Origin: Swingsia samuiensis
Lineage (GTDB): Bacteria; Pseudomonadota; Alphaproteobacteria; Acetobacterales; Acetobacteraceae
Length of the DNA stretch: 64,000 nucleotides
Assembly (NCBI RefSeq): GCF_006542355.1
Contig: NZ_CP038141.1
Coordinates: forward strand, 1,119,501 to 1,183,500
Direction: 5' to 3'
Positions 1 through 64,000 of this stretch are shown piece after piece. Each line of letters begins with the position of its first letter. Position 1 is the stretch's first letter. The position numbers were made by a program, and so were the translations under genes. The notes under the pieces are model-generated. The model searched no databases, was not told where the DNA came from, and saw nothing but the letters and a program-made list of their open reading frames with translations.

Positions 1-1932
1 GCGCATCCCGCCTCAGGTGATTGGGCTGCCTATGGGCATGATGATACGCAGCAAAGATATTCATCTCTTTCTGAAATTACACCTGAGAATGTCGGCCAGT
101 TGAAGGTTGCATTTGTTTACCATACGGGAAGTTATCCCCGCCCTGGTCAGGTGAATAAATGGGCAGCGGAAACAACTCCCATTAAGGTGGGGGATGGTCT
201 TTATACCTGCTCTGCCATGAATGACTTGATTAAGCTGGATCCTGCAACGGGTAAGCAAATCTGGCGCAGAGATGTGGATGTGAAATATCACTCCATTCCT
301 TATACAGCCGCCTGTAAAGGTGTAACGTATTTTACATCTTCTCAGGTTCCGGAAGGCCAGCCTTGCCACAACCGTATTATTGAGGGGACGCTGGATATGC
401 GTCTTATTGCGGTTGATGCAGCAACGGGACAGTTCTGTCCTAATTTTGGACATAACGGCCAAGTGAACTTGATGCAGGGAATGGGTGAGTCTGTTCCCGG
501 GTTTGTAGCAACGACAGCTCCTCCACCTGTTATTAATGGTGTGGTCGTTGTTAATCATGAAGTGTTGGATGGCCAGCGTCGTTGGGCGCCATCGGGTGTT
601 ATTCGTGGGTATGATGCTGAAACAGGCAAGTTTGTTTGGGCATGGGATGTCAATAACCCCAATGATCATAGTCAACCTACAGGGGATCATCATTACAGCC
701 GCGGCACACCCAATTCTTGGGCGGCGATGACGGGTGATAATGAACTTGGTCTGGTTTACGTCCCTACAGGGAACTCCGCGGCGGATTATTATAGTGCATT
801 GCGGAGCAGTGAAGAAAACAAGGTATCCTCCGCAGTTGTGGCGATTGATGTAAAAACGGGTTCACCAAGGTGGGTTTTCCAAACGACTCATAAAGATGTT
901 TGGGATTATGATATTGGCTCTCAAGCAACTCTTATCGATATGCCGGGGCCAGACGGGAAAACAATTCCTGCTTTGATTATGCCAACCAAGCGTGGTGAGA
1001 CGTTTGTTCTTGATCGCCGTACAGGCAAGCCTGTTCTTCCTGTAGAAGAGCGTAAAGCGCCATCTCCCGGTATGATCCCAGATGATCCAAGAGCGCCGAC
1101 ACAACCTTGGTCTGTCGCAATGCCTCAACTCAAAATGCCGGATCTGAAAGAGACGGATATGTGGGGGATGACACCGATTGATCAGTTGTTTTGTCGTGTA
1201 AAGTTCCGTCGTGCGCATTATGTGGGTGAATTCACCCCGCCGAGCCTTGATAAACCATGGATTGAATATCCAAGCTATAATGGTGGTAGCGATTGGGGGT
1301 CTATGTCTTATGATCCACAATCAGGGATCTTGATCGCCAACTGGAATAATATGGCGATGTATGATCAGTTGGTAACCAGAAAACAGGCAGATAAGCTTGG
1401 TTTGATGCCGATTGATGATCCTAACTTCAAACCCGGCGGTGGTGGTGCTGAAGGGAATGGCGCCATGGCTGATACACCTTATGCCATTGTGGTCTCACCT
1501 TTTTGGAACCAGTATACAAAAATGCTGTGCACCAAGCCTCCTTATGGGATGATCACGGCAATTGATATGAAGCATGGTCACAAGGTGTTGTGGCAACATC
1601 CGCTGGGAACAGCGCGCGCTAATGGACCATGGGGCTTGCCAACGGGTCTTCCTTGGGAAATTGGAACACCGAATAACGGTGGATCTGTTGTGACCGCTGG
1701 TGGATTGATTTTCATTGCTGCGGCAACGGATAATATGATCCGTGCTATTGATGAGAAAACAGGGAAAGTGCTTTGGAGTGCTGTGCTTCCAGGCGGCGGC
1801 CAAGCTAATCCTATGACGTATGAAGCCAATGGTCACCAATATGTAGCGATCATGGCAGGGGGGCATCACTTCATGGCTACTCCTGTAACAGATCAGTTGG
1901 TTGTTTTTGCTTTGCCTGACGCAAAGAAATAA
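1..1932 (+). CDS. gcd: Membrane-bound PQQ-dependent glucose dehydrogenase, 3' part (5' end outside window)
   Basis: The frame is open from base 1, beginning DWAAYGHDDTQQRYSSL a few codons in, so the gene starts before the window; 643 codons are present. This is the quinoprotein propeller domain of the membrane glucose dehydrogenase, which oxidises glucose to gluconolactone in the periplasm and feeds electrons to ubiquinone. The expected N-terminal domain of about five membrane helices lies upstream. Family residues are visible: TPIKVGDGLY near the start, the Asp-containing KDVWDYD, the PQQ-contacting Lys in PTKRGE, and GGHH near the C-terminus. Total length in the family is about 800 residues, so roughly 150 are missing. 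A strong terminator follows. Identification is firm; preference for glucose over other sugars is from family similarity. Confidence 0.93.
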   Translation, partial: AHPASGDWAAYGHDDTQQRYSSLSEITPENVGQLKVAFVYHTGSYPRPGQVNKWAAETTPIKVGDGLYTCSAMNDLIKLDPATGKQIWRRDVDVKYHSIPYTAACKGVTYFTSSQVPEGQPCHNRIIEGTLDMRLIAVDAATGQFCPNFGHNGQVNLMQGMGESVPGFVATTAPPPVINGVVVVNHEVLDGQRRWAPSGVIRGYDAETGKFVWAWDVNNPNDHSQPTGDHHYSRGTPNSWAAMTGDNELGLVYVPTGNSAADYYSALRSSEENKVSSAVVAIDVKTGSPRWVFQTTHKDVWDYDIGSQATLIDMPGPDGKTIPALIMPTKRGETFVLDRRTGKPVLPVEERKAPSPGMIPDDPRAPTQPWSVAMPQLKMPDLKETDMWGMTPIDQLFCRVKFRRAHYVGEFTPPSLDKPWIEYPSYNGGSDWGSMSYDPQSGILIANWNNMAMYDQLVTRKQADKLGLMPIDDPNFKPGGGGAEGNGAMADTPYAIVVSPFWNQYTKMLCTKPPYGMITAIDMKHGHKVLWQHPLGTARANGPWGLPTGLPWEIGTPNNGGSVVTAGGLIFIAAATDNMIRAIDEKTGKVLWSAVLPGGGQANPMTYEANGHQYVAIMAGGHHFMATPVTDQLVVFALPDAKK

Positions 1933-1948
1933 AAGAACCTTATAAAAG

Positions 1949-1993
1949 AAAGCCCGTTTTTCTTAGCCAGTAAGAAAGACGGGCTTTTTTTTG
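1949..1993 (+). terminator. Rho-independent terminator of gcd
   Basis: A long stem (AAAGCCCG pairing with CGGGCTTT, extended inward by TTTCTT/AAGAAA) is followed by eight T residues. It begins 17 bases after the gcd stop codon and separates gcd from the glycosyltransferase gene. Confidence 0.88.
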
Positions 1994-2060
1994 TTTAGAA
2001 ATCATTTTAAATGACGAAGGCTTCAGGACTCAGACCTTAACATGATTGGCCTTGTCATCA

Positions 2061-3257
2061 ATGTTTCAACAACAAGAGACAATTCTTCAGGTTTTGCCTG
2101 CTTTGGAAACAGGAGGGCTGGAGCGTGGCGCGATAGAGATTGCTGGGGCAGTTAAACAGGCCGGTGGGAGAGCGCTTATTGCATCGCGGGGCGGCGCGCT
2201 TTTACCTCAATTAAGATATGTCGGCGGTCAACATATTCCTCTGGATTTAAAGAAAAAGTCACTTTTTTCTATTTTTCGACGAGCGCGTGATTTACAGAAA
2301 ATTATACTAAAAGAGAACGTAATGTTGGTGCATGCGCGATCACGGATTCCTGCATGGTCTGCATGGTTGGCGTGTCGTCGGACGGGGGTGCCTCTTGTGA
2401 CGACGTGGCATGGCGTTCATCACGCATCGTGGTGGGGAAAAAAGCTTTACAATTCATCACTTGTTAAAGGCCAGCGTGTTATAGCAATTTCAGAGTTTAT
2501 TGCTGAGCGTTTGCGTAGAGAATATCATGTAAGTGAAGAGCGTTTGCGGGTTATTCCAAGAGGTGCGGATGCTTTGTATTTTAACCCAGAAGCGATTTCT
2601 GGTGAGAGAATTCAAAAGGTAGCAGAGGCGTGGTCCCTCCCTTTGGACTATCGTGTTATTTTGATGCCTGCCCGTTTGACACGATGGAAGGGGCAGGGTG
2701 TTCTGTTGGAGGCGCTTACTCTTTTAAAGAAGAAACAAGTTGATCATCCATGGATTTGTGTTTTTGTTGGTCCTGTAACAGACAAGAAATTTGCTAAGTA
2801 TTTATTGCATCGTATCCGGGAGCTGGATTTAAGTAACGATGTTTATTTTGCAGGCAATTGTCAGGATATGCCTGCGGCTTATGCGTTATCTTCTGTTGTT
2901 GTTACACCGTCCTTACGACCTGAACCCTTTGGGCGAACGGTTGTTGAAGCTCAGATGATGGGCAAACCGGTGATTGGGACAGCGCAGGGAGGGATGATGG
3001 AGACCATTATTCCCGAACAGACAGGGCTGGTTGTTCCTCCGAATGATCCAGAGGCATTATCAGATGCACTTTGTGCTGTGTTGGGGCTTGGAAGTGAAAG
3101 TTCTCAACAAATATCTGAAAACGCCCGCCAAAATGCTTTGGATCATTATACAACTCAATCAATGCAGGCGATGACACTTGCTGTTTATGATGAAATATTA
3201 GGAACGCAGTTAAGCGGGACATTTCTTGGGAGGGATTATGGCAGACCAGAAGAATAA
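2061..3257 (+). CDS. Glycosyltransferase family 4
   Basis: A 398-residue GT-B fold glycosyltransferase, probably cytoplasmic and acting on a cell-surface polysaccharide or lipopolysaccharide. The N-terminal half carries the glycine-rich acceptor-side loop LETGGLERGAIEIAGA. The C-terminal half carries LMPARLTRWKGQG and the family's EX7E motif in EPFGRTVVEA, followed by GKPVIGTAQGG, which contacts the nucleotide sugar. I chose the ATG at 2061; an in-frame TTG at 2046 would add five residues, and neither has a good Shine-Dalgarno. It overlaps the next small gene by 20 bases, implying co-transcription. The donor and acceptor sugars cannot be told from sequence. Confidence 0.85.
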   Translation: MFQQQETILQVLPALETGGLERGAIEIAGAVKQAGGRALIASRGGALLPQLRYVGGQHIPLDLKKKSLFSIFRRARDLQKIILKENVMLVHARSRIPAWSAWLACRRTGVPLVTTWHGVHHASWWGKKLYNSSLVKGQRVIAISEFIAERLRREYHVSEERLRVIPRGADALYFNPEAISGERIQKVAEAWSLPLDYRVILMPARLTRWKGQGVLLEALTLLKKKQVDHPWICVFVGPVTDKKFAKYLLHRIRELDLSNDVYFAGNCQDMPAAYALSSVVVTPSLRPEPFGRTVVEAQMMGKPVIGTAQGGMMETIIPEQTGLVVPPNDPEALSDALCAVLGLGSESSQQISENARQNALDHYTTQSMQAMTLAVYDEILGTQLSGTFLGRDYGRPEE

Positions 3258-3417
3258 AAAGCCAGTCGTTTCAACAAAGCAGAAAGATGAGGCCTTGGCA
3301 GCTAAAGAAGCGCGTTTGGAGAGAGAGGCAAAAGCGCTTCGGGCTAATTTACTGCGTCGGAAACAGCAACAACGGGCACGCCAATCAAGCGACCCATTAT
3401 CACCAAGAGAAGAATAA
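3238..3417 (+). CDS. Small basic protein of unknown function
   Basis: A 59-residue protein made almost entirely of charged residues (MADQKNKKPV... to RRKQQQRARQ), with a central heptad-like helix rich in Ala, Arg, Glu and Leu. There is no membrane segment, cysteine or recognisable domain. The ATG at 3238 has an excellent ribosome-binding site (GGGAGGG, 3228-3234) lying inside the end of the upstream glycosyltransferase gene, with which it overlaps by 20 bases, so it is translated from the same message. It could be a small nucleic-acid or ribosome-associated protein, but nothing proves this. I believe it is a real gene because of the ribosome-binding site and the tight coupling. Confidence 0.7.
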   Translation: MADQKNKKPVVSTKQKDEALAAKEARLEREAKALRANLLRRKQQQRARQSSDPLSPREE

Positions 3418-3423
3418 TAGGAA

Positions 3424-4209
3424 TTACTGCGCTGCTTGGACAGCGTTTACGGCATCCATAATCTCAGCTGCAACAGCCTCTGGATGGCTGATCATGGCGA
3501 CGTGGCTGGATGGAAGGCGTAGGATATGCGCGTTGATGCGAGAAGCCATGATTTCTTGTAGCGCAGGGGAAATCATATGGTCATTTTGTGTGATGATGTC
3601 CCAAGAAGGTTTTTGTTTCCATGCGACTGCGGTCACAGGTTGAGAAAGAGTGGCAGCGGCCCAGTGCCCTTGAATTGCAGCAAGGACATCAGCTTGATCG
3701 GGAGGGATATCCCCTGCAAAATCTTGCTCTACACTTTTTTCTGTCAGTGAAAGAAAGTTCTGATTGTCTTTTTCGATCTGAGGTTTGAATTTATTTTTAG
3801 GCCCTATTTTTTCTAAATTGATAATGTTTTCACTTTTGTCTGGTGCAAAAGCTGCAACATAGACAAGAGCTTTTACTTTCGGGTCGATTCCTGCTTGAGT
3901 AATGACCATACCAGCCCAGCTATGCCCAACTAATACGACAGGCCTTTGCGCTTGAGAAATTGCATTTTGAGTGGCTGTGACATCTGCATTTAAGGATGTC
4001 AGAGGGTTTTGAACGGCTACCGTTTTAATTCCTTCTTTTTGAAGGATATGAATGACTTTGCTCCAGCTTGAGCCATCAGCAAAAGCACCGTGTACTAAAA
4101 TAACGGTTGGTTTAAGAGAGTGAGGGGCTGCAGTATTTGCCGTCGCTGTAAAAGAGCAGAACAATCCTATAATCATTGCGGGATATATGAATTTTCGAAA
4201 AAGATTCAT
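3424..4209 (-). CDS. Exported alpha/beta-fold hydrolase
   Basis: A 261-residue serine hydrolase with an N-terminal signal peptide (MNLFRKF, hydrophobic core to about residue 21, cleavage near TATA-NTA), so it is probably periplasmic. Family features are the oxyanion-loop HGAFADGSSW, the nucleophile elbow GHSWAG and a C-terminal His in SSHVAMISHPE. It resembles the EstC/salicylate-esterase branch (AB hydrolase 6). The substrate is unknown. It is transcribed convergently to the preceding small gene with a gap of only six bases and no obvious terminator between. The 195 bases upstream, to the dcd start, hold no gene I can support. Confidence 0.82.
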   Translation of the reverse strand: MNLFRKFIYPAMIIGLFCSFTATANTAAPHSLKPTVILVHGAFADGSSWSKVIHILQKEGIKTVAVQNPLTSLNADVTATQNAISQAQRPVVLVGHSWAGMVITQAGIDPKVKALVYVAAFAPDKSENIINLEKIGPKNKFKPQIEKDNQNFLSLTEKSVEQDFAGDIPPDQADVLAAIQGHWAAATLSQPVTAVAWKQKPSWDIITQNDHMISPALQEIMASRINAHILRLPSSHVAMISHPEAVAAEIMDAVNAVQAAQ

Positions 4210-4404
4210 GGTGGTAACCTTGAATATCTAAAGGGAAAATCATATCAACTTAAGTTAAGAATAATGATAAACAAAAAATTTCGTGATGTTTATATTGTTC
4301 GTTATTTATTAAAAAATACGCTCTATCGGTTAACACGTTTATTGCGCGATTGATCAGCTATCGCTAGAGCTGATGAAATTCCCGAGTGTAGTAGGAGTAA
4401 CGTA

Positions 4405-4956
4405 GTGTCTATCATGCCTGATACCTGGATCCGTCAAATGGCCAAAGAACATGGCATGATTGAACCTTTTGTTGAGAGCCAAAAGCGAGAAGGCATTATT
4501 TCTTATGGTTTATCATCCTATGGATATGATGCGCGCGTAGCAGAAGATTTCAAGATTTTTACAGACGTTGATAATGCGGTTGTTGACCCTAAAAATTTTG
4601 TTGAAAACAGCTTTGTAACGCGAACGGGTGATATTACGATCCCACCGAATAGCTTCGCTTTGGCGCATACTGTTGAATATTTTCGCATTCCGCGTGATAC
4701 GCTCGTGGTTTGCTTGGGGAAATCGACATATGCGCGTTGTGGGATCATTGTGAATGTGACGCCCCTAGAGCCTGAATGGGAAGGGCAAGTTACGATTGAA
4801 ATTAGTAACACCACACCATTGCCTGCTCGTATTTATGCAAATGAAGGTATTTGCCAGTTCTTGTTCTTTCAAGGGGCTGGTCCGTGTGAAGTCAGCTATG
4901 CGGATCGTGCTGGGAAATATATGCGTCAATCCGGTGTAACAACCCCTCGCCTCTAA
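4405..4956 (+). CDS. dcd: dCTP deaminase
   Basis: A 183-residue protein that deaminates dCTP to dUTP, feeding dUTPase and thymidylate synthesis. The family core is clear: [13 protein letters not shown], the catalytic-region [13 protein letters not shown] with the Ser-Thr-Arg signature, and [13 protein letters not shown] containing the active-site Glu. The GTG at 4405 is chosen as start because AGGAG at 4393-4397 is seven bases upstream and the resulting [10 protein letters not shown] matches alphaproteobacterial homologues; an ATG at 4414 is the alternative. murA begins 12 bases after the stop, so the two genes form an operon. Confidence 0.93.
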
Positions 4957-4968
4957 GGAGCTTTGAAC

Positions 4969-6225
4969 GTGGATCGCTTTATTATTCGTGGTGGCCGTCG
5001 CTTAAGTGGTGAGATTGAGATTGGGGGGGCTAAGAATTCCGGCTTGAAACTGATGGTCGCCGGGCTTCTTACGTCCGAGCGCTTGCGGCTGTCGAATGTT
5101 CCCAAGATTGCAGATATTCAGACGATGCGTGATCTTTTGTTACGTTTGGGGATCTCCGTCGATGAGGTTGATGAGCGGACATTTTCGATCGGTGGGGACA
5201 TCGCTTCCATTGAGGCTCCTTACGACATCGTATCGAAAATGCGGGCCTCTATCTTGGTTTTAGGTCCTTTATTGGCGCGTGCTCGCGAAGCGAAGGTTTC
5301 TTTGCCCGGAGGTTGTGCCATTGGAACGCGACCAGTGGACATGCATCTGAAGGGGTTAGAAGCATTAGGCGCTGAGATTCGGCTGGAAAACGGCTATATT
5401 AATGCGCGGGCGCCTAATGGGTTAAAGGGTGATCGGGTTATATTACCTTTTGCAAGTGTGGGGGCGACAGAGAATTTGTTGATGGCGTCCACTTTGGCAA
5501 AAGGACGCACAGAGATTGTTAATGCCGCGCGAGAACCAGAGATTACCGATCTTGTGAATTGCTTGAATGCAATGGGTGCAAACATCACAGGGGCTGGGTC
5601 TGGGACGTTAGTCATTGAAGGTGTTGAAGCCTTACATGGTGCGGATTATGCGGTTATGCCAGATCGGATTGAGTGTGGCACGTATGCTTGCGCTGCGGCT
5701 ATTACCCAAGGAGATCTGCTGTTGATTGGAGGGCAGGCCGATAGCTTGGGTTCTGTTATTCGCACACTGAACGAAACGGGTGTTGACGTTACAGAAGAGC
5801 AAAGAGGCTTACGTGTTCGTTGTTCTACAAAGCTCCGCGGTATTGATATTATGACGGAGCCTTACCCCGGCTTCCCGACGGATATGCAAGCGCAATTTAT
5901 GGCGATGCTTTCTGTTGCTGAGGGTGCTTCCATGATTACGGAAACGATCTTTGAAAACCGTTTTATGCATGTCCCCGAATTGAATCGCATGGGGGCGCGC
6001 ATTAATCCGCATGGGCGATCCGCTATTATCCGGGGAGTGGAAAAGCTTTCAGGTGCGCCGGTTATGGCAACAGACTTACGGGCATCTTTTTCTTTGATCT
6101 TGGCTGGGTTGGTTGCAGAAGGTGAAACCGAACTTAGCCGGATATATCATCTGGACCGCGGGTATGAAGGCGTAGACCGCAAGCTTGCTGCTTGCGGTGC
6201 TGATATTGCGCGCGTTCACGAGTAA
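4969..6225 (+). CDS. murA: UDP-N-acetylglucosamine 1-carboxyvinyltransferase
   Basis: A 418-residue cytoplasmic enzyme transferring enolpyruvate from PEP to UDP-GlcNAc, the first committed step of peptidoglycan synthesis. It shows [11 protein letters not shown] near the N-terminus with the conserved Lys-Asn pair, and [15 protein letters not shown] with the active-site Cys that fosfomycin alkylates, so a Cys-to-Asp resistant form is not present. The C-terminal [11 protein letters not shown] is also typical. The GTG at 4969 is preferred because AAGGAG at 4955-4960 lies eight bases upstream; the TTG at 4963 would be only two bases from it. Co-transcribed with dcd. Confidence 0.95.
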
Positions 6226-6243
6226 GGTTTAGGCTTTTTGATG

Positions 6244-6990
6244 CTAAACTCTTGTCAGTGAGCGTTGAAAAAGGGCGTTCGTCCAACTCATCGCTTGCAG
6301 AAAGAGTGCTGCATCAAAGCGTGGGGCTCCATCGCGTAAGAAAGCATGTTGTCCATCGACTTCGTGCCATTCGAGGGTGAGGTTCGCTTTTTCTAAGCGG
6401 TCACGAATGGTACGACGGCCTTCATAAGGCACATGTGGATCTGATTGTCCCCATACCATCATAAGCTCTCCTTTAATTTCAGAAGCGCGGGCCAGAGAGT
6501 CGTCTGATTTGTCTTTTCCTAGAGACGCTGAGTGTAAATCGGTGGCGTAGAAACAAGCGGTTGCCTTGATGTCCGGATGGAGTGCTGCTCTGAACGCGAG
6601 ATGCCCTCCGAGGCATACTCCAAAAGCGCCGATAGCGCCTGAGCAGGAAGGAAAGTGTTTTAACCACTCTATAAGAGCGGCTGTATCACTATCGAACGCG
6701 GCAACTGGTTTGGTATATTTTAATTCATTCCCGCGGTCTGTTCCGGCTTGGTCGTAGTGTAGAACGGTGCCTGCGGGTTCATATTCGTGATAAACTTCAG
6801 GGACGGCAACAATGTAGCCTTGTCCGGCAATCATGGCTGCTAGCCGTTCGATTGGGGCAGTAACCTGATAGATTTCAGAAAAAAGAATAATCGCTGGGAA
6901 ATGACCATCTTGGGTCGGGCGTAAGAGATGTACGCGCATATCTCCTGTTGGTGTTGAAATATCAATTTTTTCATCTGTGCGAATGAGCAT
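6244..6990 (-). CDS. Dienelactone hydrolase family protein
   Basis: A 248-residue cytoplasmic alpha/beta hydrolase of the DLH family. The catalytic triad is visible: Cys in FGVCLGGH, Asp in WGQSDPHVP and His in VDGQHAFLRD. Bacterial members hydrolyse dienelactone in chlorocatechol pathways, but most isolated copies such as this one have unknown substrates, and no aromatic-degradation genes are nearby. It converges with murA, with a 18-base gap holding only a weak hairpin. Confidence 0.87.
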   Translation of the reverse strand: MLIRTDEKIDISTPTGDMRVHLLRPTQDGHFPAIILFSEIYQVTAPIERLAAMIAGQGYIVAVPEVYHEYEPAGTVLHYDQAGTDRGNELKYTKPVAAFDSDTAALIEWLKHFPSCSGAIGAFGVCLGGHLAFRAALHPDIKATACFYATDLHSASLGKDKSDDSLARASEIKGELMMVWGQSDPHVPYEGRRTIRDRLEKANLTLEWHEVDGQHAFLRDGAPRFDAALFLQAMSWTNALFQRSLTRV

Positions 6991-7162
6991 GGAGTAGATT
7001 GCCTTAAAGGGAAAAAGAGAACTGATATCAGGATGGCAGAAAATAACAGGGTGCGAAAAGCCAACTCACACCGTTGTGACAAGTTTTTTTAATGGAGAAA
7101 GGTATGCAGCATGCTTGAGAATATACTGGTGAAGATTTTTGTTTTGAGGTAGTTCTTCCTGC

Positions 7163-7558
7163 ATGAGAGATCTTCGCCAGAGCAAAGGATATTGGGGTAT
7201 TTTTATCCCTTTGTTTTTACTTGCTCTTGTGGTGCGTCTGTCTTTTGGAGGGCTAGTTTCTCCCCAAAGTGTTTTTGATGATCCTCTTCAAGAATTAGAT
7301 CAATTAACTGTTTTCTGTGACCATGCGGTTCTTCATGGTCAGGATATACCTGTTCCCCATCATACATCACATGATGATCAAAAAGACGGTCTTTTTCTGC
7401 TGGCAGATAGCTTAGAGTTATTATCTTTAAGTGTTATTTTCGTCTTGTTCTTTGCTTATGTGGTTTTTGAGCTTTCGAGGAAATGGGTTTTTCCTACTAT
7501 ACGTGGGCCTCCCTTTCGGCAGAAATCGGCTTTTTGCCCGCAAGGGCCACCTGTTTAA
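7163..7558 (+). CDS. Small membrane protein, possibly DUF2946-like
   Basis: A 131-residue protein with a hydrophobic segment at about residues 11-32 and another at about 84-106, joined by a stretch containing CDHAVLHGQDIPVPHHTSHDD, which is rich in His and Asp and could bind metal. The C-terminal RGPPFRQKS and QGPPV recall the R-x-P-P ending of DUF2946 proteins, many of which lie beside TonB-dependent receptors. Here a receptor gene follows 73 bases downstream on the same strand. The DUF2946 assignment is tentative. A metal-related role is inferred from the His-rich loop and the neighbour, not demonstrated. Confidence 0.6.
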   Translation: MRDLRQSKGYWGIFIPLFLLALVVRLSFGGLVSPQSVFDDPLQELDQLTVFCDHAVLHGQDIPVPHHTSHDDQKDGLFLLADSLELLSLSVIFVLFFAYVVFELSRKWVFPTIRGPPFRQKSAFCPQGPPV

Positions 7559-7631
7559 CCTGAAAAGAAAATTCAGTTTGCCTTGAGCTGAAAAGCTTAA
7601 CGGCTGTTTGTTATCTTTCGGGTATGTGAAA

Positions 7632-9938
7632 ATGATCTGTTGGTTTCATCCCACTCGTCGGGTGTGTGGGTGCATAGCTATTACGAGTGTTTTTGTATTT
7701 TATTCTGCATCTGCACAGCCAAGTCATTTGCAAGCAAAAGATTTAAAGCATCCTCTTTCGTCTCAAAAAGTTGAGAGTATTCACGTTAAGGGGCAAAGGA
7801 ACCTTGGGCCAGCAACCCTGCATCCTGCTGGTCAAACTGTTTATAGTGCGCAGCGCAGCTCTTATGCGAACCATGTTGCACAATCTGTTTCAGATATGTT
7901 GGTTACCGTTCCTGGTGTGAGTTTTACGCAAGGGAATGGACCGCGAGACCCGGTTATTTCGGTTCGGGGGTCTGGGAACCGTCAGTCCTATGGGATGAAA
8001 AATTTACAAATTTTGGAGGATGGTTTTCCTCTTACCCAGCCAGACGGCATGGCGCGTGCTGATTTGATAGACCCTCATGCCTATGCGGGGGTGGATGTTT
8101 TTGAAGGGCCTGCTTCTACAGTTTATGGCAACTACGCCATTAATGGCGCAATTAGTTTTAAGACGAGAAAGGGCACAGATCTTCATGGTGTAGAGATCGG
8201 CTCAGATTTCGGCAGCTTTGGCATGTTTAATAATTATATGACGATAGGAATGGGGAACCGTCATTATGATTTTATGCTGTTTGGCAGTGATGTGCGGGGA
8301 AATGGTTATACGGCAAACAGCCGCTATAATACCTCAACAGAGAATATGAGGTTACGCGTTAATCTTACAGCAAAAGATCGTTTGGTTCTGAAGTTTATTA
8401 ATAATGTAACCGACACGTTCCTGCCTTTGCGTTTATCGTATAATCAATTTCTGACGAACCCTTTTCAGCATGGATGTACCGATATAGAGCACGGAGCAGT
8501 AGGGTGTGCGTCGGTTAATATGTTGGTGAATGGGCGCTATGGTGCATCGCAGACTATTAGCCCGGAAGCGGCAGGGTTAGGGCGTTTTGACCGACGGACG
8601 TTGGTCGGTTTGCGTTGGGAGCATGATTTTAATGCGCATACCCAGTGGCGGAATCAATTTACTTACGATCAGCGCCATTTTGACCAGCCGGCTGCGGCTG
8701 TTGGATGGGTTGGACCTTATAACTCTTATACCGTGAGTAGTGATATTACGAATTATACCCATTGGGGCCGAACGCCGCTTACATCCTTTGGCGGTGTTGA
8801 CTTTGGGTATATCGATTTTTCAATGCCAGTATATAATTTGATGCCGCTTGGAGGGGCAACGCGCGGGGCGTGGAATAGCTACCTTGCTGGGCATCATTGG
8901 AATTTGGGAGCTCGTTTTCAGGAAGATTGGCAGTTTCTTCCCCAATGGCATGCTGTTGTTGGATTAGGTGGTACGTATTCAGATCTGGGGGCTACGCAGA
9001 ATTTATATAGCTATACAGCAACTGCCACGCAGATGAGATCAATCATGGCGCAGCGTTATTTCTTTAATCTCGCGCCAGAAGGTTCTTTGGTTTACACGCC
9101 ATCTTCCGCATGGAAGCTTCATACGCGTGTAGGAACAGCTTACGCAACACCTACAGTCTCGAACCTGTTTATTACGCCCCAAGGGACTTACGGAAATAAT
9201 ACAGACCTGAAGAGTGAGACCAGTGTTGGTATTGATTTAGGGGCAGAGTGGCACCCATCCTCAAACGTGACGTTACAGGCGACAGGGTTTTATGAGTTTT
9301 ATAAAAATGAGTTTGTTAGTCAGTCAGCGGGAGTGAATACGGTTGGGGCCTATACATTTAACGTTCCATCGTCGCAGCATCGTGGGATTATTCTTGGAGT
9401 AAACTGGCGGCCATTACCCGTGTCTTTATACGGTGCTCGCATGATGCTGAGTTATACGTATGATAATCAGATTTATACCCATTATAACGAAGCTCTTGCT
9501 AATACACAGCAGTATAAAACTTTTGATCGTTCTGGAAACAAAATCCCTGGTGTTATTCCACACTTTTTGAATGCTCGTTTTTTGTATGATCAGCCGCAAG
9601 GGATCTTAGAAGGTCTGGGGGGATATTTTGAACTGACCTGGAGAGATAAATATTGGCTTGATAATGCTAATTTCTTAAAAGCCCCTGGATATACATTGCT
9701 GAATTTGGAAGTTCACTATGATCCTCCTAAACGAATGGGTTGGGCACATCGGTTGCATTGGTACTTTGAGGTTCAGAATTTAACGAATAAAACTTACGTC
9801 GGCGGGGCTACAAATATTAGTGATAAGTTGATGATGAGTGGTCAGCAAGCAAATGCACGTGCTTTAATGAATAGTACTGGCTCCATCTATGCAGGTTCTC
9901 CACGGGCATATTTTGGAGGGGTAAAGATAAGGTTCTGA
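7632..9938 (+). CDS. TonB-dependent outer-membrane receptor
   Basis: A 768-residue receptor for energised uptake across the outer membrane. It has a signal peptide (CGCIAITSVFVFYSASA), a TonB-box-like region (VESIHVKGQR), a plug domain around residues 80-175 (SDMLVTVPGVSF, ISVRGSG, VDVFEGPASTVYGNYA) and a beta-barrel ending in the characteristic C-terminal aromatic, GGVKIRF. The ATG at 7632 is preferred; an in-frame TTG at 7608 would extend it by eight residues. The ligand is unknown: siderophore, ferric citrate or copper chelates are all possible. The preceding His-rich membrane protein hints at a metal. Confidence 0.9.
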   Translation: MICWFHPTRRVCGCIAITSVFVFYSASAQPSHLQAKDLKHPLSSQKVESIHVKGQRNLGPATLHPAGQTVYSAQRSSYANHVAQSVSDMLVTVPGVSFTQGNGPRDPVISVRGSGNRQSYGMKNLQILEDGFPLTQPDGMARADLIDPHAYAGVDVFEGPASTVYGNYAINGAISFKTRKGTDLHGVEIGSDFGSFGMFNNYMTIGMGNRHYDFMLFGSDVRGNGYTANSRYNTSTENMRLRVNLTAKDRLVLKFINNVTDTFLPLRLSYNQFLTNPFQHGCTDIEHGAVGCASVNMLVNGRYGASQTISPEAAGLGRFDRRTLVGLRWEHDFNAHTQWRNQFTYDQRHFDQPAAAVGWVGPYNSYTVSSDITNYTHWGRTPLTSFGGVDFGYIDFSMPVYNLMPLGGATRGAWNSYLAGHHWNLGARFQEDWQFLPQWHAVVGLGGTYSDLGATQNLYSYTATATQMRSIMAQRYFFNLAPEGSLVYTPSSAWKLHTRVGTAYATPTVSNLFITPQGTYGNNTDLKSETSVGIDLGAEWHPSSNVTLQATGFYEFYKNEFVSQSAGVNTVGAYTFNVPSSQHRGIILGVNWRPLPVSLYGARMMLSYTYDNQIYTHYNEALANTQQYKTFDRSGNKIPGVIPHFLNARFLYDQPQGILEGLGGYFELTWRDKYWLDNANFLKAPGYTLLNLEVHYDPPKRMGWAHRLHWYFEVQNLTNKTYVGGATNISDKLMMSGQQANARALMNSTGSIYAGSPRAYFGGVKIRF

Positions 9939-9950
9939 AAGTAATCTGTT

Positions 9951-11651
9951 ATGGCTTCTATTCTGCTTGATTTAAGGAAAGTTGTTTCTTCAAAATATGT
10001 TTTAACCTCTGAGAGTGCGACATATGCTTATCGGAAAGGGTTTCGTTTTGGAGAGGGGCGCGTAGAAGCTGTTGTTCAACCGGGCTCTTTGGTTGAGTTA
10101 TGGCGTGTGGCATCCATTGCAGTAAATGCAAACCGTATTGTTTTGATGCAAGCCTCTAATACAGGTTTGACAGGTGGATCATCCCCTGATGGGAATAATT
10201 ACGATCGTCCGATTATTCTTATCAATACGAAAAGATTGAAAGGGATTCAGCTGTTGGGGGATGGTCGTCAGGTTGTGTGCTTGCCTGGCGCTGAACTTTA
10301 TGAACTTGAAAAGATCTTATCTCCTTTGGGGCGGGAGCCACATTCTGTTATTGGATCATCGTGTATTGGGGCTTCTGTTTTAGGAGGAATTAGTAATAAT
10401 TCAGGAGGAGCGTTAATTCAGCGCGGGCCTGCCTTTACTCAAATGGCCTTATTTGGTCAGGTCGATCAGAATGGCAAACTTCAACTGGTGAATCACCTTG
10501 GAATAAAGTTAAGGGGTGAACCTGAAGAGGTTTTGGAGCAACTTCAAAAAGGTCTCTACTTCTCTGATGATGTCAATTGGGCGGCTGGACAAGGCCATGA
10601 TGCAGATTATGTAAATCGTATCAGAGATGTGGAAGCGCATACACCAGGACGTTACAATGCGGATCCAGAACGACTGTATGAAGCCTCAGGATGTGCCGGG
10701 AAATTGGTAGTTTTTGCTGTGCGGCTGGATACGTTTCCAGCTGCTCAAGAAACCGTCGTTTTTTATGTTGGGACGAATGAAACGCAGAAACTAGAGGAAT
10801 TGCGGCGCGGGTTACTAACACAGTTTGAAGAGTTACCGATTGCTGGTGAGTACATTCATCGGGATGCATTTGCAATTGCTGATCGTTATGGGCGTGATAC
10901 GGTTGCATCAATTCGTTATATGGGAACGAAAAACCTTCCTTTCTTTTTCAGAATAAAAGCGCGTATCGACCAATTTGGGCAACGTTTTTCATGGCTGCCA
11001 GAGGCTATAAGTGAGCATGCCCTTCAGTGGTTAAGTTATGTTTTGCCGTGTCAAATTCCATCACGAATTATGGATTACCATAAACGTTACGAACATCACC
11101 TTATGCTGAAAGTGACAGGGAGTATGGCTGTCAAAATACGGCCATGGCTAGAACAGTTTTTTCAAGGCGAAGCGCATAAAGGAGCATCTTTTGAATGTTC
11201 TGAGAAAGAGGGAAAACTGGCTTTTTTGCATCGTTTTGCTGCAGCCGGAGCAGCTAATAGGTATAATATAATCCATCGTAAAGAAACTGGAGGTATGCTT
11301 GCGCTGGATGTAGCTTTACGCAGGAATGATAAAGAATGGTTTGAAAGCTTACCAAAAGAAATTGATGATCAGTTGGTGGTCAAGCTCTATTATGGGCATT
11401 TTCTTTGCCATGTTCTTCATCAGGATTATGTGGTTAAGGCTGGTCTGGATCCAATGGCTGTAGAAAAAAGTATGTGGCCTGAATTGGATAAACGTGGGGC
11501 ACGCTATCCTGCCGAGCATAATGTTGGGCATTTATATTATGCCCCTAAAGATATGGTAGCGCATTATCAGAAACTTGATCCATGTAATTGTATGAATCCA
11601 GGGATTGGGCATACAACGAAATCAAGAAACTGGGTTGCGGAAAGCGTTTGA
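9951..11651 (+). CDS. dld: Respiratory D-lactate dehydrogenase (quinone)
   Basis: A 566-residue FAD enzyme, peripheral on the cytoplasmic membrane, that oxidises D-lactate to pyruvate and reduces ubiquinone. The FAD-binding region shows MQASNTGLTGGSSPDG and SCIGASVLGGISNNSGG; the C-terminal cap contains PAEHNVGHLYYAP. Length matches Escherichia coli Dld (571). Only 12 bases separate it from the receptor gene, so read-through is likely although the functions are not obviously linked. Lactate oxidation is a known acetic acid bacterial trait. Confidence 0.93.
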   Translation: MASILLDLRKVVSSKYVLTSESATYAYRKGFRFGEGRVEAVVQPGSLVELWRVASIAVNANRIVLMQASNTGLTGGSSPDGNNYDRPIILINTKRLKGIQLLGDGRQVVCLPGAELYELEKILSPLGREPHSVIGSSCIGASVLGGISNNSGGALIQRGPAFTQMALFGQVDQNGKLQLVNHLGIKLRGEPEEVLEQLQKGLYFSDDVNWAAGQGHDADYVNRIRDVEAHTPGRYNADPERLYEASGCAGKLVVFAVRLDTFPAAQETVVFYVGTNETQKLEELRRGLLTQFEELPIAGEYIHRDAFAIADRYGRDTVASIRYMGTKNLPFFFRIKARIDQFGQRFSWLPEAISEHALQWLSYVLPCQIPSRIMDYHKRYEHHLMLKVTGSMAVKIRPWLEQFFQGEAHKGASFECSEKEGKLAFLHRFAAAGAANRYNIIHRKETGGMLALDVALRRNDKEWFESLPKEIDDQLVVKLYYGHFLCHVLHQDYVVKAGLDPMAVEKSMWPELDKRGARYPAEHNVGHLYYAPKDMVAHYQKLDPCNCMNPGIGHTTKSRNWVAESV

Positions 11652-11664
11652 TATATCCGTAGTT

Positions 11665-12288
11665 TTACAGTTGGTTTTCTGACAGAAGGCGCTTTAACTC
11701 GGTTGAAATTTGATGGGCGCTGGAATCAACAGGGATAAGGCCAATAAGGTTGTTGTGTGGTCCCATGAGGTAAAGCAAAGAACTATGATTTAAGAGCTCT
11801 TCTTTGCTTTTTCCTAAATAGCGGTGAACTGTAACGTGGAATTCGTTCAGGACAGGTTGAATTTGTTGAGCAGACCCTGTCAGCCCAATAATGTGTGGTG
11901 AAAAATGGGAGACATATTCCTCAACATTCTCGGGTGTATCCCGCGTGGGATCAACGGAAATAAAGAGCGGGATTATGGGCGTTTTTTGTAACTCGAGCTC
12001 TTTAAGAGCTTCTGAAACGGTTGCTAATGTTAAAGGGCAAACATCAATACAATGCGTATATCCAAAATAGATTAAGGTAAAATGACCTTTAAAATTATTT
12101 TGAGTGATCAGGTTACGATGCCCATCGAGTAAAGAGTACGGGCCGCCAATTTGTCTCGTATTTTCAGCATGAAGAATGAAATTACGGAATATAATCGCCC
12201 CTATTAAGAGAAGGCAGGTAAAGACGATAATAAAAATGACAGGTGAGGTATGAGAGTTTGTTTTATGTTTTTGGGGCGATGAAGGCAT
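11665..12288 (-). CDS. SCO1/SenC family copper chaperone
   Basis: A 207-residue protein with one N-terminal membrane anchor (about residues 16-37) and a periplasmic thioredoxin-like domain. The copper-binding CxxxC is present in YTHCIDVCPLT and the conserved His in LNHSSLLYLMG. Sco proteins deliver copper to the CuA site of cytochrome c oxidase, or act as thiol reductants. It converges with dld across 13 bases. No oxidase genes are in the window, so its partner here is unknown. Confidence 0.9.
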   Translation of the reverse strand: MPSSPQKHKTNSHTSPVIFIIVFTCLLLIGAIIFRNFILHAENTRQIGGPYSLLDGHRNLITQNNFKGHFTLIYFGYTHCIDVCPLTLATVSEALKELELQKTPIIPLFISVDPTRDTPENVEEYVSHFSPHIIGLTGSAQQIQPVLNEFHVTVHRYLGKSKEELLNHSSLLYLMGPHNNLIGLIPVDSSAHQISTELKRLLSENQL

Positions 12289-12391
12289 AAAAACGATTTA
12301 TCAAAATATGGGCGAGAAACCTAATAGATAATTCAGGATGAAAGGTGTTAGTTTTTCTGGGACGTTCAATGTGAAGGATAAGTATTTTCTG

Positions 12392-12862
12392 ATGAGTGCT
12401 CCCCATACCCCTGTGACCCTGAATGATTTGTATTCTGCTGTTGAAGCTATCGTATCTTCAGAAAGCGATATGATTGCAAATATGGCCAATATAGCGGCTT
12501 TGATTTTTGAAGCGCTCCCACAGATAAACTGGGCTGGGTTTTATGTGTGGAAAGAAGACCAGCTTGTGTTAGGCCCTTTCCAGGGCCGAGTAGCGTGTAC
12601 GCGGATCGCTTTAGGAAGAGGGGTATGTGGCACGGTTGCAAAAACGAAAGAAACTTTGGTTGTTCCGGATGTGCATTTGTTTCCGGGGCATATTGCCTGT
12701 GATGCAGCTTCTCAATCAGAAATTGTTATACCTATTTTAAAAAGAGAGAACCTGGTGGGCGTATTAGATATTGATAGCCCTGTAAAAGAGCGATTTTCTG
12801 TAGTTGAGCGTGATCTTTTACAGGGAATAGTCCGTCTTTTAGAGCAAACGTTAAGAGAGTGA
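12392..12862 (+). CDS. Free methionine-(R)-sulfoxide reductase (GAF domain)
   Basis: A 156-residue single GAF-domain enzyme reducing free methionine-R-sulfoxide, closely matching E. coli YebR (MsrC). The three cysteines of the catalytic relay are present in GRVACTRI, GRGVCGTV and GHIACDAAS, with NWAGFYVW and GVLDIDSP also conserved. The ATG at 12392 matches the YebR N-terminus; an upstream in-frame ATG at 12338 would add 18 residues that family members lack. It converges with the LOG gene. Confidence 0.9.
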   Translation: MSAPHTPVTLNDLYSAVEAIVSSESDMIANMANIAALIFEALPQINWAGFYVWKEDQLVLGPFQGRVACTRIALGRGVCGTVAKTKETLVVPDVHLFPGHIACDAASQSEIVIPILKRENLVGVLDIDSPVKERFSVVERDLLQGIVRLLEQTLRE

Positions 12863-12871
12863 TCGACTTTT

Positions 12872-13426
12872 TTAATTAGAATCACTTTTTGTGAGATACT
12901 GCATAAGTTCTGCTACGTTTGATACGATTGTTAATAAATCAAGAGTATCTGGTGCTGCAAAGCCTTGCTCTGACGTTGTTTTAATCATGTCGATTACGGC
13001 TTGAGCCCAGTTGTTGATGTTAACAATGTAAATAGGCTTTTGATGCAGGTTGAGTTGTTTCCAAGTTAGGATTTCGATTAGCTCATCAAACGTGCCTAAG
13101 CCACCAGGAAGGGTCACATAGGCATCGGCCATTTTATACATAAGAGCTTTTCGTGTATGCATGTCAGGGGTGATTTCTAACTTTGTGACACCTTCATGCA
13201 TCACTTCCCGACTATGGAGAAACTCTGGGATAATCCCTGTGACATCTCCCCCAGCTTTGAGGGCAGCATCGGCGACGGTGCCCATAAGGCCCACATCTCC
13301 GCCGCCATAGATGAGATTGATGTGATGTTCACCAAGCTTTGTTCCGAGTTCTTGGGCTGTTTTTTTGTAAAGATCAGACTTACCGAAGCGAGAGCCACAG
13401 AAGACAGCACAAGAACGAATTTTCAT
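12872..13426 (-). CDS. LOG family protein (Rossman fold nucleotide-binding, TIGR00730)
   Basis: A 184-residue protein carrying the lysine-decarboxylase-like motif PGGLGTFDE and the GGGDVGLMG nucleotide loop. Family members such as LonelyGuy and bacterial YgdH/PpnN relatives cleave the N-glycosidic bond of nucleoside 5'-monophosphates; earlier annotation as lysine decarboxylase is wrong for this family. The physiological role here is probably purine nucleotide salvage. Confidence 0.9.
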   Translation of the reverse strand: MKIRSCAVFCGSRFGKSDLYKKTAQELGTKLGEHHINLIYGGGDVGLMGTVADAALKAGGDVTGIIPEFLHSREVMHEGVTKLEITPDMHTRKALMYKMADAYVTLPGGLGTFDELIEILTWKQLNLHQKPIYIVNINNWAQAVIDMIKTTSEQGFAAPDTLDLLTIVSNVAELMQYLTKSDSN

Positions 13427-13459
13427 ATGTTTTACCTCATCATGTAAAGAAAGAGATTA

Positions 13460-14683
13460 TCAGGGCCGTGGATGTTTCTTTGTAAGGAATTGGCTAATGA
13501 TAACGCCTCCCAAAGAGAAAGCCATCGTCGTTGCAAACATAATGGTATAACTTTGGGTGAGCTGAACGATTTTCCCTAAAATGACACCACTGCTTGCAAT
13601 TGCGAGGTCAACACAGATGGAATAGGCGCTTAGGGCTGCACCACGGTTGCGTGGACCAACACTATTAACGGCGAGAACGCCCAGTGCAGGGAAAAGAAGA
13701 GAGAAACCCGCACCTGTAAAAGCCGCCCCTATAGTGGCAGCTAAAGAGCTTGGGAAGAACGTTAAAATCCCGAGGCCAATGGTTTCTACCGCTAAAGAGA
13801 TGAGTGCCACGAAAGCCCCTCCACGTTTCTCAATTTGTGAAGAAAAGAGGAAGCGAACAATGACAAAAACAGCGCCAAAAGCAGAAAGCGCATTACCGAC
13901 ATTATTCCAATGATGGTAGGCATAATATAGGGGAAGGAGTGAGGATATGGCCGCAAATCCGATAGCACCGCACGCTAGTCCCCCTCCATAGGCTTTTACG
14001 AGGTTTAGAGCACGGGGGAAGGAAATCAGGTTTCCTGATGTGTTTGCTTCTTTCTCAGGCTTAATTGCTTGATAATATCCTAGCCAGCTAAACCCAAAAA
14101 GGATGCCTAAGGCAGAGAATATTAAAATACAGGCACATAGACCGATTGAGACAAGGCCATCAAAAGGATGGTGGAACCGAGAGAGTTGAACCCCAATAGG
14201 AGCTCCTAAAGCCATGCCGCCATAGGAGCAAATACCATTCCAAGAGATGGCTACGGAAGTATTTTTAGCGCCAACTTTTTCAATATTCCAGACGGTTACA
14301 CTGGTAGCAGTCCAACTTTCTGCCCATCCCAAGAAAGGCCGACTAATACATAAAAGCGCAAGTGAGAGATAAGGAATATAAGTAAAAACCCCCGCCAAAG
14401 TGACGAGAATGCTTGAAATGGCACAGACTGTTAGCCCAACGATTACAATAGGTTTGGGACCAATATTATCGGTAAGGCGCCCAGCCGAAGGGCGGCCAGA
14501 GGCTGTTGCGACATATTGCAAGGCAAAGACACACCCTGCAACGGTAGCACTAAAGCCTAGAGTATTATGAACAAAAACAGTGAGAACGCCACTGAGAAGA
14601 CCAATAATGATATAAACAATGAGATTAAAAAGAACTACGGGGAGAACGATGATATTGGGTGAAGTTTGAGATTTTTCTTCCAT
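13460..14683 (-). CDS. MFS transporter, YhhS/YfcJ-like
   Basis: A 407-residue carrier with about twelve membrane helices. The loop between helices 2 and 3 reads GRPSAGRLTDNIGPKP, which with the early ALQYVATASGRP segment is typical of the YhhS/YfcJ branch (UPF0226), some members of which export arabinose or drugs. The ATG at 14683 is chosen because GAGAGGA lies about three to nine bases upstream; the longer frame from 14746 would add a Cys-rich hydrophilic tail. The 155 bases to the dinB stop hold no other gene. Confidence 0.85.
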   Translation of the reverse strand: MEEKSQTSPNIIVLPVVLFNLIVYIIIGLLSGVLTVFVHNTLGFSATVAGCVFALQYVATASGRPSAGRLTDNIGPKPIVIVGLTVCAISSILVTLAGVFTYIPYLSLALLCISRPFLGWAESWTATSVTVWNIEKVGAKNTSVAISWNGICSYGGMALGAPIGVQLSRFHHPFDGLVSIGLCACILIFSALGILFGFSWLGYYQAIKPEKEANTSGNLISFPRALNLVKAYGGGLACGAIGFAAISSLLPLYYAYHHWNNVGNALSAFGAVFVIVRFLFSSQIEKRGGAFVALISLAVETIGLGILTFFPSSLAATIGAAFTGAGFSLLFPALGVLAVNSVGPRNRGAALSAYSICVDLAIASSGVILGKIVQLTQSYTIMFATTMAFSLGGVIISQFLTKKHPRP

Positions 14684-14838
14684 GATCCTCTCCGAGTTGC
14701 AGATATGTTTGTTGTCTGTAAACAAGTAACATGGCTTATGGTTCATGTGATACTTGTGTAGCCTTCTAAGACTAAAATCAGAATTGTAAAACGATTTTGA
14801 TCGTTTGTGGCGCAGACATGTATGAGTTTTTCTCTGGA

Positions 14839-15933
14839 TTAAAGAGATTTTAGATCAGGAAATAAAAGCATCTGGCTTTGTTGTTGATCCGACTCAGCGA
14901 GTGTTGGAATAAAATTGGATAGAGTTACCCCTAACAAACGCACTCCTTCCTGAAGAGGGAGAAGGGGTTGGAGTAAAGACTGGCACGTATCAGTAAGTAT
15001 TGTCAGGGATGATATTGGCTTTAAAAGAGTATTTGCGCGCGTTATTTGTTTGAAATTAGTGTATTTTACTTTCAGTGTGATGGTACGAGCTGAAATATTC
15101 TTTTCGAGTGAAAGAAGCCAGAGCTTCTTTGTAAGGTCATGTAAAGCATTTATTGCATCATGATCTTGCTTTAAATCTGTCAGATACGTTTGTTCGGTTC
15201 CTAAAGATTTTCGTTCCCGGTGAGGGGTCACAGGTCTTTCATCAACCCCATGTGCAATATCGTGATAGAATTGTGCGGCTTTACCAAAATGGTGTTTTAA
15301 TAAAGAAAAGTCTGTGTTTTTGAGGTCTTGTCCCGTCTGAATTCCTAAGGCCCGCATACGCTGGGCAGTTGCAGGACCAATTCCATGGAATTGATCGACC
15401 GTTAGATTAAGAACAAATTCAGGCCCCATGTGGGGGGGAATAACAAAGAGGCCGTCAGGTTTATTATAATCGGAGGCTAATTTAGCTAAAAATCGATTAT
15501 ATGAGACCCCGGCAGATGCCGTCAGGTTGGTTTGTTGCTTAATATCCTCCCGGATACTCTCGGCAATAAGAGTTGCAGAGCCGTAGGCGCCAAGGTGATC
15601 CGTAACATCTAAAAACGCTTCATCAAGAGAGAGGGGCTGTATAAGAGGCGTATACCGTGCGAAGATTTCATGGATCTGTTCTGAAACGGCACGATAAACG
15701 TGAAAGCGTGGAGGTGTAAAAATGAGTTTTGGGCAAAGCCGTTGAGCTTTTGTGGAAGGCATTGCGGAACGAACACCAAATTGGCGCGCTTCATAGCTAG
15801 CAGCGGCAACGACACCGCGTGCGGCACCACGTCCGACAGCGATCGGGCGCCCTCGGAAGGATGGATTATCGCGCTGTTCGACAGAAGCATAAAACGCATC
15901 CATGTCGATATGAACAATTCGGCGGCAATTCAT
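14839..15933 (-). CDS. dinB: DNA polymerase IV
   Basis: A 364-residue Y-family translesion polymerase. The palm Asp residues appear in HIDMDAFYASVEQRD and PLSLDEAFLDVTD, the helix-hairpin-helix in FHGIGPATAQRMRALGI, and the extreme C-terminus has QMLLFP, a good sliding-clamp binding motif. The ATG at 15933 gives the normal family N-terminus MNCRRIVHIDMD. The longer TTG start at 15963 would lie inside a LexA-like site. It is divergent from the Nudix gene with 51 bases between them. Confidence 0.93.
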   Translation of the reverse strand: MNCRRIVHIDMDAFYASVEQRDNPSFRGRPIAVGRGAARGVVAAASYEARQFGVRSAMPSTKAQRLCPKLIFTPPRFHVYRAVSEQIHEIFARYTPLIQPLSLDEAFLDVTDHLGAYGSATLIAESIREDIKQQTNLTASAGVSYNRFLAKLASDYNKPDGLFVIPPHMGPEFVLNLTVDQFHGIGPATAQRMRALGIQTGQDLKNTDFSLLKHHFGKAAQFYHDIAHGVDERPVTPHRERKSLGTEQTYLTDLKQDHDAINALHDLTKKLWLLSLEKNISARTITLKVKYTNFKQITRANTLLKPISSLTILTDTCQSLLQPLLPLQEGVRLLGVTLSNFIPTLAESDQQQSQMLLFPDLKSL

Positions 15934-15957
15934 TAAGCTATTGTGCGAGTTTAATAA

Positions 15958-15972
15958 GAACAAAACAAGATC
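15958..15972 (-). promoter_or_regulatory. Candidate LexA (SOS) box upstream of dinB
   Basis: Read on the minus strand the site is GATC-N7-GTTC (spacer TTGTTTT), one mismatch from the alphaproteobacterial LexA consensus GTTC-N7-GTTC. It ends 25 bases upstream of the dinB ATG. dinB is a common SOS gene. The position and context support it; binding is not shown. Confidence 0.5.
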
Positions 15973-15984
15973 GGAATTAAAACA

Positions 15985-16551
15985 ATGAGCATTGAAGAAG
16001 AAAGAAAAAAAGCTGGTTTTACAACCGTTTCAACACGGATGGCGTATAGTAACCCGTGGACGGCCTTAAGAGAGGATGTGATTATCCATCCGAATGGTAA
16101 AAAAGGGCTTTATGGAATTGTGGAAAGAGGAGAGTTTGTCGTTATTCTCCCAATGCATGCCGATGGACGGATTACACTTATTCGACAGTTTCGTTACCCG
16201 GTAGGGGAGCGGTTGTGGGAATTGCCCATGGGTATGTGGGAAACCAAACCTGATGCAGATCCGATTGAGTTGGCTCTTGGAGAGTTACGCGAAGAGACGG
16301 GGTTACGTGCAGGTGAAATGATACATGTCGGAACAATGTATCAAGGAGCCGGGTATTCCAACCAGAAAGGGCATGTCTTTTTAGCAAAGAACCTGACGCG
16401 AGGGGAAAATGCGCTTGAAGAGACAGAGCAGGACATTACAACACACGACATGTCCTTAGCAGAGTTTGAGGCGCTGATCGAACAGGGCGAGATGAAATGT
16501 ATGGTGTCTCTTGCGGCGTTTGGTTTAATCAGATCAAAAGGTTTGATCTGA
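15985..16551 (+). CDS. Nudix hydrolase, ADP-ribose pyrophosphatase-like
   Basis: A 188-residue Nudix protein. N-terminal strand features (EFVVILPMHADGRITLIRQF, YPVGERLWELP) resemble ADP-sugar pyrophosphatases. The Nudix box is imperfect: the terminal GELREETGL keeps the metal-binding EExxG core, but the first Arg of the consensus REUxEExGU is Gly, the Glu expected seven residues earlier is not at the usual place, and two extra residues sit between the Gly and the helix (GMWETKPDADPIE). It may therefore act on an unusual substrate. Its stop codon lies in a 14-base-pair perfect hairpin. Confidence 0.85.
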   Translation: MSIEEERKKAGFTTVSTRMAYSNPWTALREDVIIHPNGKKGLYGIVERGEFVVILPMHADGRITLIRQFRYPVGERLWELPMGMWETKPDADPIELALGELREETGLRAGEMIHVGTMYQGAGYSNQKGHVFLAKNLTRGENALEETEQDITTHDMSLAEFEALIEQGEMKCMVSLAAFGLIRSKGLI

Positions 16552-16555
16552 TTAA
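16525..16555. terminator. Perfect hairpin across the Nudix stop codon
   Basis: Fourteen perfectly paired bases (TTAATCAGATCAAA with TTTGATCTGATTAA) enclose a three-base loop AGG. The TGA of the Nudix gene (16549-16551) is within the right arm. The ABM-domain gene ends convergently at 16559, so the hairpin may serve both strands. There is no T-tract on either side, so intrinsic termination is uncertain; 3'-end protection is an alternative. Confidence 0.55.
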
Positions 16556-16558
16556 GGT

Positions 16559-16852
16559 TTAAATAACTTTATTTAGAAAAACGACATGGGACGCGCCACC
16601 TTCGACGAGGGTTTTAATGGCTTGGTTGAAGGTTTTCCCATGTTCTGTGCCCATGTGGGCTTTAAAAGCGGCTTCATCTTTGTAAGATTCTTCAACGTGG
16701 AACAAATTTTGATCGTTCTCGAGCGTATACACAACAAAACGTTCGCATCCGGGCTCAGCACGAACATCTGCAGCAAGTTTTGTTAGTAGTTCTTGAACCT
16801 TTGTGCGATGTTCAGGAAGAGCTTTCATTGTAGCATATAGGGATTTTGACAT
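16559..16852 (-). CDS. Antibiotic biosynthesis monooxygenase (ABM) domain protein
   Basis: A 97-residue ferredoxin-like fold protein: conserved features are the N-terminal MKALPEHRTKVQELL helix, EPGCERFVVY and the HVEESYKDEAAFKAHMG segment. Small stand-alone ABM proteins include YgiN-type quinol monooxygenases and LsrG-type enzymes; most have unknown substrates. It lies convergent to the Nudix gene, separated only by the shared hairpin. Confidence 0.85.
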   Translation of the reverse strand: MSKSLYATMKALPEHRTKVQELLTKLAADVRAEPGCERFVVYTLENDQNLFHVEESYKDEAAFKAHMGTEHGKTFNQAIKTLVEGGASHVVFLNKVI

Positions 16853-16966
16853 TTTCGATATCCAATTAAAAAAGATAGAATCTACATTTCATCAATGTTC
16901 CTATATGCTCGGCAGGGCAAGTAATTGCTTCGTGAAGGTGTGAATTGAATAAATCATTCCTGTCAT

Positions 16967-17680
16967 ATGAGGTCATCATTTAAGCCAATGGATAAAAATT
17001 ATTCTTCATCCATTGGTGAGAAAATACGCGACGGATTGTATAATATTATTCCGTGGCGTGCTCTGTTGAGTGTAGTGGCCATGTTGATGATTGTTTCGGC
17101 TTTAGAGCGCCTGCCCGTTGTCCACAGAACGTTAGAAAACGCACCGCACTGGCATGAAAACCCACATGCTTATGCATGGTTTATGGTTTTTGCTGTGCCT
17201 TACTGTGCTTTTGGATTGCCGCGGCAAGCGTTGTGTATTGCGGCTGGTATGGCATTTGGTCTGTGGTCTGGTTTGAGCTTATGCTCATTAGCGTATGTGT
17301 TGGGTGCATTGTGTGCTTATGGATGGGCACGAGTATGTGCCCCGAAAAGGTTCAGAAAGAAAATATTGGATCGGTTGAATAAGAGTTATTCTTGGCTTGC
17401 TCGCATTTTACATCAAAAGCCTTTTCGAGCGGTTTTAACCTTGCGTCTTATGCCCATAGGTTCGGCTCTCTTGGTTTCTACCGCGGCAGGTTTGTTTGAA
17501 TTGCCTATTCTTTCATTTGGTGTCGCAACTTTTTTGGGAGGTATTCCTCAGAACCTCGTTTTTTCCTTGATTGGTTCAGGGGTGCGCATTGGGCATATAG
17601 CGCAACTTGGACTGGCGGGATCTCTGTTTATTATATCCGGCATTTTAGGAGCCGTTCTATTACGCCGCGCTGAAGCGTAA
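16967..17680 (+). CDS. TVP38/TMEM64 (SNARE-associated/DedA-like) membrane protein
   Basis: A 237-residue protein with about five or six hydrophobic segments. The family's glycine-rich re-entrant regions are seen as FGLPRQALCIAAGMAFGLWSG-type and VAGLFELPILSF followed by FLGGIPQNLVFSLIGSG. Members are thought to scramble or transport lipids. An internal ATG at 16988 is an alternative start; neither has a strong ribosome-binding site. It stands alone between a divergent ABM gene and a MFS carrier. Confidence 0.8.
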   Translation: MRSSFKPMDKNYSSSIGEKIRDGLYNIIPWRALLSVVAMLMIVSALERLPVVHRTLENAPHWHENPHAYAWFMVFAVPYCAFGLPRQALCIAAGMAFGLWSGLSLCSLAYVLGALCAYGWARVCAPKRFRKKILDRLNKSYSWLARILHQKPFRAVLTLRLMPIGSALLVSTAAGLFELPILSFGVATFLGGIPQNLVFSLIGSGVRIGHIAQLGLAGSLFIISGILGAVLLRRAEA

Positions 17681-17684
17681 ATTA

Positions 17685-17713
17685 AAAAACGACGTGGTTA
17701 AAAGATCGTTTTT
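17685..17713 (+). terminator. Probable terminator after the TVP38-family gene
   Basis: An eight-base stem AAAAACGA pairs with TCGTTTTT across a 13-base loop and ends in a T-run formed by the stem itself. It starts four bases after the stop codon. Confidence 0.45.
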
Positions 17714-17791
17714 AAACGCAATGCCCTCTTTGTTAGTTATTGGTTACATGAGCGCAGAATAGCTCTGATAGCATATCGTAAGTGAGGATGA

Positions 17792-19033
17792 ATGAGCAGA
17801 CAAAGTGTGGCGTTTCGGCGGGGAGATGCCATTCCTGGTTGGTTGCCAATAATGCTTGGTGTTATTACTGCTGTAGGCCCTGTTTCGACGGACGTTTACC
17901 TTCCTGCTCTTCCAGAAATGGAGCAGCAGCTGCATGCTCCTATTGGTTCTGGAAGTATGACGATGTCTGCTTGGGTTATTGGTTTAGCTATCGGGCAAAT
18001 CAGTATCGGGCCTTTATCGGATCGATTTGGGCGTCGCTTACCACTTCTTATCGGGATGCTTGGTTATACCATAGGTGAAATTGGGTGTGCTTTAGCACCG
18101 AATATGACCGTTTTATGTATGTGGCGTTTGTTTGCTGCGCTTATGGCATCCGCTGGTCTTGTTATTCCTAATGCATGTATTCGAGACATTACCGAAGGGG
18201 AGCAATCTTCACGTTTGATGTCTCGATTGATTGTTATTCAAGGAGTGGTGCCTATCTTGGCGCCCACGCTGGGAGGTTATGCATTACAATTTGTAGATTG
18301 GCGGATGATCTTCTGGGCGACAGCGGTATATGGCGCCCTGTGTTCTTTTTTACTCCTCACGATTTTCCCAGAAACCTTACCTTTGAATGAACGCCGTGAT
18401 TTACACCCTGTCTCTATCATGCGCCGATATAGTCAGATTTTAAGAAATCGTAGCTTTATCACGAATGGGTTGGTGTGGGCTTTTCTTGGTGTGATTACGT
18501 TCACCTATTTGAGTGGCGCTCCAATGTTGTTTGAGGTTGGATTCGGCCTGTCCCCTTTTGCGTACGGAATGCTCTTTGGTCTTTTTGCGGTTTGTATGAT
18601 TGGTGCATCTGCTTTGAATGGTATTTTCGTACCTAAGGTCGGTGCGTCGAAAATGTTATTTAATGCTTTGATTGTTGGTCTGCTGGGAAGCTTGGTTTTT
18701 TTAGGAATTTCAGTTGTTGCTGGTGCGTCTGTTTCTTCGTCGGGACATTTTTCACCTGCTTATTTGTGGCCATTCATCATCGCATTAATGATCACAATGT
18801 CGCCAACTGGTATCATTGGTCCGAATTCTATGGTTGGTATTCTGTCAGAACAGTCTGAACGTGCTGGATCTGCTTCTGCTTTGGCGGGAACGATGCAGTA
18901 TTTGTTTGGTGCTGTTGCGAGTGCGCTGTTTGGGTTTATGCCATCGGGGACATCGGTTTATCTAGCAGGTTTTCTTGTGTTTGCTTTTGGAGCAGCTCTG
19001 ATATTTGCTTTGTTGAGACCTAAAACCACCTGA
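17792..19033 (+). CDS. Bcr/CflA family drug-resistance MFS transporter
   Basis: A 413-residue twelve-helix proton antiporter. The family-defining first helix TDVYLPALPEME and the helix 2-3 loop GPLSDRFGRRLPLL are conserved. Bcr/CflA members export bicyclomycin, chloramphenicol, sulfonamides or cysteine-like compounds. A receiver-domain gene starts 31 bases downstream and may be co-transcribed. Confidence 0.9.
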   Translation: MSRQSVAFRRGDAIPGWLPIMLGVITAVGPVSTDVYLPALPEMEQQLHAPIGSGSMTMSAWVIGLAIGQISIGPLSDRFGRRLPLLIGMLGYTIGEIGCALAPNMTVLCMWRLFAALMASAGLVIPNACIRDITEGEQSSRLMSRLIVIQGVVPILAPTLGGYALQFVDWRMIFWATAVYGALCSFLLLTIFPETLPLNERRDLHPVSIMRRYSQILRNRSFITNGLVWAFLGVITFTYLSGAPMLFEVGFGLSPFAYGMLFGLFAVCMIGASALNGIFVPKVGASKMLFNALIVGLLGSLVFLGISVVAGASVSSSGHFSPAYLWPFIIALMITMSPTGIIGPNSMVGILSEQSERAGSASALAGTMQYLFGAVASALFGFMPSGTSVYLAGFLVFAFGAALIFALLRPKTT

Positions 19034-19064
19034 TTTGCAGCGCTTTAGGACGGAGAATGAAGCG

Positions 19065-19415
19065 ATGCAAGTGTTACTTGTTGAAGATGATGTAGCCATA
19101 GCTCTGGTTGTGAAGACGGTTCTTATGCAGCAAGGGTGGTCTGTTCATCTTGAGGATAATGCAGAGAACGCATTAGAGTGGGATGGAAGACCCACCCTGT
19201 TGGTAACGGACTATAATTTGGCCGGCGTGTTAAATGGATTTATTTTAGGGCAACGTTTAAGAGAACGCTGCCCACATTTGGCAATTGTCGTGATGTCCGG
19301 TGATTTTACGGATGGTCAGATTATAGATGACAGCATGGTCGTCTTATCAAAACCGTTTCGTAAGCAGATGTTGTTGGAAAAAATATCTCAAGCCCAAAAA
19401 GTAATTCAGGCTTGA
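19065..19415 (+). CDS. Stand-alone response-regulator receiver protein
   Basis: A 116-residue CheY-like domain with no output domain. The acidic pair is in LLVEDD, the phospho-acceptor Asp in LLVTDYNLAG, the Thr/Ser position in VVMSGD and the conserved Lys in LSKPFR. The ATG at 19065 follows a GGAG at 19052-19055; an upstream TTG frame start at 19035 is unlikely. No kinase is adjacent, so the partner is unknown. Similar single-domain regulators in alphaproteobacteria act as phosphate sinks or signal through protein contacts. Confidence 0.85.
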   Translation: MQVLLVEDDVAIALVVKTVLMQQGWSVHLEDNAENALEWDGRPTLLVTDYNLAGVLNGFILGQRLRERCPHLAIVVMSGDFTDGQIIDDSMVVLSKPFRKQMLLEKISQAQKVIQA

Positions 19416-19474
19416 GTTTTTAAGGCTTAGTCCTCTACATGCCTCTGTATTCATTAAGATGAAAGCAGGGCGGT

Positions 19475-20014
19475 ATGTCATTTCAGGAACCTAAGCCATT
19501 AAACCTTAAAGATTATATTCGTGAGGTCCCAGATTTTCCAAAACCAGGGATCTTGTTTTATGATATTTCAACGTTGATTCGTTCTGCAGATGCTTGGCAG
19601 GTAGCAACTGGCCGGTTGGCACGTATTATATCGGCTTGGCAGCCAGATATATTAGCGGGAATTGAAAGTCGTGGCTTTTTAACCGCAGCGCCTCTTGCTC
19701 AGCGTTTAGGGTGCGGTTTTACGATGCTGCGTAAACCTGGGAAATTACCAGGAAAAACGATTTCGTTGAAATACGGCCTTGAGTATGGTGAAGATGAGCT
19801 TCACATTCAGGAAGATGCCATTAAATCTGGGCAACGTGTTGTTGTGTTGGATGATTTGTTAGCCACTGGAGGGACATTGGCGGCTTCTGTTAATCTTTTG
19901 CGAAAGGTGGGAGCAGAGGTTGTTGGAGCGAGTGTTCTTATTGAGCTTGCGGCTTTAAAAGGGCGTGAGAAGCTTGATATTCCATTGAATTCATTAATTA
20001 CATACGAAGATTAA
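19475..20014 (+). CDS. apt: Adenine phosphoribosyltransferase
   Basis: A 179-residue purine-salvage enzyme making AMP from adenine and PRPP. It shows the PRPP-binding signature [13 protein letters not shown], the N-terminal [17 protein letters not shown] and [14 protein letters not shown], all diagnostic of Apt. The nitroreductase gene follows nine bases after the stop, suggesting one transcript. Confidence 0.95.
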
Positions 20015-20023
20015 GGAAAAAAA

Positions 20024-20839
20024 ATGTCTGGTATTTCTTCTCTATGGCGCACACGCTACCGTCACGACGCTCCGCAAGATTTACCAGACAATCCCACGTT
20101 GCAGCTTTTGATGAAGCATCATTCTGTACGTTCTTATTTACCGGATGAGTTGCCCGCAGGTGCACTGGAAGCTGGGATAGCGGCTGCATCTTCTGCTGCG
20201 ACATCCAGCAATTTGCAGGCATGGTCTGTCGTGGCTGTGCAAGATAAAGAAACACGTAAGAGGCTTGCAGAGTTAGCGGGTGGCCAAAAACACATTGAAG
20301 TGGCCCCTGTATTTTTGGCATGGATTGTTGATCTGTCTCGGTTAGAGAGAATTGCGGCTCGTCGTGGTCTTGAAAGTGAAGCTTTGGATTACGAAGAAAT
20401 GTTTCTCATGGGGACGCTCGACACAGGAATTGCAGCCCAAAATGCGGTAACAGCTTTTGAATCCATGGGCTTGGGAACCGTCTATATTGGCGGCCTGCGT
20501 AACCATTCGGAAGAGGTGGCTCAGTTGTTGAAACTACCACCCAAAACTGTCGCAGTTGTGGGTTTGTGTGTTGGCCGGCCAGAGCCTTCAAAACAAAATG
20601 GGTATAAGCCTCGCTTGTCTCAAAAGGTTGTTCTGCACCGTGAAGTTTATGACACCACTCAAGAGGTTGATGGTATTGCCGAGTATGATCGTGCTGATAG
20701 TGCGTATCAGCATGAGCAGGGTTTGCCGCAGCGTGCATGGTCAGAAACGGTGGCAAAGAGAGTGGAGAGTTACCGTGGTTTAAGTGGACGGCATGTGATG
20801 AAAGCTGTCCTGAATCGGTTAGGCTTTTCACTAAAGTAA
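20024..20839 (+). CDS. NADPH-dependent flavin nitroreductase, NfsA-like
   Basis: A 271-residue FMN oxidoreductase of the NfsA/Frp type: MKHHSVRSYLPDELP and SSAATSSNLQAW contact FMN, and GLGTVYIGGLRN plus AVVGLCVGRPEP mark the NfsA branch. Such enzymes reduce nitroaromatics, quinones or chromate with NADPH. A good purine-like ribosome-binding run precedes the ATG. Probably transcribed with apt. Confidence 0.88.
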   Translation: MSGISSLWRTRYRHDAPQDLPDNPTLQLLMKHHSVRSYLPDELPAGALEAGIAAASSAATSSNLQAWSVVAVQDKETRKRLAELAGGQKHIEVAPVFLAWIVDLSRLERIAARRGLESEALDYEEMFLMGTLDTGIAAQNAVTAFESMGLGTVYIGGLRNHSEEVAQLLKLPPKTVAVVGLCVGRPEPSKQNGYKPRLSQKVVLHREVYDTTQEVDGIAEYDRADSAYQHEQGLPQRAWSETVAKRVESYRGLSGRHVMKAVLNRLGFSLK

Positions 20840-20868
20840 TGTTGCAACATGTATCGTGAAAAAAGAGC

Positions 20869-23334
20869 GTGGGTCTGACATCATTGTTTTTTCCAGAACT
20901 ACCAATTCAGAACGTTCTGCCATCATTTTTGCAGGCTCTTGCAGAACAGCCTAATGTTGTTCTGGTTGCGCCGCCTGGAGCAGGAAAAACCACGGTTACG
21001 CCTTTGGCTCTTTTAGATGCGGTGTGGCTACAAGCACAAAAGATCATTCTTGTAGAGCCTCGGCGTGTTGCTGTCCGTGCCGCTGCAGCGCGTATGGCGT
21101 CTTCTTTACATGAAAAAGTAGGGGAAAGAGTTGGCTTTCGAACCCGTACAGAAAGTGCGGTTTCTGATAAAACTCAGATTGAGGTTTTAACGGAAGGGCT
21201 GTTTGTTCGTAGAATATTGGCCGACCCAACCTTCGATGGAGTGGGCATTGTTCTTTTTGATGAGGTGCATGAACGCTCTTTGGATTTAGACCTTGCATTA
21301 GCTTTTTGTTTGGATGTGCAAAAAGAGTTTCGGCCCGATCTGCGTATCGTGGCTATGTCAGCAACACCAGATGGCCGTGCGTTTACAACGTTAATGAATG
21401 CTGCCTTAATCGAAAGTGAAGGGCGTCAATATCCTGTGGAAATTCGCCATGGTCGAGACATTCCGCATTTGCGGGACCTGCCGTTGGTGTGTGCGAATAC
21501 AATTCGAGATGTATGGGAGCATGAGGAAGGGGATATTTTAGCGTTTTTACCTGGTGTTGGAGAGATAAAAAGAACCCAGGCTCTTTTAGAAAAAGACTAC
21601 CCTGTCTTTCCGTTGCATGGAGAACAGACGGCCCAAGAGCAGGATCAAGCAATTGCCCCCTCCTCAAAGAGGCGTATTGTTTTAGCGACATCTATTGCAG
21701 AAACATCAGTTACGGTTTCGGGTGTACGCATTGTAATTGATGGAGGTGTCCGGCGGGCTCCAAGGTTGAATCCGAATACAGGATTAGCACGTCTGGAAAC
21801 GATCAAAATTTCTAAAGCAACAGCAACGCAACGGGCCGGTCGAGCGGGACGCCAATCGGATGGAGTTGCAATTCGCTTGTGGTCAGAAGCAACACAACGC
21901 GCCTTACGACCGCAGGAAGAGCCTGAAATTTTAGTTGTTGAATTAGCAGAGTTTGCGCTTTTGGCTGCATCGTGGCGGGAGATAATGGGAACAGAAGTGG
22001 AAGATCTTCCGTTACTAACCGTCCCGCCCGCAGGAGTTTTGGCCGCTGGGTATGAGTTGTTACGAGAGCTGGGGGCGCTTGACCAGAATAATGAGATTAC
22101 AGATCTTGGGAAGAAAATGGCAGCGCTTGGCACTCATCCAAGGCTGGCTGCCATCTTGTGTTCAGCCCAAACTCAGGAAGAGCAGGTAACGGCGGCATGC
22201 TTGGCGGCATTACTTGAAGAACGAGATCCATTACGTACGAAAACGGGTGTTCCTCGTGCAGTTGGGATTGATATTCGAAAGCGTCTTTTACTTTTTTGGC
22301 ATGAGGATACATCCGCGCATAGGAGTATGTTTCATATTCGCCAAGCCGCTAAACGCTTTTTGTGGAGAATGCGGCTTAAAAATGCTTCCTTAAAACCTGA
22401 GCCATCTTACGCTGGGGCTTTGCTTGCTGCGGGTTTTCCTGATCGTGTGGCAATGGCTGCAGGAGGTATTGGACGCTTTCGATTATCAGGAGGAAGCAGT
22501 GCTCGTGTGGGAGCAGATGATCCTCTCGCACGTGAAAAACTGTTGGCTGCCGTTGCTTTTCATACGAGGACAGCAACGGAAGTTACTTTGGCGGCTCCCA
22601 TTGATTTTGATAATATTCCCCAAACACTTTTAGCCCGTACGACGGAACAGGTAGAGACGAGTTTAGACCCCGTATCAGGGCGTGTTATTGCACGCAGAAG
22701 GTTACGTCTGGGTAAGTTGATTTTGCGAGATCGTAATTCAGAGGTCGCGGCAGAAGAAGTTCAGGAATTGCTTCTGAAACAGGCGATGTCTGATTTGAAA
22801 CGTTTTTTAGAGTGGGGAGATGCGGTTGAGCAGTTTCAAGCACGTGTCGGTTTAGCACGACAAACCTATGCTCCTCATGTGCCAGATTTATCGATAGAGG
22901 CACTTTCAGAAGATTCTGAGTGGTTGGCACCTTATCTTGCTGGGATTAATCAGCTGCATGAACTGAAAGGGATAGATGTTCTATCCGTGCTTAAAACATT
23001 ATTGACTTACGAAGATAGGCAAATTTTAGAGCAAAAACTTCCTGCCCATATTCAGTTGAAAACATCTCACCAAAAGATTGACTATACAACGCCCACCCCA
23101 ACGGTTTCCGCTAAAGCACAGTTGTTTTTTGGAATGGAGCATTTACCCGTCTTGGCTGATGGCAAGCTCAAATTACAATGTGCATTATTATCCCCAGCGG
23201 GTCGCCCACAGGCAATTACGTCGGACTTGGCTGGGTTTTGGAAGGGGGGATGGCGTGAAATGCGGCGTGAAATGCGTGGGAGATACCCCAAACACCAATG
23301 GCCAGAAGACCCATCGTTAAATGATGGGTCTTAA
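20869..23334 (+). CDS. hrpB: ATP-dependent RNA helicase HrpB
   Basis: An 821-residue DExH-box helicase. Motif I is APPGAGKTTV, motif II DEVHERSLD, motif III MSATPD, motif V ATSIAETSVT and motif VI QRAGRAGR. The C-terminal HrpB-specific domain includes HPRLAAIL and, near the end, GFWKGGWREMRREMRGRYP and WPEDP. HrpB homologues are widespread but poorly characterised; a role in RNA metabolism is inferred. The GTG at 20869 is the first good start. The last codons and the stop are built into a hairpin. Confidence 0.93.
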   Translation: MGLTSLFFPELPIQNVLPSFLQALAEQPNVVLVAPPGAGKTTVTPLALLDAVWLQAQKIILVEPRRVAVRAAAARMASSLHEKVGERVGFRTRTESAVSDKTQIEVLTEGLFVRRILADPTFDGVGIVLFDEVHERSLDLDLALAFCLDVQKEFRPDLRIVAMSATPDGRAFTTLMNAALIESEGRQYPVEIRHGRDIPHLRDLPLVCANTIRDVWEHEEGDILAFLPGVGEIKRTQALLEKDYPVFPLHGEQTAQEQDQAIAPSSKRRIVLATSIAETSVTVSGVRIVIDGGVRRAPRLNPNTGLARLETIKISKATATQRAGRAGRQSDGVAIRLWSEATQRALRPQEEPEILVVELAEFALLAASWREIMGTEVEDLPLLTVPPAGVLAAGYELLRELGALDQNNEITDLGKKMAALGTHPRLAAILCSAQTQEEQVTAACLAALLEERDPLRTKTGVPRAVGIDIRKRLLLFWHEDTSAHRSMFHIRQAAKRFLWRMRLKNASLKPEPSYAGALLAAGFPDRVAMAAGGIGRFRLSGGSSARVGADDPLAREKLLAAVAFHTRTATEVTLAAPIDFDNIPQTLLARTTEQVETSLDPVSGRVIARRRLRLGKLILRDRNSEVAAEEVQELLLKQAMSDLKRFLEWGDAVEQFQARVGLARQTYAPHVPDLSIEALSEDSEWLAPYLAGINQLHELKGIDVLSVLKTLLTYEDRQILEQKLPAHIQLKTSHQKIDYTTPTPTVSAKAQLFFGMEHLPVLADGKLKLQCALLSPAGRPQAITSDLAGFWKGGWREMRREMRGRYPKHQWPEDPSLNDGS
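23306..23332 (+). terminator. Hairpin containing the end of hrpB
   Basis: Ten perfectly paired bases (AAGACCCATC with GATGGGTCTT) enclose a seven-base loop. The hairpin encodes the last residues of HrpB and reaches the first base of its TAA stop. No proper T-run follows, so termination is plausible but unproven. Confidence 0.45.
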
Positions 23335-23383
23335 AGTTATGAGTGGCACCATTAATGGATTTTAAGGCGCCACAAACTATGTC

Positions 23384-23791
23384 TTATTGACGAGATTGAA
23401 CAGCGTACTTGCCTGGTCCAGCAACAGCTAGAGCAAGAAGGCCGCCTGTGATGCTGATGTTTTTGTAGAAATGGATCATCATATCATAACGCATCATGCC
23501 ATCCATGGTCCAGAAATGGTGACCAATGATACCTGTGATGATGGTGTAAATGCCAAGAAGGATAGCAATTGGTTCCAAGAAAACACCAAGAACGATCGCA
23601 ATTGCTGAGCCAAGCTCCACAATAATAGCAAGGATAGCAGATGCTTCTGGCACAGGAGCACCTGTTTGCTGCATGTAAGCGACTGCAGCATTAAAGCCCA
23701 TAAGTTTTGTCCAGCCCATAACGAAGAAAAGAATAGACATTAAAACTCGGCTGATGAGGAGGAGCTCATGACGAGGGATGAATGAAAGCAT
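23384..23791 (-). CDS. DoxX family membrane protein
   Basis: A 135-residue protein with four hydrophobic segments, including the family's RVLMSILFFVMGWTKLMGF start and MQQTGAPVPEASAI. DoxX-type proteins occur in oxidative-stress or thiosulfate-oxidation complexes, but most are uncharacterised. It is divergent from the HtrA gene; the 216 bases between them contain AT-rich promoter-like sequence (TATAAT at 23884) without a convincing -35 box. Confidence 0.87.
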   Translation of the reverse strand: MLSFIPRHELLLISRVLMSILFFVMGWTKLMGFNAAVAYMQQTGAPVPEASAILAIIVELGSAIAIVLGVFLEPIAILLGIYTIITGIIGHHFWTMDGMMRYDMMIHFYKNISITGGLLALAVAGPGKYAVQSRQ

Positions 23792-24007
23792 AAAAAGTTC
23801 CCTAAATAATAAATTATTTTTGGGACCTTACAGAGGATGGGTTTTTCACACAATATGGAAAAGTGTAAAGTTCGATATCTGGCTATAATTTGCTACAATA
23901 AGAGGCATAAAAAACGCATCTCGCTCAAGATTCGAGATTATATTTTTGGGAAAGAATAGTTTTTGTGCTAGCTGCAAGAGTGTGATGTTTTTTTTAATTT
24001 GGGGCTT

Positions 24008-25276
24008 ATGAATCGTTCTGCACAAGCTGCGGTGATTGGAGCTGGAACAGCAACAGTAGTAACAGTTGTTGTGATGCTAACACTGGGGACCCACCGGGTA
24101 GCAGTTCAAGCCCCTTCTGTGATTAAACAGTCTTCCTCCGAGGCTAATATTCAGCCGTCCAATGCCTCGCCTGTTGTTATCAAGAAACATTTCATAATGA
24201 TGCCTGAGGCCCCTGTAGCGGGAGAAAGTACAGACAAGCATGGTCTCCCGATACAGCCGGCTGTTCCTGCGGCAGCACCTGCGTTGCCTCCTGTATTAGT
24301 TAAATATGGGCCTCTCACTTTTTCGCCGTTAGTGCGTCAGGTTATTCCTGCGGTGGTTAACATCGCGATTACCGAACATAGTGCATCTTCTGGCAAAGAA
24401 CGTGTCCCGCCCCAAATTAAAGGTACACCATTAGAAAAACGCTACCATGATCGGATGAAACAGCGCCAAGAAGAGATGATTGGCGCTGGTTCTGGGTTTA
24501 TTGTTGATCCTTCAGGAATTATCGTAACCAATCGGCACGTTGTGGGTGGCGCTGATAAGGTTGAAGTGTCTTTGTCAAATGGTCGCGAAATGCCGGCTCG
24601 TTTGCTCGGAAGTGATGAGTTGACGGATATAGCGGTAATTAAGGTTGATAGTGCTCAACCTCTCCCGCATGTAACATGGGGAAATAGCCGGCAGACTGAA
24701 ATTGGGGATTGGATTTTAGTCGCTGGGAATCCATTCGGGTTTGGGTCGTCCGTAACGGCGGGTATTGTGTCCGCGGTTGGGCGAGATTTGGGAATTGGCT
24801 CTTTAGACGATTTTATTCAGTTAGATGCTCCCATTAATCCGGGAAATTCAGGAGGTCCCGCTTTTAATATGCGGGGGCAAGTGATTGCTGTGAATGCAGC
24901 CATTGTGACTCCGGCAGGAGGATCTGTCGGTATTGGGTTTGGGATTCCGTCAGAAATTGTGGCTCCTATTGTTGCTGAGATTGAAGCCACAGGGCATGCA
25001 GAGCACGGGTGGCTGGGCATTACCCTTGATGATGGTGAAACCGATATCGGGATTGCAAGTGTTGATAATGGTGGCCCAGGGCAAAAAAGTGGGTTGCGCC
25101 GTGGGGATTTAGTTAAAAAAGTAGATGATATATCGGTTACAAGTGCGCGCATGTTATTGCGTTGTATTGCCGCAGCAAAACCGGGGATGACATTAAATTT
25201 TGTTGTGCAGCGCTCAGGAAAGAACTTAACACTTCCGGTCCATATTGGTCCTAGGCCGATGGATGCAGATAATTGA
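24008..25276 (+). CDS. HtrA/DegP-type periplasmic serine protease, single PDZ
   Basis: A 422-residue trypsin-like protease with an N-terminal membrane anchor or uncleaved signal (about residues 9-28) and a Pro/Ala-rich linker. The triad is His in VTNRHVVGG, Asp in ELTDIAVIKVD and Ser in NPGNSGGPAF. One C-terminal PDZ domain (LGITLDDGETDIGIASV...) makes it DegS-like in layout, unlike the two-PDZ protease at 51122. It is followed by a two-component system 79 bases downstream on the same strand. Together they suggest envelope protein quality control. The ATG at 24008 is preferred to an in-frame TTG at 23999. Confidence 0.9.
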   Translation: MNRSAQAAVIGAGTATVVTVVVMLTLGTHRVAVQAPSVIKQSSSEANIQPSNASPVVIKKHFIMMPEAPVAGESTDKHGLPIQPAVPAAAPALPPVLVKYGPLTFSPLVRQVIPAVVNIAITEHSASSGKERVPPQIKGTPLEKRYHDRMKQRQEEMIGAGSGFIVDPSGIIVTNRHVVGGADKVEVSLSNGREMPARLLGSDELTDIAVIKVDSAQPLPHVTWGNSRQTEIGDWILVAGNPFGFGSSVTAGIVSAVGRDLGIGSLDDFIQLDAPINPGNSGGPAFNMRGQVIAVNAAIVTPAGGSVGIGFGIPSEIVAPIVAEIEATGHAEHGWLGITLDDGETDIGIASVDNGGPGQKSGLRRGDLVKKVDDISVTSARMLLRCIAAAKPGMTLNFVVQRSGKNLTLPVHIGPRPMDADN

Positions 25277-25355
25277 TAAAATGATAGGTTGTTCTTTAAG
25301 AACAACAGCGTATTTTAGACAAAATTTTCCTAAGGGGTCGTAAGGAAAGAGAACG

Positions 25356-26036
25356 ATGAGAATCTTGTTGGTTGAAGACGATTCCACTGTACGGTCATTT
25401 ATTCTCAAAGGGTTGCGTGAGGCTGGCCATGTTGTGGATGAAGCAGGCAACGGCAAAGATGGATTGTTCCTTGCTGTCAGTGAAAATTATGATGTGGTTA
25501 TTTTGGACCGCATGCTCCCCGGGGGGATTGATGGCGTCCGCATTTTAGAGACTTTGCGTAGTCAACAAAATGCAACTCCCGTCTTGTTGCTTTCTGCTTT
25601 GGCAGATGTTGATGAGCGTGTTGCTGGCCTAAAAGCGGGGGGGGATGATTATATGACCAAGCCCTATGCTTTTTCGGAGCTATTAGCGCGTGTGGAAGCG
25701 TTGGGACGACGAGGACGCCCTGAGACAACGCCTCAGACAAAGCTGGCAATTGGAGATCTGGAAATGGATCTCTTATCGCGTACCGTGAAACGTGGGAATG
25801 AAAAGATAGACTTACAGCCACGTGAATTTCGTTTGTTAGAGTTTCTTATTCGGCATGCAGGGCAGGTCGTAACGCGAACAATGCTTTTGGAACGAGTCTG
25901 GGATTATCATTTTGACCCTCAGACGAATGTTATTGATGTGCATGTTTCACGGCTAAGACAAAAAGTAGATAAACCTTTTTCGACCTCTTTAATTCATACG
26001 ATTCGGAATGCAGGCTATATCCTGCGGGCGGATTAA
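25356..26036 (+). CDS. OmpR-family response regulator
   Basis: A 226-residue regulator: receiver domain at residues 1-115 with MRILLVEDD, phospho-acceptor Asp in VVILDRMLPG and the conserved Lys in YMTKPYAF, followed by a winged-helix DNA-binding domain (QPREFRLLEFLIRHAGQVVT to GYILRAD). It overlaps functionally with the kinase gene three bases downstream, forming a clear pair. Targets probably include the upstream protease and the two downstream exported proteins, by inference from the operon. Confidence 0.93.
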   Translation: MRILLVEDDSTVRSFILKGLREAGHVVDEAGNGKDGLFLAVSENYDVVILDRMLPGGIDGVRILETLRSQQNATPVLLLSALADVDERVAGLKAGGDDYMTKPYAFSELLARVEALGRRGRPETTPQTKLAIGDLEMDLLSRTVKRGNEKIDLQPREFRLLEFLIRHAGQVVTRTMLLERVWDYHFDPQTNVIDVHVSRLRQKVDKPFSTSLIHTIRNAGYILRAD

Positions 26037-26039
26037 CTT

Positions 26040-27452
26040 GTGAAGGCTAATGGATCATTCTCATTTAAAAAGGTGATGCATTGGCCTATCCGGTCGGCAG
26101 GGCTGAATTTTGCCTTTGGCTATGGTGTGGTTTTTGTTCTGTCAGCCATATTTTGTTTATCTTTTATTTGGTGGAATACGACAGGCCAGCTGGATCGATC
26201 TGTACAGGCAGCGGTTCAGATTGATGCACGCGATCTTCAACAACGTTGGCTTCATGGTGGCGTAGAGGATTTAACGATCGCAATACAAGATCGTCTGGAT
26301 CAAAACGTTGAAGATGATGAATTATATTTGTTAACGGGGCCTGATGGCCGAAAATATGCAGGAAATCTACCTGGATGGCCTGTGGTTATTGGGAATACCA
26401 ACAAGTTTTATGAGTTAACCATTCGACGGGACGGATTACGCTCACAGGCAAAATTGCATGCGTATCATTTGTCGGCAGGGTATCAACTCATTGTTGGGCG
26501 GGATATTAAGGGACGGCAGCTTGTTCGGCATGTTCTGACAGATACATTAATATGGGCTGGGGTGATGATCACATTGTTTGCCGTAGGGGGCGCACTGGTG
26601 ATCAGGAGAATTTTTCGACAAGTTGTTCATTCTATTGTGCGCACAACCTCTGCGGTTGCTCAGGGTGATTTAGGCCAACGGATTCCTCTTGTGGGGAATG
26701 AAACAGATCTAGTGGCTCATACCATCAATACGATGTTGGAGCGTATTAATCGGTTGATGGATGGTGTGAAACAGGTGTCGAATGCCATAGCGCATGATTT
26801 AAGAACACCGATCACACGCGCTCGGACACGTTTGGAAGATGCAAGCCTGCACGCCTTCTCTGATGGAGAGTTACGAGCAGCGATTGACCGAGCAATTTCA
26901 GATCTCGATCATATAACATCAATTTTTGAAGCTTTATTAAGAATTGCCCAGCTAGAAGCCGGAGCAAGACGGTCTGCCTTTACGGTTGTAGAACTTAAAC
27001 CGCTACTGGAGAATTTGTACGAATTTTATGACCTTCTGTCAGAGGAGAAAGGCATAAAACTCAATCTTCGGATAAAAGAGAATGGATGTGTAAAAGGAGA
27101 CCCACAGCTTATCCAACAGGCTGTTGCGAATATGTTGGATAACGCAATAAAATTTTCGCCTTCTAATACAGAAATTACGTTAACGTCTTGGGTCGAGAGA
27201 GAAAAAGTTCGTATTGCTGTAATCGATCAAGGGGCGGGGATGCCTCCTGAAGATATCAAAAGAGCATCAGAACGTTTTTTTCGTGCAGAATCTTCCCGTC
27301 ATACACAAGGGTCTGGTTTGGGGCTATCTTTGGTTCAGGCTGTTGTAAACTTACATGGTGGCACTATGGAATTAAGTAATTGCTCACCAGGTTTTCAGGT
27401 TGTTTTATCTTTTTTAGTTATGAATAAAAAAGAAAGAAAAGAAGTTGTATGA
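26040..27452 (+). CDS. Sensor histidine kinase of the HtrA-linked operon
   Basis: A 470-residue membrane kinase. Two membrane helices (about residues 22-46 and 171-191) bracket a periplasmic domain of roughly 120 residues, then a HAMP domain, the phospho-acceptor His in NAIAHDLRTPITRART and an ATPase domain with NMLDNAIKFSP, DQGAGMP and GSGLGLSLVQ. The layout resembles CusS/QseC-type sensors. GTG start at 26040. The signal is unknown; proximity to HtrA suggests misfolded envelope protein or metal stress. Confidence 0.92.
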   Translation: MKANGSFSFKKVMHWPIRSAGLNFAFGYGVVFVLSAIFCLSFIWWNTTGQLDRSVQAAVQIDARDLQQRWLHGGVEDLTIAIQDRLDQNVEDDELYLLTGPDGRKYAGNLPGWPVVIGNTNKFYELTIRRDGLRSQAKLHAYHLSAGYQLIVGRDIKGRQLVRHVLTDTLIWAGVMITLFAVGGALVIRRIFRQVVHSIVRTTSAVAQGDLGQRIPLVGNETDLVAHTINTMLERINRLMDGVKQVSNAIAHDLRTPITRARTRLEDASLHAFSDGELRAAIDRAISDLDHITSIFEALLRIAQLEAGARRSAFTVVELKPLLENLYEFYDLLSEEKGIKLNLRIKENGCVKGDPQLIQQAVANMLDNAIKFSPSNTEITLTSWVEREKVRIAVIDQGAGMPPEDIKRASERFFRAESSRHTQGSGLGLSLVQAVVNLHGGTMELSNCSPGFQVVLSFLVMNKKERKEVV

Positions 27453-27494
27453 CATAAAAATTATGTATTTTTTATTTTTATATAAAAATAATTG

Positions 27495-27854
27495 ATGTAT
27501 AAAAATAGAATGAGAAATTTATTTATTCTTTTTTTATGCGTTTTAATGTTAGGAATTTTTAATAATTCCAAGGCAGCAGCAATTTCTCATGAAAATACAA
27601 AAAAAAATATAGTAAATAAATCGGATGGTACGATTTCTGTAACATCTGAAAGCATGGATTATTGTCAAAAATTAGTAAAAAATGTGGATAAATATTTGAT
27701 TCAGCCGCATGAAATTCCTGTGGGAGCGATGGAAGATGCTCTGCGTTTAAGACAAGAGGGCGAGAAGTTTTGTCAGCATCATCGCATTCGAGGCGGGATA
27801 GCAAGGCTTCGGCGTGCTTTGGTTTTAATTAGGTCAAGTCAGGAACATAAATGA
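27495..27854 (+). CDS. Small exported protein with two cysteines, unknown function
   Basis: A 119-residue protein with a signal peptide (LFILFLCVLMLGIFNNSKAAA). The mature part is helical and basic, with one Cys in MDYCQKLVKNVD and one in EKFCQHHRIRGGIARLRRAL; they could form a disulfide. An internal ATG at 27510 is an alternative start. The gene overlaps the next by four bases (ATGA), so it belongs to the operon with the kinase. No domain is recognised. Its AT-rich first third differs from the neighbours. Confidence 0.75.
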   Translation: MYKNRMRNLFILFLCVLMLGIFNNSKAAAISHENTKKNIVNKSDGTISVTSESMDYCQKLVKNVDKYLIQPHEIPVGAMEDALRLRQEGEKFCQHHRIRGGIARLRRALVLIRSSQEHK

Positions 27855-28555
27855 AACGCTTATTCGGGGTGGCTGCTTCTGTCGTGGCCGTAGCGTCTTG
27901 TCTGTCAACACAGATTGCGAGAGCAGCAGACAACAATGCCTCCTCCAATACAGAATTGACTTTTTCTGTTTCTGGGGAAGTTCGCTCGGCTCCAACACTA
28001 TTAACGGCTCATTTGTTTGCGCAAGCACAGCGTTTGTCTGCTGTTGATGCACAAAAAATATTGAATGCGACGATCGCCGATGCCATGAAAATGGCTTCGA
28101 AACAGGCCGGTATAGATGTTAAGGCGGGTAGCTACTCTATTTCTGACTATACCCCCGAGCATGGCCATACTCAGTGGACAGCGCGTCAAAACATTAAGCT
28201 GAGTGGGAAAGACGCTGTTTCTATTCTTGATCTATCAGGAAAGTTACAGAGCCATGGCTTAATGCTGGAGGGACTGGACTGGTCTTTAGACGCTAAAACG
28301 CGAGACACACTTACTCAGCAGGCCCGAACGCAAGCGTTGAGCAAAGTAAAAGCTCAAGCTGAAGAAAGTGCAAAAGCATTGGGACTGCACCTTATTCGGC
28401 TAGAAAAGGTGGATATTTCCTCATTTCAACCTGAACAGCCTTATGAGATGTTACAAGCACGAGTAGGCGGCTCTGCTATGGAGGCGCCTCAAAGTAGTCC
28501 AGAAAGCCAGGTTGTGAAGGTTACTGTAAACGTGAAAGCAATTTTGGCACCATAA
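27851..28555 (+). CDS. SIMPL (DUF541) domain periplasmic protein
   Basis: A 234-residue exported protein (signal peptide ending at IARA-AD). The SIMPL/DUF541 domain is recognised from the N-terminal strand TFSVSGEVRSAPTLL, the helix ADAMKMASKQAGID and the C-terminal repeat ARTQALSKVKAQAEESAKAL followed by LHLIRLEKVD. Family members such as BP26/Omp28 and YggE form periplasmic oligomers and have been linked to oxidative stress. Translation is coupled to the preceding gene by an ATGA overlap. Confidence 0.85.
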   Translation: MKRLFGVAASVVAVASCLSTQIARAADNNASSNTELTFSVSGEVRSAPTLLTAHLFAQAQRLSAVDAQKILNATIADAMKMASKQAGIDVKAGSYSISDYTPEHGHTQWTARQNIKLSGKDAVSILDLSGKLQSHGLMLEGLDWSLDAKTRDTLTQQARTQALSKVKAQAEESAKALGLHLIRLEKVDISSFQPEQPYEMLQARVGGSAMEAPQSSPESQVVKVTVNVKAILAP

Positions 28556-28564
28556 TATAAGAGG

Positions 28565-28601
28565 TTTCCTGAGGAGCTTTGGGCAAGAGCTCTTCAGGAA
28601 A
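28565..28601. terminator. Shared hairpin between the SIMPL gene and putA
   Basis: A 14-base stem (TTTCCTGAGGAGCT with AGCTCTTCAGGAAA, one G-U pair) with a nine-base loop lies between two convergent genes. The putA stop codon (28594-28596) is inside the right arm. It is well placed to end both transcripts. Confidence 0.6.
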
Positions 28602-31600
28602 GAGACATGGCAACAGGATCACCACAGAGGGATGCTGTATTTGTTGTTATAACACGTTCGTTAAGAAGCCATTCAGGGCGCAGGGCATCGAGCATATGAA
28701 TGGGAACAATTTTCCCTTCACGAGCCGTTAAGGTGGCTGCGGCTTCAAGGGCGTATTGTGAGTTGCGTTCCATAATCATGATAGAACATTCAGGTAGAGC
28801 TCCGGGATAAATACGCTCAATACGGTCTGTTAAACTCTTTGGTAGAAGGCGGATCCATTCAAGAGCATGATCAGGTCCAAGAACTTGAACATTGTTTCCT
28901 GTGCCAAGTGCCAAGCCTACGGCTCGCAAGATTTGAGGCCAGTTATTGCCTGCACATAAAATTGGACCGGCAGGAATAAGAGTGAGGGTATTTGTCTCCC
29001 CAGAAGGGCTGGGAAGAGCCATCTTCCAATTCAGAAGCGTATGAGCGATATCTTGGCGAATTTGTCGGGCAGAGACGGCATCGCGGCTTTCAAGGAATGT
29101 AACCAAATTCTGAGCCGCACGGGAAACATTTCCTTGAGTGACGTGCTCTAGTTTGATCCATGGAAGAGGTGGCGGCCCTGCAATCATACGGCGTAAGGCA
29201 AAGGGGCCGCCTGCTTTTGCCCCACAACCAGACATGCCGTGACCACCAAAAGGTTGAGCATGTGGCAGAGTATCGATCATATTGCGGTTAATATAAATAT
29301 TATCCGCTTCGATACGGTTTATGGCGCGTTCGATTGTGGAGGGAATGCGAGAATGAATACCAAAGCTTAAAGCAAAACCCATAGAATTGACCGCATCAAT
29401 GACACCATCAAATTCCTGTCGTGAAAAACGACGAATATGGAGGACAGGCCCGAAAACTTCATTGGGAATATCAGCGACACGTCCAATTTCAATGAGTGTT
29501 GGTGGAAGAAAGCAACCATATCGACAGTTTTCATCCAGTTCTGGGGACCAGACGCTCCTCCCAGCACGTCTCATCATATCAAGATGATCAATGATCTCTG
29601 TCCGTGCTTCATTGGAAATAATTGGGCCGATATCGGTTTGTAAACGGGATGGATCTCCAATGATGAGATCTTGTATCGCTTTTTTTAGAAGAGTGATGAT
29701 CTGATCCGCACATTCCTCTTGAATAAGAAGAATACGTAATGAGGAGCAATGTTGGCCTGCATTTGTAAATGCTGATTTTAGAATATCTTGTACGGCTTGC
29801 TCAGGGTGGGTGGAGCTATCAACAAGGAGAGCATTTTGGCCTCCTGTTCGCGCTACAAAAATAGTCGGGCTTCCCGTGCGGCCTTGTCTGTTAAATGTAT
29901 GCCGTGAAATCGTTTTTCCTGTCTGTGTTGACCCCGTAAACATGACCGCATCAATACGCGGGTCAGAAACAAGTCGCTCTCCAACGGTTTCATTTCCCAG
30001 AAGAAGGTAAAGGACATTTTCAGGGACGCCGGCGGCATAGAGGAGTTGTATCGCTTTATAGGCAGAGAAAGGAACTTGCTCAGCAGGTTTGGCGATAACA
30101 ATATTGCCAGCAGCTAAGGAAATAGAGATTTGATGGATGAAGGCTGCAAGAGGACTACTCCACGGGCTAATGCAGGCAATGAGCCCGAGCGGATACATAT
30201 TTTTGTGGAATGGTTGATTGTTTAAGCTGCTGGCATTGTAGCGTAAAAAATTAACAGCTTGGCGCACTTCTTGTTGAGCAGAAAGAATCGTTTTTCCTGC
30301 TTCTTTTATCAGTAAGGCAATAAATTCATTGCTGTGCTCTTCAAAAAGGTCTGCTGCTTTTTTAAGCATCTCTCCACGTAAGGCGGGGGTGGTTTGTCCC
30401 CATTCTGGTAAGGCTTCCTCTGCAGATTTGATAGCATGAAGTAAAACAGCTCCATCGGCTTCAATCACTTCGCCTAATGGTTCTTGGTGGTCTGCAGGAT
30501 TGTAAATAATTCGAGAAGAATTTGATGAGTTTTTTTGACGATAAGTCAGAGAAGTTGCGTGGAAAAAAGAAGGTAATGCTTGAAGACTGTCTTCAAAGTT
30601 CCGGAGAGCATGTTCAGTTGTGAAATCAAGACCAATTGAATTTTTATAAGCTGGCATAAAGAGGTCAGACGGAAGAACAACAGAAGGAGTGACATTTTCT
30701 TCTTCTGGAATTGCATCTGCTGCCGCTATGGGGTTTTCGGTTAAGGTTTCAATCGTTGTAACATTTGGGTTGTGATCTTCTTCCTGTGTAAAGGGAGAAA
30801 GAATATTGGCTTCAAGTGTTTGACGTACAAAGCGTGGTAACCACGCTTGAGCCGCTCCAATTGGCGCATGAATCCGGCATGACGATTGAAAGAGGTCTTT
30901 AAACTTTTGAGGCCACGCTAGACCCGCTGCATAAGGAAAAGAAAATTCATATTTTTCTGGTGAAGGTTTACCTGCGACAGTAAGAATATGACCGATAATG
31001 CGTGGATTTTCGGTGGCAAATTGTGTGTAGAGATGCGGGGATGTGATTAATTTTTGTGCACAGGCAAGATAGCTGATGTCTGTATGGCATCGATGTGTAA
31101 AAATAGGGAAATCAATGAGCCCTGATTGTTGGGCTTGCCGTATTTCTGAGTTCCAAGATGAGCCGTGCGTTAAGCGCACAATTATTTTGCGAGCTGTGCG
31201 GTCTGCCAGATCAGTTAGGAAATCAATTGTTTTATGCGCACGCTTATCATAAGCGTTGAGAGTAATCCCTAAACCATTCCAGTTTTGTAGTTCAGGTGTT
31301 GAGCATAAACTCTCAAACAGATCCAGAGTAGATTCAAGGTGCTGACTATTTTCAACACTAAAGATCAAGCCAATATCGAGTTGCTTTGAACGGTTGGCTA
31401 AGCGTTGCAAGGCAGGAAGTAGTTCGTTGATCAGCCTGTCACGTCGAAAGCGCCCAAAATGCGTGATAAGCGCTGGCAGGCGAACGTAAAGAAATGGCCT
31501 TTCATACAGAGAGCCCGTAATACCTGCATGTTGACCAAGGGTCTCAAGTGCATTTTCGTAGGATGTAAGGGCTTTGAAAGCTTGGTCAGCGGTAAGGGCT

Positions 31601-32238
31601 GTCTCAGCTTGGAGGTCATATATGTAATTAAAGTTATGTTTTTCATAACTTTTGATGGTTTTGAATGCGGCAGGTAAATGGTTACCTATAATAAAAGATT
31701 GGGCAGCGGCAAGTAAGGTTTTTTCTAACCCTTTGCGAATCATCGGTGTAGAGGTTTGGAGCGTGAGTCTTTGTAAACTAAAGCCTTTGCTCGCCTTGAG
31801 CTGTCCCATTAAGGACATATTGAGAGCAAAAGAATTGGCAAGTGACTGGTTTTGTTTCTTAATATGGCGCGCCCAATTCGTCTTATTGAATTGAGAGCGA
31901 ATAAGAGCGTCTTTAGTTGTTGCGTCTGGGATACGAAGGAACGTTTCAGCGAGGGAAATAAAAGACTGCCCTTCAGGAGAAGAAAGAGGAAAAGTCTTTA
32001 AAAGCTGTTCAAGATTATTAAGAGGAGTTTTTTGCTTTGCTTCAAGAATAATGCGAGCAAACCGCTCTGTTTGCTTGTTTTGCTCAGAATTTAAACGCGC
32101 ATACGGTAACAAATCTTCAATACAAACTTTTTCAGAACGAAAATGTGTGTCCGCTATCGCCTCTCGCAATTCAGATTGCGGTGCCTGAGAGAATGAAAAT
32201 TTGAAAGATGACGAAGGAGGAGTGGTGAGTTGTTGCAT
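28594..32238 (-). CDS. putA: PutA homologue with degenerate proline dehydrogenase and aldehyde dehydrogenase active sites
   Basis: A 1214-residue protein collinear with PutA from its alpha-domain (SLAETFLRIPDATTKDALIR) through the proline dehydrogenase barrel, P5C dehydrogenase and C-terminal domain, lacking only the N-terminal ribbon-helix-helix. PutA oxidises proline to glutamate using FAD and NAD. Compared with E. coli PutA from memory, the barrel has lost key residues: Tyr540 is His457, Tyr552 is Arg469, Arg556 is Gln473, Asp370 is Ser, Lys329 is Arg, GAYW is GSSW and LHGM is absent. In the second half the nucleophile Cys831 (NAGQHCSS) and EVFGPV remain, but the oxyanion Asn is Ser694 (SPWSSP) and the general-base Glu is Arg797 (ARTGGQNA). 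The frame is intact, so this looks like a maintained pseudoenzyme or one with altered chemistry; proline catabolism should not be assumed. Confidence 0.85.
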   Translation of the reverse strand: MQQLTTPPSSSFKFSFSQAPQSELREAIADTHFRSEKVCIEDLLPYARLNSEQNKQTERFARIILEAKQKTPLNNLEQLLKTFPLSSPEGQSFISLAETFLRIPDATTKDALIRSQFNKTNWARHIKKQNQSLANSFALNMSLMGQLKASKGFSLQRLTLQTSTPMIRKGLEKTLLAAAQSFIIGNHLPAAFKTIKSYEKHNFNYIYDLQAETALTADQAFKALTSYENALETLGQHAGITGSLYERPFLYVRLPALITHFGRFRRDRLINELLPALQRLANRSKQLDIGLIFSVENSQHLESTLDLFESLCSTPELQNWNGLGITLNAYDKRAHKTIDFLTDLADRTARKIIVRLTHGSSWNSEIRQAQQSGLIDFPIFTHRCHTDISYLACAQKLITSPHLYTQFATENPRIIGHILTVAGKPSPEKYEFSFPYAAGLAWPQKFKDLFQSSCRIHAPIGAAQAWLPRFVRQTLEANILSPFTQEEDHNPNVTTIETLTENPIAAADAIPEEENVTPSVVLPSDLFMPAYKNSIGLDFTTEHALRNFEDSLQALPSFFHATSLTYRQKNSSNSSRIIYNPADHQEPLGEVIEADGAVLLHAIKSAEEALPEWGQTTPALRGEMLKKAADLFEEHSNEFIALLIKEAGKTILSAQQEVRQAVNFLRYNASSLNNQPFHKNMYPLGLIACISPWSSPLAAFIHQISISLAAGNIVIAKPAEQVPFSAYKAIQLLYAAGVPENVLYLLLGNETVGERLVSDPRIDAVMFTGSTQTGKTISRHTFNRQGRTGSPTIFVARTGGQNALLVDSSTHPEQAVQDILKSAFTNAGQHCSSLRILLIQEECADQIITLLKKAIQDLIIGDPSRLQTDIGPIISNEARTEIIDHLDMMRRAGRSVWSPELDENCRYGCFLPPTLIEIGRVADIPNEVFGPVLHIRRFSRQEFDGVIDAVNSMGFALSFGIHSRIPSTIERAINRIEADNIYINRNMIDTLPHAQPFGGHGMSGCGAKAGGPFALRRMIAGPPPLPWIKLEHVTQGNVSRAAQNLVTFLESRDAVSARQIRQDIAHTLLNWKMALPSPSGETNTLTLIPAGPILCAGNNWPQILRAVGLALGTGNNVQVLGPDHALEWIRLLPKSLTDRIERIYPGALPECSIMIMERNSQYALEAAATLTAREGKIVPIHMLDALRPEWLLNERVITTNTASLCGDPVAMSLS

Positions 32239-32372
32239 GCTGATCTAGGAGAAAGAAAGTCCAAGAGGGCTTTAATTATGAAATGTTTCTTGCTCTTGGA
32301 AGATTTACAATAAAGACATTTTATAGTGATTATGGGAAGAGCTTTATCTTAAATATTCTCTTAAAAATAAAG

Positions 32373-32404
32373 AAGCCAGCCAAAATAATAATGGCTGGCT
32401 TTTT
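32373..32404 (-). terminator. Terminator downstream of infC
   Basis: A nine-base stem (AAGCCAGCC with GGCTGGCTT) and an 11-base A/T loop lie 20 bases beyond the infC stop. T-rich sequence flanks both sides, so it can also act on the plus strand. In many bacteria rpmI and rplT follow infC; here this hairpin ends the unit. Confidence 0.78.
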
Positions 32405-32424
32405 AAATGGTATAGAAATTAAAC

Positions 32425-32961
32425 TTAGCGTGGAGCTAAAACCATCAACATTTGGCGGTTTTCCAGCTTTGGCATTTGTTCAATTTTGGCTTTTTCTTCG
32501 ACTTCAGCGCGAATGCGCTCCATCATTTTGATACCAAGTTCTTGGTGAGCCATTTCACGGCCTTTGAAGCGGAGGGAAATTTTCACCTTATCACCGTCTT
32601 CTAAAAAGGACTGAATCGCTTTGAGCTTGGTTTGGAAGTCATGCTCACCTGTTCCAGGACGAACTTTAACTTCTTTAATCTCAATAACTTTTTGCTTTTT
32701 ACGGGCTTCGTTCTTTTTCTTTTGCTGTTCGTATTTGAACTTGCCGTAATCTAGAATTTTGACAACGGGAGGAACAGCTGTCGGGCTAATTTCTAATAAA
32801 TCAAGCCCAGCCGAGAAAGCCTTATTTAAGGCATCACGCGTTGACATGATTCCAATCATTTCACCAGCTTCGTCAATAAGACGAACTTGTGGCACACGGA
32901 TTTCCTCGTTGACACGCGGCCCTTCACGAGTGGGCGCGGACGGCATCGGCGGTCTAGATAT
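32425..32961 (-). CDS. infC: Translation initiation factor IF-3, AUA start
   Basis: A 178-residue IF-3 that binds the 30S subunit and checks start codons. The N-domain starts RVNEEIRVPQVRLID, the linker is KYEQQKKKNEARKKQKV and the C-domain has RPGTGEHDFQTKL and SLRFKGREMAHQELG. The first ATG (32946) is 21 bases from the only Shine-Dalgarno, AGGAG at 32968-32972. An ATA at 32959-32961 is six bases from it and yields ISRPPMPSAP, so ATA is the likely start. E. coli infC uses AUU, through which IF-3 represses its own synthesis; the same logic probably applies here. thrS lies upstream on the same strand, as in E. coli. Confidence 0.93.
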   Translation of the reverse strand: MSRPPMPSAPTREGPRVNEEIRVPQVRLIDEAGEMIGIMSTRDALNKAFSAGLDLLEISPTAVPPVVKILDYGKFKYEQQKKKNEARKKQKVIEIKEVKVRPGTGEHDFQTKLKAIQSFLEDGDKVKISLRFKGREMAHQELGIKMMERIRAEVEEKAKIEQMPKLENRQMLMVLAPR

Positions 32962-32972
32962 GGTCAGCTCCT
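32959..32972 (-). promoter_or_regulatory. infC ribosome-binding site with non-canonical AUA start
   Basis: On the minus strand AGGAG is followed by the six-base spacer CTGACC and then ATA. No ATG, GTG or TTG is within normal distance of this Shine-Dalgarno, so it decides the start. A rare start codon on infC is the known device for IF-3 autoregulation. Confidence 0.75.
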
Positions 32973-33086
32973 GTTACAGTCTCTCAATTAGATAACATTG
33001 TCATACTCATATAATGAAATACGAATATGACGTTCTCTCTATTATGCACATAGTCCTAGAGCGGGCGATACGCAAGAGGATTTGGA

Positions 33087-35027
33087 TCAATCCTTTGCTA
33101 TCACGCGCGCTAAATCTGGAGGTGTTGCTTCTGCAGCAAGTTCCTTCACAGCTTCATCAAGGCTGAGGATTGTTTGCTGAGCTCCTCCTAAACGGCGCAT
33201 AGCCACTTTGCGCTCTTCTGCTTCACGTCGTCCAACAACAAGTATAACTGGAACGCGGGCTAAACTATGCTCACGTATCTTTGCATTGATTTTATCATTT
33301 CGAACGTCCGTCTCAACTTGTAGACCTGCATCTTTAAGCTGCTTCGCTACCTCATGAGCATAATCGGCTGCGTCAGAAACAATGCTGGCCACCACAACCT
33401 GCGTTGGCGCTAACCATAAAGGGAATTTGCCAGCATATTGCTCGATCAAAATACCAATAAAGCGTTCAAAACTTCCCAAGATGGCACGATGTAGCATAAC
33501 TGGGCGGTGACGTTGGCTATCTTCCCCAATATATGAGGCATCTAAACGTTCTGGTAGAACATAATCGACTTGCAGGGTACCGCATTGCCAATCACGGCCG
33601 ATGGCATCTGTAAGGACAAATTCAAGCTTGGGACCATAGAACGCGCCATCACCGGGGTTGAGTTCATACTCTACACCGACAAGCTCACATGCAGTTTTTA
33701 AGGCTGTTTCAGCACGATCCCATGTTGCATCATCGCCAGCGCGTGTTTCAGGGCGATCTGAGAATTTAATTTTGAAGTTTTCAAAGCCCAGATCTTTGTA
33801 AACTTCATCCAACATACGGACAAACTTTGCCGTTTCATCCGCAATTTGTTCTTCCGTGCAGAAGATATGCGCATCGTCCTGAGTAAACCCACGAACACGC
33901 ATAATGCCATGCAACGCGCCAGAAGGCTCATACCGATGGCAAGCACCAAACTCGGCCATACGCAATGGAAGTTCACGGTACGAACGTAAGCCATGACGGA
34001 AAATCTGCACATGGCACGGGCAGTTCATAGGCTTTAAGGCGAGGGTTTTATCTTCGTCTTCAACACGGGCGATAAACATGTGCTCACGATATTTGTCCCA
34101 ATGTCCAGACGCTTCCCACAACGCCCGGTCAACAAGCTGAGGGGTTCGAACTTCTTCATAATTATGTTTGTTTTGGATCCGGCGCATATAATCCTGCAAC
34201 ACGGAATAGATGCGCCACCCTTTGCGATGCCAGAAAATCTGCCCGACTGCTTCTTCCTGCAAATGGAACAGGTCCATCTCCCGGCCAATACGCCGATGGT
34301 CGCGCTTTTCGGCTTCTTCCAGACGGAGAAGGTAGGCATCCAATTCTTTTTTATCACGCCATGCGGTGCCGTAAATACGTGTGAGCATCGGGTTACGATG
34401 GTCTCCACGCCAGTAAGCCCCAGCAACACGCATCAGTTTAAAAGCGGTACCGACGTCAGCTGTTCCACGAAGGTGAGGGCCGCGGCATAAATCCAGCCAC
34501 TCTCCTTGGCGATAAATTGAAATATCCTCGCTTTCGGGGAGATCACGAATCAGTTCAGCTTTGAAGTGTTCGCCTTTTTCTTCAAAAAAGCGAATAGCTT
34601 CGTTGCGATCCCAAACTTCACGCGTGAAGGCTGCATTGCCTGCAATAATGTCACGCATTTTAGTTTCGATCGCTTCGAAGTCTTCTGGTGTGAAGGGCTT
34701 TTCCCGAGAGAAGTCGTAGTAAAAGCCGTCTTTGATGCTTGGCCCAATGGTGACTTGCGTTTCTGGCCAGAGAGTTTGCACGGCTTCTGCAAGTACATGT
34801 GCCGCATCATGGCGGATCATGGGGAGTATAGCATCATCTTTTTTGGTGATGAATTTAATGGAAGCATCCGCAGAAATTTCTGTGGCAAGGTCAACCAGCT
34901 TACCATCAATTTCCATAGCAAGGGCTGCTTTGGCGAGGCCCGGTCCAATGCTTGCTGCAATTGTCGTACCCGTCACGGCCCCGTCGAAGGTACGAACGCT
35001 TCCGTCGGGGAGGGAGATGGCGGGCAT
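33087..35027 (-). CDS. thrS: Threonyl-tRNA synthetase
   Basis: A 646-residue class II synthetase. It has an N-terminal TGS domain ([15 protein letters not shown]), the second editing domain with [14 protein letters not shown] and its HxxxH, the catalytic core with motif 2 ([18 protein letters not shown]) and motif 3 ([15 protein letters not shown]), the zinc-binding MNCPCHV, and the anticodon-binding domain ([10 protein letters not shown]). The ATG at 35027 is nine bases from AGGAG (35037-35041); the GTG at 35033 is only three bases away. A terminator-like hairpin with a U-tract abuts the ribosome-binding site. Confidence 0.95.
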
Positions 35028-35041
35028 AGACACGTGCTCCT

Positions 35042-35109
35042 ATAAAAAATTGCTCTCACAATGAGAGGGATATGATGATCCTTGTAATGACCTTAATCAT
35101 ACCAAGGTC
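35042..35109 (-). promoter_or_regulatory. thrS leader: two hairpins ending in a terminator-like U-tract
   Basis: Reading the minus strand, a first hairpin pairs GACCTT with AAGGTC (35089-35109), and a second pairs CTCTCA with TGAGAG (35053-35067) and is followed within three bases by six U residues (35044-35049). The U-tract touches the thrS Shine-Dalgarno. Since there is no room for a promoter between them, thrS transcripts must run through this element. It could be an attenuator, or the terminator of the upstream glycosyltransferase operon that is partly read through. Confidence 0.5.
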
Positions 35110-35147
35110 GCAAGCCCTTGTAAGCAAAGTAATAGAGTTTTTTAGCG

Positions 35148-36224
35148 TTAAAGATCATTTTTTAGAATAAAAGATGGAATGTTGAAGGGGTTAGAAAGAC
35201 GGTTTTCGTGCCACCCAGCATCCATGTAGTGCAGAATGGGCCATTTCCCATAAAATGTGTCTTTTGTCACATCTGGGTTTTCATAGGCATAAAAAAGCGG
35301 GTCGAATACGGAATATTCATGGAGTGCATCATCTTGAAGACGGCGGTGCGCTAAAAAATTATGTTGGGTTTGAATAGGAGGTTGTGGGAAAGCTTGGGTT
35401 CCTAAAATAGGAGTAGGGTCAACGCCGAGTTTTTTGAAATGCTCAGCGATAATAGGTGCATAAAGATCAGGGGTGAAACGATAACCTTGGAGAAACTCTT
35501 CTTCACTATGAAGAAAGTAATATTTGAGGTGATAGCTTTCATCGGGATTTTGAGGCGTTATCTGGCCCGGTTTTACCGCTTCTCCGGGAATAGCGCCTGC
35601 AATATGGGATATTTTTTCACGCGCGAACCGTCGGATTTCTTCGTAATTTGGTCGATTGTGAAGGTGAATATGAATAAAGGGAGTACGAATATATTTTTCG
35701 GTATGAATGGTTTGCGGGGCATGTAATCCCCGATCAAGATCAACAATCGTCTGTGATTGAAACAAGGCGCGAGGAACAGACTGAGGGCGATAATAATTGG
35801 GCGCGTTGGGAATATTGAGTAAAAGCCGATCCGTAAGAAAGGTGGCTTTGACATCTTTCATGTTTTCAAAATGGCTGCGGATTTCAACAGGGTCCACAGA
35901 AAGACGTTCTAAAAAATAAGCAATAAATTCATCGCAATCCATGGGAATGACAAAGTCATAATTTTTTTCTTTATCCCATTGTTGAATAATTTTTTTAAAA
36001 ATTTGGCCTTTGTTTAAAAAGTCATCATGGGAATTATATTTTCTAATAATTTCAACGCCTTGGGATTCATAATAGGCTTGAATATTTTCCACCCTTGGGT
36101 CTGTAGAGCCATTATCAACGATGGTGAGGTTGGAAAAACCACAAATAGCACCGTGCCATAGGATCCAAGGCTCAAGAAGCTTAGATTCATTCTTTTGCAT
36201 GGTGAGACAGCGAATAACCGTCAT
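35148..36224 (-). CDS. Glycosyltransferase family 2-like protein
   Basis: A 358-residue protein of the Glyco_tranf_2_4 type: MTVIRCLTMQKNESKLLEPW at the start, TIVDNGSTDP as the nucleotide-sugar loop and PMDCDEFIAYF, whose DCD is the metal-binding DxD. The C-terminal part (FDPLFYAYENPDV) resembles a short repeat found in capsule-type proteins. It overlaps the upstream family 9 transferase gene by four bases, so both probably act on the same glycan. The acceptor is unknown. Confidence 0.83.
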   Translation of the reverse strand: MTVIRCLTMQKNESKLLEPWILWHGAICGFSNLTIVDNGSTDPRVENIQAYYESQGVEIIRKYNSHDDFLNKGQIFKKIIQQWDKEKNYDFVIPMDCDEFIAYFLERLSVDPVEIRSHFENMKDVKATFLTDRLLLNIPNAPNYYRPQSVPRALFQSQTIVDLDRGLHAPQTIHTEKYIRTPFIHIHLHNRPNYEEIRRFAREKISHIAGAIPGEAVKPGQITPQNPDESYHLKYYFLHSEEEFLQGYRFTPDLYAPIIAEHFKKLGVDPTPILGTQAFPQPPIQTQHNFLAHRRLQDDALHEYSVFDPLFYAYENPDVTKDTFYGKWPILHYMDAGWHENRLSNPFNIPSFILKNDL

Positions 36225-37129
36225 GTTGGAAGCAGTGCGGCGATTCGAGATGTCGGAAGTAATGCTAGGTCCGGCACATCAATAATGGTGGTTCGTCCAG
36301 GAGTGATCGTCAGAGGAGATGTAAGGCGAGGGTCACTATCTTGGGAAAAGAGAGCAATAATGGGGGTGTCCATAATAGCTGCTAGATGAATCGGGCCTGT
36401 ATCATTTCCTATAACGACACAAGCGCGTCCCAGTACGCCAGCCAATTCTAGGAGAGAGGTTTGACCAGTTAAGTCTAGGGCGTCTGGGCATGTGTGTTGA
36501 ATATATGTGGCAAGAGGGGTTTCTTCTTTTGTTCCTACGATAACAGGTCTTATTTTCTTTTCAGAAAGAAGGTTTCCAACTTCAGCGAATCTTGAAATTG
36601 GCCAACGTTTTTGGGGGCGGTGGGGAGCTGCCCCGGGGATAAGCACAGCATAACGCTCTTGTAGCGTAGGGCCGTGATCTTTGAGCCATGTTGGAACGGT
36701 TCTGTTTTGAGGTATTATTCCCGCGTGGATAAGCTGATCATCCATACGGGCGAGGGTATGCATATCATTCCGTGACGGGTTAGCATGAGGGTGGCAGCAT
36801 CCTTTTGAAATGCCAGACCAATGTTTAGGGCGCCCTGCGATATGGAAGATTTTTTTTGAGCGGTTGGAGGTTTGAAGATCAAAAACGCGATCAAAATCTT
36901 TAATTTTCTGGCATGTTTTAAATAATGAAACTGGGCGTTTTAAGGTAGGCCTTGGTTGGGCGATAATCGCATCAAACCATGGCGACGCAAGAGCGAGGTC
37001 GTAAAAAGCAGGAGTCGTTAGGAGGGTGATATGAGCGTGAGGATATGCTTCTCGAATGGAGGAGAAGGCACCAAAAGATTGGATGAAATCACCCAATGCT
37101 CCAAGTTTAATAACAAGAATACGGCTCAT
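36221..37129 (-). CDS. Glycosyltransferase family 9 (heptosyltransferase-like)
   Basis: A 302-residue GT-B enzyme. The N-terminal MSRILVIKLGALGDFIQSF and the C-terminal VIGNDTGPIHLAAIM with the ADP-heptose-binding loop are classic for LPS heptosyltransferases. Some family 9 members in acetic acid bacteria use other sugars. Its stop overlaps the start of the family 2 gene in an ATGA arrangement. Located downstream of grpE, from which a long hairpin separates it. Confidence 0.87.
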   Translation of the reverse strand: MSRILVIKLGALGDFIQSFGAFSSIREAYPHAHITLLTTPAFYDLALASPWFDAIIAQPRPTLKRPVSLFKTCQKIKDFDRVFDLQTSNRSKKIFHIAGRPKHWSGISKGCCHPHANPSRNDMHTLARMDDQLIHAGIIPQNRTVPTWLKDHGPTLQERYAVLIPGAAPHRPQKRWPISRFAEVGNLLSEKKIRPVIVGTKEETPLATYIQHTCPDALDLTGQTSLLELAGVLGRACVVIGNDTGPIHLAAIMDTPIIALFSQDSDPRLTSPLTITPGRTTIIDVPDLALLPTSRIAALLPT

Positions 37130-37175
37130 ATATTGTGTTTAGCAGGCTCTGACGGAAGTCCAAACACATAGAAGT

Positions 37176-37205
37176 GTGAAAAATGTTCCGTAGAACATTT
37201 TTCAC
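37176..37205 (-). terminator. Perfect 13-base inverted repeat after grpE
   Basis: GTGAAAAATGTTC and GAACATTTTTCAC pair perfectly around a four-base loop, starting eight bases after the grpE stop. The right arm read on the minus strand carries an internal run of T residues. It probably terminates grpE, but the high symmetry would also suit a protein-binding site. Confidence 0.6.
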
Positions 37206-37212
37206 GGTAAAC

Positions 37213-37809
37213 TTAGGTTGCGCTCGGTCCTTTGGAGACAACAACCATAGCTGGCTTTAGAAGGCGTCCCTTTAGAAGCCATGCGGGTGTCCACGCTTGA
37301 ATAACATGGCCACTTTCATGTTGGTCAGAAGGTTGTTCTGCCATTGCTTGGTGAAGGTTGGCGTCAAAAGGTTTGCCAGTAGGGTCTTCGCTCGTGATAC
37401 CGTGGCGCTCTAAAATGTTGAGGAAAGAACGTTCAGTTCCTTCAATTCCTTCTCTCAACTTTGAAATGAGCTCATCTTCGCCGTCTGTTTTTGCAGGCAA
37501 TGAAGCGAGACCGCGTTTCAGGTTTTCAGCAGCCTCAACAACGTCTTTGGCAAATTTCTGAATTGTGTATTGCCGCGCATCTTCAAGATCGCGCTTGGCA
37601 CGGTTGCGAACATTCTGATTTTCGGCTTCAGAACGTACCCAGCGGTCTTTAAGATCCGCTACTTCAGCTTCGAGTGCTTTTATACGATCTTCCGCAGAAA
37701 CGTTTTCAGGTGTTTCAGTATTGGATGTCTGTTCGTTCATAGCCGGATTCTCGACGCCCTGTTCAGGCGCGTCATGGGAATGCTCCGGATGTGTATTCTG
37801 GTCTGGCAT
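37213..37809 (-). CDS. grpE: GrpE nucleotide-exchange factor
   Basis: A 198-residue co-chaperone that releases ADP from DnaK. After an acidic disordered leader (about residues 1-40) comes a long coiled coil (RIKALEAEVADLKDRWVRSEAENQNVRNR), then the beta-wing domain with GTERSFLNILERHGI, GKPFDANLHQAMAEQP and GRLLKPAMVVVSKGP. It is divergent from chvI. dnaK and dnaJ are not in this window. A heat-shock-type promoter is visible upstream. Confidence 0.95.
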   Translation of the reverse strand: MPDQNTHPEHSHDAPEQGVENPAMNEQTSNTETPENVSAEDRIKALEAEVADLKDRWVRSEAENQNVRNRAKRDLEDARQYTIQKFAKDVVEAAENLKRGLASLPAKTDGEDELISKLREGIEGTERSFLNILERHGITSEDPTGKPFDANLHQAMAEQPSDQHESGHVIQAWTPAWLLKGRLLKPAMVVVSKGPSAT

Positions 37810-37865
37810 ATCACGACCTTATTGTTAGCAAGTGACGGGCTCTTATGTAGCCCCGTTCTCTTACA

Positions 37866-37896
37866 CAGAGATAACGCTGATTATCTTAAAGACAAG
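37866..37896 (-). promoter_or_regulatory. Candidate sigma-32 promoter of grpE
   Basis: On the minus strand CTTG is followed after 17 bases by GTTATCTCTG, which fits the alphaproteobacterial heat-shock consensus CTTG-N17/18-CYTATNTNNG at all but the first position of the second box. It lies 56 bases upstream of the grpE start. A heat-shock promoter is expected for grpE. Confidence 0.55.
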
Positions 37897-37996
37897 AGGT
37901 GTGTTATGATAGAATGTCATTGAAAAGTCTATTTCATAACATAAACTTGCTTAACCTATCGGGTTTTGGCCCTTAATTTTAGCCGACGGACTGTTT

Positions 37997-38761
37997 ATGG
38001 AGATCTCACGCTCACCCTACCAGGGGCAATCCTCAGGAACGCAGACAGGGTCTGCTGTTGCGCCAATTATTGCGCTGGTGGATGATGATCGCAATATTCT
38101 GGCATCCGTTCAAATGACTTTGGAAGCAGAAGGATTCACTGTTCATACCTACACAGACGGTGAAAGTGCTTTGCAGGGAATTATTACCCGCCCCGTTAGT
38201 TTGGCTGTTTTGGATATCAAAATGCCACGGATGGACGGCATGGAGCTTCTTCAACGTTTACGTGCGCGTTCTAATTTACCTGTTATCTTTTTAACATCCA
38301 AAGATGAAGAGCTTGATCAGTTGATGGGTCTACGCCTAGGGGCTGACGATTATATTACAAAACCTTTTTCACAACGTCTTTTAATCGAACGGATTCGGGC
38401 TTTGTTGCGTCGGCAGGATGCTAGTCGTGCAGAGGCTTCGGGTAGTACATCAGTCGGTGCCGCAATTGTGCGGGGTAAACTGTCATTGGATGAAACACGG
38501 CATCAGTGTTTGTGGGATGGTAAAGATATTCCTTTGACGGTAACGGAGTTTTTGCTTGTAAAAGCCCTAGCCATGCGTTCGGGAATGGTTAAATCACGTG
38601 ATCAACTGATCGATGCTGCGTATGGGGATAATATTTATGTTGATGACCGGACGATTGATAGTCATATCAAGCGTGTAAGAAAAAAATTTAGACAAGTAGA
38701 TGATACGTTTAATCAGATCGAAACATTATATGGGATTGGATATCGCTATCGTGATGAATAA
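37997..38761 (+). CDS. chvI: Response regulator ChvI
   Basis: A 254-residue OmpR-type regulator. The receiver domain (residues 24-140) has [10 protein letters not shown], phospho-acceptor Asp in [13 protein letters not shown] and Lys in DYITKPFS; the winged helix ends with [15 protein letters not shown] short Ser/Gly/Gln-rich leader precedes the receiver. With the kinase gene 50 bases downstream it forms the acid- and envelope-responsive ChvG/ChvI system of alphaproteobacteria. Confidence 0.92.
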
Positions 38762-38811
38762 ACGAAAAGGCATCCGTTAAGTCTTTTTGTGCATTGGGGT
38801 AAGTATATTTT

Positions 38812-40584
38812 ATGAAGAGAGAGAGCCTTACCCCTGCTACATCTTATAATTCGAACGCTGCTCGACTGGAGCAGGGGAGAGAAAAGAAGGGAAGAGCGGC
38901 TGTCCCTTCTCAATTTAATAAATTTTTTCGCAAACGATTAGCGTCTCCCTTACTTATTCGGATATTATTGCTGAATATTCTTCCGCTGGCTTTGCTCGCG
39001 GTGACGTTATTGTTTCTGGATCAATTTCAGAATGGTTTATTAGAAGCCGATGTAAATGCTTTACGTGAGCAAGCTCATATTTATGCTGCGGCTTTAGGCC
39101 AGTCGGCTGTTAATCCTGCACCACATTCCGTTGAGCGTGTTGTGCCGGGAGGGCAGTATGTTTTGGATGCCTTGCGGGCTCGTCCATTGTTGGGACGGTT
39201 AACAGAACCAAGCCCTAATGTGCACGCATTGTTGTTTGACCCTGATGGAAAGTTGGTCGCGGATAGTCGTTCTGAGGCGCATCGTGCGGCGTGGCATAGT
39301 CAGCATCAGGGGCATGATTATTCGTGGGTACCGCCTAGAAATAATACGGTGGAAGAGGTATATGATTGGTTGTTATCGTTATTTCCGTCAACGTCTTCCG
39401 ATGGAATTGTTACATTAACAACGGATGATGCCTTTGACGGCCCTCATGATGCTCAAGTTCTTAATCCAAGAGCAGAGTTACCTCCCTTTATTCGGAGAAC
39501 TAAAGATCATCAGTTGGTGATTACCGTTGTTGAACCCGTGATTCACGATGGTTTGACGGTTGGAGAAATACAGCTGACACGGCATGCGCCAGAAGTTGAC
39601 CGATCTTTATTTTCTGTCCGGTCTTCTATTTTATCTCTTGTGCTTGTGGCCTTGATCGTAACCATCTTTTTGTCTTGGTATTTGTCGCTGATCATAGCGC
39701 GCCCCTTACTTACGTTAGCGAGAGCCTCCCATGAGATGAGAGAGACGGATGGGCGGGAGGATTTGGTTCCTGAACCATTATTGGCCCGTCGTGATGAGAT
39801 TGGCGTATTGGCGCGATCTTTGCGAGGCAGTGCGCTCGCATTATGGGCGCGCATGGATGATATTGAGCGGTTTGCTGCGGATGTTAGCCATGAGATTAAA
39901 AATCCGCTTTCCTCGATTCGGTCGGCGATTGAAACCTTGCCAAGGATTGTTGATCCAGAAAGGCGAGAACGTCTTCTTGGGATTATGACCAATGATGTGA
40001 AGCGTTTGGATCGGTTAATCACGGATATTTCAGATGCGAGCCGAATTGATGCAGAATTATCGCGTGTGCGCCCAGAACCGGTTTCTGTTGTCGCGCTTTT
40101 ATCGATTCTGGTTGAAATGCATCAAACGACACGAAAAGCAGAAGACCCCATTTTAAGGTTAGATGTAAAAGACCCCGCCGTTGCGCTATATGCTCTCGCA
40201 GTGGAAGATCGTTTGGTGCAGGTTTTACGGAATTTAATTGGAAATGCGGTGTCTTTCTCTCCTACGCGTGGGGAGATTGTGCTTCAAGCTCAATTAGCTG
40301 AAAATTTTGTAAATGGCAGAATGATGGGACATTTCATTGAAATAACCATTAGTGATCAAGGCCCCGGTATTCCTCCGGGGAAACTGGAAAGTATTTTTGA
40401 TCGGTTTTATTCAGAACGTCCTCAAACCGAGCATTTTGGTCAACATTCCGGGTTGGGGCTTGCAATTAGTCGACAAATTATTCTTGCTCTAAGAGGGAGT
40501 CTTTTTGCACGGAATATTGTGGACGAAAGCGGCAAAATAGTAGGGGCGTGTTTTGTAATTCGTTTGCCTGGAGTTATGTCCTAG
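38812..40584 (+). CDS. chvG: Sensor histidine kinase ChvG
   Basis: A 590-residue kinase. Membrane helices lie at about residues 47-65 and 267-290, bracketing a 200-residue periplasmic stimulus-sensing domain; HAMP follows, then the phospho-acceptor His in ADVSHEIKNPLSSIRSAIE and an ATPase domain with NLIGNAVSFSP, DQGPGIP and HSGLGLAISRQI. In relatives a periplasmic repressor, ExoR, holds this kinase off at neutral pH; no exoR is in the window. rapZ follows after 126 bases. Confidence 0.92.
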   Translation: MKRESLTPATSYNSNAARLEQGREKKGRAAVPSQFNKFFRKRLASPLLIRILLLNILPLALLAVTLLFLDQFQNGLLEADVNALREQAHIYAAALGQSAVNPAPHSVERVVPGGQYVLDALRARPLLGRLTEPSPNVHALLFDPDGKLVADSRSEAHRAAWHSQHQGHDYSWVPPRNNTVEEVYDWLLSLFPSTSSDGIVTLTTDDAFDGPHDAQVLNPRAELPPFIRRTKDHQLVITVVEPVIHDGLTVGEIQLTRHAPEVDRSLFSVRSSILSLVLVALIVTIFLSWYLSLIIARPLLTLARASHEMRETDGREDLVPEPLLARRDEIGVLARSLRGSALALWARMDDIERFAADVSHEIKNPLSSIRSAIETLPRIVDPERRERLLGIMTNDVKRLDRLITDISDASRIDAELSRVRPEPVSVVALLSILVEMHQTTRKAEDPILRLDVKDPAVALYALAVEDRLVQVLRNLIGNAVSFSPTRGEIVLQAQLAENFVNGRMMGHFIEITISDQGPGIPPGKLESIFDRFYSERPQTEHFGQHSGLGLAISRQIILALRGSLFARNIVDESGKIVGACFVIRLPGVMS

Positions 40585-40710
40585 GACGAGAAAATATGAG
40601 TAGGAATAAAAATGAAACATTCCCCATATTATTTAAAAATGCTTAGAATAAAGATATGGTAAAATAGGAATCTACCGAGGCTGGTTTTAATACAAGAAGG
40701 AAGATCCTCT

Positions 40711-41631
40711 TTGAAAGTTCGGCAAGTCCTCATTGTTACAGGCCTATCTGGCGCTGGAAAATCATCGATTCTTCGAGTGTTGGAAGATTTGGGATATGAG
40801 GTGGTTGACAATCCCCCTCTTCATTTACTGGAAGCTTTAGCGTTTAAAGCAGGTGAACGCCTTGCGATTGGAATTGATGTAAGAAGCCGTGGCTTTGAAG
40901 CACATCAAGTCGTTGAAGAAACAGAAAAATTGAAAAGGTTGTCGAATATTAATCTACAGGTTTTATATGCAACAGCAGAGCCTGAGATTTTATTGAGACG
41001 CTTTACGGCGACCCGCAGACGGCACCCGTTGGTAACAAGTGGGACCATTCTTCCTGGAATTGAACAAGAAATGGCACTTCTTGTTCCTTTACGCGCATGT
41101 GCAGATTTTGTTATTGATACGTCTGATCTTCCTGCTCCAGAATTACGGCAATTGATTGAAACGCGTTTTGGGAGTGGTGCAGAAGAAGGGTTAACCGTTG
41201 CGTTAATGTCTTTCGCCTATCCTGCCGGGCTTCCTCGTGAAGCGGATATGGTCTTTGATGCACGTTTTTTGAGAAATCCGCATTACGATCCTGATTTGCA
41301 ACCCATGACGGGGCTTGATCCTGCTGTGGTCAATTATGTGAAGTCAGATCCTGCTTATGATATCTTTTTTGGATATTTAACAGACATTCTTAATTTGGTT
41401 TTGCCGAGGTTTGTTGAAGAAGGTAAGAAATACGCAACCGTTGCAGTCGGGTGCAGTGGTGGAAAACACCGCTCCGTTACGATTATTGAAGAATTGGCGC
41501 GGCTACTTCCTGAAACAGCACCTGTTGGTCCAATGATGGTTCTTCATAGGGAGCTTGCAAGGAAGGGGTTCTCTTCTTGGCGCTGGGCTGTCCCTCCTCA
41601 CATGGAAGGATCACACCAAGAGGATATATAG
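40711..41631 (+). CDS. rapZ: RNase adapter / nucleotide-binding protein RapZ
   Basis: A 306-residue P-loop protein: Walker A GLSGAGKSS, DNPPLHLLEAL, and a C-terminal domain with VGCSGGKHRSVTIIEELA that in E. coli senses glucosamine-6-phosphate and presents RNA to RNase E. TTG at 40711 is the start, with AAGGAAG seven bases upstream. In many alphaproteobacteria this gene sits among hprK and PTS genes; none are present here. Confidence 0.92.
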   Translation: MKVRQVLIVTGLSGAGKSSILRVLEDLGYEVVDNPPLHLLEALAFKAGERLAIGIDVRSRGFEAHQVVEETEKLKRLSNINLQVLYATAEPEILLRRFTATRRRHPLVTSGTILPGIEQEMALLVPLRACADFVIDTSDLPAPELRQLIETRFGSGAEEGLTVALMSFAYPAGLPREADMVFDARFLRNPHYDPDLQPMTGLDPAVVNYVKSDPAYDIFFGYLTDILNLVLPRFVEEGKKYATVAVGCSGGKHRSVTIIEELARLLPETAPVGPMMVLHRELARKGFSSWRWAVPPHMEGSHQEDI

Positions 41632-41698
41632 CGTGATGAAACGCAGGCTTTTGGTGTTACTGTTTTTGTAAGAAAGAAGGTTATAAAGCCTAACGAAT

Positions 41699-42235
41699 AT
41701 GCCTCAATCATCTTCTCATAATATAATTGCTAAAGAGCTGACCTTTATACCAGACATTCACAGCCGTTTAAAAAAGGTGGAACAATGGTGCAAAGAGCGA
41801 GGGCAGCGTTTAACAGAAACACGAAAACAGGTTTTGGGATTAATTTTAAATTCTGAAAAACCCATAGGGGCTTATGATCTGTTGTCTCAGATAAGGCCAT
41901 TTCATCCGAATGCTGCTCCCCCTACAATCTATCGTGCGCTTGATTTTTTATTAGAGCAAGGTTTGGTGCACCGTTTGGAACGGTTGAGTGCTTTCGTTGC
42001 TTGCTCGCACGCGGTTGAATGCCATCATGGATGTGAACATGAAGAGTGGGGCGTACATCGTGCACAGTTTTTAATTTGTCGGTCTTGTGGCCGTGCATGG
42101 GAACTGGAGCAAGAGGCTATTGTTCCAGCGGTTATGTATGCCGCTAAGCGTGTGGGGTTTAAAGCAGAAGCCGCTACGGTTGAGGTGGAAGGTATATGTG
42201 CAGACTGTCAGAAAAAGAGACTTCAAGATGTTTGA
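41699..42235 (+). CDS. Fur-family metalloregulator, probably Zur
   Basis: A 178-residue Fur-superfamily repressor. The winged helix is RGQRLTETRKQVLGLIL to PPTIYRALDFLLEQGLVHRLE; the dimerisation half has His-rich CSHAVECHHGCEHEEW, then CRSCG and CADC forming the structural zinc site. The early CSH and the two CxxC pairs resemble Zur more than Fur, but no zinc-uptake genes are adjacent to confirm it. Confidence 0.82.
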   Translation: MPQSSSHNIIAKELTFIPDIHSRLKKVEQWCKERGQRLTETRKQVLGLILNSEKPIGAYDLLSQIRPFHPNAAPPTIYRALDFLLEQGLVHRLERLSAFVACSHAVECHHGCEHEEWGVHRAQFLICRSCGRAWELEQEAIVPAVMYAAKRVGFKAEAATVEVEGICADCQKKRLQDV

Positions 42236-42336
42236 GGCTTACGTTCAAAACGATTGAATAAAATAAATATTTTATACAGAGCCCTTTCGTAGTGTAAGGC
42301 AGAGCTACGATCATGAAATAAATAAGGGCAGCTATA

Positions 42337-43362
42337 ATGACGACTGGTCCTCACGTTGGATTGTTGGCAGAAGTAACGCGCGGTAATCGTGTCGAATCAC
42401 GGCATTATGGAAGAGCCGTCGTTGTCGATGCGCATGGAAAAGTTGTCTGGTCATGTGGGGCTGTGGATGAGTCTGTTTATCCTCGTTCAACTGTCAAAGC
42501 CCTTTTGGCTCTAGAGCTTGTTGCAAGCGGAGCAGCCGAGCGGTTAAATCTTTCCAATCAAGCGTTAGCTTTGGCATGTGCGTCACATGGGGGAGAACCT
42601 CAGCACGTTGAAGTTGCACAGAATATGCTCAGTAAGGTTGGTTTGGGTGTCAATGCTTTAGAGTGTGGAGCGCATTGGCCAACTTACGAGCCGGCTGCGC
42701 GTGCCTTAGCTGCACATTCACAAGAAGCCTGTGCATTTCACAATAATTGCTCCGGGAAACATGCTGGTTTGATTTGCTTGGCGTGCGATCAAGGGGTGGA
42801 TATCAAAAATTATATAGATCCGTCGCATGAAATACAGCGTCGTGTAACCAATGTTCTCGAAATGATGACAAAGACCCCTCATGGTTCTGAAAATCGAGGA
42901 ACAGATGGCTGTTCAATGCCGACCTATGCCGTTCCACTGACAGCATTGGCACATGCCTTTGCTCGTTTTGGAACAGGGCAAAGTATGCCAGAGCAGTATG
43001 CAAAAGCATCTGAGGTTTTGCGGGAAGCTGTGGCACAAAACCCGTTTCTAGTGGCAGGTTCGTCACGTTATGACACAATTATTATGAACAATTTCAAAAC
43101 TCGCGCGTTTGTTAAAATGGGCGCCGAAGGTGTGATGGTTGCATCTCTTCCAGAGTTGGGGCTGGGAATCGCAATTAAGATTGATGATGGTGCAAATAGG
43201 GCTGCGGAAGTAGCTATGTCGAGCCTTCTGAGCCATTTTGGCGCAGAGTCTCTACGGAAGACAGCAGAAGATGATGCGGTTCTTCAGAAGACGTCTGCCC
43301 AAATCTTAAAAAACTGGCGTGGTGTAACAGTGGGAGAAATTCGACCAGCTCAATGGGTTTGA
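42337..43362 (+). CDS. L-asparaginase II family (Rhizobium AnsA type)
   Basis: A 341-residue member of the asparaginase family unrelated to E. coli AnsA/AnsB (PF06089). Conserved blocks are the N-terminal GLLAEVTRGNRVESRHYGRA, YPRSTVKALLALELV with the catalytic Ser and Lys, CASHGGEP, and HNNCSGKHAGLICLA with the zinc-site Cys and catalytic Ser-Lys. It would release ammonia from asparagine in the cytoplasm. Transcribed in the same direction as a sugar symporter 78 bases downstream. Confidence 0.88.
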   Translation: MTTGPHVGLLAEVTRGNRVESRHYGRAVVVDAHGKVVWSCGAVDESVYPRSTVKALLALELVASGAAERLNLSNQALALACASHGGEPQHVEVAQNMLSKVGLGVNALECGAHWPTYEPAARALAAHSQEACAFHNNCSGKHAGLICLACDQGVDIKNYIDPSHEIQRRVTNVLEMMTKTPHGSENRGTDGCSMPTYAVPLTALAHAFARFGTGQSMPEQYAKASEVLREAVAQNPFLVAGSSRYDTIIMNNFKTRAFVKMGAEGVMVASLPELGLGIAIKIDDGANRAAEVAMSSLLSHFGAESLRKTAEDDAVLQKTSAQILKNWRGVTVGEIRPAQWV

Positions 43363-43440
43363 TCCCTTTTATACCATAGATGGAAATTATGGTTTTTATC
43401 ATAAAAATAGGAACCATTTTAAGAAGGATATCGCCATACA

Positions 43441-44868
43441 ATGACTGAGCAAGTCAACGCTGAAAAGGCTTTGTCACAACAGAATGAAGACGAAACATCA
43501 GGGTTTGATGTTACTCGTTTTAAAATCATGGCTATAGGTTTGATTGCAGGCCTTGCAGGCTTGTTGTCTGGCCTAGACGTTGGTGTTGTGGCGGGGGCGT
43601 TAAAATTTATTGGCAAAGAATATCATGCATCAACTTTACAGCTGGGCTGGATTGTAAGTGCCATGATGGCAGGTGCATCTGTTGGTGCCCTAAGTGCTGG
43701 GTGGTTGTCTCATACCATTGGGCGTAAGCGCTCCCTGTTTTTAGGGGCTGCGGTATTTGCGATTGGGACGACAGGATGTGCTTTTGCTTGGTCTATCCCA
43801 TCTCTCATGTTTTTTAGACTTTTTATGGGGTTTGCGATTGGTTTGTCGGCTTTTACAGCTCCAATTTATTTGGCTGAAATTGCGACAGAAAATACGCGTG
43901 GCGCCATGGTCTCCATTTATCAGTTGATGGTGACGATAGGCATTTTTATCGCCTTTTTATCGGATACCTATTTTTCATATAGTGGCAATTGGAGGTGGAT
44001 GTTTGGCGTCGCTGCAATTCCAGCTGTTTTTTTCTTGATTGGCGTTGTTTTCGTGCCTTACAGCCCGCGTTGGCTGATTATGCAAGGACGACACAAAGAA
44101 GCACGTGAAATATTGGTTGACTTAAGAAACGACACCATGGAAGCAACGAAAGAAATTCGTGAAATCCGTAAACAGCTTGAAACCAAGCAAGAAGGGTGGA
44201 AGTTATTTAAGACCAATAATAATTTCCGTCGATCCGTTGCTTTGGGTATTATGCTGATGGTGATGCAGCAGCTCGCGGGTATTAATATTGTTATGTATTA
44301 TGCCCCCAAAATTTTAGAAACAGCACATTTTGATGCGCATGCCCAAATGTGGTGCACTGCGATTATTGGTATGGTGAATATGGTGGCAACGTTTGCTGCC
44401 TTGGGTCTTGTCGATCGTTTGGGGCGTAAGCCTATTTTATATGGTGGCTTTACGGTTATGGCCATTGCGATGGGTGTATTAGGTGCGCTTTTAAATACAG
44501 GGATGACGTCTCACACATCTCAATTATTGGCTGTTGGGATGCTTTTGATCTTTTGTGCAGGCTTTGCAATGTCAGCAGGTCCACTGATGTGGGTTCTGTG
44601 TTCTGAGATTCAGCCGGTTGAAGGCCGGGATTTTGGGATTGCGATTTCAACCTTTACAAACTGGATGACGAATTTGGTAATTGGTGTTGGCTTTTTGTCA
44701 GTTTTGCAGACGCTCGGGTCAGCAAAAACGTTTTGGCTTATCGCCGGCGTTAATGCTCTTTTCATTGTGTTGACGTTCTTGTTTATTCCAGAGACAAAGG
44801 GAATGTCTTTGACTGTGATTGAAGAGCGGCTCATGAAAGGCGTGAAGTTGCGTAATCTTGGTCGTTAA
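43441..44868 (+). CDS. Sugar porter MFS transporter (GalP/XylE-like)
   Basis: A 475-residue proton-linked sugar symporter with twelve helices. Diagnostic motifs are the helix 2-3 loop AGWLSHTIGRKRSLF, the helix 5 QLMVTIGIFIAFLSD, the PYSPRWL after helix 6, helix 7 MQQLAGINIVMYYAPKI for sugar binding, and PETKGMSL near the C-terminus. Hexose uptake is expected; exact specificity is not predictable. AAGAAGGA is upstream of the ATG but 12 bases away. A strong terminator follows. Confidence 0.92.
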   Translation: MTEQVNAEKALSQQNEDETSGFDVTRFKIMAIGLIAGLAGLLSGLDVGVVAGALKFIGKEYHASTLQLGWIVSAMMAGASVGALSAGWLSHTIGRKRSLFLGAAVFAIGTTGCAFAWSIPSLMFFRLFMGFAIGLSAFTAPIYLAEIATENTRGAMVSIYQLMVTIGIFIAFLSDTYFSYSGNWRWMFGVAAIPAVFFLIGVVFVPYSPRWLIMQGRHKEAREILVDLRNDTMEATKEIREIRKQLETKQEGWKLFKTNNNFRRSVALGIMLMVMQQLAGINIVMYYAPKILETAHFDAHAQMWCTAIIGMVNMVATFAALGLVDRLGRKPILYGGFTVMAIAMGVLGALLNTGMTSHTSQLLAVGMLLIFCAGFAMSAGPLMWVLCSEIQPVEGRDFGIAISTFTNWMTNLVIGVGFLSVLQTLGSAKTFWLIAGVNALFIVLTFLFIPETKGMSLTVIEERLMKGVKLRNLGR

Positions 44869-44898
44869 TTTTTCTTTTTAAATAGGTTAAACAAGATG

Positions 44899-44928
44899 GC
44901 GTCTGATCTTATGATCAGGCGCTTTTTT
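44899..44928. terminator. Terminator after the sugar symporter gene
   Basis: A ten-base stem (GCGTCTGATC with GATCAGGCGC, one G-U pair) and a four-base loop are followed by six T residues. It lies between convergent genes and is best oriented for the plus strand. Confidence 0.85.
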
Positions 44929-44941
44929 ATTTAAAAGTATT

Positions 44942-45637
44942 TTAGGATTGAAAGCCTAGTTTAACGAAGGCTGGAAGCATATTGGGCGCTGGAGGCGCAA
45001 GCGCGGTAAGTGTTTCGGTATCAAGCGATATTTCTAGCTGCCGTGCGAGAAGGTGTAACCCAGTGGAATGTCTGTCCCCATAAACTGGGTCCCCTAAAAT
45101 AGGCGTACCAAGTGCTGCGCAATGGGCACGGGCTTGATGAGTTCTGCCTGTTAAGAGCGTAAGCTCTACCCAACTAAGGTTGTTTTGAGTGTGAATAACG
45201 CGCCACTTGCTATGGGCTGGATCACCCTTGGGATGAGGGATCATTTTCCAACCTTTAGGGGTGGATTGCCTGAGGAGCGGAAGTGTTATTTCACCAGACG
45301 TTTGTGGCAGCATTCCAGAAAGAATAGCCCAATAACGCTTCGTTACTTTTCGTTTTTGAAAGGCTGTTTGCGCATCTATCAGTGCTGTCTTTCGACGCGC
45401 TATCAGGAGGCATCCAGCTGTGTCGGTATCAAGCCTATGGGCGAGCCAAGGCCCCCCTCGTGTATGAGTAATGAGACGACTTTCAACAGAATCCTGAGTG
45501 GATGGGCCCGGGTGAACCGCAAGACCAGGAGGTTTGTTAATGATTAGAAATCGTGGTGTTGTAACAAGAAGTGGAAGTTCCTGCCCCGATTTAAAGATAC
45601 GTTGAGGGGCAGGAGAACCATTCCTATTCGTCGTCAT
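44942..45637 (-). CDS. RluA family pseudouridine synthase
   Basis: A 231-residue RNA pseudouridine synthase without an S4 domain. The catalytic Asp lies in [13 protein letters not shown], with [12 protein letters not shown] upstream and [21 protein letters not shown] downstream. The family target may be tRNA (TruC-like) or 23S rRNA. The ATG at 45637 is inside the end of ftsK (14-base overlap), so the two are translationally linked; an open frame continues to 45694 but the extra residues are shadow sequence of ftsK. Confidence 0.88.
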
Positions 45638-48353
45638 AAGAAGAGGGGCGACGCATGAGTATTTCACGTTTACCAACATGATTTGCTGGTCCAATAATGC
45701 GCTCTTTCTCCATTTGGTCGATCAGCTTGGCAGCACGATTATAGCCAATTGAAAGATGGCGTTGAATAAAGCTGGTTGAGGCACGTCCTTCTGTCATGAC
45801 AATCTCAACGGCCTTGTCATAGAGGTTATTTTCATTATCTCCACTGCTGTTCCCACCGTAGCTGCTACTGGAGGATGCTTTTTCTTCGTCGTCGTCAGCG
45901 GTAACGTCATCATTATAAATAGGGTCACCTTTAGAGCGCAGATCTGCCACGACAGCTTCGACCTCTTCATCAGCAACAAAAGGACCGTGAACACGGGTAA
46001 TACGTCCGCCACCTTGCATGAACAACATATCGCCCTGTCCAAGAAGTTGCTCTGCTCCCTGTTCTTGTAAGATCGTACGGCTGTCAAACTTACTAATGAC
46101 TTGGAAAGAAATACGGGTAGGGAAATTTGCCTTAATGGTACCCGTGATCACATCAACGGATGGACGCTGGGTCGCCATAATAACGTGGATTCCTGCTGCA
46201 CGGGCTTTTTGTGCTAATCTCTGAACAGCTGTTTCAATTTCCTTACCTGCGACCATCATAAGATCAGCCATTTCGTCAATGACAACGACAATGTAAGGTA
46301 ACGTTTCTAGAGGAACTTGCTGCTCATCGAAGGTAGGTTTGCCTGTTTCAGGGTCAAAACCTGTCTGCACGCGTTTGGTGACCATCTCACCAGATGCTCG
46401 AAGTTGTTTTACACGCTCGTTATAGCCGTTGATATTACGGACTTGCAGTTGTGCCATGAGCCGATATCGACGATCCATTTCCTGAACCGTCCATTTAAGT
46501 GCACTGACTGCCTTGCTCGGTTCCGTAACAACGGGTGTTAGCAGGTGCGGGATGCCATCATAAATTGAAAGTTCCAGAATTTTAGGATCAATCATGATTA
46601 AACGACACTCTTCCGGGCTTAAGCGGTAGAGGAGGGATAAAATCATGGCATTAACGCCCACAGATTTACCCGAGCCAGTGGTTCCCGCAACGAGAAGATG
46701 AGGCATCTTGGCAAGGTCTGTATAGACAGGGGTGCCAGAAATATCTTTCCCTAAAGCAATTTGTAGACGGCCCGTACCGGAGACCCATTCTGGAGAACGT
46801 AGAAGTTCTGAGAAGTAAACGGTTTCTCGTTTTGCATTGGGGACTTCAATACCAATGACATTGCGGCCTGGAACGGTAGCAATTCGAACGCTTAAAACGG
46901 ATAGGGAGCGTGCAATATCATCGGAAAGACCAATAATCCGCGAAGAGCGAATTCCTGGAGCGGGTTCAAGCTCATAGAGTGTAACAACTGGGCCTGCATG
47001 AATATCCCCAATAGTTCCTTGCACTCCGTAGTCAGACAAGACCGTCTCCAAAAGTCTGGCTTTTGATTGGAGAGTTTCTTGTGAAGGCCCTGTCGAGGCA
47101 TGTGGTGGCGGAGGGTTAAGGAGAGAAAGAGAGGGCAAATTCCAGCCAGCAGGTGCAGGGGGCTGTGGTTTGGGAGCCGGCCTTACCTCTTGTTGAGGAG
47201 TTGAAGGCGTTTTTAGCATACCAAAGAGACCACGTTTTTGTGGCTCTGAAGGAGGAGCGGCTAGGCTATTGGTTGGAATGACGTCATCAATATCATCTTC
47301 AATCGGTGTTTGATGTTGTGCTGCCTCTTCACGTTGGCGAGAAATCTGAGCGAGTTTTTCAGCGTAACGATTGGAAGGGGCCTCTTGCTCAGGATAATTA
47401 CTATCATCATGTGCAGGGAGAGTCTCTTTAATCGGCTGAGGCGCTGGGTGCTCGTAAAGGTCTTCAGATGTTTCAACAGGCGGTTGCATCCATCCTGTAT
47501 TTTGAGGAATAAAAGGTGCTGGTTGAGTGCGCGGATCACTTTTTCCGAAGTTGCGCCGTAGAAAACTAAGAGGAGTTGCATACGGTGCAGGAGCCGTGTT
47601 GAGCGATCCGGGATGAAATTCATAATCACGATGGTCAGGAGCAGGCCGATCGGACGTTTGAGGGCCATTTAAACGTCTGATTAAAAGAATGGGCTGACGA
47701 CCAAGGATCAGGAAACCTTGGCCAATAGCGCGCCATTCACGCCATTGAAGTCCCATGGCTAAAGGCATTAAAATACCCATTAACAAAAGGACAAGTAAGA
47801 CGGCTAAAGTGCTTCCAGCAGCTCCTGCCTCGGCATTTGCTGCATCTAAAAGGCGTTGTGCACAATTACGCCCCAGTTGCCCCCCTAGGCCACTGGCCGT
47901 AGGCCATGAGACTTGAAGCCCGGGAATAAGAAGTTCCAAAGTGCCAATAAATGTAGCGCCAGCGGGAAGAACAGCCAGTGCCGCTAGAATGCGGATAATG
48001 GGAGAAGTCATTCCATGGTAACGAACCATTCTCCAAGCCCATGCGAGCAAAACAGCAATCGGAAGACCACTTCCCAAGCCAAGCCACTGAACCAGAGCAT
48101 CAGAAATTGTGGCGCCAGTCCGCCCCAGTAGATTAGTGGGTTGTGTTCCGGTGGCCGTGTTGAACGAAGGATCGTGTGGGTTAAAGCTCCATAAGGCGAT
48201 TCCGATTGCAACGGCTGCAAGAAGAAAAGCGAGACCCAGCAATTCCATCAGACGTGCATGGAAGGCACTTTTGAGTTTAGGGCTTATATGCTGGGCGTGT
48301 GCCTCACGGACAATGTTGCGCACTGTACTGGTCGATCGGCTAAACACGGCCAA
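45624..48353 (-). CDS. ftsK: DNA translocase FtsK
   Basis: A 909-residue divisome protein. The N-terminal third has four or five membrane helices (about residues 36-230), then a Pro/Gln-rich linker to about residue 420, then the RecA-like motor with Walker [15 protein letters not shown] and Walker [14 protein letters not shown], and finally the gamma winged helix ([20 protein letters not shown]) that recognises polar KOPS sequences. It pumps DNA and activates XerCD at dif during division. Confidence 0.95.
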
Positions 48354-48437
48354 AATTTACCACCTTGTTAGTTTCGGATTACAGATTATGAATATCAGTG
48401 AAATAAACTGAATATCTGGTTAAATATAGCAGAAAAA

Positions 48438-49037
48438 TTATGGAAGGGTGGAGAGGTATTTCCAAATAGTCACTTTTGCGGCCCCAAATTTACGGATTGA
48501 TAAAGGTTCCAACTCTGTGCCGGGTGGAACGTTGCGCGTGTGCGGAAAAAAAGGTTTAAAATCTTCCGTTGCACCCGTTTCGGCGACAATGAGTGCATTT
48601 TCTGCGATCCACCCTGAACGGGATAATGCCGTCAAACCAGATTCGACCAATCCTTTACCATAAGGGGGGTCAAGGAAAATGAGGTTGTGCGCTTCTGACG
48701 CTTTGGGTGGGTGGGTAACGCTACAACTTAAAACACGAGAATGCTCACGTGCGTGGCATGTGTCGAGGTTCTGTCGCAGCGCCTGAAGAGCACTTCGGTC
48801 CCGTTCAATAAATGAAACACGTTGAGCGCCACGCGATAAAGCTTCTAAGCCCATTGCGCCTGTCCCAGCAAAAGCATCCAAAACAACCGCATTTTCTAAG
48901 AACTCTCGTCCATACCACGGTGCATGTGCAAGCATATCAAAAATGGCTTGTCGTGTTCGGTCAGAGGTTGGGCGTGTCCGGCCTCCTTGAGGAGCTATGA
49001 GAGTGCGGCCTTTATATTCTCCCCCGACAATACGCAT
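48438..49037 (-). CDS. rsmD: 16S rRNA (guanine966-N2)-methyltransferase
   Basis: A 199-residue SAM-dependent enzyme. It starts MRIVGGEYKGRTL, has the RPTSDRTRQAIFDML signature, the SAM loop LDAFAGTGAMGLEALSRGA and the catalytic NPPY-type FLDPPYGKG. The gene begins three bases after the pseudouridine synthase gene stop, so they share an operon. Confidence 0.93.
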   Translation of the reverse strand: MRIVGGEYKGRTLIAPQGGRTRPTSDRTRQAIFDMLAHAPWYGREFLENAVVLDAFAGTGAMGLEALSRGAQRVSFIERDRSALQALRQNLDTCHAREHSRVLSCSVTHPPKASEAHNLIFLDPPYGKGLVESGLTALSRSGWIAENALIVAETGATEDFKPFFPHTRNVPPGTELEPLSIRKFGAAKVTIWKYLSTLP

Positions 49038-49039
49038 TT

Positions 49040-49816
49040 TTAACGAGCCTTGTTTTTGGATTGCGTTGGAAAATCGGGGATTTGTTCACGGAGGATTTTT
49101 CCATTCACTTCCTCAATTTCTCTTGCTTTTAAGGACCCAAGCTGAAAAGGGCCGTATGATAAGCGGATAAGGCGGCTTACATGAAGGTTAAGCCCCCGCA
49201 TGACTTTACGGATTTCACGGTTTTTGCCTTCTTTGAGGCTGACCGTTAGCCACGAATTATCGCCTTTTGTAGAGTCGAGCGCTGCTTCGATTGAACCATA
49301 GCGAACGCCTTCATACTCAAAGCCATCAATGAGAGAGGCAAGACGTTTTTCGTCAACAACACCAAAAACTCGTACTCGATAACGCCGGATCCATGCATTG
49401 CTAGGGAGCTCGAGGCGCCGAGCCAACTCTCCATCATTTGTAAGGAGGAGAAGCCCTTCGGAATTAATATCCAATCGTCCAACGCTGATGACGCGGGGCA
49501 TTCCTTCAGGAAGAGATTCGAAAACAGTTTGCCTGCCTTGTGGGTCTTTGTGGGTGGTGAGTAGGCCATCGGGTTTATGATAGCGCCACACGCGTGTTCG
49601 ATCTGGGTTTTCGATAAGTTTTCCATCGACTTGGATCATATCGCCAGATTGAACAAATGTTGCAGGGTGGGTCACGGGATGGCCGCCGAGTTTGATTCGC
49701 CCCTCTTCGATCATGCGTTCAATGTCACGGCGGCTAGCAACGCCTGCACGTGCAAGAAATTTGGCGATGCGCTCGCCTTTGGGTTCATCAGAGTTGGATG
49801 TGGAGTGTGTGGTCAT
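49040..49816 (-). CDS. RsuA/RluB family pseudouridine synthase
   Basis: A 258-residue enzyme with an N-terminal S4 RNA-binding domain (RIAKFLARAGVASRRDIERM) and a catalytic domain with VGRLDINSEGLLLLTNDG containing the catalytic Asp. It resembles RluB, which modifies U2605 of 23S rRNA; RsuA or RluE specificity cannot be excluded. It overlaps the upstream amidotransferase gene by four bases and precedes rsmD, giving an rRNA-modification operon. Confidence 0.9.
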   Translation of the reverse strand: MTTHSTSNSDEPKGERIAKFLARAGVASRRDIERMIEEGRIKLGGHPVTHPATFVQSGDMIQVDGKLIENPDRTRVWRYHKPDGLLTTHKDPQGRQTVFESLPEGMPRVISVGRLDINSEGLLLLTNDGELARRLELPSNAWIRRYRVRVFGVVDEKRLASLIDGFEYEGVRYGSIEAALDSTKGDNSWLTVSLKEGKNREIRKVMRGLNLHVSRLIRLSYGPFQLGSLKAREIEEVNGKILREQIPDFPTQSKNKAR

Positions 49817-50523
49817 GGGGCAGCTGCTTCTATCAGGGCCGTGTATAAACGACGGTCCCCGGGATCAAGGGTAAATTCAGGGTGCCACTGAACACCAATG
49901 GCAAAACGTTTTTCGATAAGCTCAATTGCTTCAATAGTCCCATCAGGTGCAAGGGCTGAAATACGGGCTGAACCAGAATTTTTTACAGCCTGATGATGAG
50001 ATGAGTTTACACTCATTTGTGAGGATTGCACAATTTTAGATAAATATGTGTTGGGAAGAACAGAAATGGGGTGCCCCACTTCATGGCGGGGGTTAGGTTG
50101 TTCATGCCCAAGGGCAGGGTCAAGATGTTGGATGAGGGAGCCTCCAGCTTCAACGGCAAGAAGTTGCATTCCCCCGCAGATTCCTAAAATGGGAATGTCT
50201 TTGTGCAAGGCATGTTGCAACAGAGCGCGTTCAGCGGTTGTTCGTTTGGGAAAAGGTTTTGTTCGTGGATGGGGTGCTTCATTATAAAGCTGAGGGTCCA
50301 CATCAAAATCGCCGCCAGTAATAATAAGCCCATCTAAATGTTGTATAATATGATTTATGTTTTTCGTGTCATATCCAAGGCAAACGGGAATGCCGCCTGC
50401 TTCAGAAACGGCTGTGAGGTAATTTTCACGTAAAGCATGATAAGGATAACGAGAGAATTTTCCTTCTCCTCCAGAATCCAGATCAAGGGTAAGGCCAATC
50501 AGGGGCGGACGTATAGCAGACAT
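49813..50523 (-). CDS. Class I glutamine amidotransferase-like (peptidase C26, PuuD-like)
   Basis: A 236-residue protein with the catalytic Cys in ILGICGGMQLLA and His/Glu in GVQWHPEFTL. It matches gamma-glutamyl-GABA hydrolase (PuuD) of putrescine degradation, although no other putrescine genes are nearby. ATG 50523 (MSAIRPPLIGL) is preferred; ATG 50535 and an ORF start at 50595 exist but would run into the divergent tadA gene. Confidence 0.85.
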   Translation of the reverse strand: MSAIRPPLIGLTLDLDSGGEGKFSRYPYHALRENYLTAVSEAGGIPVCLGYDTKNINHIIQHLDGLIITGGDFDVDPQLYNEAPHPRTKPFPKRTTAERALLQHALHKDIPILGICGGMQLLAVEAGGSLIQHLDPALGHEQPNPRHEVGHPISVLPNTYLSKIVQSSQMSVNSSHHQAVKNSGSARISALAPDGTIEAIELIEKRFAIGVQWHPEFTLDPGDRRLYTALIEAAAP

Positions 50524-50541
50524 GCATCTTATCATCGCATT

Positions 50542-51000
50542 ATGATCAAGTTTGATACAAGCCACGCTATGGAAAAAGCTTTTAAAGCCGCTCAAGAAGC
50601 CGCGTTAAAAGGTGAGGTGCCTGTTGGCGCTGTCGTGTTGTCTCCTGACGGAGAGACGCTTTCGATTGCACATAACCGCGTGGAAGAGACGTATGATGCA
50701 TCAGCGCATGCGGAGTTGCTTGCGATGCGTTTAGCGGCGCAGAAGGTAGGTTCTCCGCGATTAGTGGGATGTACAGTGGTCGTGACGTTAGAGCCCTGTG
50801 CTATGTGCGCTGCTGCTATTTCTCATTTTCGGTGTGAGCGATTGGTTTTTGGAGCTTATGACCCAAAAGGGGGAGGGGTTGAGCATGGGGCACGGGTGTT
50901 TGAGAAGAGGAGCTGCTTTCATAAACCAGAAATAATTGGTGGAGTGAGAGGAAGAGAAATATCGCAGTTACTCAAGGGTTTTTTCCAACAATTGAGATAA
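50542..51000 (+). CDS. tadA: tRNA-specific adenosine deaminase
   Basis: A 152-residue zinc deaminase converting A34 to inosine in tRNA-Arg(ACG). The active-site His and Glu are in SAHAELLAMR, the zinc cysteines in LEPCAMCAAAI. ATG 50542 is used; ATG 50569 (MEKAFKAAQ) is a fair alternative. The intergenic space to the divergent amidotransferase gene is under 20 bases, so the promoters must overlap coding sequence. Confidence 0.92.
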   Translation: MIKFDTSHAMEKAFKAAQEAALKGEVPVGAVVLSPDGETLSIAHNRVEETYDASAHAELLAMRLAAQKVGSPRLVGCTVVVTLEPCAMCAAAISHFRCERLVFGAYDPKGGGVEHGARVFEKRSCFHKPEIIGGVRGREISQLLKGFFQQLR

Positions 51001-51121
51001 AAACACGATAAGAATATCTCATCTTACGAATGTTTCACCTTCTCGTCAGATTGTAGAATGAAAGCATAGTTCATACTGCAAAAATTACGTAGAATCTGTT
51101 TCCTTATTATGTGGGACTTAT

Positions 51122-52651
51122 ATGACTTCACGCTTTCGTTCTGTGCTCGTTGCTTTTACGGCTGCGACAGCTCTTGCTACCGCTCCTATTGCTTGGGCAG
51201 ATAATGGAGCCATTAAACCACAGACTAATGTTCAGGCTCTTCCAAATTTTGTAAATCTTGTGAAGCAGGTGAAGCCAGCTGTCGTTTCTATTACAGCGCA
51301 TATAAAAGCTGATGTTGCTGAACAAGAGGAAGGTGGCCCAGAGGGAGGTGAAGGGGCGCAAGGGATGCCGTTTCCTTTCCCATTCCCGTTTCAAATGATG
51401 CCACAACAACCCGCTAACCGGACGGTGGAAGCCCGTGGGTCAGGGTTTATAATTTCGTCGGATGGTTACGTTGTAACCAACAACCATGTTGTAAATGGTG
51501 CGACAAAAGTTACCGTTACGTTGGATGATGGCACACGCTTGCCTGCCAAAGTTATAGGAAAAGACTCCAAGACAGATGTGGCTTTACTGAAGGTTAAACC
51601 GACGGGAAAGCTGCCTTTTATTGAGTTAGGTGATTCGGATGAGGTTCAGCCGGGTGAATGGGTGATCGCTGTTGGGAATCCGTATGGCCTTGGAGGAACG
51701 GTAACGGCCGGGATTGTGTCTGCTCTTGGACGTGATCTGCATTCTGGTGCGTATAACGACTTTATCCAAATTGATGCGCCAATTAATCATGGTAATTCTG
51801 GTGGACCGCTCTTTACGCAAGATGGAAAAGTTGTCGGCATTAATTCTATGATTTTCTCTCCTAATGGAGGGGGGTCAATTGGAATTGGTTTTGCCATTCC
51901 TTCGAATACAGTACGCTCTGTCGTAACCCAGTTGGAAAAAACAGGTCATGTAACGCGTGGCTATCTGGGGATTGAGGGGCAAGATATTTCATCAACGATG
52001 GCCCAAGCGCTGAACTTAAAATCTGCTGAGCCTGGAAGCCCTCCTCACGGAACGCTTGTTGCGTCAGTGGCTAAGAGTAGTCCAGCAGAAAAGGCTGGTA
52101 TTAAGAGCGGGGATGTTATCCTAAAGTTAAATGGGCAACCGATTAAGAACGCTCATGATTTGGCCGTTAAGGTTGTGATGATTGCTCCGGGCGCTCAAGC
52201 AAAACTTGGTATTTTGCGGGATAGCCAGCCTTTGGATGTTCCGTTTGTTGTTGGGAACTTATCCAGTCAAGATCATGGGCATAATAAAGATGGTGGTGAA
52301 ACGCCTCAGTCCTCTGGTCCTGGGAAATTAGGTGTCTCTCTTGCTTCTTTAACCCCGCGAGCACGTCAAGAACTAGGATTGGATGATACGGTACAAGGTG
52401 CCGTGGTGGCGGATGTTGCTCAAGGGTCTCCAGCTGATCAGGCTGGTATTCGTCCAGGCGATATTATTGTTGCAGTGAGTAACCACATGACCACAACACC
52501 GAAAGCGGTTGTTGCGCAAGTGAAGGATGCTCTGTCACGTAAACAGCCGCCTTTGCTGAGAATATTGAGGGATGGTCAACAGCTTTTTGTTGCGGTGTCC
52601 CCTAATGGGACGGATGATGACAATTCTGGTGATGAAGATGATATGCCTTAA
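51122..52651 (+). CDS. Do-family periplasmic serine endoprotease (DegP/MucD)
   Basis: A 509-residue protease with a signal peptide (ending APIAWA-DN) and two PDZ domains (from about residues 280 and 395). The triad is His in VTNNHVVNG, Asp in SKTDVALLKV and Ser in NHGNSGGPLF. A short Glu/Gly/Pro-rich and Phe-Pro-rich loop (residues 65-95) is in the position of the DegP LA loop. It degrades or refolds misfolded envelope proteins; it is the second such protease in the window. Confidence 0.93.
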   Translation: MTSRFRSVLVAFTAATALATAPIAWADNGAIKPQTNVQALPNFVNLVKQVKPAVVSITAHIKADVAEQEEGGPEGGEGAQGMPFPFPFPFQMMPQQPANRTVEARGSGFIISSDGYVVTNNHVVNGATKVTVTLDDGTRLPAKVIGKDSKTDVALLKVKPTGKLPFIELGDSDEVQPGEWVIAVGNPYGLGGTVTAGIVSALGRDLHSGAYNDFIQIDAPINHGNSGGPLFTQDGKVVGINSMIFSPNGGGSIGIGFAIPSNTVRSVVTQLEKTGHVTRGYLGIEGQDISSTMAQALNLKSAEPGSPPHGTLVASVAKSSPAEKAGIKSGDVILKLNGQPIKNAHDLAVKVVMIAPGAQAKLGILRDSQPLDVPFVVGNLSSQDHGHNKDGGETPQSSGPGKLGVSLASLTPRARQELGLDDTVQGAVVADVAQGSPADQAGIRPGDIIVAVSNHMTTTPKAVVAQVKDALSRKQPPLLRILRDGQQLFVAVSPNGTDDDNSGDEDDMP

Positions 52652-52680
52652 GAACTAAGTGTTTAGTATGACATATTGTA

Positions 52681-52708
52681 AGCGAGGGAACGTTTCCCTC
52701 GCTTTTTA
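52681..52708 (+). terminator. Terminator after the Do-family protease gene
   Basis: A ten-base perfect stem (AGCGAGGGAA with TTCCCTCGCT), a three-base loop and a run of five T residues. A textbook intrinsic terminator. Confidence 0.9.
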
Positions 52709-52829
52709 TTTATATGGGTAGAGAAAAAGTACAACTAGACAGGAAAGTGCAGATCCGCTCTTGTGTTCTGGTGAAAGGCAATCGTTTTACGGTGGCTTAT
52801 AGTACAATTGTATGAAGGATTTTGGATCA

Positions 52830-54476
52830 ATGGCTCATATCAGTCCACTTGCTGGAAAAACATTAGATCAGTCTCAATTGACCGATATTCCAGCTCTGGT
52901 TGCTGCCTATTATGATCGTAAACCAGATGTTTCCATAGGGACGCAGCGTGTTTCATTTGGCACATCTGGGCATAGAGGTTCTTCTTTACATACAAGTTTT
53001 AATGAAGGGCATATTCTTGCGATTTGTGAAGCGATTTGTCGCCATCGCAAGGCAGAAGGTATTGATGGGCCGTTATTTATGGGGATGGACACCCATGCTT
53101 TATCCGAGCCTGCTCAGAAATCGGCTATAGAAGTTTTTGCTGCACATGGCGTTGATGTGCGGATTGATGAACATGATGGTTATACGCCAACACCTGTTAT
53201 TTCACATGCTATTTTAACGTATAATAAAGGTCGTAAAACAGGTTTGGCAGATGGTGTGGTGATTACGCCTTCGCATAATCCGCCAACAGATGGTGGTTTT
53301 AAATATAACCCACCGAATGGTGGCCCAGCGGATACATCTGTTACAAAAAACATTCAGGATATGGCCAATTCATTTTTGGAAAATGGCCTGAAGGATGTGA
53401 AGCGCTTACCGTACGAAGAAGCAAAGAAAGCGCCGAACATCCATAAATATGATTTTGTAACACCCTACGTAAATGATCTTGAAAATGTGCTTGATATGCA
53501 AGCTATTCGGGATTCAGGAATTAAGATCGGAATTGATCCTTTAGGTGGAGCTGCGGTTCGGTATTGGCAGCCAATTATCGATCGTTATGGCTTGAATGCA
53601 ACGGTAGTGAGTGATGCTGTTGATCTGACTTTCTCGTTCATGACGGCTGATTGGGACGGGCAAATCCGGATGGACTGTTCATCCCCCTATGCCATGGCAA
53701 GATTGATTGAGATGGGCGGGCGGTTCGATGTTGCCTTTGCCAATGATACAGATGCTGATCGGCATGGAATTGTAGCCATGCCAGATGGCTTGATGAACCC
53801 TAATCATTTTCTTGCGGTTGCCGTATCTTATTTATTTCAAAACCGTCCCCAATGGAAAGATGGCCTTGGCATTGGCAAAACGTTGGTGAGTAGTAGTTTG
53901 ATTGACCGCGTTGCTAAAGAAATGGGTCGTAAACTCGTTGAAGTTCCTGTCGGTTTGAAATGGTTTGTTCCAGGGCTGATGGATGGTTCTTTGGGCTTTG
54001 GCGGAGAAGAAAGCGCTGGAGCGACGTTCTTAAGACGTGATGGCTCGGTCTGGACGACGGATAAAGATGGCATTGTTCTTGGCTTATTAGCTGCTGAAAT
54101 TACGGCCAAGACAGGAAAGAACCCAAGTGCGCATTATCATGAATTGATCGGGCGTTTAGGTACGCCATATTATGAACGTATTGATGCTGCGGCGAATGCA
54201 GAACAAAAAGCAAAGCTTTCTAAGCTTGCGCCAGAACAGTTCCCGCTGGATGTTTTGGCGGGTGAGCCTATTCTTGCCAAATTAACAAAAGCACCGGGGA
54301 ATGGAGCAGCCATCGGTGGTTTGAAGGTTGTGACAGAGAATGGATGGTTTGCAGCACGCCCATCCGGAACTGAAGATGTGTATAAAATTTATGCAGAAAG
54401 CTTCAAAGGCCCAGAGCATTTGAAAGCGATACAAAAAGAGGCTCAAGAAGCTATTTCTAAAGTTTTTGCATCTTAA
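52830..54476 (+). CDS. pgm: Phosphoglucomutase (alpha-D-glucose phosphate-specific)
   Basis: A 548-residue enzyme interconverting glucose 1- and 6-phosphate, feeding UDP-glucose and surface polysaccharide synthesis. The phosphoserine loop is [13 protein letters not shown], the metal loop [11 protein letters not shown], and the sugar-binding loop [10 protein letters not shown]; the phosphate-binding [12 protein letters not shown] closes the protein. It is collinear with E. coli Pgm. ATG 52830 has AAGGAT nine bases upstream and matches the family start; ATG 52812 lacks a ribosome-binding site. Confidence 0.95.
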
Positions 54477-54491
54477 TTTTGTAGGATGTGA

Positions 54492-54525
54492 TTTCCCCCT
54501 GCTGAGAGAGCCTCGGCAGGGGAAA
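54492..54525. terminator. Shared terminator between pgm and the threonine aldolase gene
   Basis: A long stem (TTTCCCC, a bulged C, TGCTGAG pairing with CTCGGCAGGGGAAA, one G-U pair) with a five-base loop lies between two convergent genes. There is no strong T-tract, but the stem is very stable. Confidence 0.6.
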
Positions 54526-54530
54526 CGGAT

Positions 54531-55613
54531 TTATGAAGAGATTTCAGCAAGCAATGCGTCTACATCTTCAGGGCGTGTGTAAAAGCTGGTAACAAAACGC
54601 ACGAGTTGGCCTGAAACACCTTCTGGGGTAGGCCAGTGGTAGAAATGGAAACCGGCTTCTTGCAGGTTTTGCACCATAAGTTCTGGCAAAATAACGAAGA
54701 CTTCATTGCTTTGGCGCTCATATGGCATTTGCGCGGCAGCATGTTTGCGGAGCCCTTCGGCTATGCGCTGGGCCATAGCGTTTGCATGTGTTGCATTTTT
54801 AATCCAGACATTATCGTGAAGCAGCGCAAGTAATTGCGTGCTAAGATAGCGATGCTTAGACCATAAGTGCCCACTGCGTTTTAGGCGGCGGCGGAAGTCT
54901 TCTATAAGGGGGCGTGTTCGCTCATTAAGAAAAAAGACGACAGCATCAGCGGCCATAGCGCCGTTTTTTGTTCCACCAAAAGAAAGAACATCTATTCCAG
55001 CTTTCCATGTAATATCAGCGGGAGAGCAATGGAGGTGGGCTAAGGCATTTCCTATTCTGGCTCCATCCATATGAACATAAGCGTTATGATCATGGCTGAT
55101 TTTGGAAAGTTCAGTCAGGGTGTTTAGATCATAAACGAGCCCCCATTCATTTGCTTGAGTGATGGATAAAGCTTGAATCGGAGGTGCTAAAACGTCTTTT
55201 TGGGCATTTGATTCAAAAAGAGCAGGAAGAGCGTCGGCGGGTACTCGTCCATCTGCTGAAGGAATGCAGATGAGTTTAGCGCCATGTGTAAAAAATTCTG
55301 GGGCACCACCTTCATCTGTATGGATATGTGCACTTTGATCACACACGATGGCAGCATAAGGTTTTACAAGGGCTGATAACGCAATGCTGTTTGCTGCTGT
55401 CCCTGTAGCAATAGGGAAAACGGCAACTTCTGTTTCAAAAGTTTTTCCAAAATGGTGATCGAGAGATAAACTTAATTCATCCGCACCATAAGAAGCGACA
55501 TTCTGATCGTTTGCCGCTATAATAGCAGACATCACTTCAGGACATGCAGGGGTAACATTGTCACTGGCGAAGTTCTTGCGTATTTCCTCTAACACGAAAT
55601 TATCCTTATACAT
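54531..55613 (-). CDS. ltaE: Low-specificity L-threonine aldolase
   Basis: A 360-residue PLP enzyme splitting threonine to glycine and acetaldehyde. It shows FASDNVTPACPEVMSAI, the PLP-Lys in LSFGGTKNGAMAADA, AYVHMDGARIGNAL with the PLP-contacting Asp, and an N-terminal His stack. The ATG at 55613 gives the normal family length; the open frame continues to 55715 but would overlap the divergent folD start. The glycine produced links to folD and the MTHFR-like gene in one-carbon metabolism. Confidence 0.9.
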   Translation of the reverse strand: MYKDNFVLEEIRKNFASDNVTPACPEVMSAIIAANDQNVASYGADELSLSLDHHFGKTFETEVAVFPIATGTAANSIALSALVKPYAAIVCDQSAHIHTDEGGAPEFFTHGAKLICIPSADGRVPADALPALFESNAQKDVLAPPIQALSITQANEWGLVYDLNTLTELSKISHDHNAYVHMDGARIGNALAHLHCSPADITWKAGIDVLSFGGTKNGAMAADAVVFFLNERTRPLIEDFRRRLKRSGHLWSKHRYLSTQLLALLHDNVWIKNATHANAMAQRIAEGLRKHAAAQMPYERQSNEVFVILPELMVQNLQEAGFHFYHWPTPEGVSGQLVRFVTSFYTRPEDVDALLAEISS

Positions 55614-55677
55614 GCGATGATCGCGTACTGTATTAAAGCCTAACTGAAGGTTCAGTTTGTTGCCATCCGGAGAGCCC

Positions 55678-56568
55678 ATGAGCATTTTGTCCCCAGAATT
55701 GGCTGGTAAACTCATTGACGGGAAAGGTATCGCCCGTAAATTAACTGATCATATAGGTCAGGAAGTCAGTCACTTTATTGAACAGGGTAATATTTTACCT
55801 GGTTTGGCTGTTGTGCTTGTTGGGAATGATCCTGCTTCAGAAGTATATGTAAAGAACAAAGCGATACAGACGCACCGCGCTGGGATGCGTTCTTTTATGC
55901 ATATGCTGCCTCAGAGCACATCTCAAACTGAATTATTGGAATTGATAGCGCAATTAAACGAAAATTCACAAATCCACGGAATTTTGGTACAGTTACCATT
56001 ACCAGAACAGATTGATCCTGTTGTGGTTACCAATGCCATTGCTCCCCATAAAGACGTAGATGGTTTGGGAGAAGTGAACGCCGGGCGCCTTGCTTTGGGT
56101 ATTGATGGAATTATACCGTGCACACCCTTAGGGTGTTTAATGCTGTTGCAATCCGTTCACAAAGATATGACGGGAAAGCATGCGGTTGTTATTGGGGCCT
56201 CTAACCTTGTTGGAAAACCAATGGCACAGCTTTTATTGAAGCAAAACTGTACAGTTTCTATGGGGCATATTCATACGCGTGATACGCGAGCTCTGGCTCG
56301 GGAGGGAGATATTCTTGTTGTCGCAACAGGAAAACATGGCCTTGTAAAAGGAGATTGGATTAAGCCCGGTGCTACCGTTATTGATGTGGGGATTACACGT
56401 GTTCCAACAGATGAGGGAAAAACCCGTCTAGTGGGTGATGTCGCTTTTGATGAAGCATTGCCAATTGCGGGCCACATTACCCCTGTCCCTGGAGGTGTTG
56501 GTCCTATGACGATAGCTTGTTTGTTGCATAATACCTTACAAGCAGCGCGTCTTACACAATCTTTATAA
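55678..56568 (+). CDS. folD: Bifunctional methylenetetrahydrofolate dehydrogenase/cyclohydrolase
   Basis: A 296-residue enzyme interconverting 5,10-methylene-, methenyl- and 10-formyl-THF with NADP. The catalytic Lys is in SEVYVKNKAI, with HGILVQLPLPEQID, DVDGLGEVNAGRL and VIGASNLVGKPMAQLLL for NADP, and PVPGGVGPMTIACL at the C-terminus. ATG 55678 has GGAG five bases upstream. The MTHFR-like gene follows 17 bases after the stop. Confidence 0.95.
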   Translation: MSILSPELAGKLIDGKGIARKLTDHIGQEVSHFIEQGNILPGLAVVLVGNDPASEVYVKNKAIQTHRAGMRSFMHMLPQSTSQTELLELIAQLNENSQIHGILVQLPLPEQIDPVVVTNAIAPHKDVDGLGEVNAGRLALGIDGIIPCTPLGCLMLLQSVHKDMTGKHAVVIGASNLVGKPMAQLLLKQNCTVSMGHIHTRDTRALAREGDILVVATGKHGLVKGDWIKPGATVIDVGITRVPTDEGKTRLVGDVAFDEALPIAGHITPVPGGVGPMTIACLLHNTLQAARLTQSL

Positions 56569-56585
56569 GAGAGTAACCATCACTA

Positions 56586-57335
56586 ATGTTAGTTTCTATC
56601 GAGCTTGTGCCCCGCTCAAAAGAAGACCTTTTACGAGACATTACGATTGTTGAGAATATTCTTCCACAGATTAATGTTTTGAATGTGCCGGACCTTTTGC
56701 GGTTTGATTTGAGAAGCTATGAAGCGGCTTCTTTTGCATATTCCGAAAAAAAAGATTTTAACGTTATTCCTCATATACGGGCCATAGATATTGCTCCGGA
56801 TGCTCCATTGCCTTGTGTGGACCGACCAGAGATTAAAGAGGTTTTGGTCGTCGCGGGCGATCCTCCGCCAACAGAACAGCATGAGGTTTATCCTAATACG
56901 TCAGTTGATATTATAAAGAGATACCAGAAAGAAGCACCGCACCTTAGGGTATATGCGGTGTTTGATCCGTATCGTAGATCGCCAAAAGAAGAGTTGGAGG
57001 AATTAGAACGAAAAAAAGAGGCGGGAGCTTCAGGTTTTTTCACACAACCGATTTTTGATACAAACTTATTGCAGTTGTCGATGGATTGGTTACGTGATGA
57101 AACCGTGTTTTGGGGCATTTCTCCTGTATTGGGTGAAAAATCACGCCGATATTGGGAACGTGTGAATAATATTGTGTTTCCGAAAGAATATGATTTCTCT
57201 CTTGAGGGGAATATTCACTTTGCCCAACGTATGTTGCAGCTTGTAAAGCAGCAGAATGATAATGCATACCTGATGCCTTTACGTGTTGATTTAGGTGCTT
57301 ATTTGACTGAGCTTCAGAGTTTTATAGTGTATTGA
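56586..57335 (+). CDS. Short methylenetetrahydrofolate reductase-like protein
   Basis: A 249-residue protein of the MetF TIM-barrel superfamily. It keeps the Glu in VSIELVPR (E. coli Glu28 position), the Asp in VVAGDPPPTE (Asp120 position), PHIRAIDIAPD and a KKEAGASGFFTQPIFD block, but is about 45 residues shorter than E. coli MetF and lacks its SVTYG strand, which here reads NVLNVPD. Position directly after folD supports a role in 5-methyl-THF formation. Whether it binds FAD is unclear, so it may be an atypical MTHFR or have another folate-linked role. Confidence 0.75.
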   Translation: MLVSIELVPRSKEDLLRDITIVENILPQINVLNVPDLLRFDLRSYEAASFAYSEKKDFNVIPHIRAIDIAPDAPLPCVDRPEIKEVLVVAGDPPPTEQHEVYPNTSVDIIKRYQKEAPHLRVYAVFDPYRRSPKEELEELERKKEAGASGFFTQPIFDTNLLQLSMDWLRDETVFWGISPVLGEKSRRYWERVNNIVFPKEYDFSLEGNIHFAQRMLQLVKQQNDNAYLMPLRVDLGAYLTELQSFIVY

Positions 57336-57698
57336 TTACGAGAGTGGAGAGAGGCTTGAAGCAGATGGGGCTGAAAGGCCTGCAATCATATCATTGTTGA
57401 TATCAATGAGAGGTTGTAGGCTTAAAGAGTTACTCAGAGAAAGGTTTGAGTGTTTTAAAGACCAGATTCCCAGAGAGATAATATCTTTTTTGAGTATTTC
57501 TGATAACGGACTTTGCTCGACATCTCGCAGAAGACTCGTCCATAGCTTTTTGTTGTTTGATATTGCTAGGATTCTGTCTGAAGGGCTGTTTGCATTATTC
57601 AGTAAGTTGTTGACATAGCGAAAGGCCATCGCTTCGACCTCGCGTGAGGATAAATAATTTCCTGACTGCTTTTGGTATTGTTGAGCTGCGTAACTCAC
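57336..57698 (-). CDS. flaF: Flagellar biosynthesis regulator FlaF
   Basis: A 120-residue cytoplasmic protein recognised by YLSSREVEAMAFRYVNNLL and by NKKLWTSLLRDVEQSPL followed by LKKDIISLGIWSL. In Caulobacter FlaF is needed for flagellin translation, with FlbT opposing it. It lies 71 bases downstream of the flagellin gene on the same strand; a flagellin terminator sits between them. flbT is not adjacent: the next gene is on the other strand. The C-terminus is a Ser/Leu-rich extension. Confidence 0.85.
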   Translation of the reverse strand: MSYAAQQYQKQSGNYLSSREVEAMAFRYVNNLLNNANSPSDRILAISNNKKLWTSLLRDVEQSPLSEILKKDIISLGIWSLKHSNLSLSNSLSLQPLIDINNDMIAGLSAPSASSLSPLS

Positions 57699-57734
57699 AT
57701 TTAATTGCTTTCATATTGAAAAGATGATTGTAAA

Positions 57735-57761
57735 AAAGTGCCTGCTTTTCACAGGCACTTT
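57735..57761 (-). terminator. Terminator after the flagellin gene
   Basis: A ten-base perfect stem (AAAGTGCCTG with CAGGCACTTT) and seven-base loop, followed on the minus strand by a further T-run. It starts eight bases beyond the flagellin stop. Some read-through may supply flaF. Confidence 0.85.
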
Positions 57762-57768
57762 AGAAAAA

Positions 57769-59241
57769 CTAGCTACGGAACAAGCTCATGATGTTTGAAG
57801 ATTGTGAGTTTGCGATTGATAAAGACTGAATCGCAAGTTGTTGCTTCGTTTGAAGAGACGTTAGTTTCGCACTTTCAGCCGCTAAATCAGCATCTGTTAA
57901 AGCGCCGACACCCGTTGTTAGAGCATCTGACAAAGCGCTATTGGATGTTTGAAGCTGACTGATCGTATTGGTAGCCACACCAAGATTATCGGAAACAGAA
58001 TTCATCGTGTTAATCGCTGCTTTAACTGCGAGCTGAACAACTGCTGTTCCTGATGTTGTGCTGGCTGCTACCGTGCCAGTAATGTTGGATAGGCTACTTG
58101 CTGAAACAGAAGCAGCATCTAGGTTTCCACCAGCAATTGTTAAAACGTTACTGTTGGAGCGTGAAACGCCGAAACCCGCATTGTCCATAGCATTCATGAG
58201 AGAGGAGGTTTCATCGTTTAGTTTTTGAGAGCCTGTTTCGGTAGCTGAACTACTTGTATTAACATCAACAATTTTTGTGATGTTTGTAGCATTCCCATTG
58301 CTATCAATTGCGGTGGATACGCTATAGGTCATGTTGCCACTAGCATCCGTTGAGGCAATGATATTTTTGCCACCACCAATATCATATGTGACCGTACCGT
58401 CAGAAGCTGTGCTTTGGGACTTAATGGCTGTAGATGCTAAAGATCCATCAGGGTTAACAGTAACAGTACCTTTAGTGCCTGTCGCTGCACTGACAGCTGT
58501 TCCCAGAGCTGCTGCAAGAGCGTCTGTAGATGCTAAATTTCCGCCAGTTTGATCATCCAGGACGAAGCTGCTTGTGACAGATGGATTTCCACCTGTGCCG
58601 TTACCTGATGTTGCTGAGTAGTTTTGAAGGGTAAGGGTCGTTGCTTTTGCACCAGTCGTTGTAAACGCTGTTACTTTGGAGAAATCGAGCGTAGCTCCCT
58701 TCGTCTTGGTGCTTAGGTTTTGTAAACCTAAGCCAATAGCTGTGGCATTACTTCCTGCTTGTGTGAAAAGATTGCCGTTTGCATCTTGGGCAGCAGAGAT
58801 GTTGGTGTATTGGATATTGCTGTCTGTTGATCCTGCAAGAAGGTTTACACCTTGGAAGGTAGCATTTTGTGCAGATGTATTGATTTGTGTCAGATAGCTG
58901 GAAATCTGGTGATTAAGAGTGCCTTCATCTTCAGCTTTGTTTGCTGAGTTTGTAACTGTTGATGCAATATTTGCAAGAATGCTGGAGATTTGCTGGGTTT
59001 GTTTTGTCGCTGTGTTAACAACTTGTCCTGCCAATTGTAGCCCTGTGGAAACACCGGATAAAGAAGAAATATTGGCATTCATGGATTGAGAAATAGAGTA
59101 GATAGCAGGGTTGTCCGCTGCATTATTAACCTTTTTACCTGTAGAGATTGCATTTTCTGTTTTGTTAAGGGCATCTGTGGTTTGGCTTAGGGTTTGTAAT
59201 GCAGCGAGTGATGCTGTGTTTGTATTGATAGACATTGTCAT
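57769..59241 (-). CDS. Flagellin
   Basis: A 490-residue flagellin. The conserved N-terminal coiled region (SINTNTASLAALQTLSQ, ISTGKKVNNAADNPA) and C-terminal coiled region (LQTSNSALSDALTTGVGALTDADLAAESAKL... SLFRS) flank a Thr/Ser/Ala/Asn-rich variable domain of about 250 residues without cysteine. ATG 59241 has AAGGG nine bases upstream; ATG 59235 is next. Larger than the 270-residue Caulobacter flagellins, indicating a developed surface domain. Confidence 0.92.
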   Translation of the reverse strand: MTMSINTNTASLAALQTLSQTTDALNKTENAISTGKKVNNAADNPAIYSISQSMNANISSLSGVSTGLQLAGQVVNTATKQTQQISSILANIASTVTNSANKAEDEGTLNHQISSYLTQINTSAQNATFQGVNLLAGSTDSNIQYTNISAAQDANGNLFTQAGSNATAIGLGLQNLSTKTKGATLDFSKVTAFTTTGAKATTLTLQNYSATSGNGTGGNPSVTSSFVLDDQTGGNLASTDALAAALGTAVSAATGTKGTVTVNPDGSLASTAIKSQSTASDGTVTYDIGGGKNIIASTDASGNMTYSVSTAIDSNGNATNITKIVDVNTSSSATETGSQKLNDETSSLMNAMDNAGFGVSRSNSNVLTIAGGNLDAASVSASSLSNITGTVAASTTSGTAVVQLAVKAAINTMNSVSDNLGVATNTISQLQTSNSALSDALTTGVGALTDADLAAESAKLTSLQTKQQLAIQSLSIANSQSSNIMSLFRS

Positions 59242-59371
59242 AATAATTTTCCCTTGGTGCATTATTGCGCTGCTACAATAGGAAAAAGAGGTTAAAGGAA
59301 TTTAAATAGCCGACTCGTTGGAATGATTTTTTGTATTTTTCTTTCTTGCAGTCAGCTGAAGGGTATGCAAA

Positions 59372-59398
59372 TTAATGACCGAACCGATCGGTCATTAA
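59372..59398. promoter_or_regulatory. Perfect palindromic operator of the efflux operon
   Basis: TTAATGACCGA and TCGGTCATTAA form 11-base perfect arms around a five-base centre. Sequences of the TGACCGA-N-TCGGTCA type are typical TetR/AcrR-family operators. It lies 69 bases upstream of the HlyD-family gene start. The likely ligand-responsive repressor is encoded at 62133-62798. Confidence 0.8.
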
Positions 59399-59467
59399 TA
59401 AATATATAGATCATCTTATCCAGATGATTATAAAAAGAGCTATTAATTTAAAGTGAAAGAGAAACAT

Positions 59468-60559
59468 ATGTCGCAAGGCGACCATGAAAATGAACAGGAA
59501 CAAATGATAGATAAACCCAAAAAAAGACGCAGCCCTGTTGTTAAGGTTGCTTTGTGGTTGCTCGTGATTTTAGTTGTGCTGGGTGTCGCTTCTTATATAT
59601 TTCTAACCCGTAATGAGGTTGAAACGGATGATGCGTATACAACCGGACGGAAAGTGGCCATTGCGCCGCATGTAAATGGTTATGTTACCCAATTGCTCGT
59701 GAACGATAATCAGTTTGTTCACAAAGGTGATTTGCTTGTAACGATTGATGATCGTGATTATCAGGCTTCTTTAGATAAAGCGCGTGCGGATGTCAGTCAG
59801 GCAATGGCCAATATTCAGGCCTATAAATTGATGGCTGAAGTTGCCCGGAAAAATTATCCGGGGCAGCTTTTAACCGCTCAGGGAAATTTATCAGCTGCAA
59901 AAGCAGAGCTTTTTAGGTCTGAAACGGATTATAAACGCCAGCATCTTGTTGCGCGTGCTGCAACGTCACAGCAAGATATTGATTATGCCCGTGCTGCTTT
60001 GGATAGTGCGCGTGCACATGTTCTGCAGGCTCAAGGTCAGCTTGATCAGGCAGAACCTGTTCAGGCAAATATTGGAAATGCAGATACGCGTGTAAGCCAA
60101 GGGGACGCCACCCTTAAATCAGCTCAAGCTGAATTGAAGCAGGCCGAACTTAATATGGAATGGACGCAAGTGCGTGCTCCTAATGATGGTTGGATTTCAC
60201 AACGTAATGTTGAGCGTGGGAATTTTGTTCAAGCCGGTCAACAGATGTTTTCGATTGTTGAGCCTGAAGTATGGGTGGTTGCGAACTATAAAGAGACGCA
60301 GCTGGCACATATGCGGCCAGGACAGAAAGTTGATTTAGAAATTGATGCATACCCTCAGTTGAAACTGAAAGGTCATATAGATTCACTTCAATTAGGTTCA
60401 GGAGAGTCATTCAGTACATTCCCTCCAGAAAATGCGACAGGGAACTTTGTAAAAACTGTTCAACGTATTCCTGTGAAAATATTGATTGATAGCGGTTTAG
60501 ACCCACACGTGCCTCTTGCATTAGGTCTCTCCGTCGTTCCAACGGTTTATACGCGATGA
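59468..60559 (+). CDS. HlyD/EmrA-family periplasmic adaptor
   Basis: A 363-residue membrane-fusion protein. A membrane anchor at about residues 26-46 follows a basic KPKKRRSPVVK stretch; then the lipoyl half-motifs VAIAPHVNGYVTQLLVNDNQ and APNDGWISQRNVERGNFV bracket an alpha-helical hairpin. It couples the EmrB-like pump to the outer-membrane channel. The stop overlaps the pump start by four bases (ATGA). Confidence 0.92.
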   Translation: MSQGDHENEQEQMIDKPKKRRSPVVKVALWLLVILVVLGVASYIFLTRNEVETDDAYTTGRKVAIAPHVNGYVTQLLVNDNQFVHKGDLLVTIDDRDYQASLDKARADVSQAMANIQAYKLMAEVARKNYPGQLLTAQGNLSAAKAELFRSETDYKRQHLVARAATSQQDIDYARAALDSARAHVLQAQGQLDQAEPVQANIGNADTRVSQGDATLKSAQAELKQAELNMEWTQVRAPNDGWISQRNVERGNFVQAGQQMFSIVEPEVWVVANYKETQLAHMRPGQKVDLEIDAYPQLKLKGHIDSLQLGSGESFSTFPPENATGNFVKTVQRIPVKILIDSGLDPHVPLALGLSVVPTVYTR

Positions 60560-62136
60560 GCGAAACAACAGATCAAGAGAAGGATTGGAAGCCCAAACAT
60601 AACCCATGGCTTATTGCCATGGTGGTGACTCTTGCGGCTTTTATGGAGATTCTGGATACAACGATTGTGAATGTGGCGCTTCCCCACATTTCCGGTTCGT
60701 TGGGAAGTTCTTATGATGATGCGACTTGGGCTTTGACGTCTTATCTTGTCGCAAATGGTATTGTTTTAACGATTTCAGGATGGTTATCGCGCTTTTTCGG
60801 CCGGAAACGATATTTTCTTATTTGTATTGGCATGTTTACAGTCATGTCTTTTCTGTGTGGGTTATCTACATCTTTGCCCATGTTGGTTATCTTCCGGTGC
60901 TTGCAGGGCTTTTTTGGAGGAGGCCTACAGCCAAGCCAGCAGTCCATTATTTTAGATATCTTCCCTCCAGAAAAACGCGGGGCTGCTTTTGGAATGACGG
61001 CGATTGCCACAGTGGTTGGCCCTGTTTTGGGACCAATGCTGGGAGGGTATCTAACGGATAATTATTCTTGGCGCTGGATTTTTTACGTTAATGTCCCCTT
61101 TGGGATTATAACGGTATTTGCTGTGCTGGCTCTGCTGGAAGATCCACCATGGGAAAAACAAAAGAAAGAGAAGATAGATATTATTGGCATCAGCCTTATT
61201 ACGTTAGGGTTGGGTTGCTTGGAAATTATGGCTGACCGTGGCGAAGATGATGATTGGTTTGGATCAAACTTCATCGTAACAATGGGGGTTCTCGGTGCTT
61301 TAGGTATCGTAGGAGCTATTGTCTGGTTGCTTTACGCAAAAGAGCCGCTTGTCAGATTAAGTGTATTGAAAGACCGTAACTTTGCGACTGGCATGTTTTT
61401 GATGGCTATGGTTGGTGCGGTTTTGTATGCGTCCGCGATCATTGTTCCTCAATTTGCCCAACAAGTGTTGGGATATACGGCGACAACGTCTGGTATGGTA
61501 CTTGCTCCAGGTGGGGTCGCTGTTATGTGTCTCATTCCTTTTGTGGGACGTTTAATGAAGTTCATTCAACTTCGTTACCTTATAGCTTTTGGCTTTTTTA
61601 TTATGGGCATGTCTATGTTTCAGGCTGCCAATTTGTATGAAGCAACAGATTTCAGGCATTTGACCTTTTATCGGGTATGTCAAACTGCGTCTTTGGCGTT
61701 TTTGTTTGTGCCAATTTCAACGATTGCCTATTCAACATTGCCTCGAAAGTTAAATTCAGATGCTTCTGCTTTATTTAGCATGGCACGGAATTATTTTGGC
61801 TCTATGGCAATTTCTTTGGCGACAGCTGCTATTATTGAAACACGGCAACGTCACCAGAACTACGTTACAGATCATATGACACCTGCGCGTCAGGAGTTCT
61901 CAAACTACATTAGTTCTGTACAAAAAACGGCACAGGCTCATGGCCTGACAACAAGTGCAGCTCATGATTTTGCTATATATCGCCTTGTGCGGGAATTTAC
62001 CGTGCAGATATCGATGCTTGCTTATAATGAAGTCTTCTGTTGGTTGGGTGTAATTACTCTTTTCACGGTGCCAATCTGCTTTTTGTTATCGCCCAACGAC
62101 ACGAAAAATACCACACCTGCTGCTGGAGGGCATTAA
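60556..62136 (+). CDS. DHA2-family EmrB/QacA drug exporter
   Basis: A 526-residue proton antiporter with about fourteen helices. Motif D1 LDTTIVNVALPHI, motif A GWLSRFFGRKRYF and motif C FGMTAIATVVGPVLGPMLGGYLTD-type sequence, seen in shorter blocks, identify the DHA2 family. With the adaptor and outer-membrane factor it spans both membranes like EmrAB-TolC. It meets the convergent tetR-family gene tail to tail with a four-base overlap. Confidence 0.94.
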   Translation: MSETTDQEKDWKPKHNPWLIAMVVTLAAFMEILDTTIVNVALPHISGSLGSSYDDATWALTSYLVANGIVLTISGWLSRFFGRKRYFLICIGMFTVMSFLCGLSTSLPMLVIFRCLQGFFGGGLQPSQQSIILDIFPPEKRGAAFGMTAIATVVGPVLGPMLGGYLTDNYSWRWIFYVNVPFGIITVFAVLALLEDPPWEKQKKEKIDIIGISLITLGLGCLEIMADRGEDDDWFGSNFIVTMGVLGALGIVGAIVWLLYAKEPLVRLSVLKDRNFATGMFLMAMVGAVLYASAIIVPQFAQQVLGYTATTSGMVLAPGGVAVMCLIPFVGRLMKFIQLRYLIAFGFFIMGMSMFQAANLYEATDFRHLTFYRVCQTASLAFLFVPISTIAYSTLPRKLNSDASALFSMARNYFGSMAISLATAAIIETRQRHQNYVTDHMTPARQEFSNYISSVQKTAQAHGLTTSAAHDFAIYRLVREFTVQISMLAYNEVFCWLGVITLFTVPICFLLSPNDTKNTTPAAGGH

Positions 62137-62798
62137 GGGTGGGGAGCATATATTTTCATGAAGGCATCCGTTGTCAGACTAATCAATTGATTAATCGCTT
62201 TTTGACTATCATCGACTGGCAGCATGAAACGTTTGCGATGTACGATCCGCGCTTGGCACAGCATAAGCAGTTGCTCAGCAGCAAAAGAGGGGTCTGGAAC
62301 AAAAAGATCCCCATTGTGATGTTTTTTACTCAACCATTCCGAGAGAGTGTTCAGAGTGCGTGTATATCCATAGCGCCAGAATGTGTCCGCCAGATTAGGA
62401 AACTGTGTAACCTCACTAATCAGGATGCGATACAATGCTTGGGAAATAGGCGATATCATAAGATGTATAATAGCCGCTACAAATTGAGAGATATTTTCCT
62501 GTATGCTTTTGTTGTTTTCTTTGGCCAAAGCATCAATCGTCGCGAGTTTCGTTGTGGTTTGCTCTTCAAAGAAAGCAGAAAAAAGGGAGGCTTTCCCATC
62601 GAAATGATTATAAAGCGTTCCTTTGGATACGCCCGCCTCTCGTGCAATTTGCGACATGGAGGCGCGCTCATACCCAACGGCCAGAAAAACTTTTTCAGCC
62701 CCGCGCAAAATCTGTTCTTTTTTGTTATTCATTTGGCAGGTAATGGCTTGGATTTTTTGTGGCGAAAGATGGGATCGGGCATCGATCGGTTTAATCAT
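62133..62798 (-). CDS. TetR/AcrR-family repressor of the efflux system
   Basis: A 221-residue regulator. The N-terminal helix-turn-helix is SMSQIAREAGVSKGTLYNHFDGKASLF; the ligand domain is variable, with FRILISEVTQFPNLADTFW-like helices seen in the AcrR C-domain family. An internal ATG at 62732 (MNNKKEQ) gives a shorter, more typical form. It is flanked by the efflux genes on both sides and probably binds the palindrome at 59372. The gene's own 5' end has a CGATCGGT match to the operator centre. Confidence 0.88.
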   Translation of the reverse strand: MIKPIDARSHLSPQKIQAITCQMNNKKEQILRGAEKVFLAVGYERASMSQIAREAGVSKGTLYNHFDGKASLFSAFFEEQTTTKLATIDALAKENNKSIQENISQFVAAIIHLMISPISQALYRILISEVTQFPNLADTFWRYGYTRTLNTLSEWLSKKHHNGDLFVPDPSFAAEQLLMLCQARIVHRKRFMLPVDDSQKAINQLISLTTDAFMKIYAPHP

Positions 62799-62899
62799 GG
62801 CAACGCAAAATCCTTCATAAATTTTTATTCTTTGTTTTTTTATATTTTGAACGAACTGATCTCTAACAACAAGTTTGTTTCTAATTCAGGAGTTTCTTT

Positions 62900-64000
62900 G
62901 TGAGCGCAACATTTTTTTCTCGCGCATTACTTAGTGGTTGCGCTCTTGTTGTTCTTTCTGGGTGCCTAAAGGTTGGCCCTAAATATCATGAGCCTCATCC
63001 ATGGGCCCCGCAGCATTATGCAGACCATTCAGGTGCGCCGAACAGTGTCATTAGTGAAGAGCATTTGGCAAGCCAATGGTGGAAAATGTTTAAGGACCCA
63101 GAGCTAGCCTCTCTGGAAGACCGTATCATACAGCAGAACTTATCTTTTCGCTTGGCTACAGCTAATTTAGCGCAAAGTCGTGCGCAATTGATGATGGCAG
63201 GCGCAGAACGTTTTCCGGCTTTGAGTGCTTCTGGTTCGTATCAACGCAGTCAGCATAGTACCAAACAATTACAGGAAATTTTGGGACGTGTTGGTGGACA
63301 GGTAGGGCGTAATAACCCCGGTCTATTAGATAATGCCGAGAGCTTGGGAGGAGGAGACGTATCTGTTCCTCTTCTTAATCAGTGGAGGAATTCCATTGAT
63401 GCGTCTTATGAGGTGGATTTATGGGGACGGGTGGCTCATCAATATGATGCAGCAAAAGCAGATTTGCAGGCGACAGATGAAGAGCGGCGATCTGTTTTAA
63501 TTGCGCAGCAAGCCGATATGGCAAAAGGTTATTTGACGTTACGGGGAGATCAGCGTCGATTACATGTTTTGAACGATAGCCTTAATATTTTGCGGAATAT
63601 TGCAGGCCTTTCCCAAGACCGTTATCGCAGCGGCCTCGTAACAGAAGTCGATGTAGACGCAGCTCAAGGGCGTGTACATGATACTGAGGCAGAAGAAGCT
63701 CAGCTTGAACAGAAAGTAGCCCAAGAAGAAAATGCCCTAGCTTTGTTGTTAGGCGCTCCTCCTAGTAGCTTGAATGATGAGCTTGAGAAGACGCAGAATA
63801 ATCCAACCGTTCCACCTGTTGTCCCTGTAGGATTGCCGTCTGAATTGGCGCATCGTCGTCCAGATATTCGAGAAGCTGAGGCTAAATTAAGGGCTGCTGT
63901 TGCTGAGGTTGGTGAAGCAACGGCAGATTTTTATCCTAAGGTTACAATTAACGCTGACTTCGGATTTCAAACCTTGTCTTTTCGTGATTTAGGGTTTTGG
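62900..64000 (+). CDS. Outer-membrane efflux factor (NodT/OprM family), 5' part
   Basis: The frame is open from the GTG at 62900 to the window end (367 codons), so the gene continues beyond. A lipoprotein signal ends with VVLSGC, and the mature protein has WWKMFKDPELASL, YEVDLWGRV and LPSELAHRRPDIREAEAKL, all diagnostic of the NodT/OprM class. AGGAG at 62888-62892 is seven bases upstream. It would form the TolC-like exit duct for the EmrAB-like pair. Confidence 0.92.
   Translation, partial: MSATFFSRALLSGCALVVLSGCLKVGPKYHEPHPWAPQHYADHSGAPNSVISEEHLASQWWKMFKDPELASLEDRIIQQNLSFRLATANLAQSRAQLMMAGAERFPALSASGSYQRSQHSTKQLQEILGRVGGQVGRNNPGLLDNAESLGGGDVSVPLLNQWRNSIDASYEVDLWGRVAHQYDAAKADLQATDEERRSVLIAQQADMAKGYLTLRGDQRRLHVLNDSLNILRNIAGLSQDRYRSGLVTEVDVDAAQGRVHDTEAEEAQLEQKVAQEENALALLLGAPPSSLNDELEKTQNNPTVPPVVPVGLPSELAHRRPDIREAEAKLRAAVAEVGEATADFYPKVTINADFGFQTLSFRDLGFW

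Follow-up and report, generated by a model that had tools for sequence, protein, structure and literature searches.

The window, the whole 64,000-nucleotide stretch of DNA analysed here, carries on its reverse strand a gene for a PutA homologue, an old paralogue that we designated lineage III (Table 1). The frame starts with ATG and encodes 1214 amino acids with no internal stop. Pfam matches followed in the order PRODH N-terminal domain, Pro_dh-DNA_bdg, Pro_dh and Aldedh, and the C-terminal domain came after them. The alignment with S. meliloti PutA (SmPutA, PDB 5kf6) began at residue 10. An AlphaFold2 model of residues 15-1214, built from an 18-sequence alignment, had a mean pLDDT of 77.8 and a pTM of 0.77, and it matched SmPutA with a TM score of 0.86-0.88 over its length in a comparison of the whole fold, not residue by residue. 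With PRODH and ALDH modules, a C-terminal domain and full-length homology, the protein has the type B layout; its length is similar to that of SmPutA, and its domain order and fold are the same. The initial annotation had described a whole PutA and not a fragment, and these results agree with it. It had also suggested DNA binding. This role is not supported, because Pfam reported no ribbon-helix-helix domain in the protein and the layout is type B, without the N-terminal ribbon-helix-helix domain of type C (trifunctional) PutA.

A terminator-like hairpin stands after infC, and the lineage III gene is therefore probably transcribed on its own. In all 11 Gluconobacter lineage III loci, the fetched stretch included a SIMPL/DUF541 homologue, which was not the direct neighbour in every case. 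A function read from the operon was dropped; the divergent neighbour at many loci is a TPR protein and not a proline transporter.

Table 1. Features of the lineage III locus, in window coordinates. Residue correspondences refer to E. coli PutA unless stated.
Feature	Position	Strand	Source
Lineage III PutA paralogue (pseudo-PutA), 1214 codons	28594..32238	-	ORF and Pfam
PutA PRODH N-terminal domain, residues 22-62	32053..32175	-	Pfam PF18327
Alpha-domain, Pfam 'Pro_dh-DNA_bdg', residues 76-180	31699..32013	-	Pfam PF14850
Proline dehydrogenase barrel, residues 192-478, substrate residues lost	30805..31665	-	Pfam PF01619
R253 at K329; R in 10/10 degenerate Gluconobacter copies	31480..31482	-	Alignment
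S294 at D370	31357..31359	-	Alignment
H457 at Y540; H in 10/10 degenerate Gluconobacter copies	30868..30870	-	Alignment
Q473 at R556	30820..30822	-	Alignment
Aldehyde dehydrogenase module, residues 576-1018	29185..30513	-	Pfam PF00171
S694 at oxyanion-hole Asn (N779)	30157..30159	-	Alignment
R797 at Glu (E883; SmPutA E810); R in 10/10 degenerate copies	29848..29850	-	Alignment
C831, nucleophilic Cys (C917); kept in 11/11 Gluconobacter lineage III copies	29746..29748	-	Alignment
C-terminal domain, about residues 1040-1214; most conserved part of Gluconobacter lineage III copies	28597..29121	-	Alignments
SIMPL/DUF541 protein	27851..28555	+	Pfam
Terminator-like hairpin and T run 3' of infC	32363..32405	-	By eye; absent from the scan's list
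infC (IF-3), upstream neighbour	32425..32946	-	Pfam

Active-site residues were read on an alignment that included E. coli PutA. We took K329, D370, Y437, Y540, Y552, R555 and R556 of the E. coli enzyme to be the PRODH site. R555 was the only one of these kept in the window protein (as R472), and Y552 was aligned with R469. R431 (R355) and E559 (E476) were also retained. The motifs KGAYW, CLHGMG and FATHN of E. coli PutA were changed to HGSSW, FPYAAG and FATEN. As for the P5C/GSAL dehydrogenase residues (SmPutA N707, E810 and C844), the Cys was kept, and the Asn and Glu were replaced by Ser and Arg. The Glu at this position promotes hydrolysis (PMC12398946). Each substitution previously named for the two enzyme halves was found on the alignment, and the elements listed as remaining were present as C831 at C917, EVFGPV and, for AKPAEQ, KPAEQ. 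The blocks around H457-Q473, S694, R797 and C831 are equal in length to those of E. coli PutA; a catalytic residue in a shifted position, for which a check had been proposed, is therefore unlikely. NAD binding by the window protein is predicted and plausible. The FAD binding suggested by the initial annotation is doubtful in this copy, in which Q404, K434 and H487 (E. coli numbers), presumably FAD-side residues, are lost; copies L004 and L046 keep them. PutA chemistry running at a low rate on the substitute residues is very improbable. In its favour, the protein retains R472, R355, E476 and C831 as well as the anchor loop and several residues of the NAD side, but the residues at K329, D370, Y540 and R556 were lost together with the oxyanion Asn and the Glu, and an intact PutA is present.

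This intact PutA, found when the genome was checked for a second putA, is 39% identical to the window protein and has every checked residue in place. Of 26 Gluconobacter genomes, 11 had lineage III. The frame was open in 11/11, each with one intact PutA, and the other PRODH gene kept all 16 checked active-site positions in all of them. It was gone from the syntenic place in 15/26, with no trace left. The nearest relative of the window copy in the genomes searched had 59% identity; the G. cerinus NBRC 3267 orthologue shows 59% identity to the window protein. The gene is thus not confined to this strain, and acetic acid bacteria do not generally have it, which answers an earlier question about its range; a separate loss occurred in Asaia. 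Lineage III was found in 10 of 11 genomes with a lineage I PutA versus 1 of 15 with lineage II. A tie to a particular intact PutA was not retained as evidence: in the thrS tree, the 14 lineage-II genomes without lineage III form one clade, so that the association may be a single event. An Lrp/AsnC regulator adjoins the intact PutA (L001) divergently; no ORF in the lineage III stretches that were fetched matched it, and one match was found only at the lineage II locus L086.

Lineage III orthologues with both active sites kept were found in genomes G025, G022 and G048, and in G022 and G048 they are the sole PRODH gene. G317 was intermediate, with an intact PRODH half and the general base lost. 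Both halves were altered in 10 Gluconobacter copies. Copy L047 retains the oxyanion Asn. The Asaia orthologue was inactivated via residues other than those in Gluconobacter, and a single origin of the two losses was rejected (AU test, p-AU 3.2e-6). The Asaia inactivation is separate from that in Gluconobacter. The Asaia orthologue was broken in 4/9 genomes (2/6 of those with completeness of at least 90% and contamination of at most 5%); the fifth open copy, in G320, has Cys at K329 and not Arg. The other PRODH gene kept the 16 checked positions in 8/9 Asaia genomes and was split there in the ninth, G319. A frame break was found in the orthologue of G046 and stops in that of G126. These breaks and the absence from 15/26 Gluconobacter genomes indicate that the job of lineage III is dispensable. 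Together with the 59% identity of the window copy's nearest relative, they speak against an established new role. One bifunctional enzyme can be followed towards a pseudoenzyme as a graded series, from the active-looking copies of G022, G048 and G025 through the half-altered G317 to the 10 Gluconobacter copies and, separately, Asaia.

The same breaks in 4/9 Asaia genomes, G046 and G126 and the same absences would fit a redundant gene drifting slowly to loss, with the frame open by chance and dN/dS reflecting old selection. Mean identity was also lower than in the intact copy (.61 versus.71, same species pairs). However, in six pairs with dS <1 (five Gluconobacter, one Asaia) dN/dS was 0.024-0.073 for lineage III and 0.039-0.104 for the intact PutA, as taken between close orthologues, with the window copy's own branch outside direct measurement. 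In two deeper Asaia pairs, whole-gene dN/dS was 0.15 for lineage III versus 0.11 for the intact copy. The low values in close pairs make simple decay unlikely there; the dN/dS check proposed against decay thus came out for the orthologues (0.02-0.07). These orthologues are conserved and under purifying selection with the catalytic residues gone, as in a pseudoenzyme. The window copy, which retains 66% of the 311 canonical-invariant positions, belongs to the most degraded ones; its frame is still open on a branch of 0.5 changes per column. Simulated neutral drift at 0.05 per site produced stops in 200/200 frames (0/200 open), and 12/200 stayed open at 0.02 per site. Together with open frames in 11/11 Gluconobacter copies and the same new residues in 10/10, this makes slow decay decidedly unlikely.

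We compared identity by domain in 45 Gluconobacter species pairs, in which the lineage III copies were 9 degenerate and 1 half. Mean identity was.56 in PRODH,.65 in ALDH and.72 in the C-terminal domain for lineage III, versus.79,.72 and.56 for the intact copy. The C-terminal domain was more identical than the PRODH barrel in 44/45 pairs of lineage III and in 0/45 of the intact copy. Newly invariant columns in the 10 degenerate copies numbered 57/191 in the C-terminal domain, 20/336 in PRODH and 33/446 in ALDH. Constraint has shifted away from the PRODH barrel and towards the C-terminal domain, and in this, as in the loss of catalytic residues from both sites, the window protein differs from type B PutA. 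Of the 57 C-terminal columns, 37-44 already hold in active-site-intact orthologues, and by this comparison much of the C-terminal signature is older than the loss of catalysis. Fixed new residues could also mean a new enzyme, in which the rebuilt sites R253, H457 and R797 and the kept C831 would convert a related substrate by a different reaction. In 10/10 degenerate Gluconobacter copies, seven positions that do not vary among 24 canonical PutAs were fixed to one new residue, three of them at active-site positions (K329R, Y540H and E883R, 10/10), and the Cys was retained in 11/11. However, most such lost positions vary among copies (33 versus 7), FAD-side residues differ (Q404, K434 and H487 between the window copy and L004 and L046), and the neighbours suggest no pathway. 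We consider a new enzyme unlikely.

The active sites were dismantled while selection guarded the rest of the protein, and this points to a useful function apart from the ancestral catalysis. The window gene is probably best read, from its sequence, as a PutA pseudoenzyme with a non-catalytic role, probably that of a ligand-binding regulator or a partner of the intact PutA. The old duplicate would have been redundant wherever another PutA was present. In Gluconobacter, the ALDH general base may have been lost first, the state of one genome (G317), followed by the substrate residues of PRODH and the oxyanion Asn. Strong purifying selection stayed on the fold, the loop that anchors the aldehyde, several residues of the NAD side and, most of all, the C-terminal domain. 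Proline oxidation would be beyond this protein. Its mode of action may be binding, to NAD(H), to glutamate or its semialdehyde, to the intact PutA or, via the C-terminal domain, to the membrane, and in the metabolism of proline and glutamate it may serve as a regulator or partner. A doubtful but more specific possibility is that lineage III represents a class of regulatory PutA not described before. Such a shell of two dead enzymes would read the NAD and glutamate/P5C state, perhaps trap the aldehyde on the kept Cys in a stalled adduct, and signal to the intact PutA or membrane through the newly conserved C-terminal domain. Our data point to a role of the PutA C-terminal domain that goes beyond catalysis. 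The literature describes this domain as acting in functional switching (PMC5293562).

ALDH16A1, a pseudoenzyme of the ALDH superfamily (PMC10650815), likewise keeps the ALDH fold without catalytic residues. However, it is described as lacking the whole triad, whereas in the Gluconobacter copies the Cys persists and the PRODH half is altered too. Trifunctional PutA repressors (PMC5293562) and the regulatory Ralstonia PutA (PMC9132996) show non-catalytic roles for PutA, but they are also described as catabolic enzymes, and no ribbon-helix-helix domain was found here. The trypanosome AdoMetDC prozyme (PMC6221367) is a dead paralogue that activates a live enzyme. Dead and live copies coexist in both systems; pseudo-PutA and intact PutA are known here from genes, and their complex is putative. 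Among the best literature matches, with partial journal coverage, no paper was on a dead PutA, nor was there one on a dead copy of PutA or proline dehydrogenase in acetic acid bacteria, Gluconobacter included. Two proline dehydrogenases are listed in the genome paper of Asaia bogorensis (PMC4596401), and one of them is probably the altered copy. The equivalog model NF008869 gave the window protein a score of 889 against a cut-off of 747, scoring it as a working PutA, which is likely an annotation error. L004 and L046 also scored above the cut-off, and L006 just below it.

The window gene encodes a PutA homologue of lineage III, an old paralogue group. Its 1214-codon frame is open, with the PutA parts in the usual order. 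The protein matched S. meliloti PutA (SmPutA) with an E value of 2.9e-231 (Phmmer). Residues 15-1214 were modelled with AlphaFold2 (mean pLDDT 77.8), and the fold agrees with the SmPutA structure at a TM of about 0.87. In PMC12398946, SmPutA K265, Y473, L449, R488, and R489 are described as contacting proline or a proline analogue, with N707, E810, and C844 acting in the aldehyde step. By our own number pairing of E. coli PutA, SmPutA, and the window protein, from the Phmmer match and a multi-protein alignment, the counterparts are R253, H457, P435, R472 (kept), and Q473, and S694, R797, and C831 (kept). The initial annotation had listed replaced residues in both enzyme halves, and all of these statements were correct in an alignment including E. 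coli PutA. These results show that the protein is conserved and has lost, in both halves, most of the catalytic and substrate residues listed.

Two proline dehydrogenase (PRODH) genes lie in the window's genome, which spans 2.19 Mb with a stated completeness of 100%. The second, L033, is an intact PutA retaining all 16 active-site positions checked, and it scored 1402 bits against the bifunctional PutA model, on which the window gene reached 889, above the cut-off of 747. An Lrp/AsnC regulator gene (L001) lies divergent from it, about 130-160 bases away. PMC6168545 describes PutR as an Lrp/AsnC-family putA activator that adjoins putA in many Alphaproteobacteria.

The window's genus was assigned to Gluconobacter, in which L044 (G302) is 100% identical to L094 of G. 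cerinus NBRC 3267. With one genome taken per species, lineage III was present in 11 of 26 Gluconobacter genomes, its frame open in all 11, and each had exactly one further PRODH gene, with the 16 positions kept (11/11). The other 15 genomes have one PRODH gene each; at the syntenic place, where both flanking neighbours are present, tblastn (1e-3, five lineage III queries) found no trace of a lineage III remnant. In the thrS tree, 14 of these 15 group in a single clade, and G304 is placed separately. Two alternative intact PutA lineages (L062; L049-L060) also occur in the genus, one per genome (11/26 vs 15/26), and this alternation is likely a replacement. Coverage of the wider family was a sample of 299 genomes, with two candidates scored per genome, so there may be further lineage III holders.

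In the 28-protein tree, lineage III takes in L005, L008, L010, and L040, a piece without the first part; all four retain the listed residues. G022 and G048 have no PRODH gene besides lineage III, and G025 has two PRODH genes. In the half-altered intermediate L047 (G317), the PRODH site is whole and Asn and Cys are kept, with Gln replacing Glu. In Asaia, a genus identified from Asaia sp. W19, which matches L090 at 96.7%, lineage III was found in 9/9 genomes, five open and four broken. In the open copies the losses fall on other residues: all five have Ser for Cys and Asp for Glu; K329 is Arg in four and Cys in one, Y540 is Leu or Met, and D370, R556, and the oxyanion Asn are retained. Constraining the degenerate proteins of this tree, eight from Gluconobacter and three from Asaia, to one clade cost 118.6 log units (p-AU 3.2e-6), with unequal row compositions and a group picked after an earlier FastTree tree; the tree models presume a single composition, an assumption violated by L003 and the L006 group. 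In Asaia G085, G318, G286, and G319 (L179-L182, L191-L193, L195), lineage III is split or partly missing alongside open-frame relatives, and in G319 the intact-lineage PutA is split as well. In two relatives with small genomes, G046 and G126 (L197-L200), the sole PRODH matches are lineage III PutA, interrupted by a frame break in the former and by several breaks and stops in the latter. As these matches all belong to broken lineage III, proline catabolism may have been lost there. Because the gene is often lost or broken, the lineage III role cannot be essential.

Selection was examined by dN/dS (Nei-Gojobori, own script) for lineage III and the intact copy in 12 species pairs, nine of Gluconobacter and three of Asaia; saturated dS left no whole-gene value in two and one pairs, respectively. 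In the six pairs with lineage III dS <1, lineage III dN/dS was 0.043, 0.024, 0.065, 0.073, 0.065, and 0.072, and that of the intact copy, in the same order, was 0.039, 0.084, 0.065, 0.060, 0.059, and 0.104, its dS being 1.17-1.18 in two of them. In two deeper Asaia pairs, lineage III gave 0.150 and 0.152 vs 0.109 and 0.113. As the window copy's nearest relative is only 59% identical, indirect evidence alone applies to its own branch, where selection was judged from branch length, frame, domain identities, and GC3. The frame stayed open over 0.5 changes per column (28-protein tree); simulated neutral drift left 0/200 frames open at 0.05 per site and 12/200 at 0.02. Identity to the L004 group was.53 in PRODH and.66 in the C-terminal domain. 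Third positions of the window gene and the intact copy are alike (GC3.352 and.356).

We then compared domains as mean pairwise identities over 10 Gluconobacter species having lineages I and III, with L047 in the lineage III set. The intact copy gave.786 in PRODH,.723 in the aldehyde dehydrogenase (ALDH) half, and.558 in the C-terminal domain, vs.562,.653, and.717 for lineage III; the C-terminal domain exceeded PRODH in 0/45 intact and 44/45 lineage III pairs, which are non-independent. Columns invariant in 10 degenerate copies and variable in canonical PutAs made up 57/191 of the C-terminal domain, 11/161 of the arm, 20/336 of PRODH, and 33/446 of ALDH. Of the 57, 54 hold in L047, 37-44 in L005, L008, L010, and L040, 41-42 in three Asaia copies, 21-22 in L049 and L062, 11 in L033, and 8 in E. 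coli. Since active-site-intact orthologues mostly hold this signature, it is, as read from these columns, largely older than the loss of catalysis. Among the intact orthologues, PRODH remains better conserved than the C-terminal domain (.77 against.69 for L005 and L008). Seven columns that do not vary across 24 canonical proteins, including K329R, Y540H, and E883R, were fixed to one new residue in 10/10 degenerates, and 33 more such columns were lost with varying residues. These comparisons show that the constraint on lineage III lies mainly in the ALDH shell and C-terminal domain.

All 11 Gluconobacter lineage III copies keep C831, E646, K717, F767, T768, G769, E927, and F929, the last six on the NAD side in the ALDH family, as well as G1004, G1006, K1008, G1010, and G1011 of the anchor loop. 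Q404, K434, and H487, on the FAD side, are lost in the window protein yet present in L004 and L046, so FAD seems unlikely as the common thread of lineage III copies. We propose a binding role, as a sensor or a partner protein to which NAD and glutamate-like ligands would bind without being turned over; this fits the residues kept. For Rhodobacter PutA, PMC5293562 describes a C-terminal domain that contributes to ALDH activity and channelling and is proposed as essential for functional switching, and lipid binding activated by proline.

Members of the protease-to-SIMPL cluster beside the gene recur close to lineage III loci. The TPR-protein gene that flanks putA towards thrS-infC at six other Gluconobacter loci (L067-L072) is missing in the window. 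In 8/26 Gluconobacter genomes there is a second threonyl-tRNA synthetase gene, which shares 53-54% identity with the one in the window (L230-L233), perhaps for inhibitor resistance.

Positions of the features discussed
Sequence	Positions	Strand	Feature
Window	23999-28555		Trypsin/PDZ protease, response regulator, histidine kinase, small protein, SIMPL protein
Window	28594-32238	-	Lineage III putA
Window	32239-32260		By eye, no evident Shine-Dalgarno sequence upstream of the ATG
Window	32239-32424		186 bases left where the TPR-protein gene stands at other loci
L081 (G046)	7992-11593		Lineage III putA with frame break
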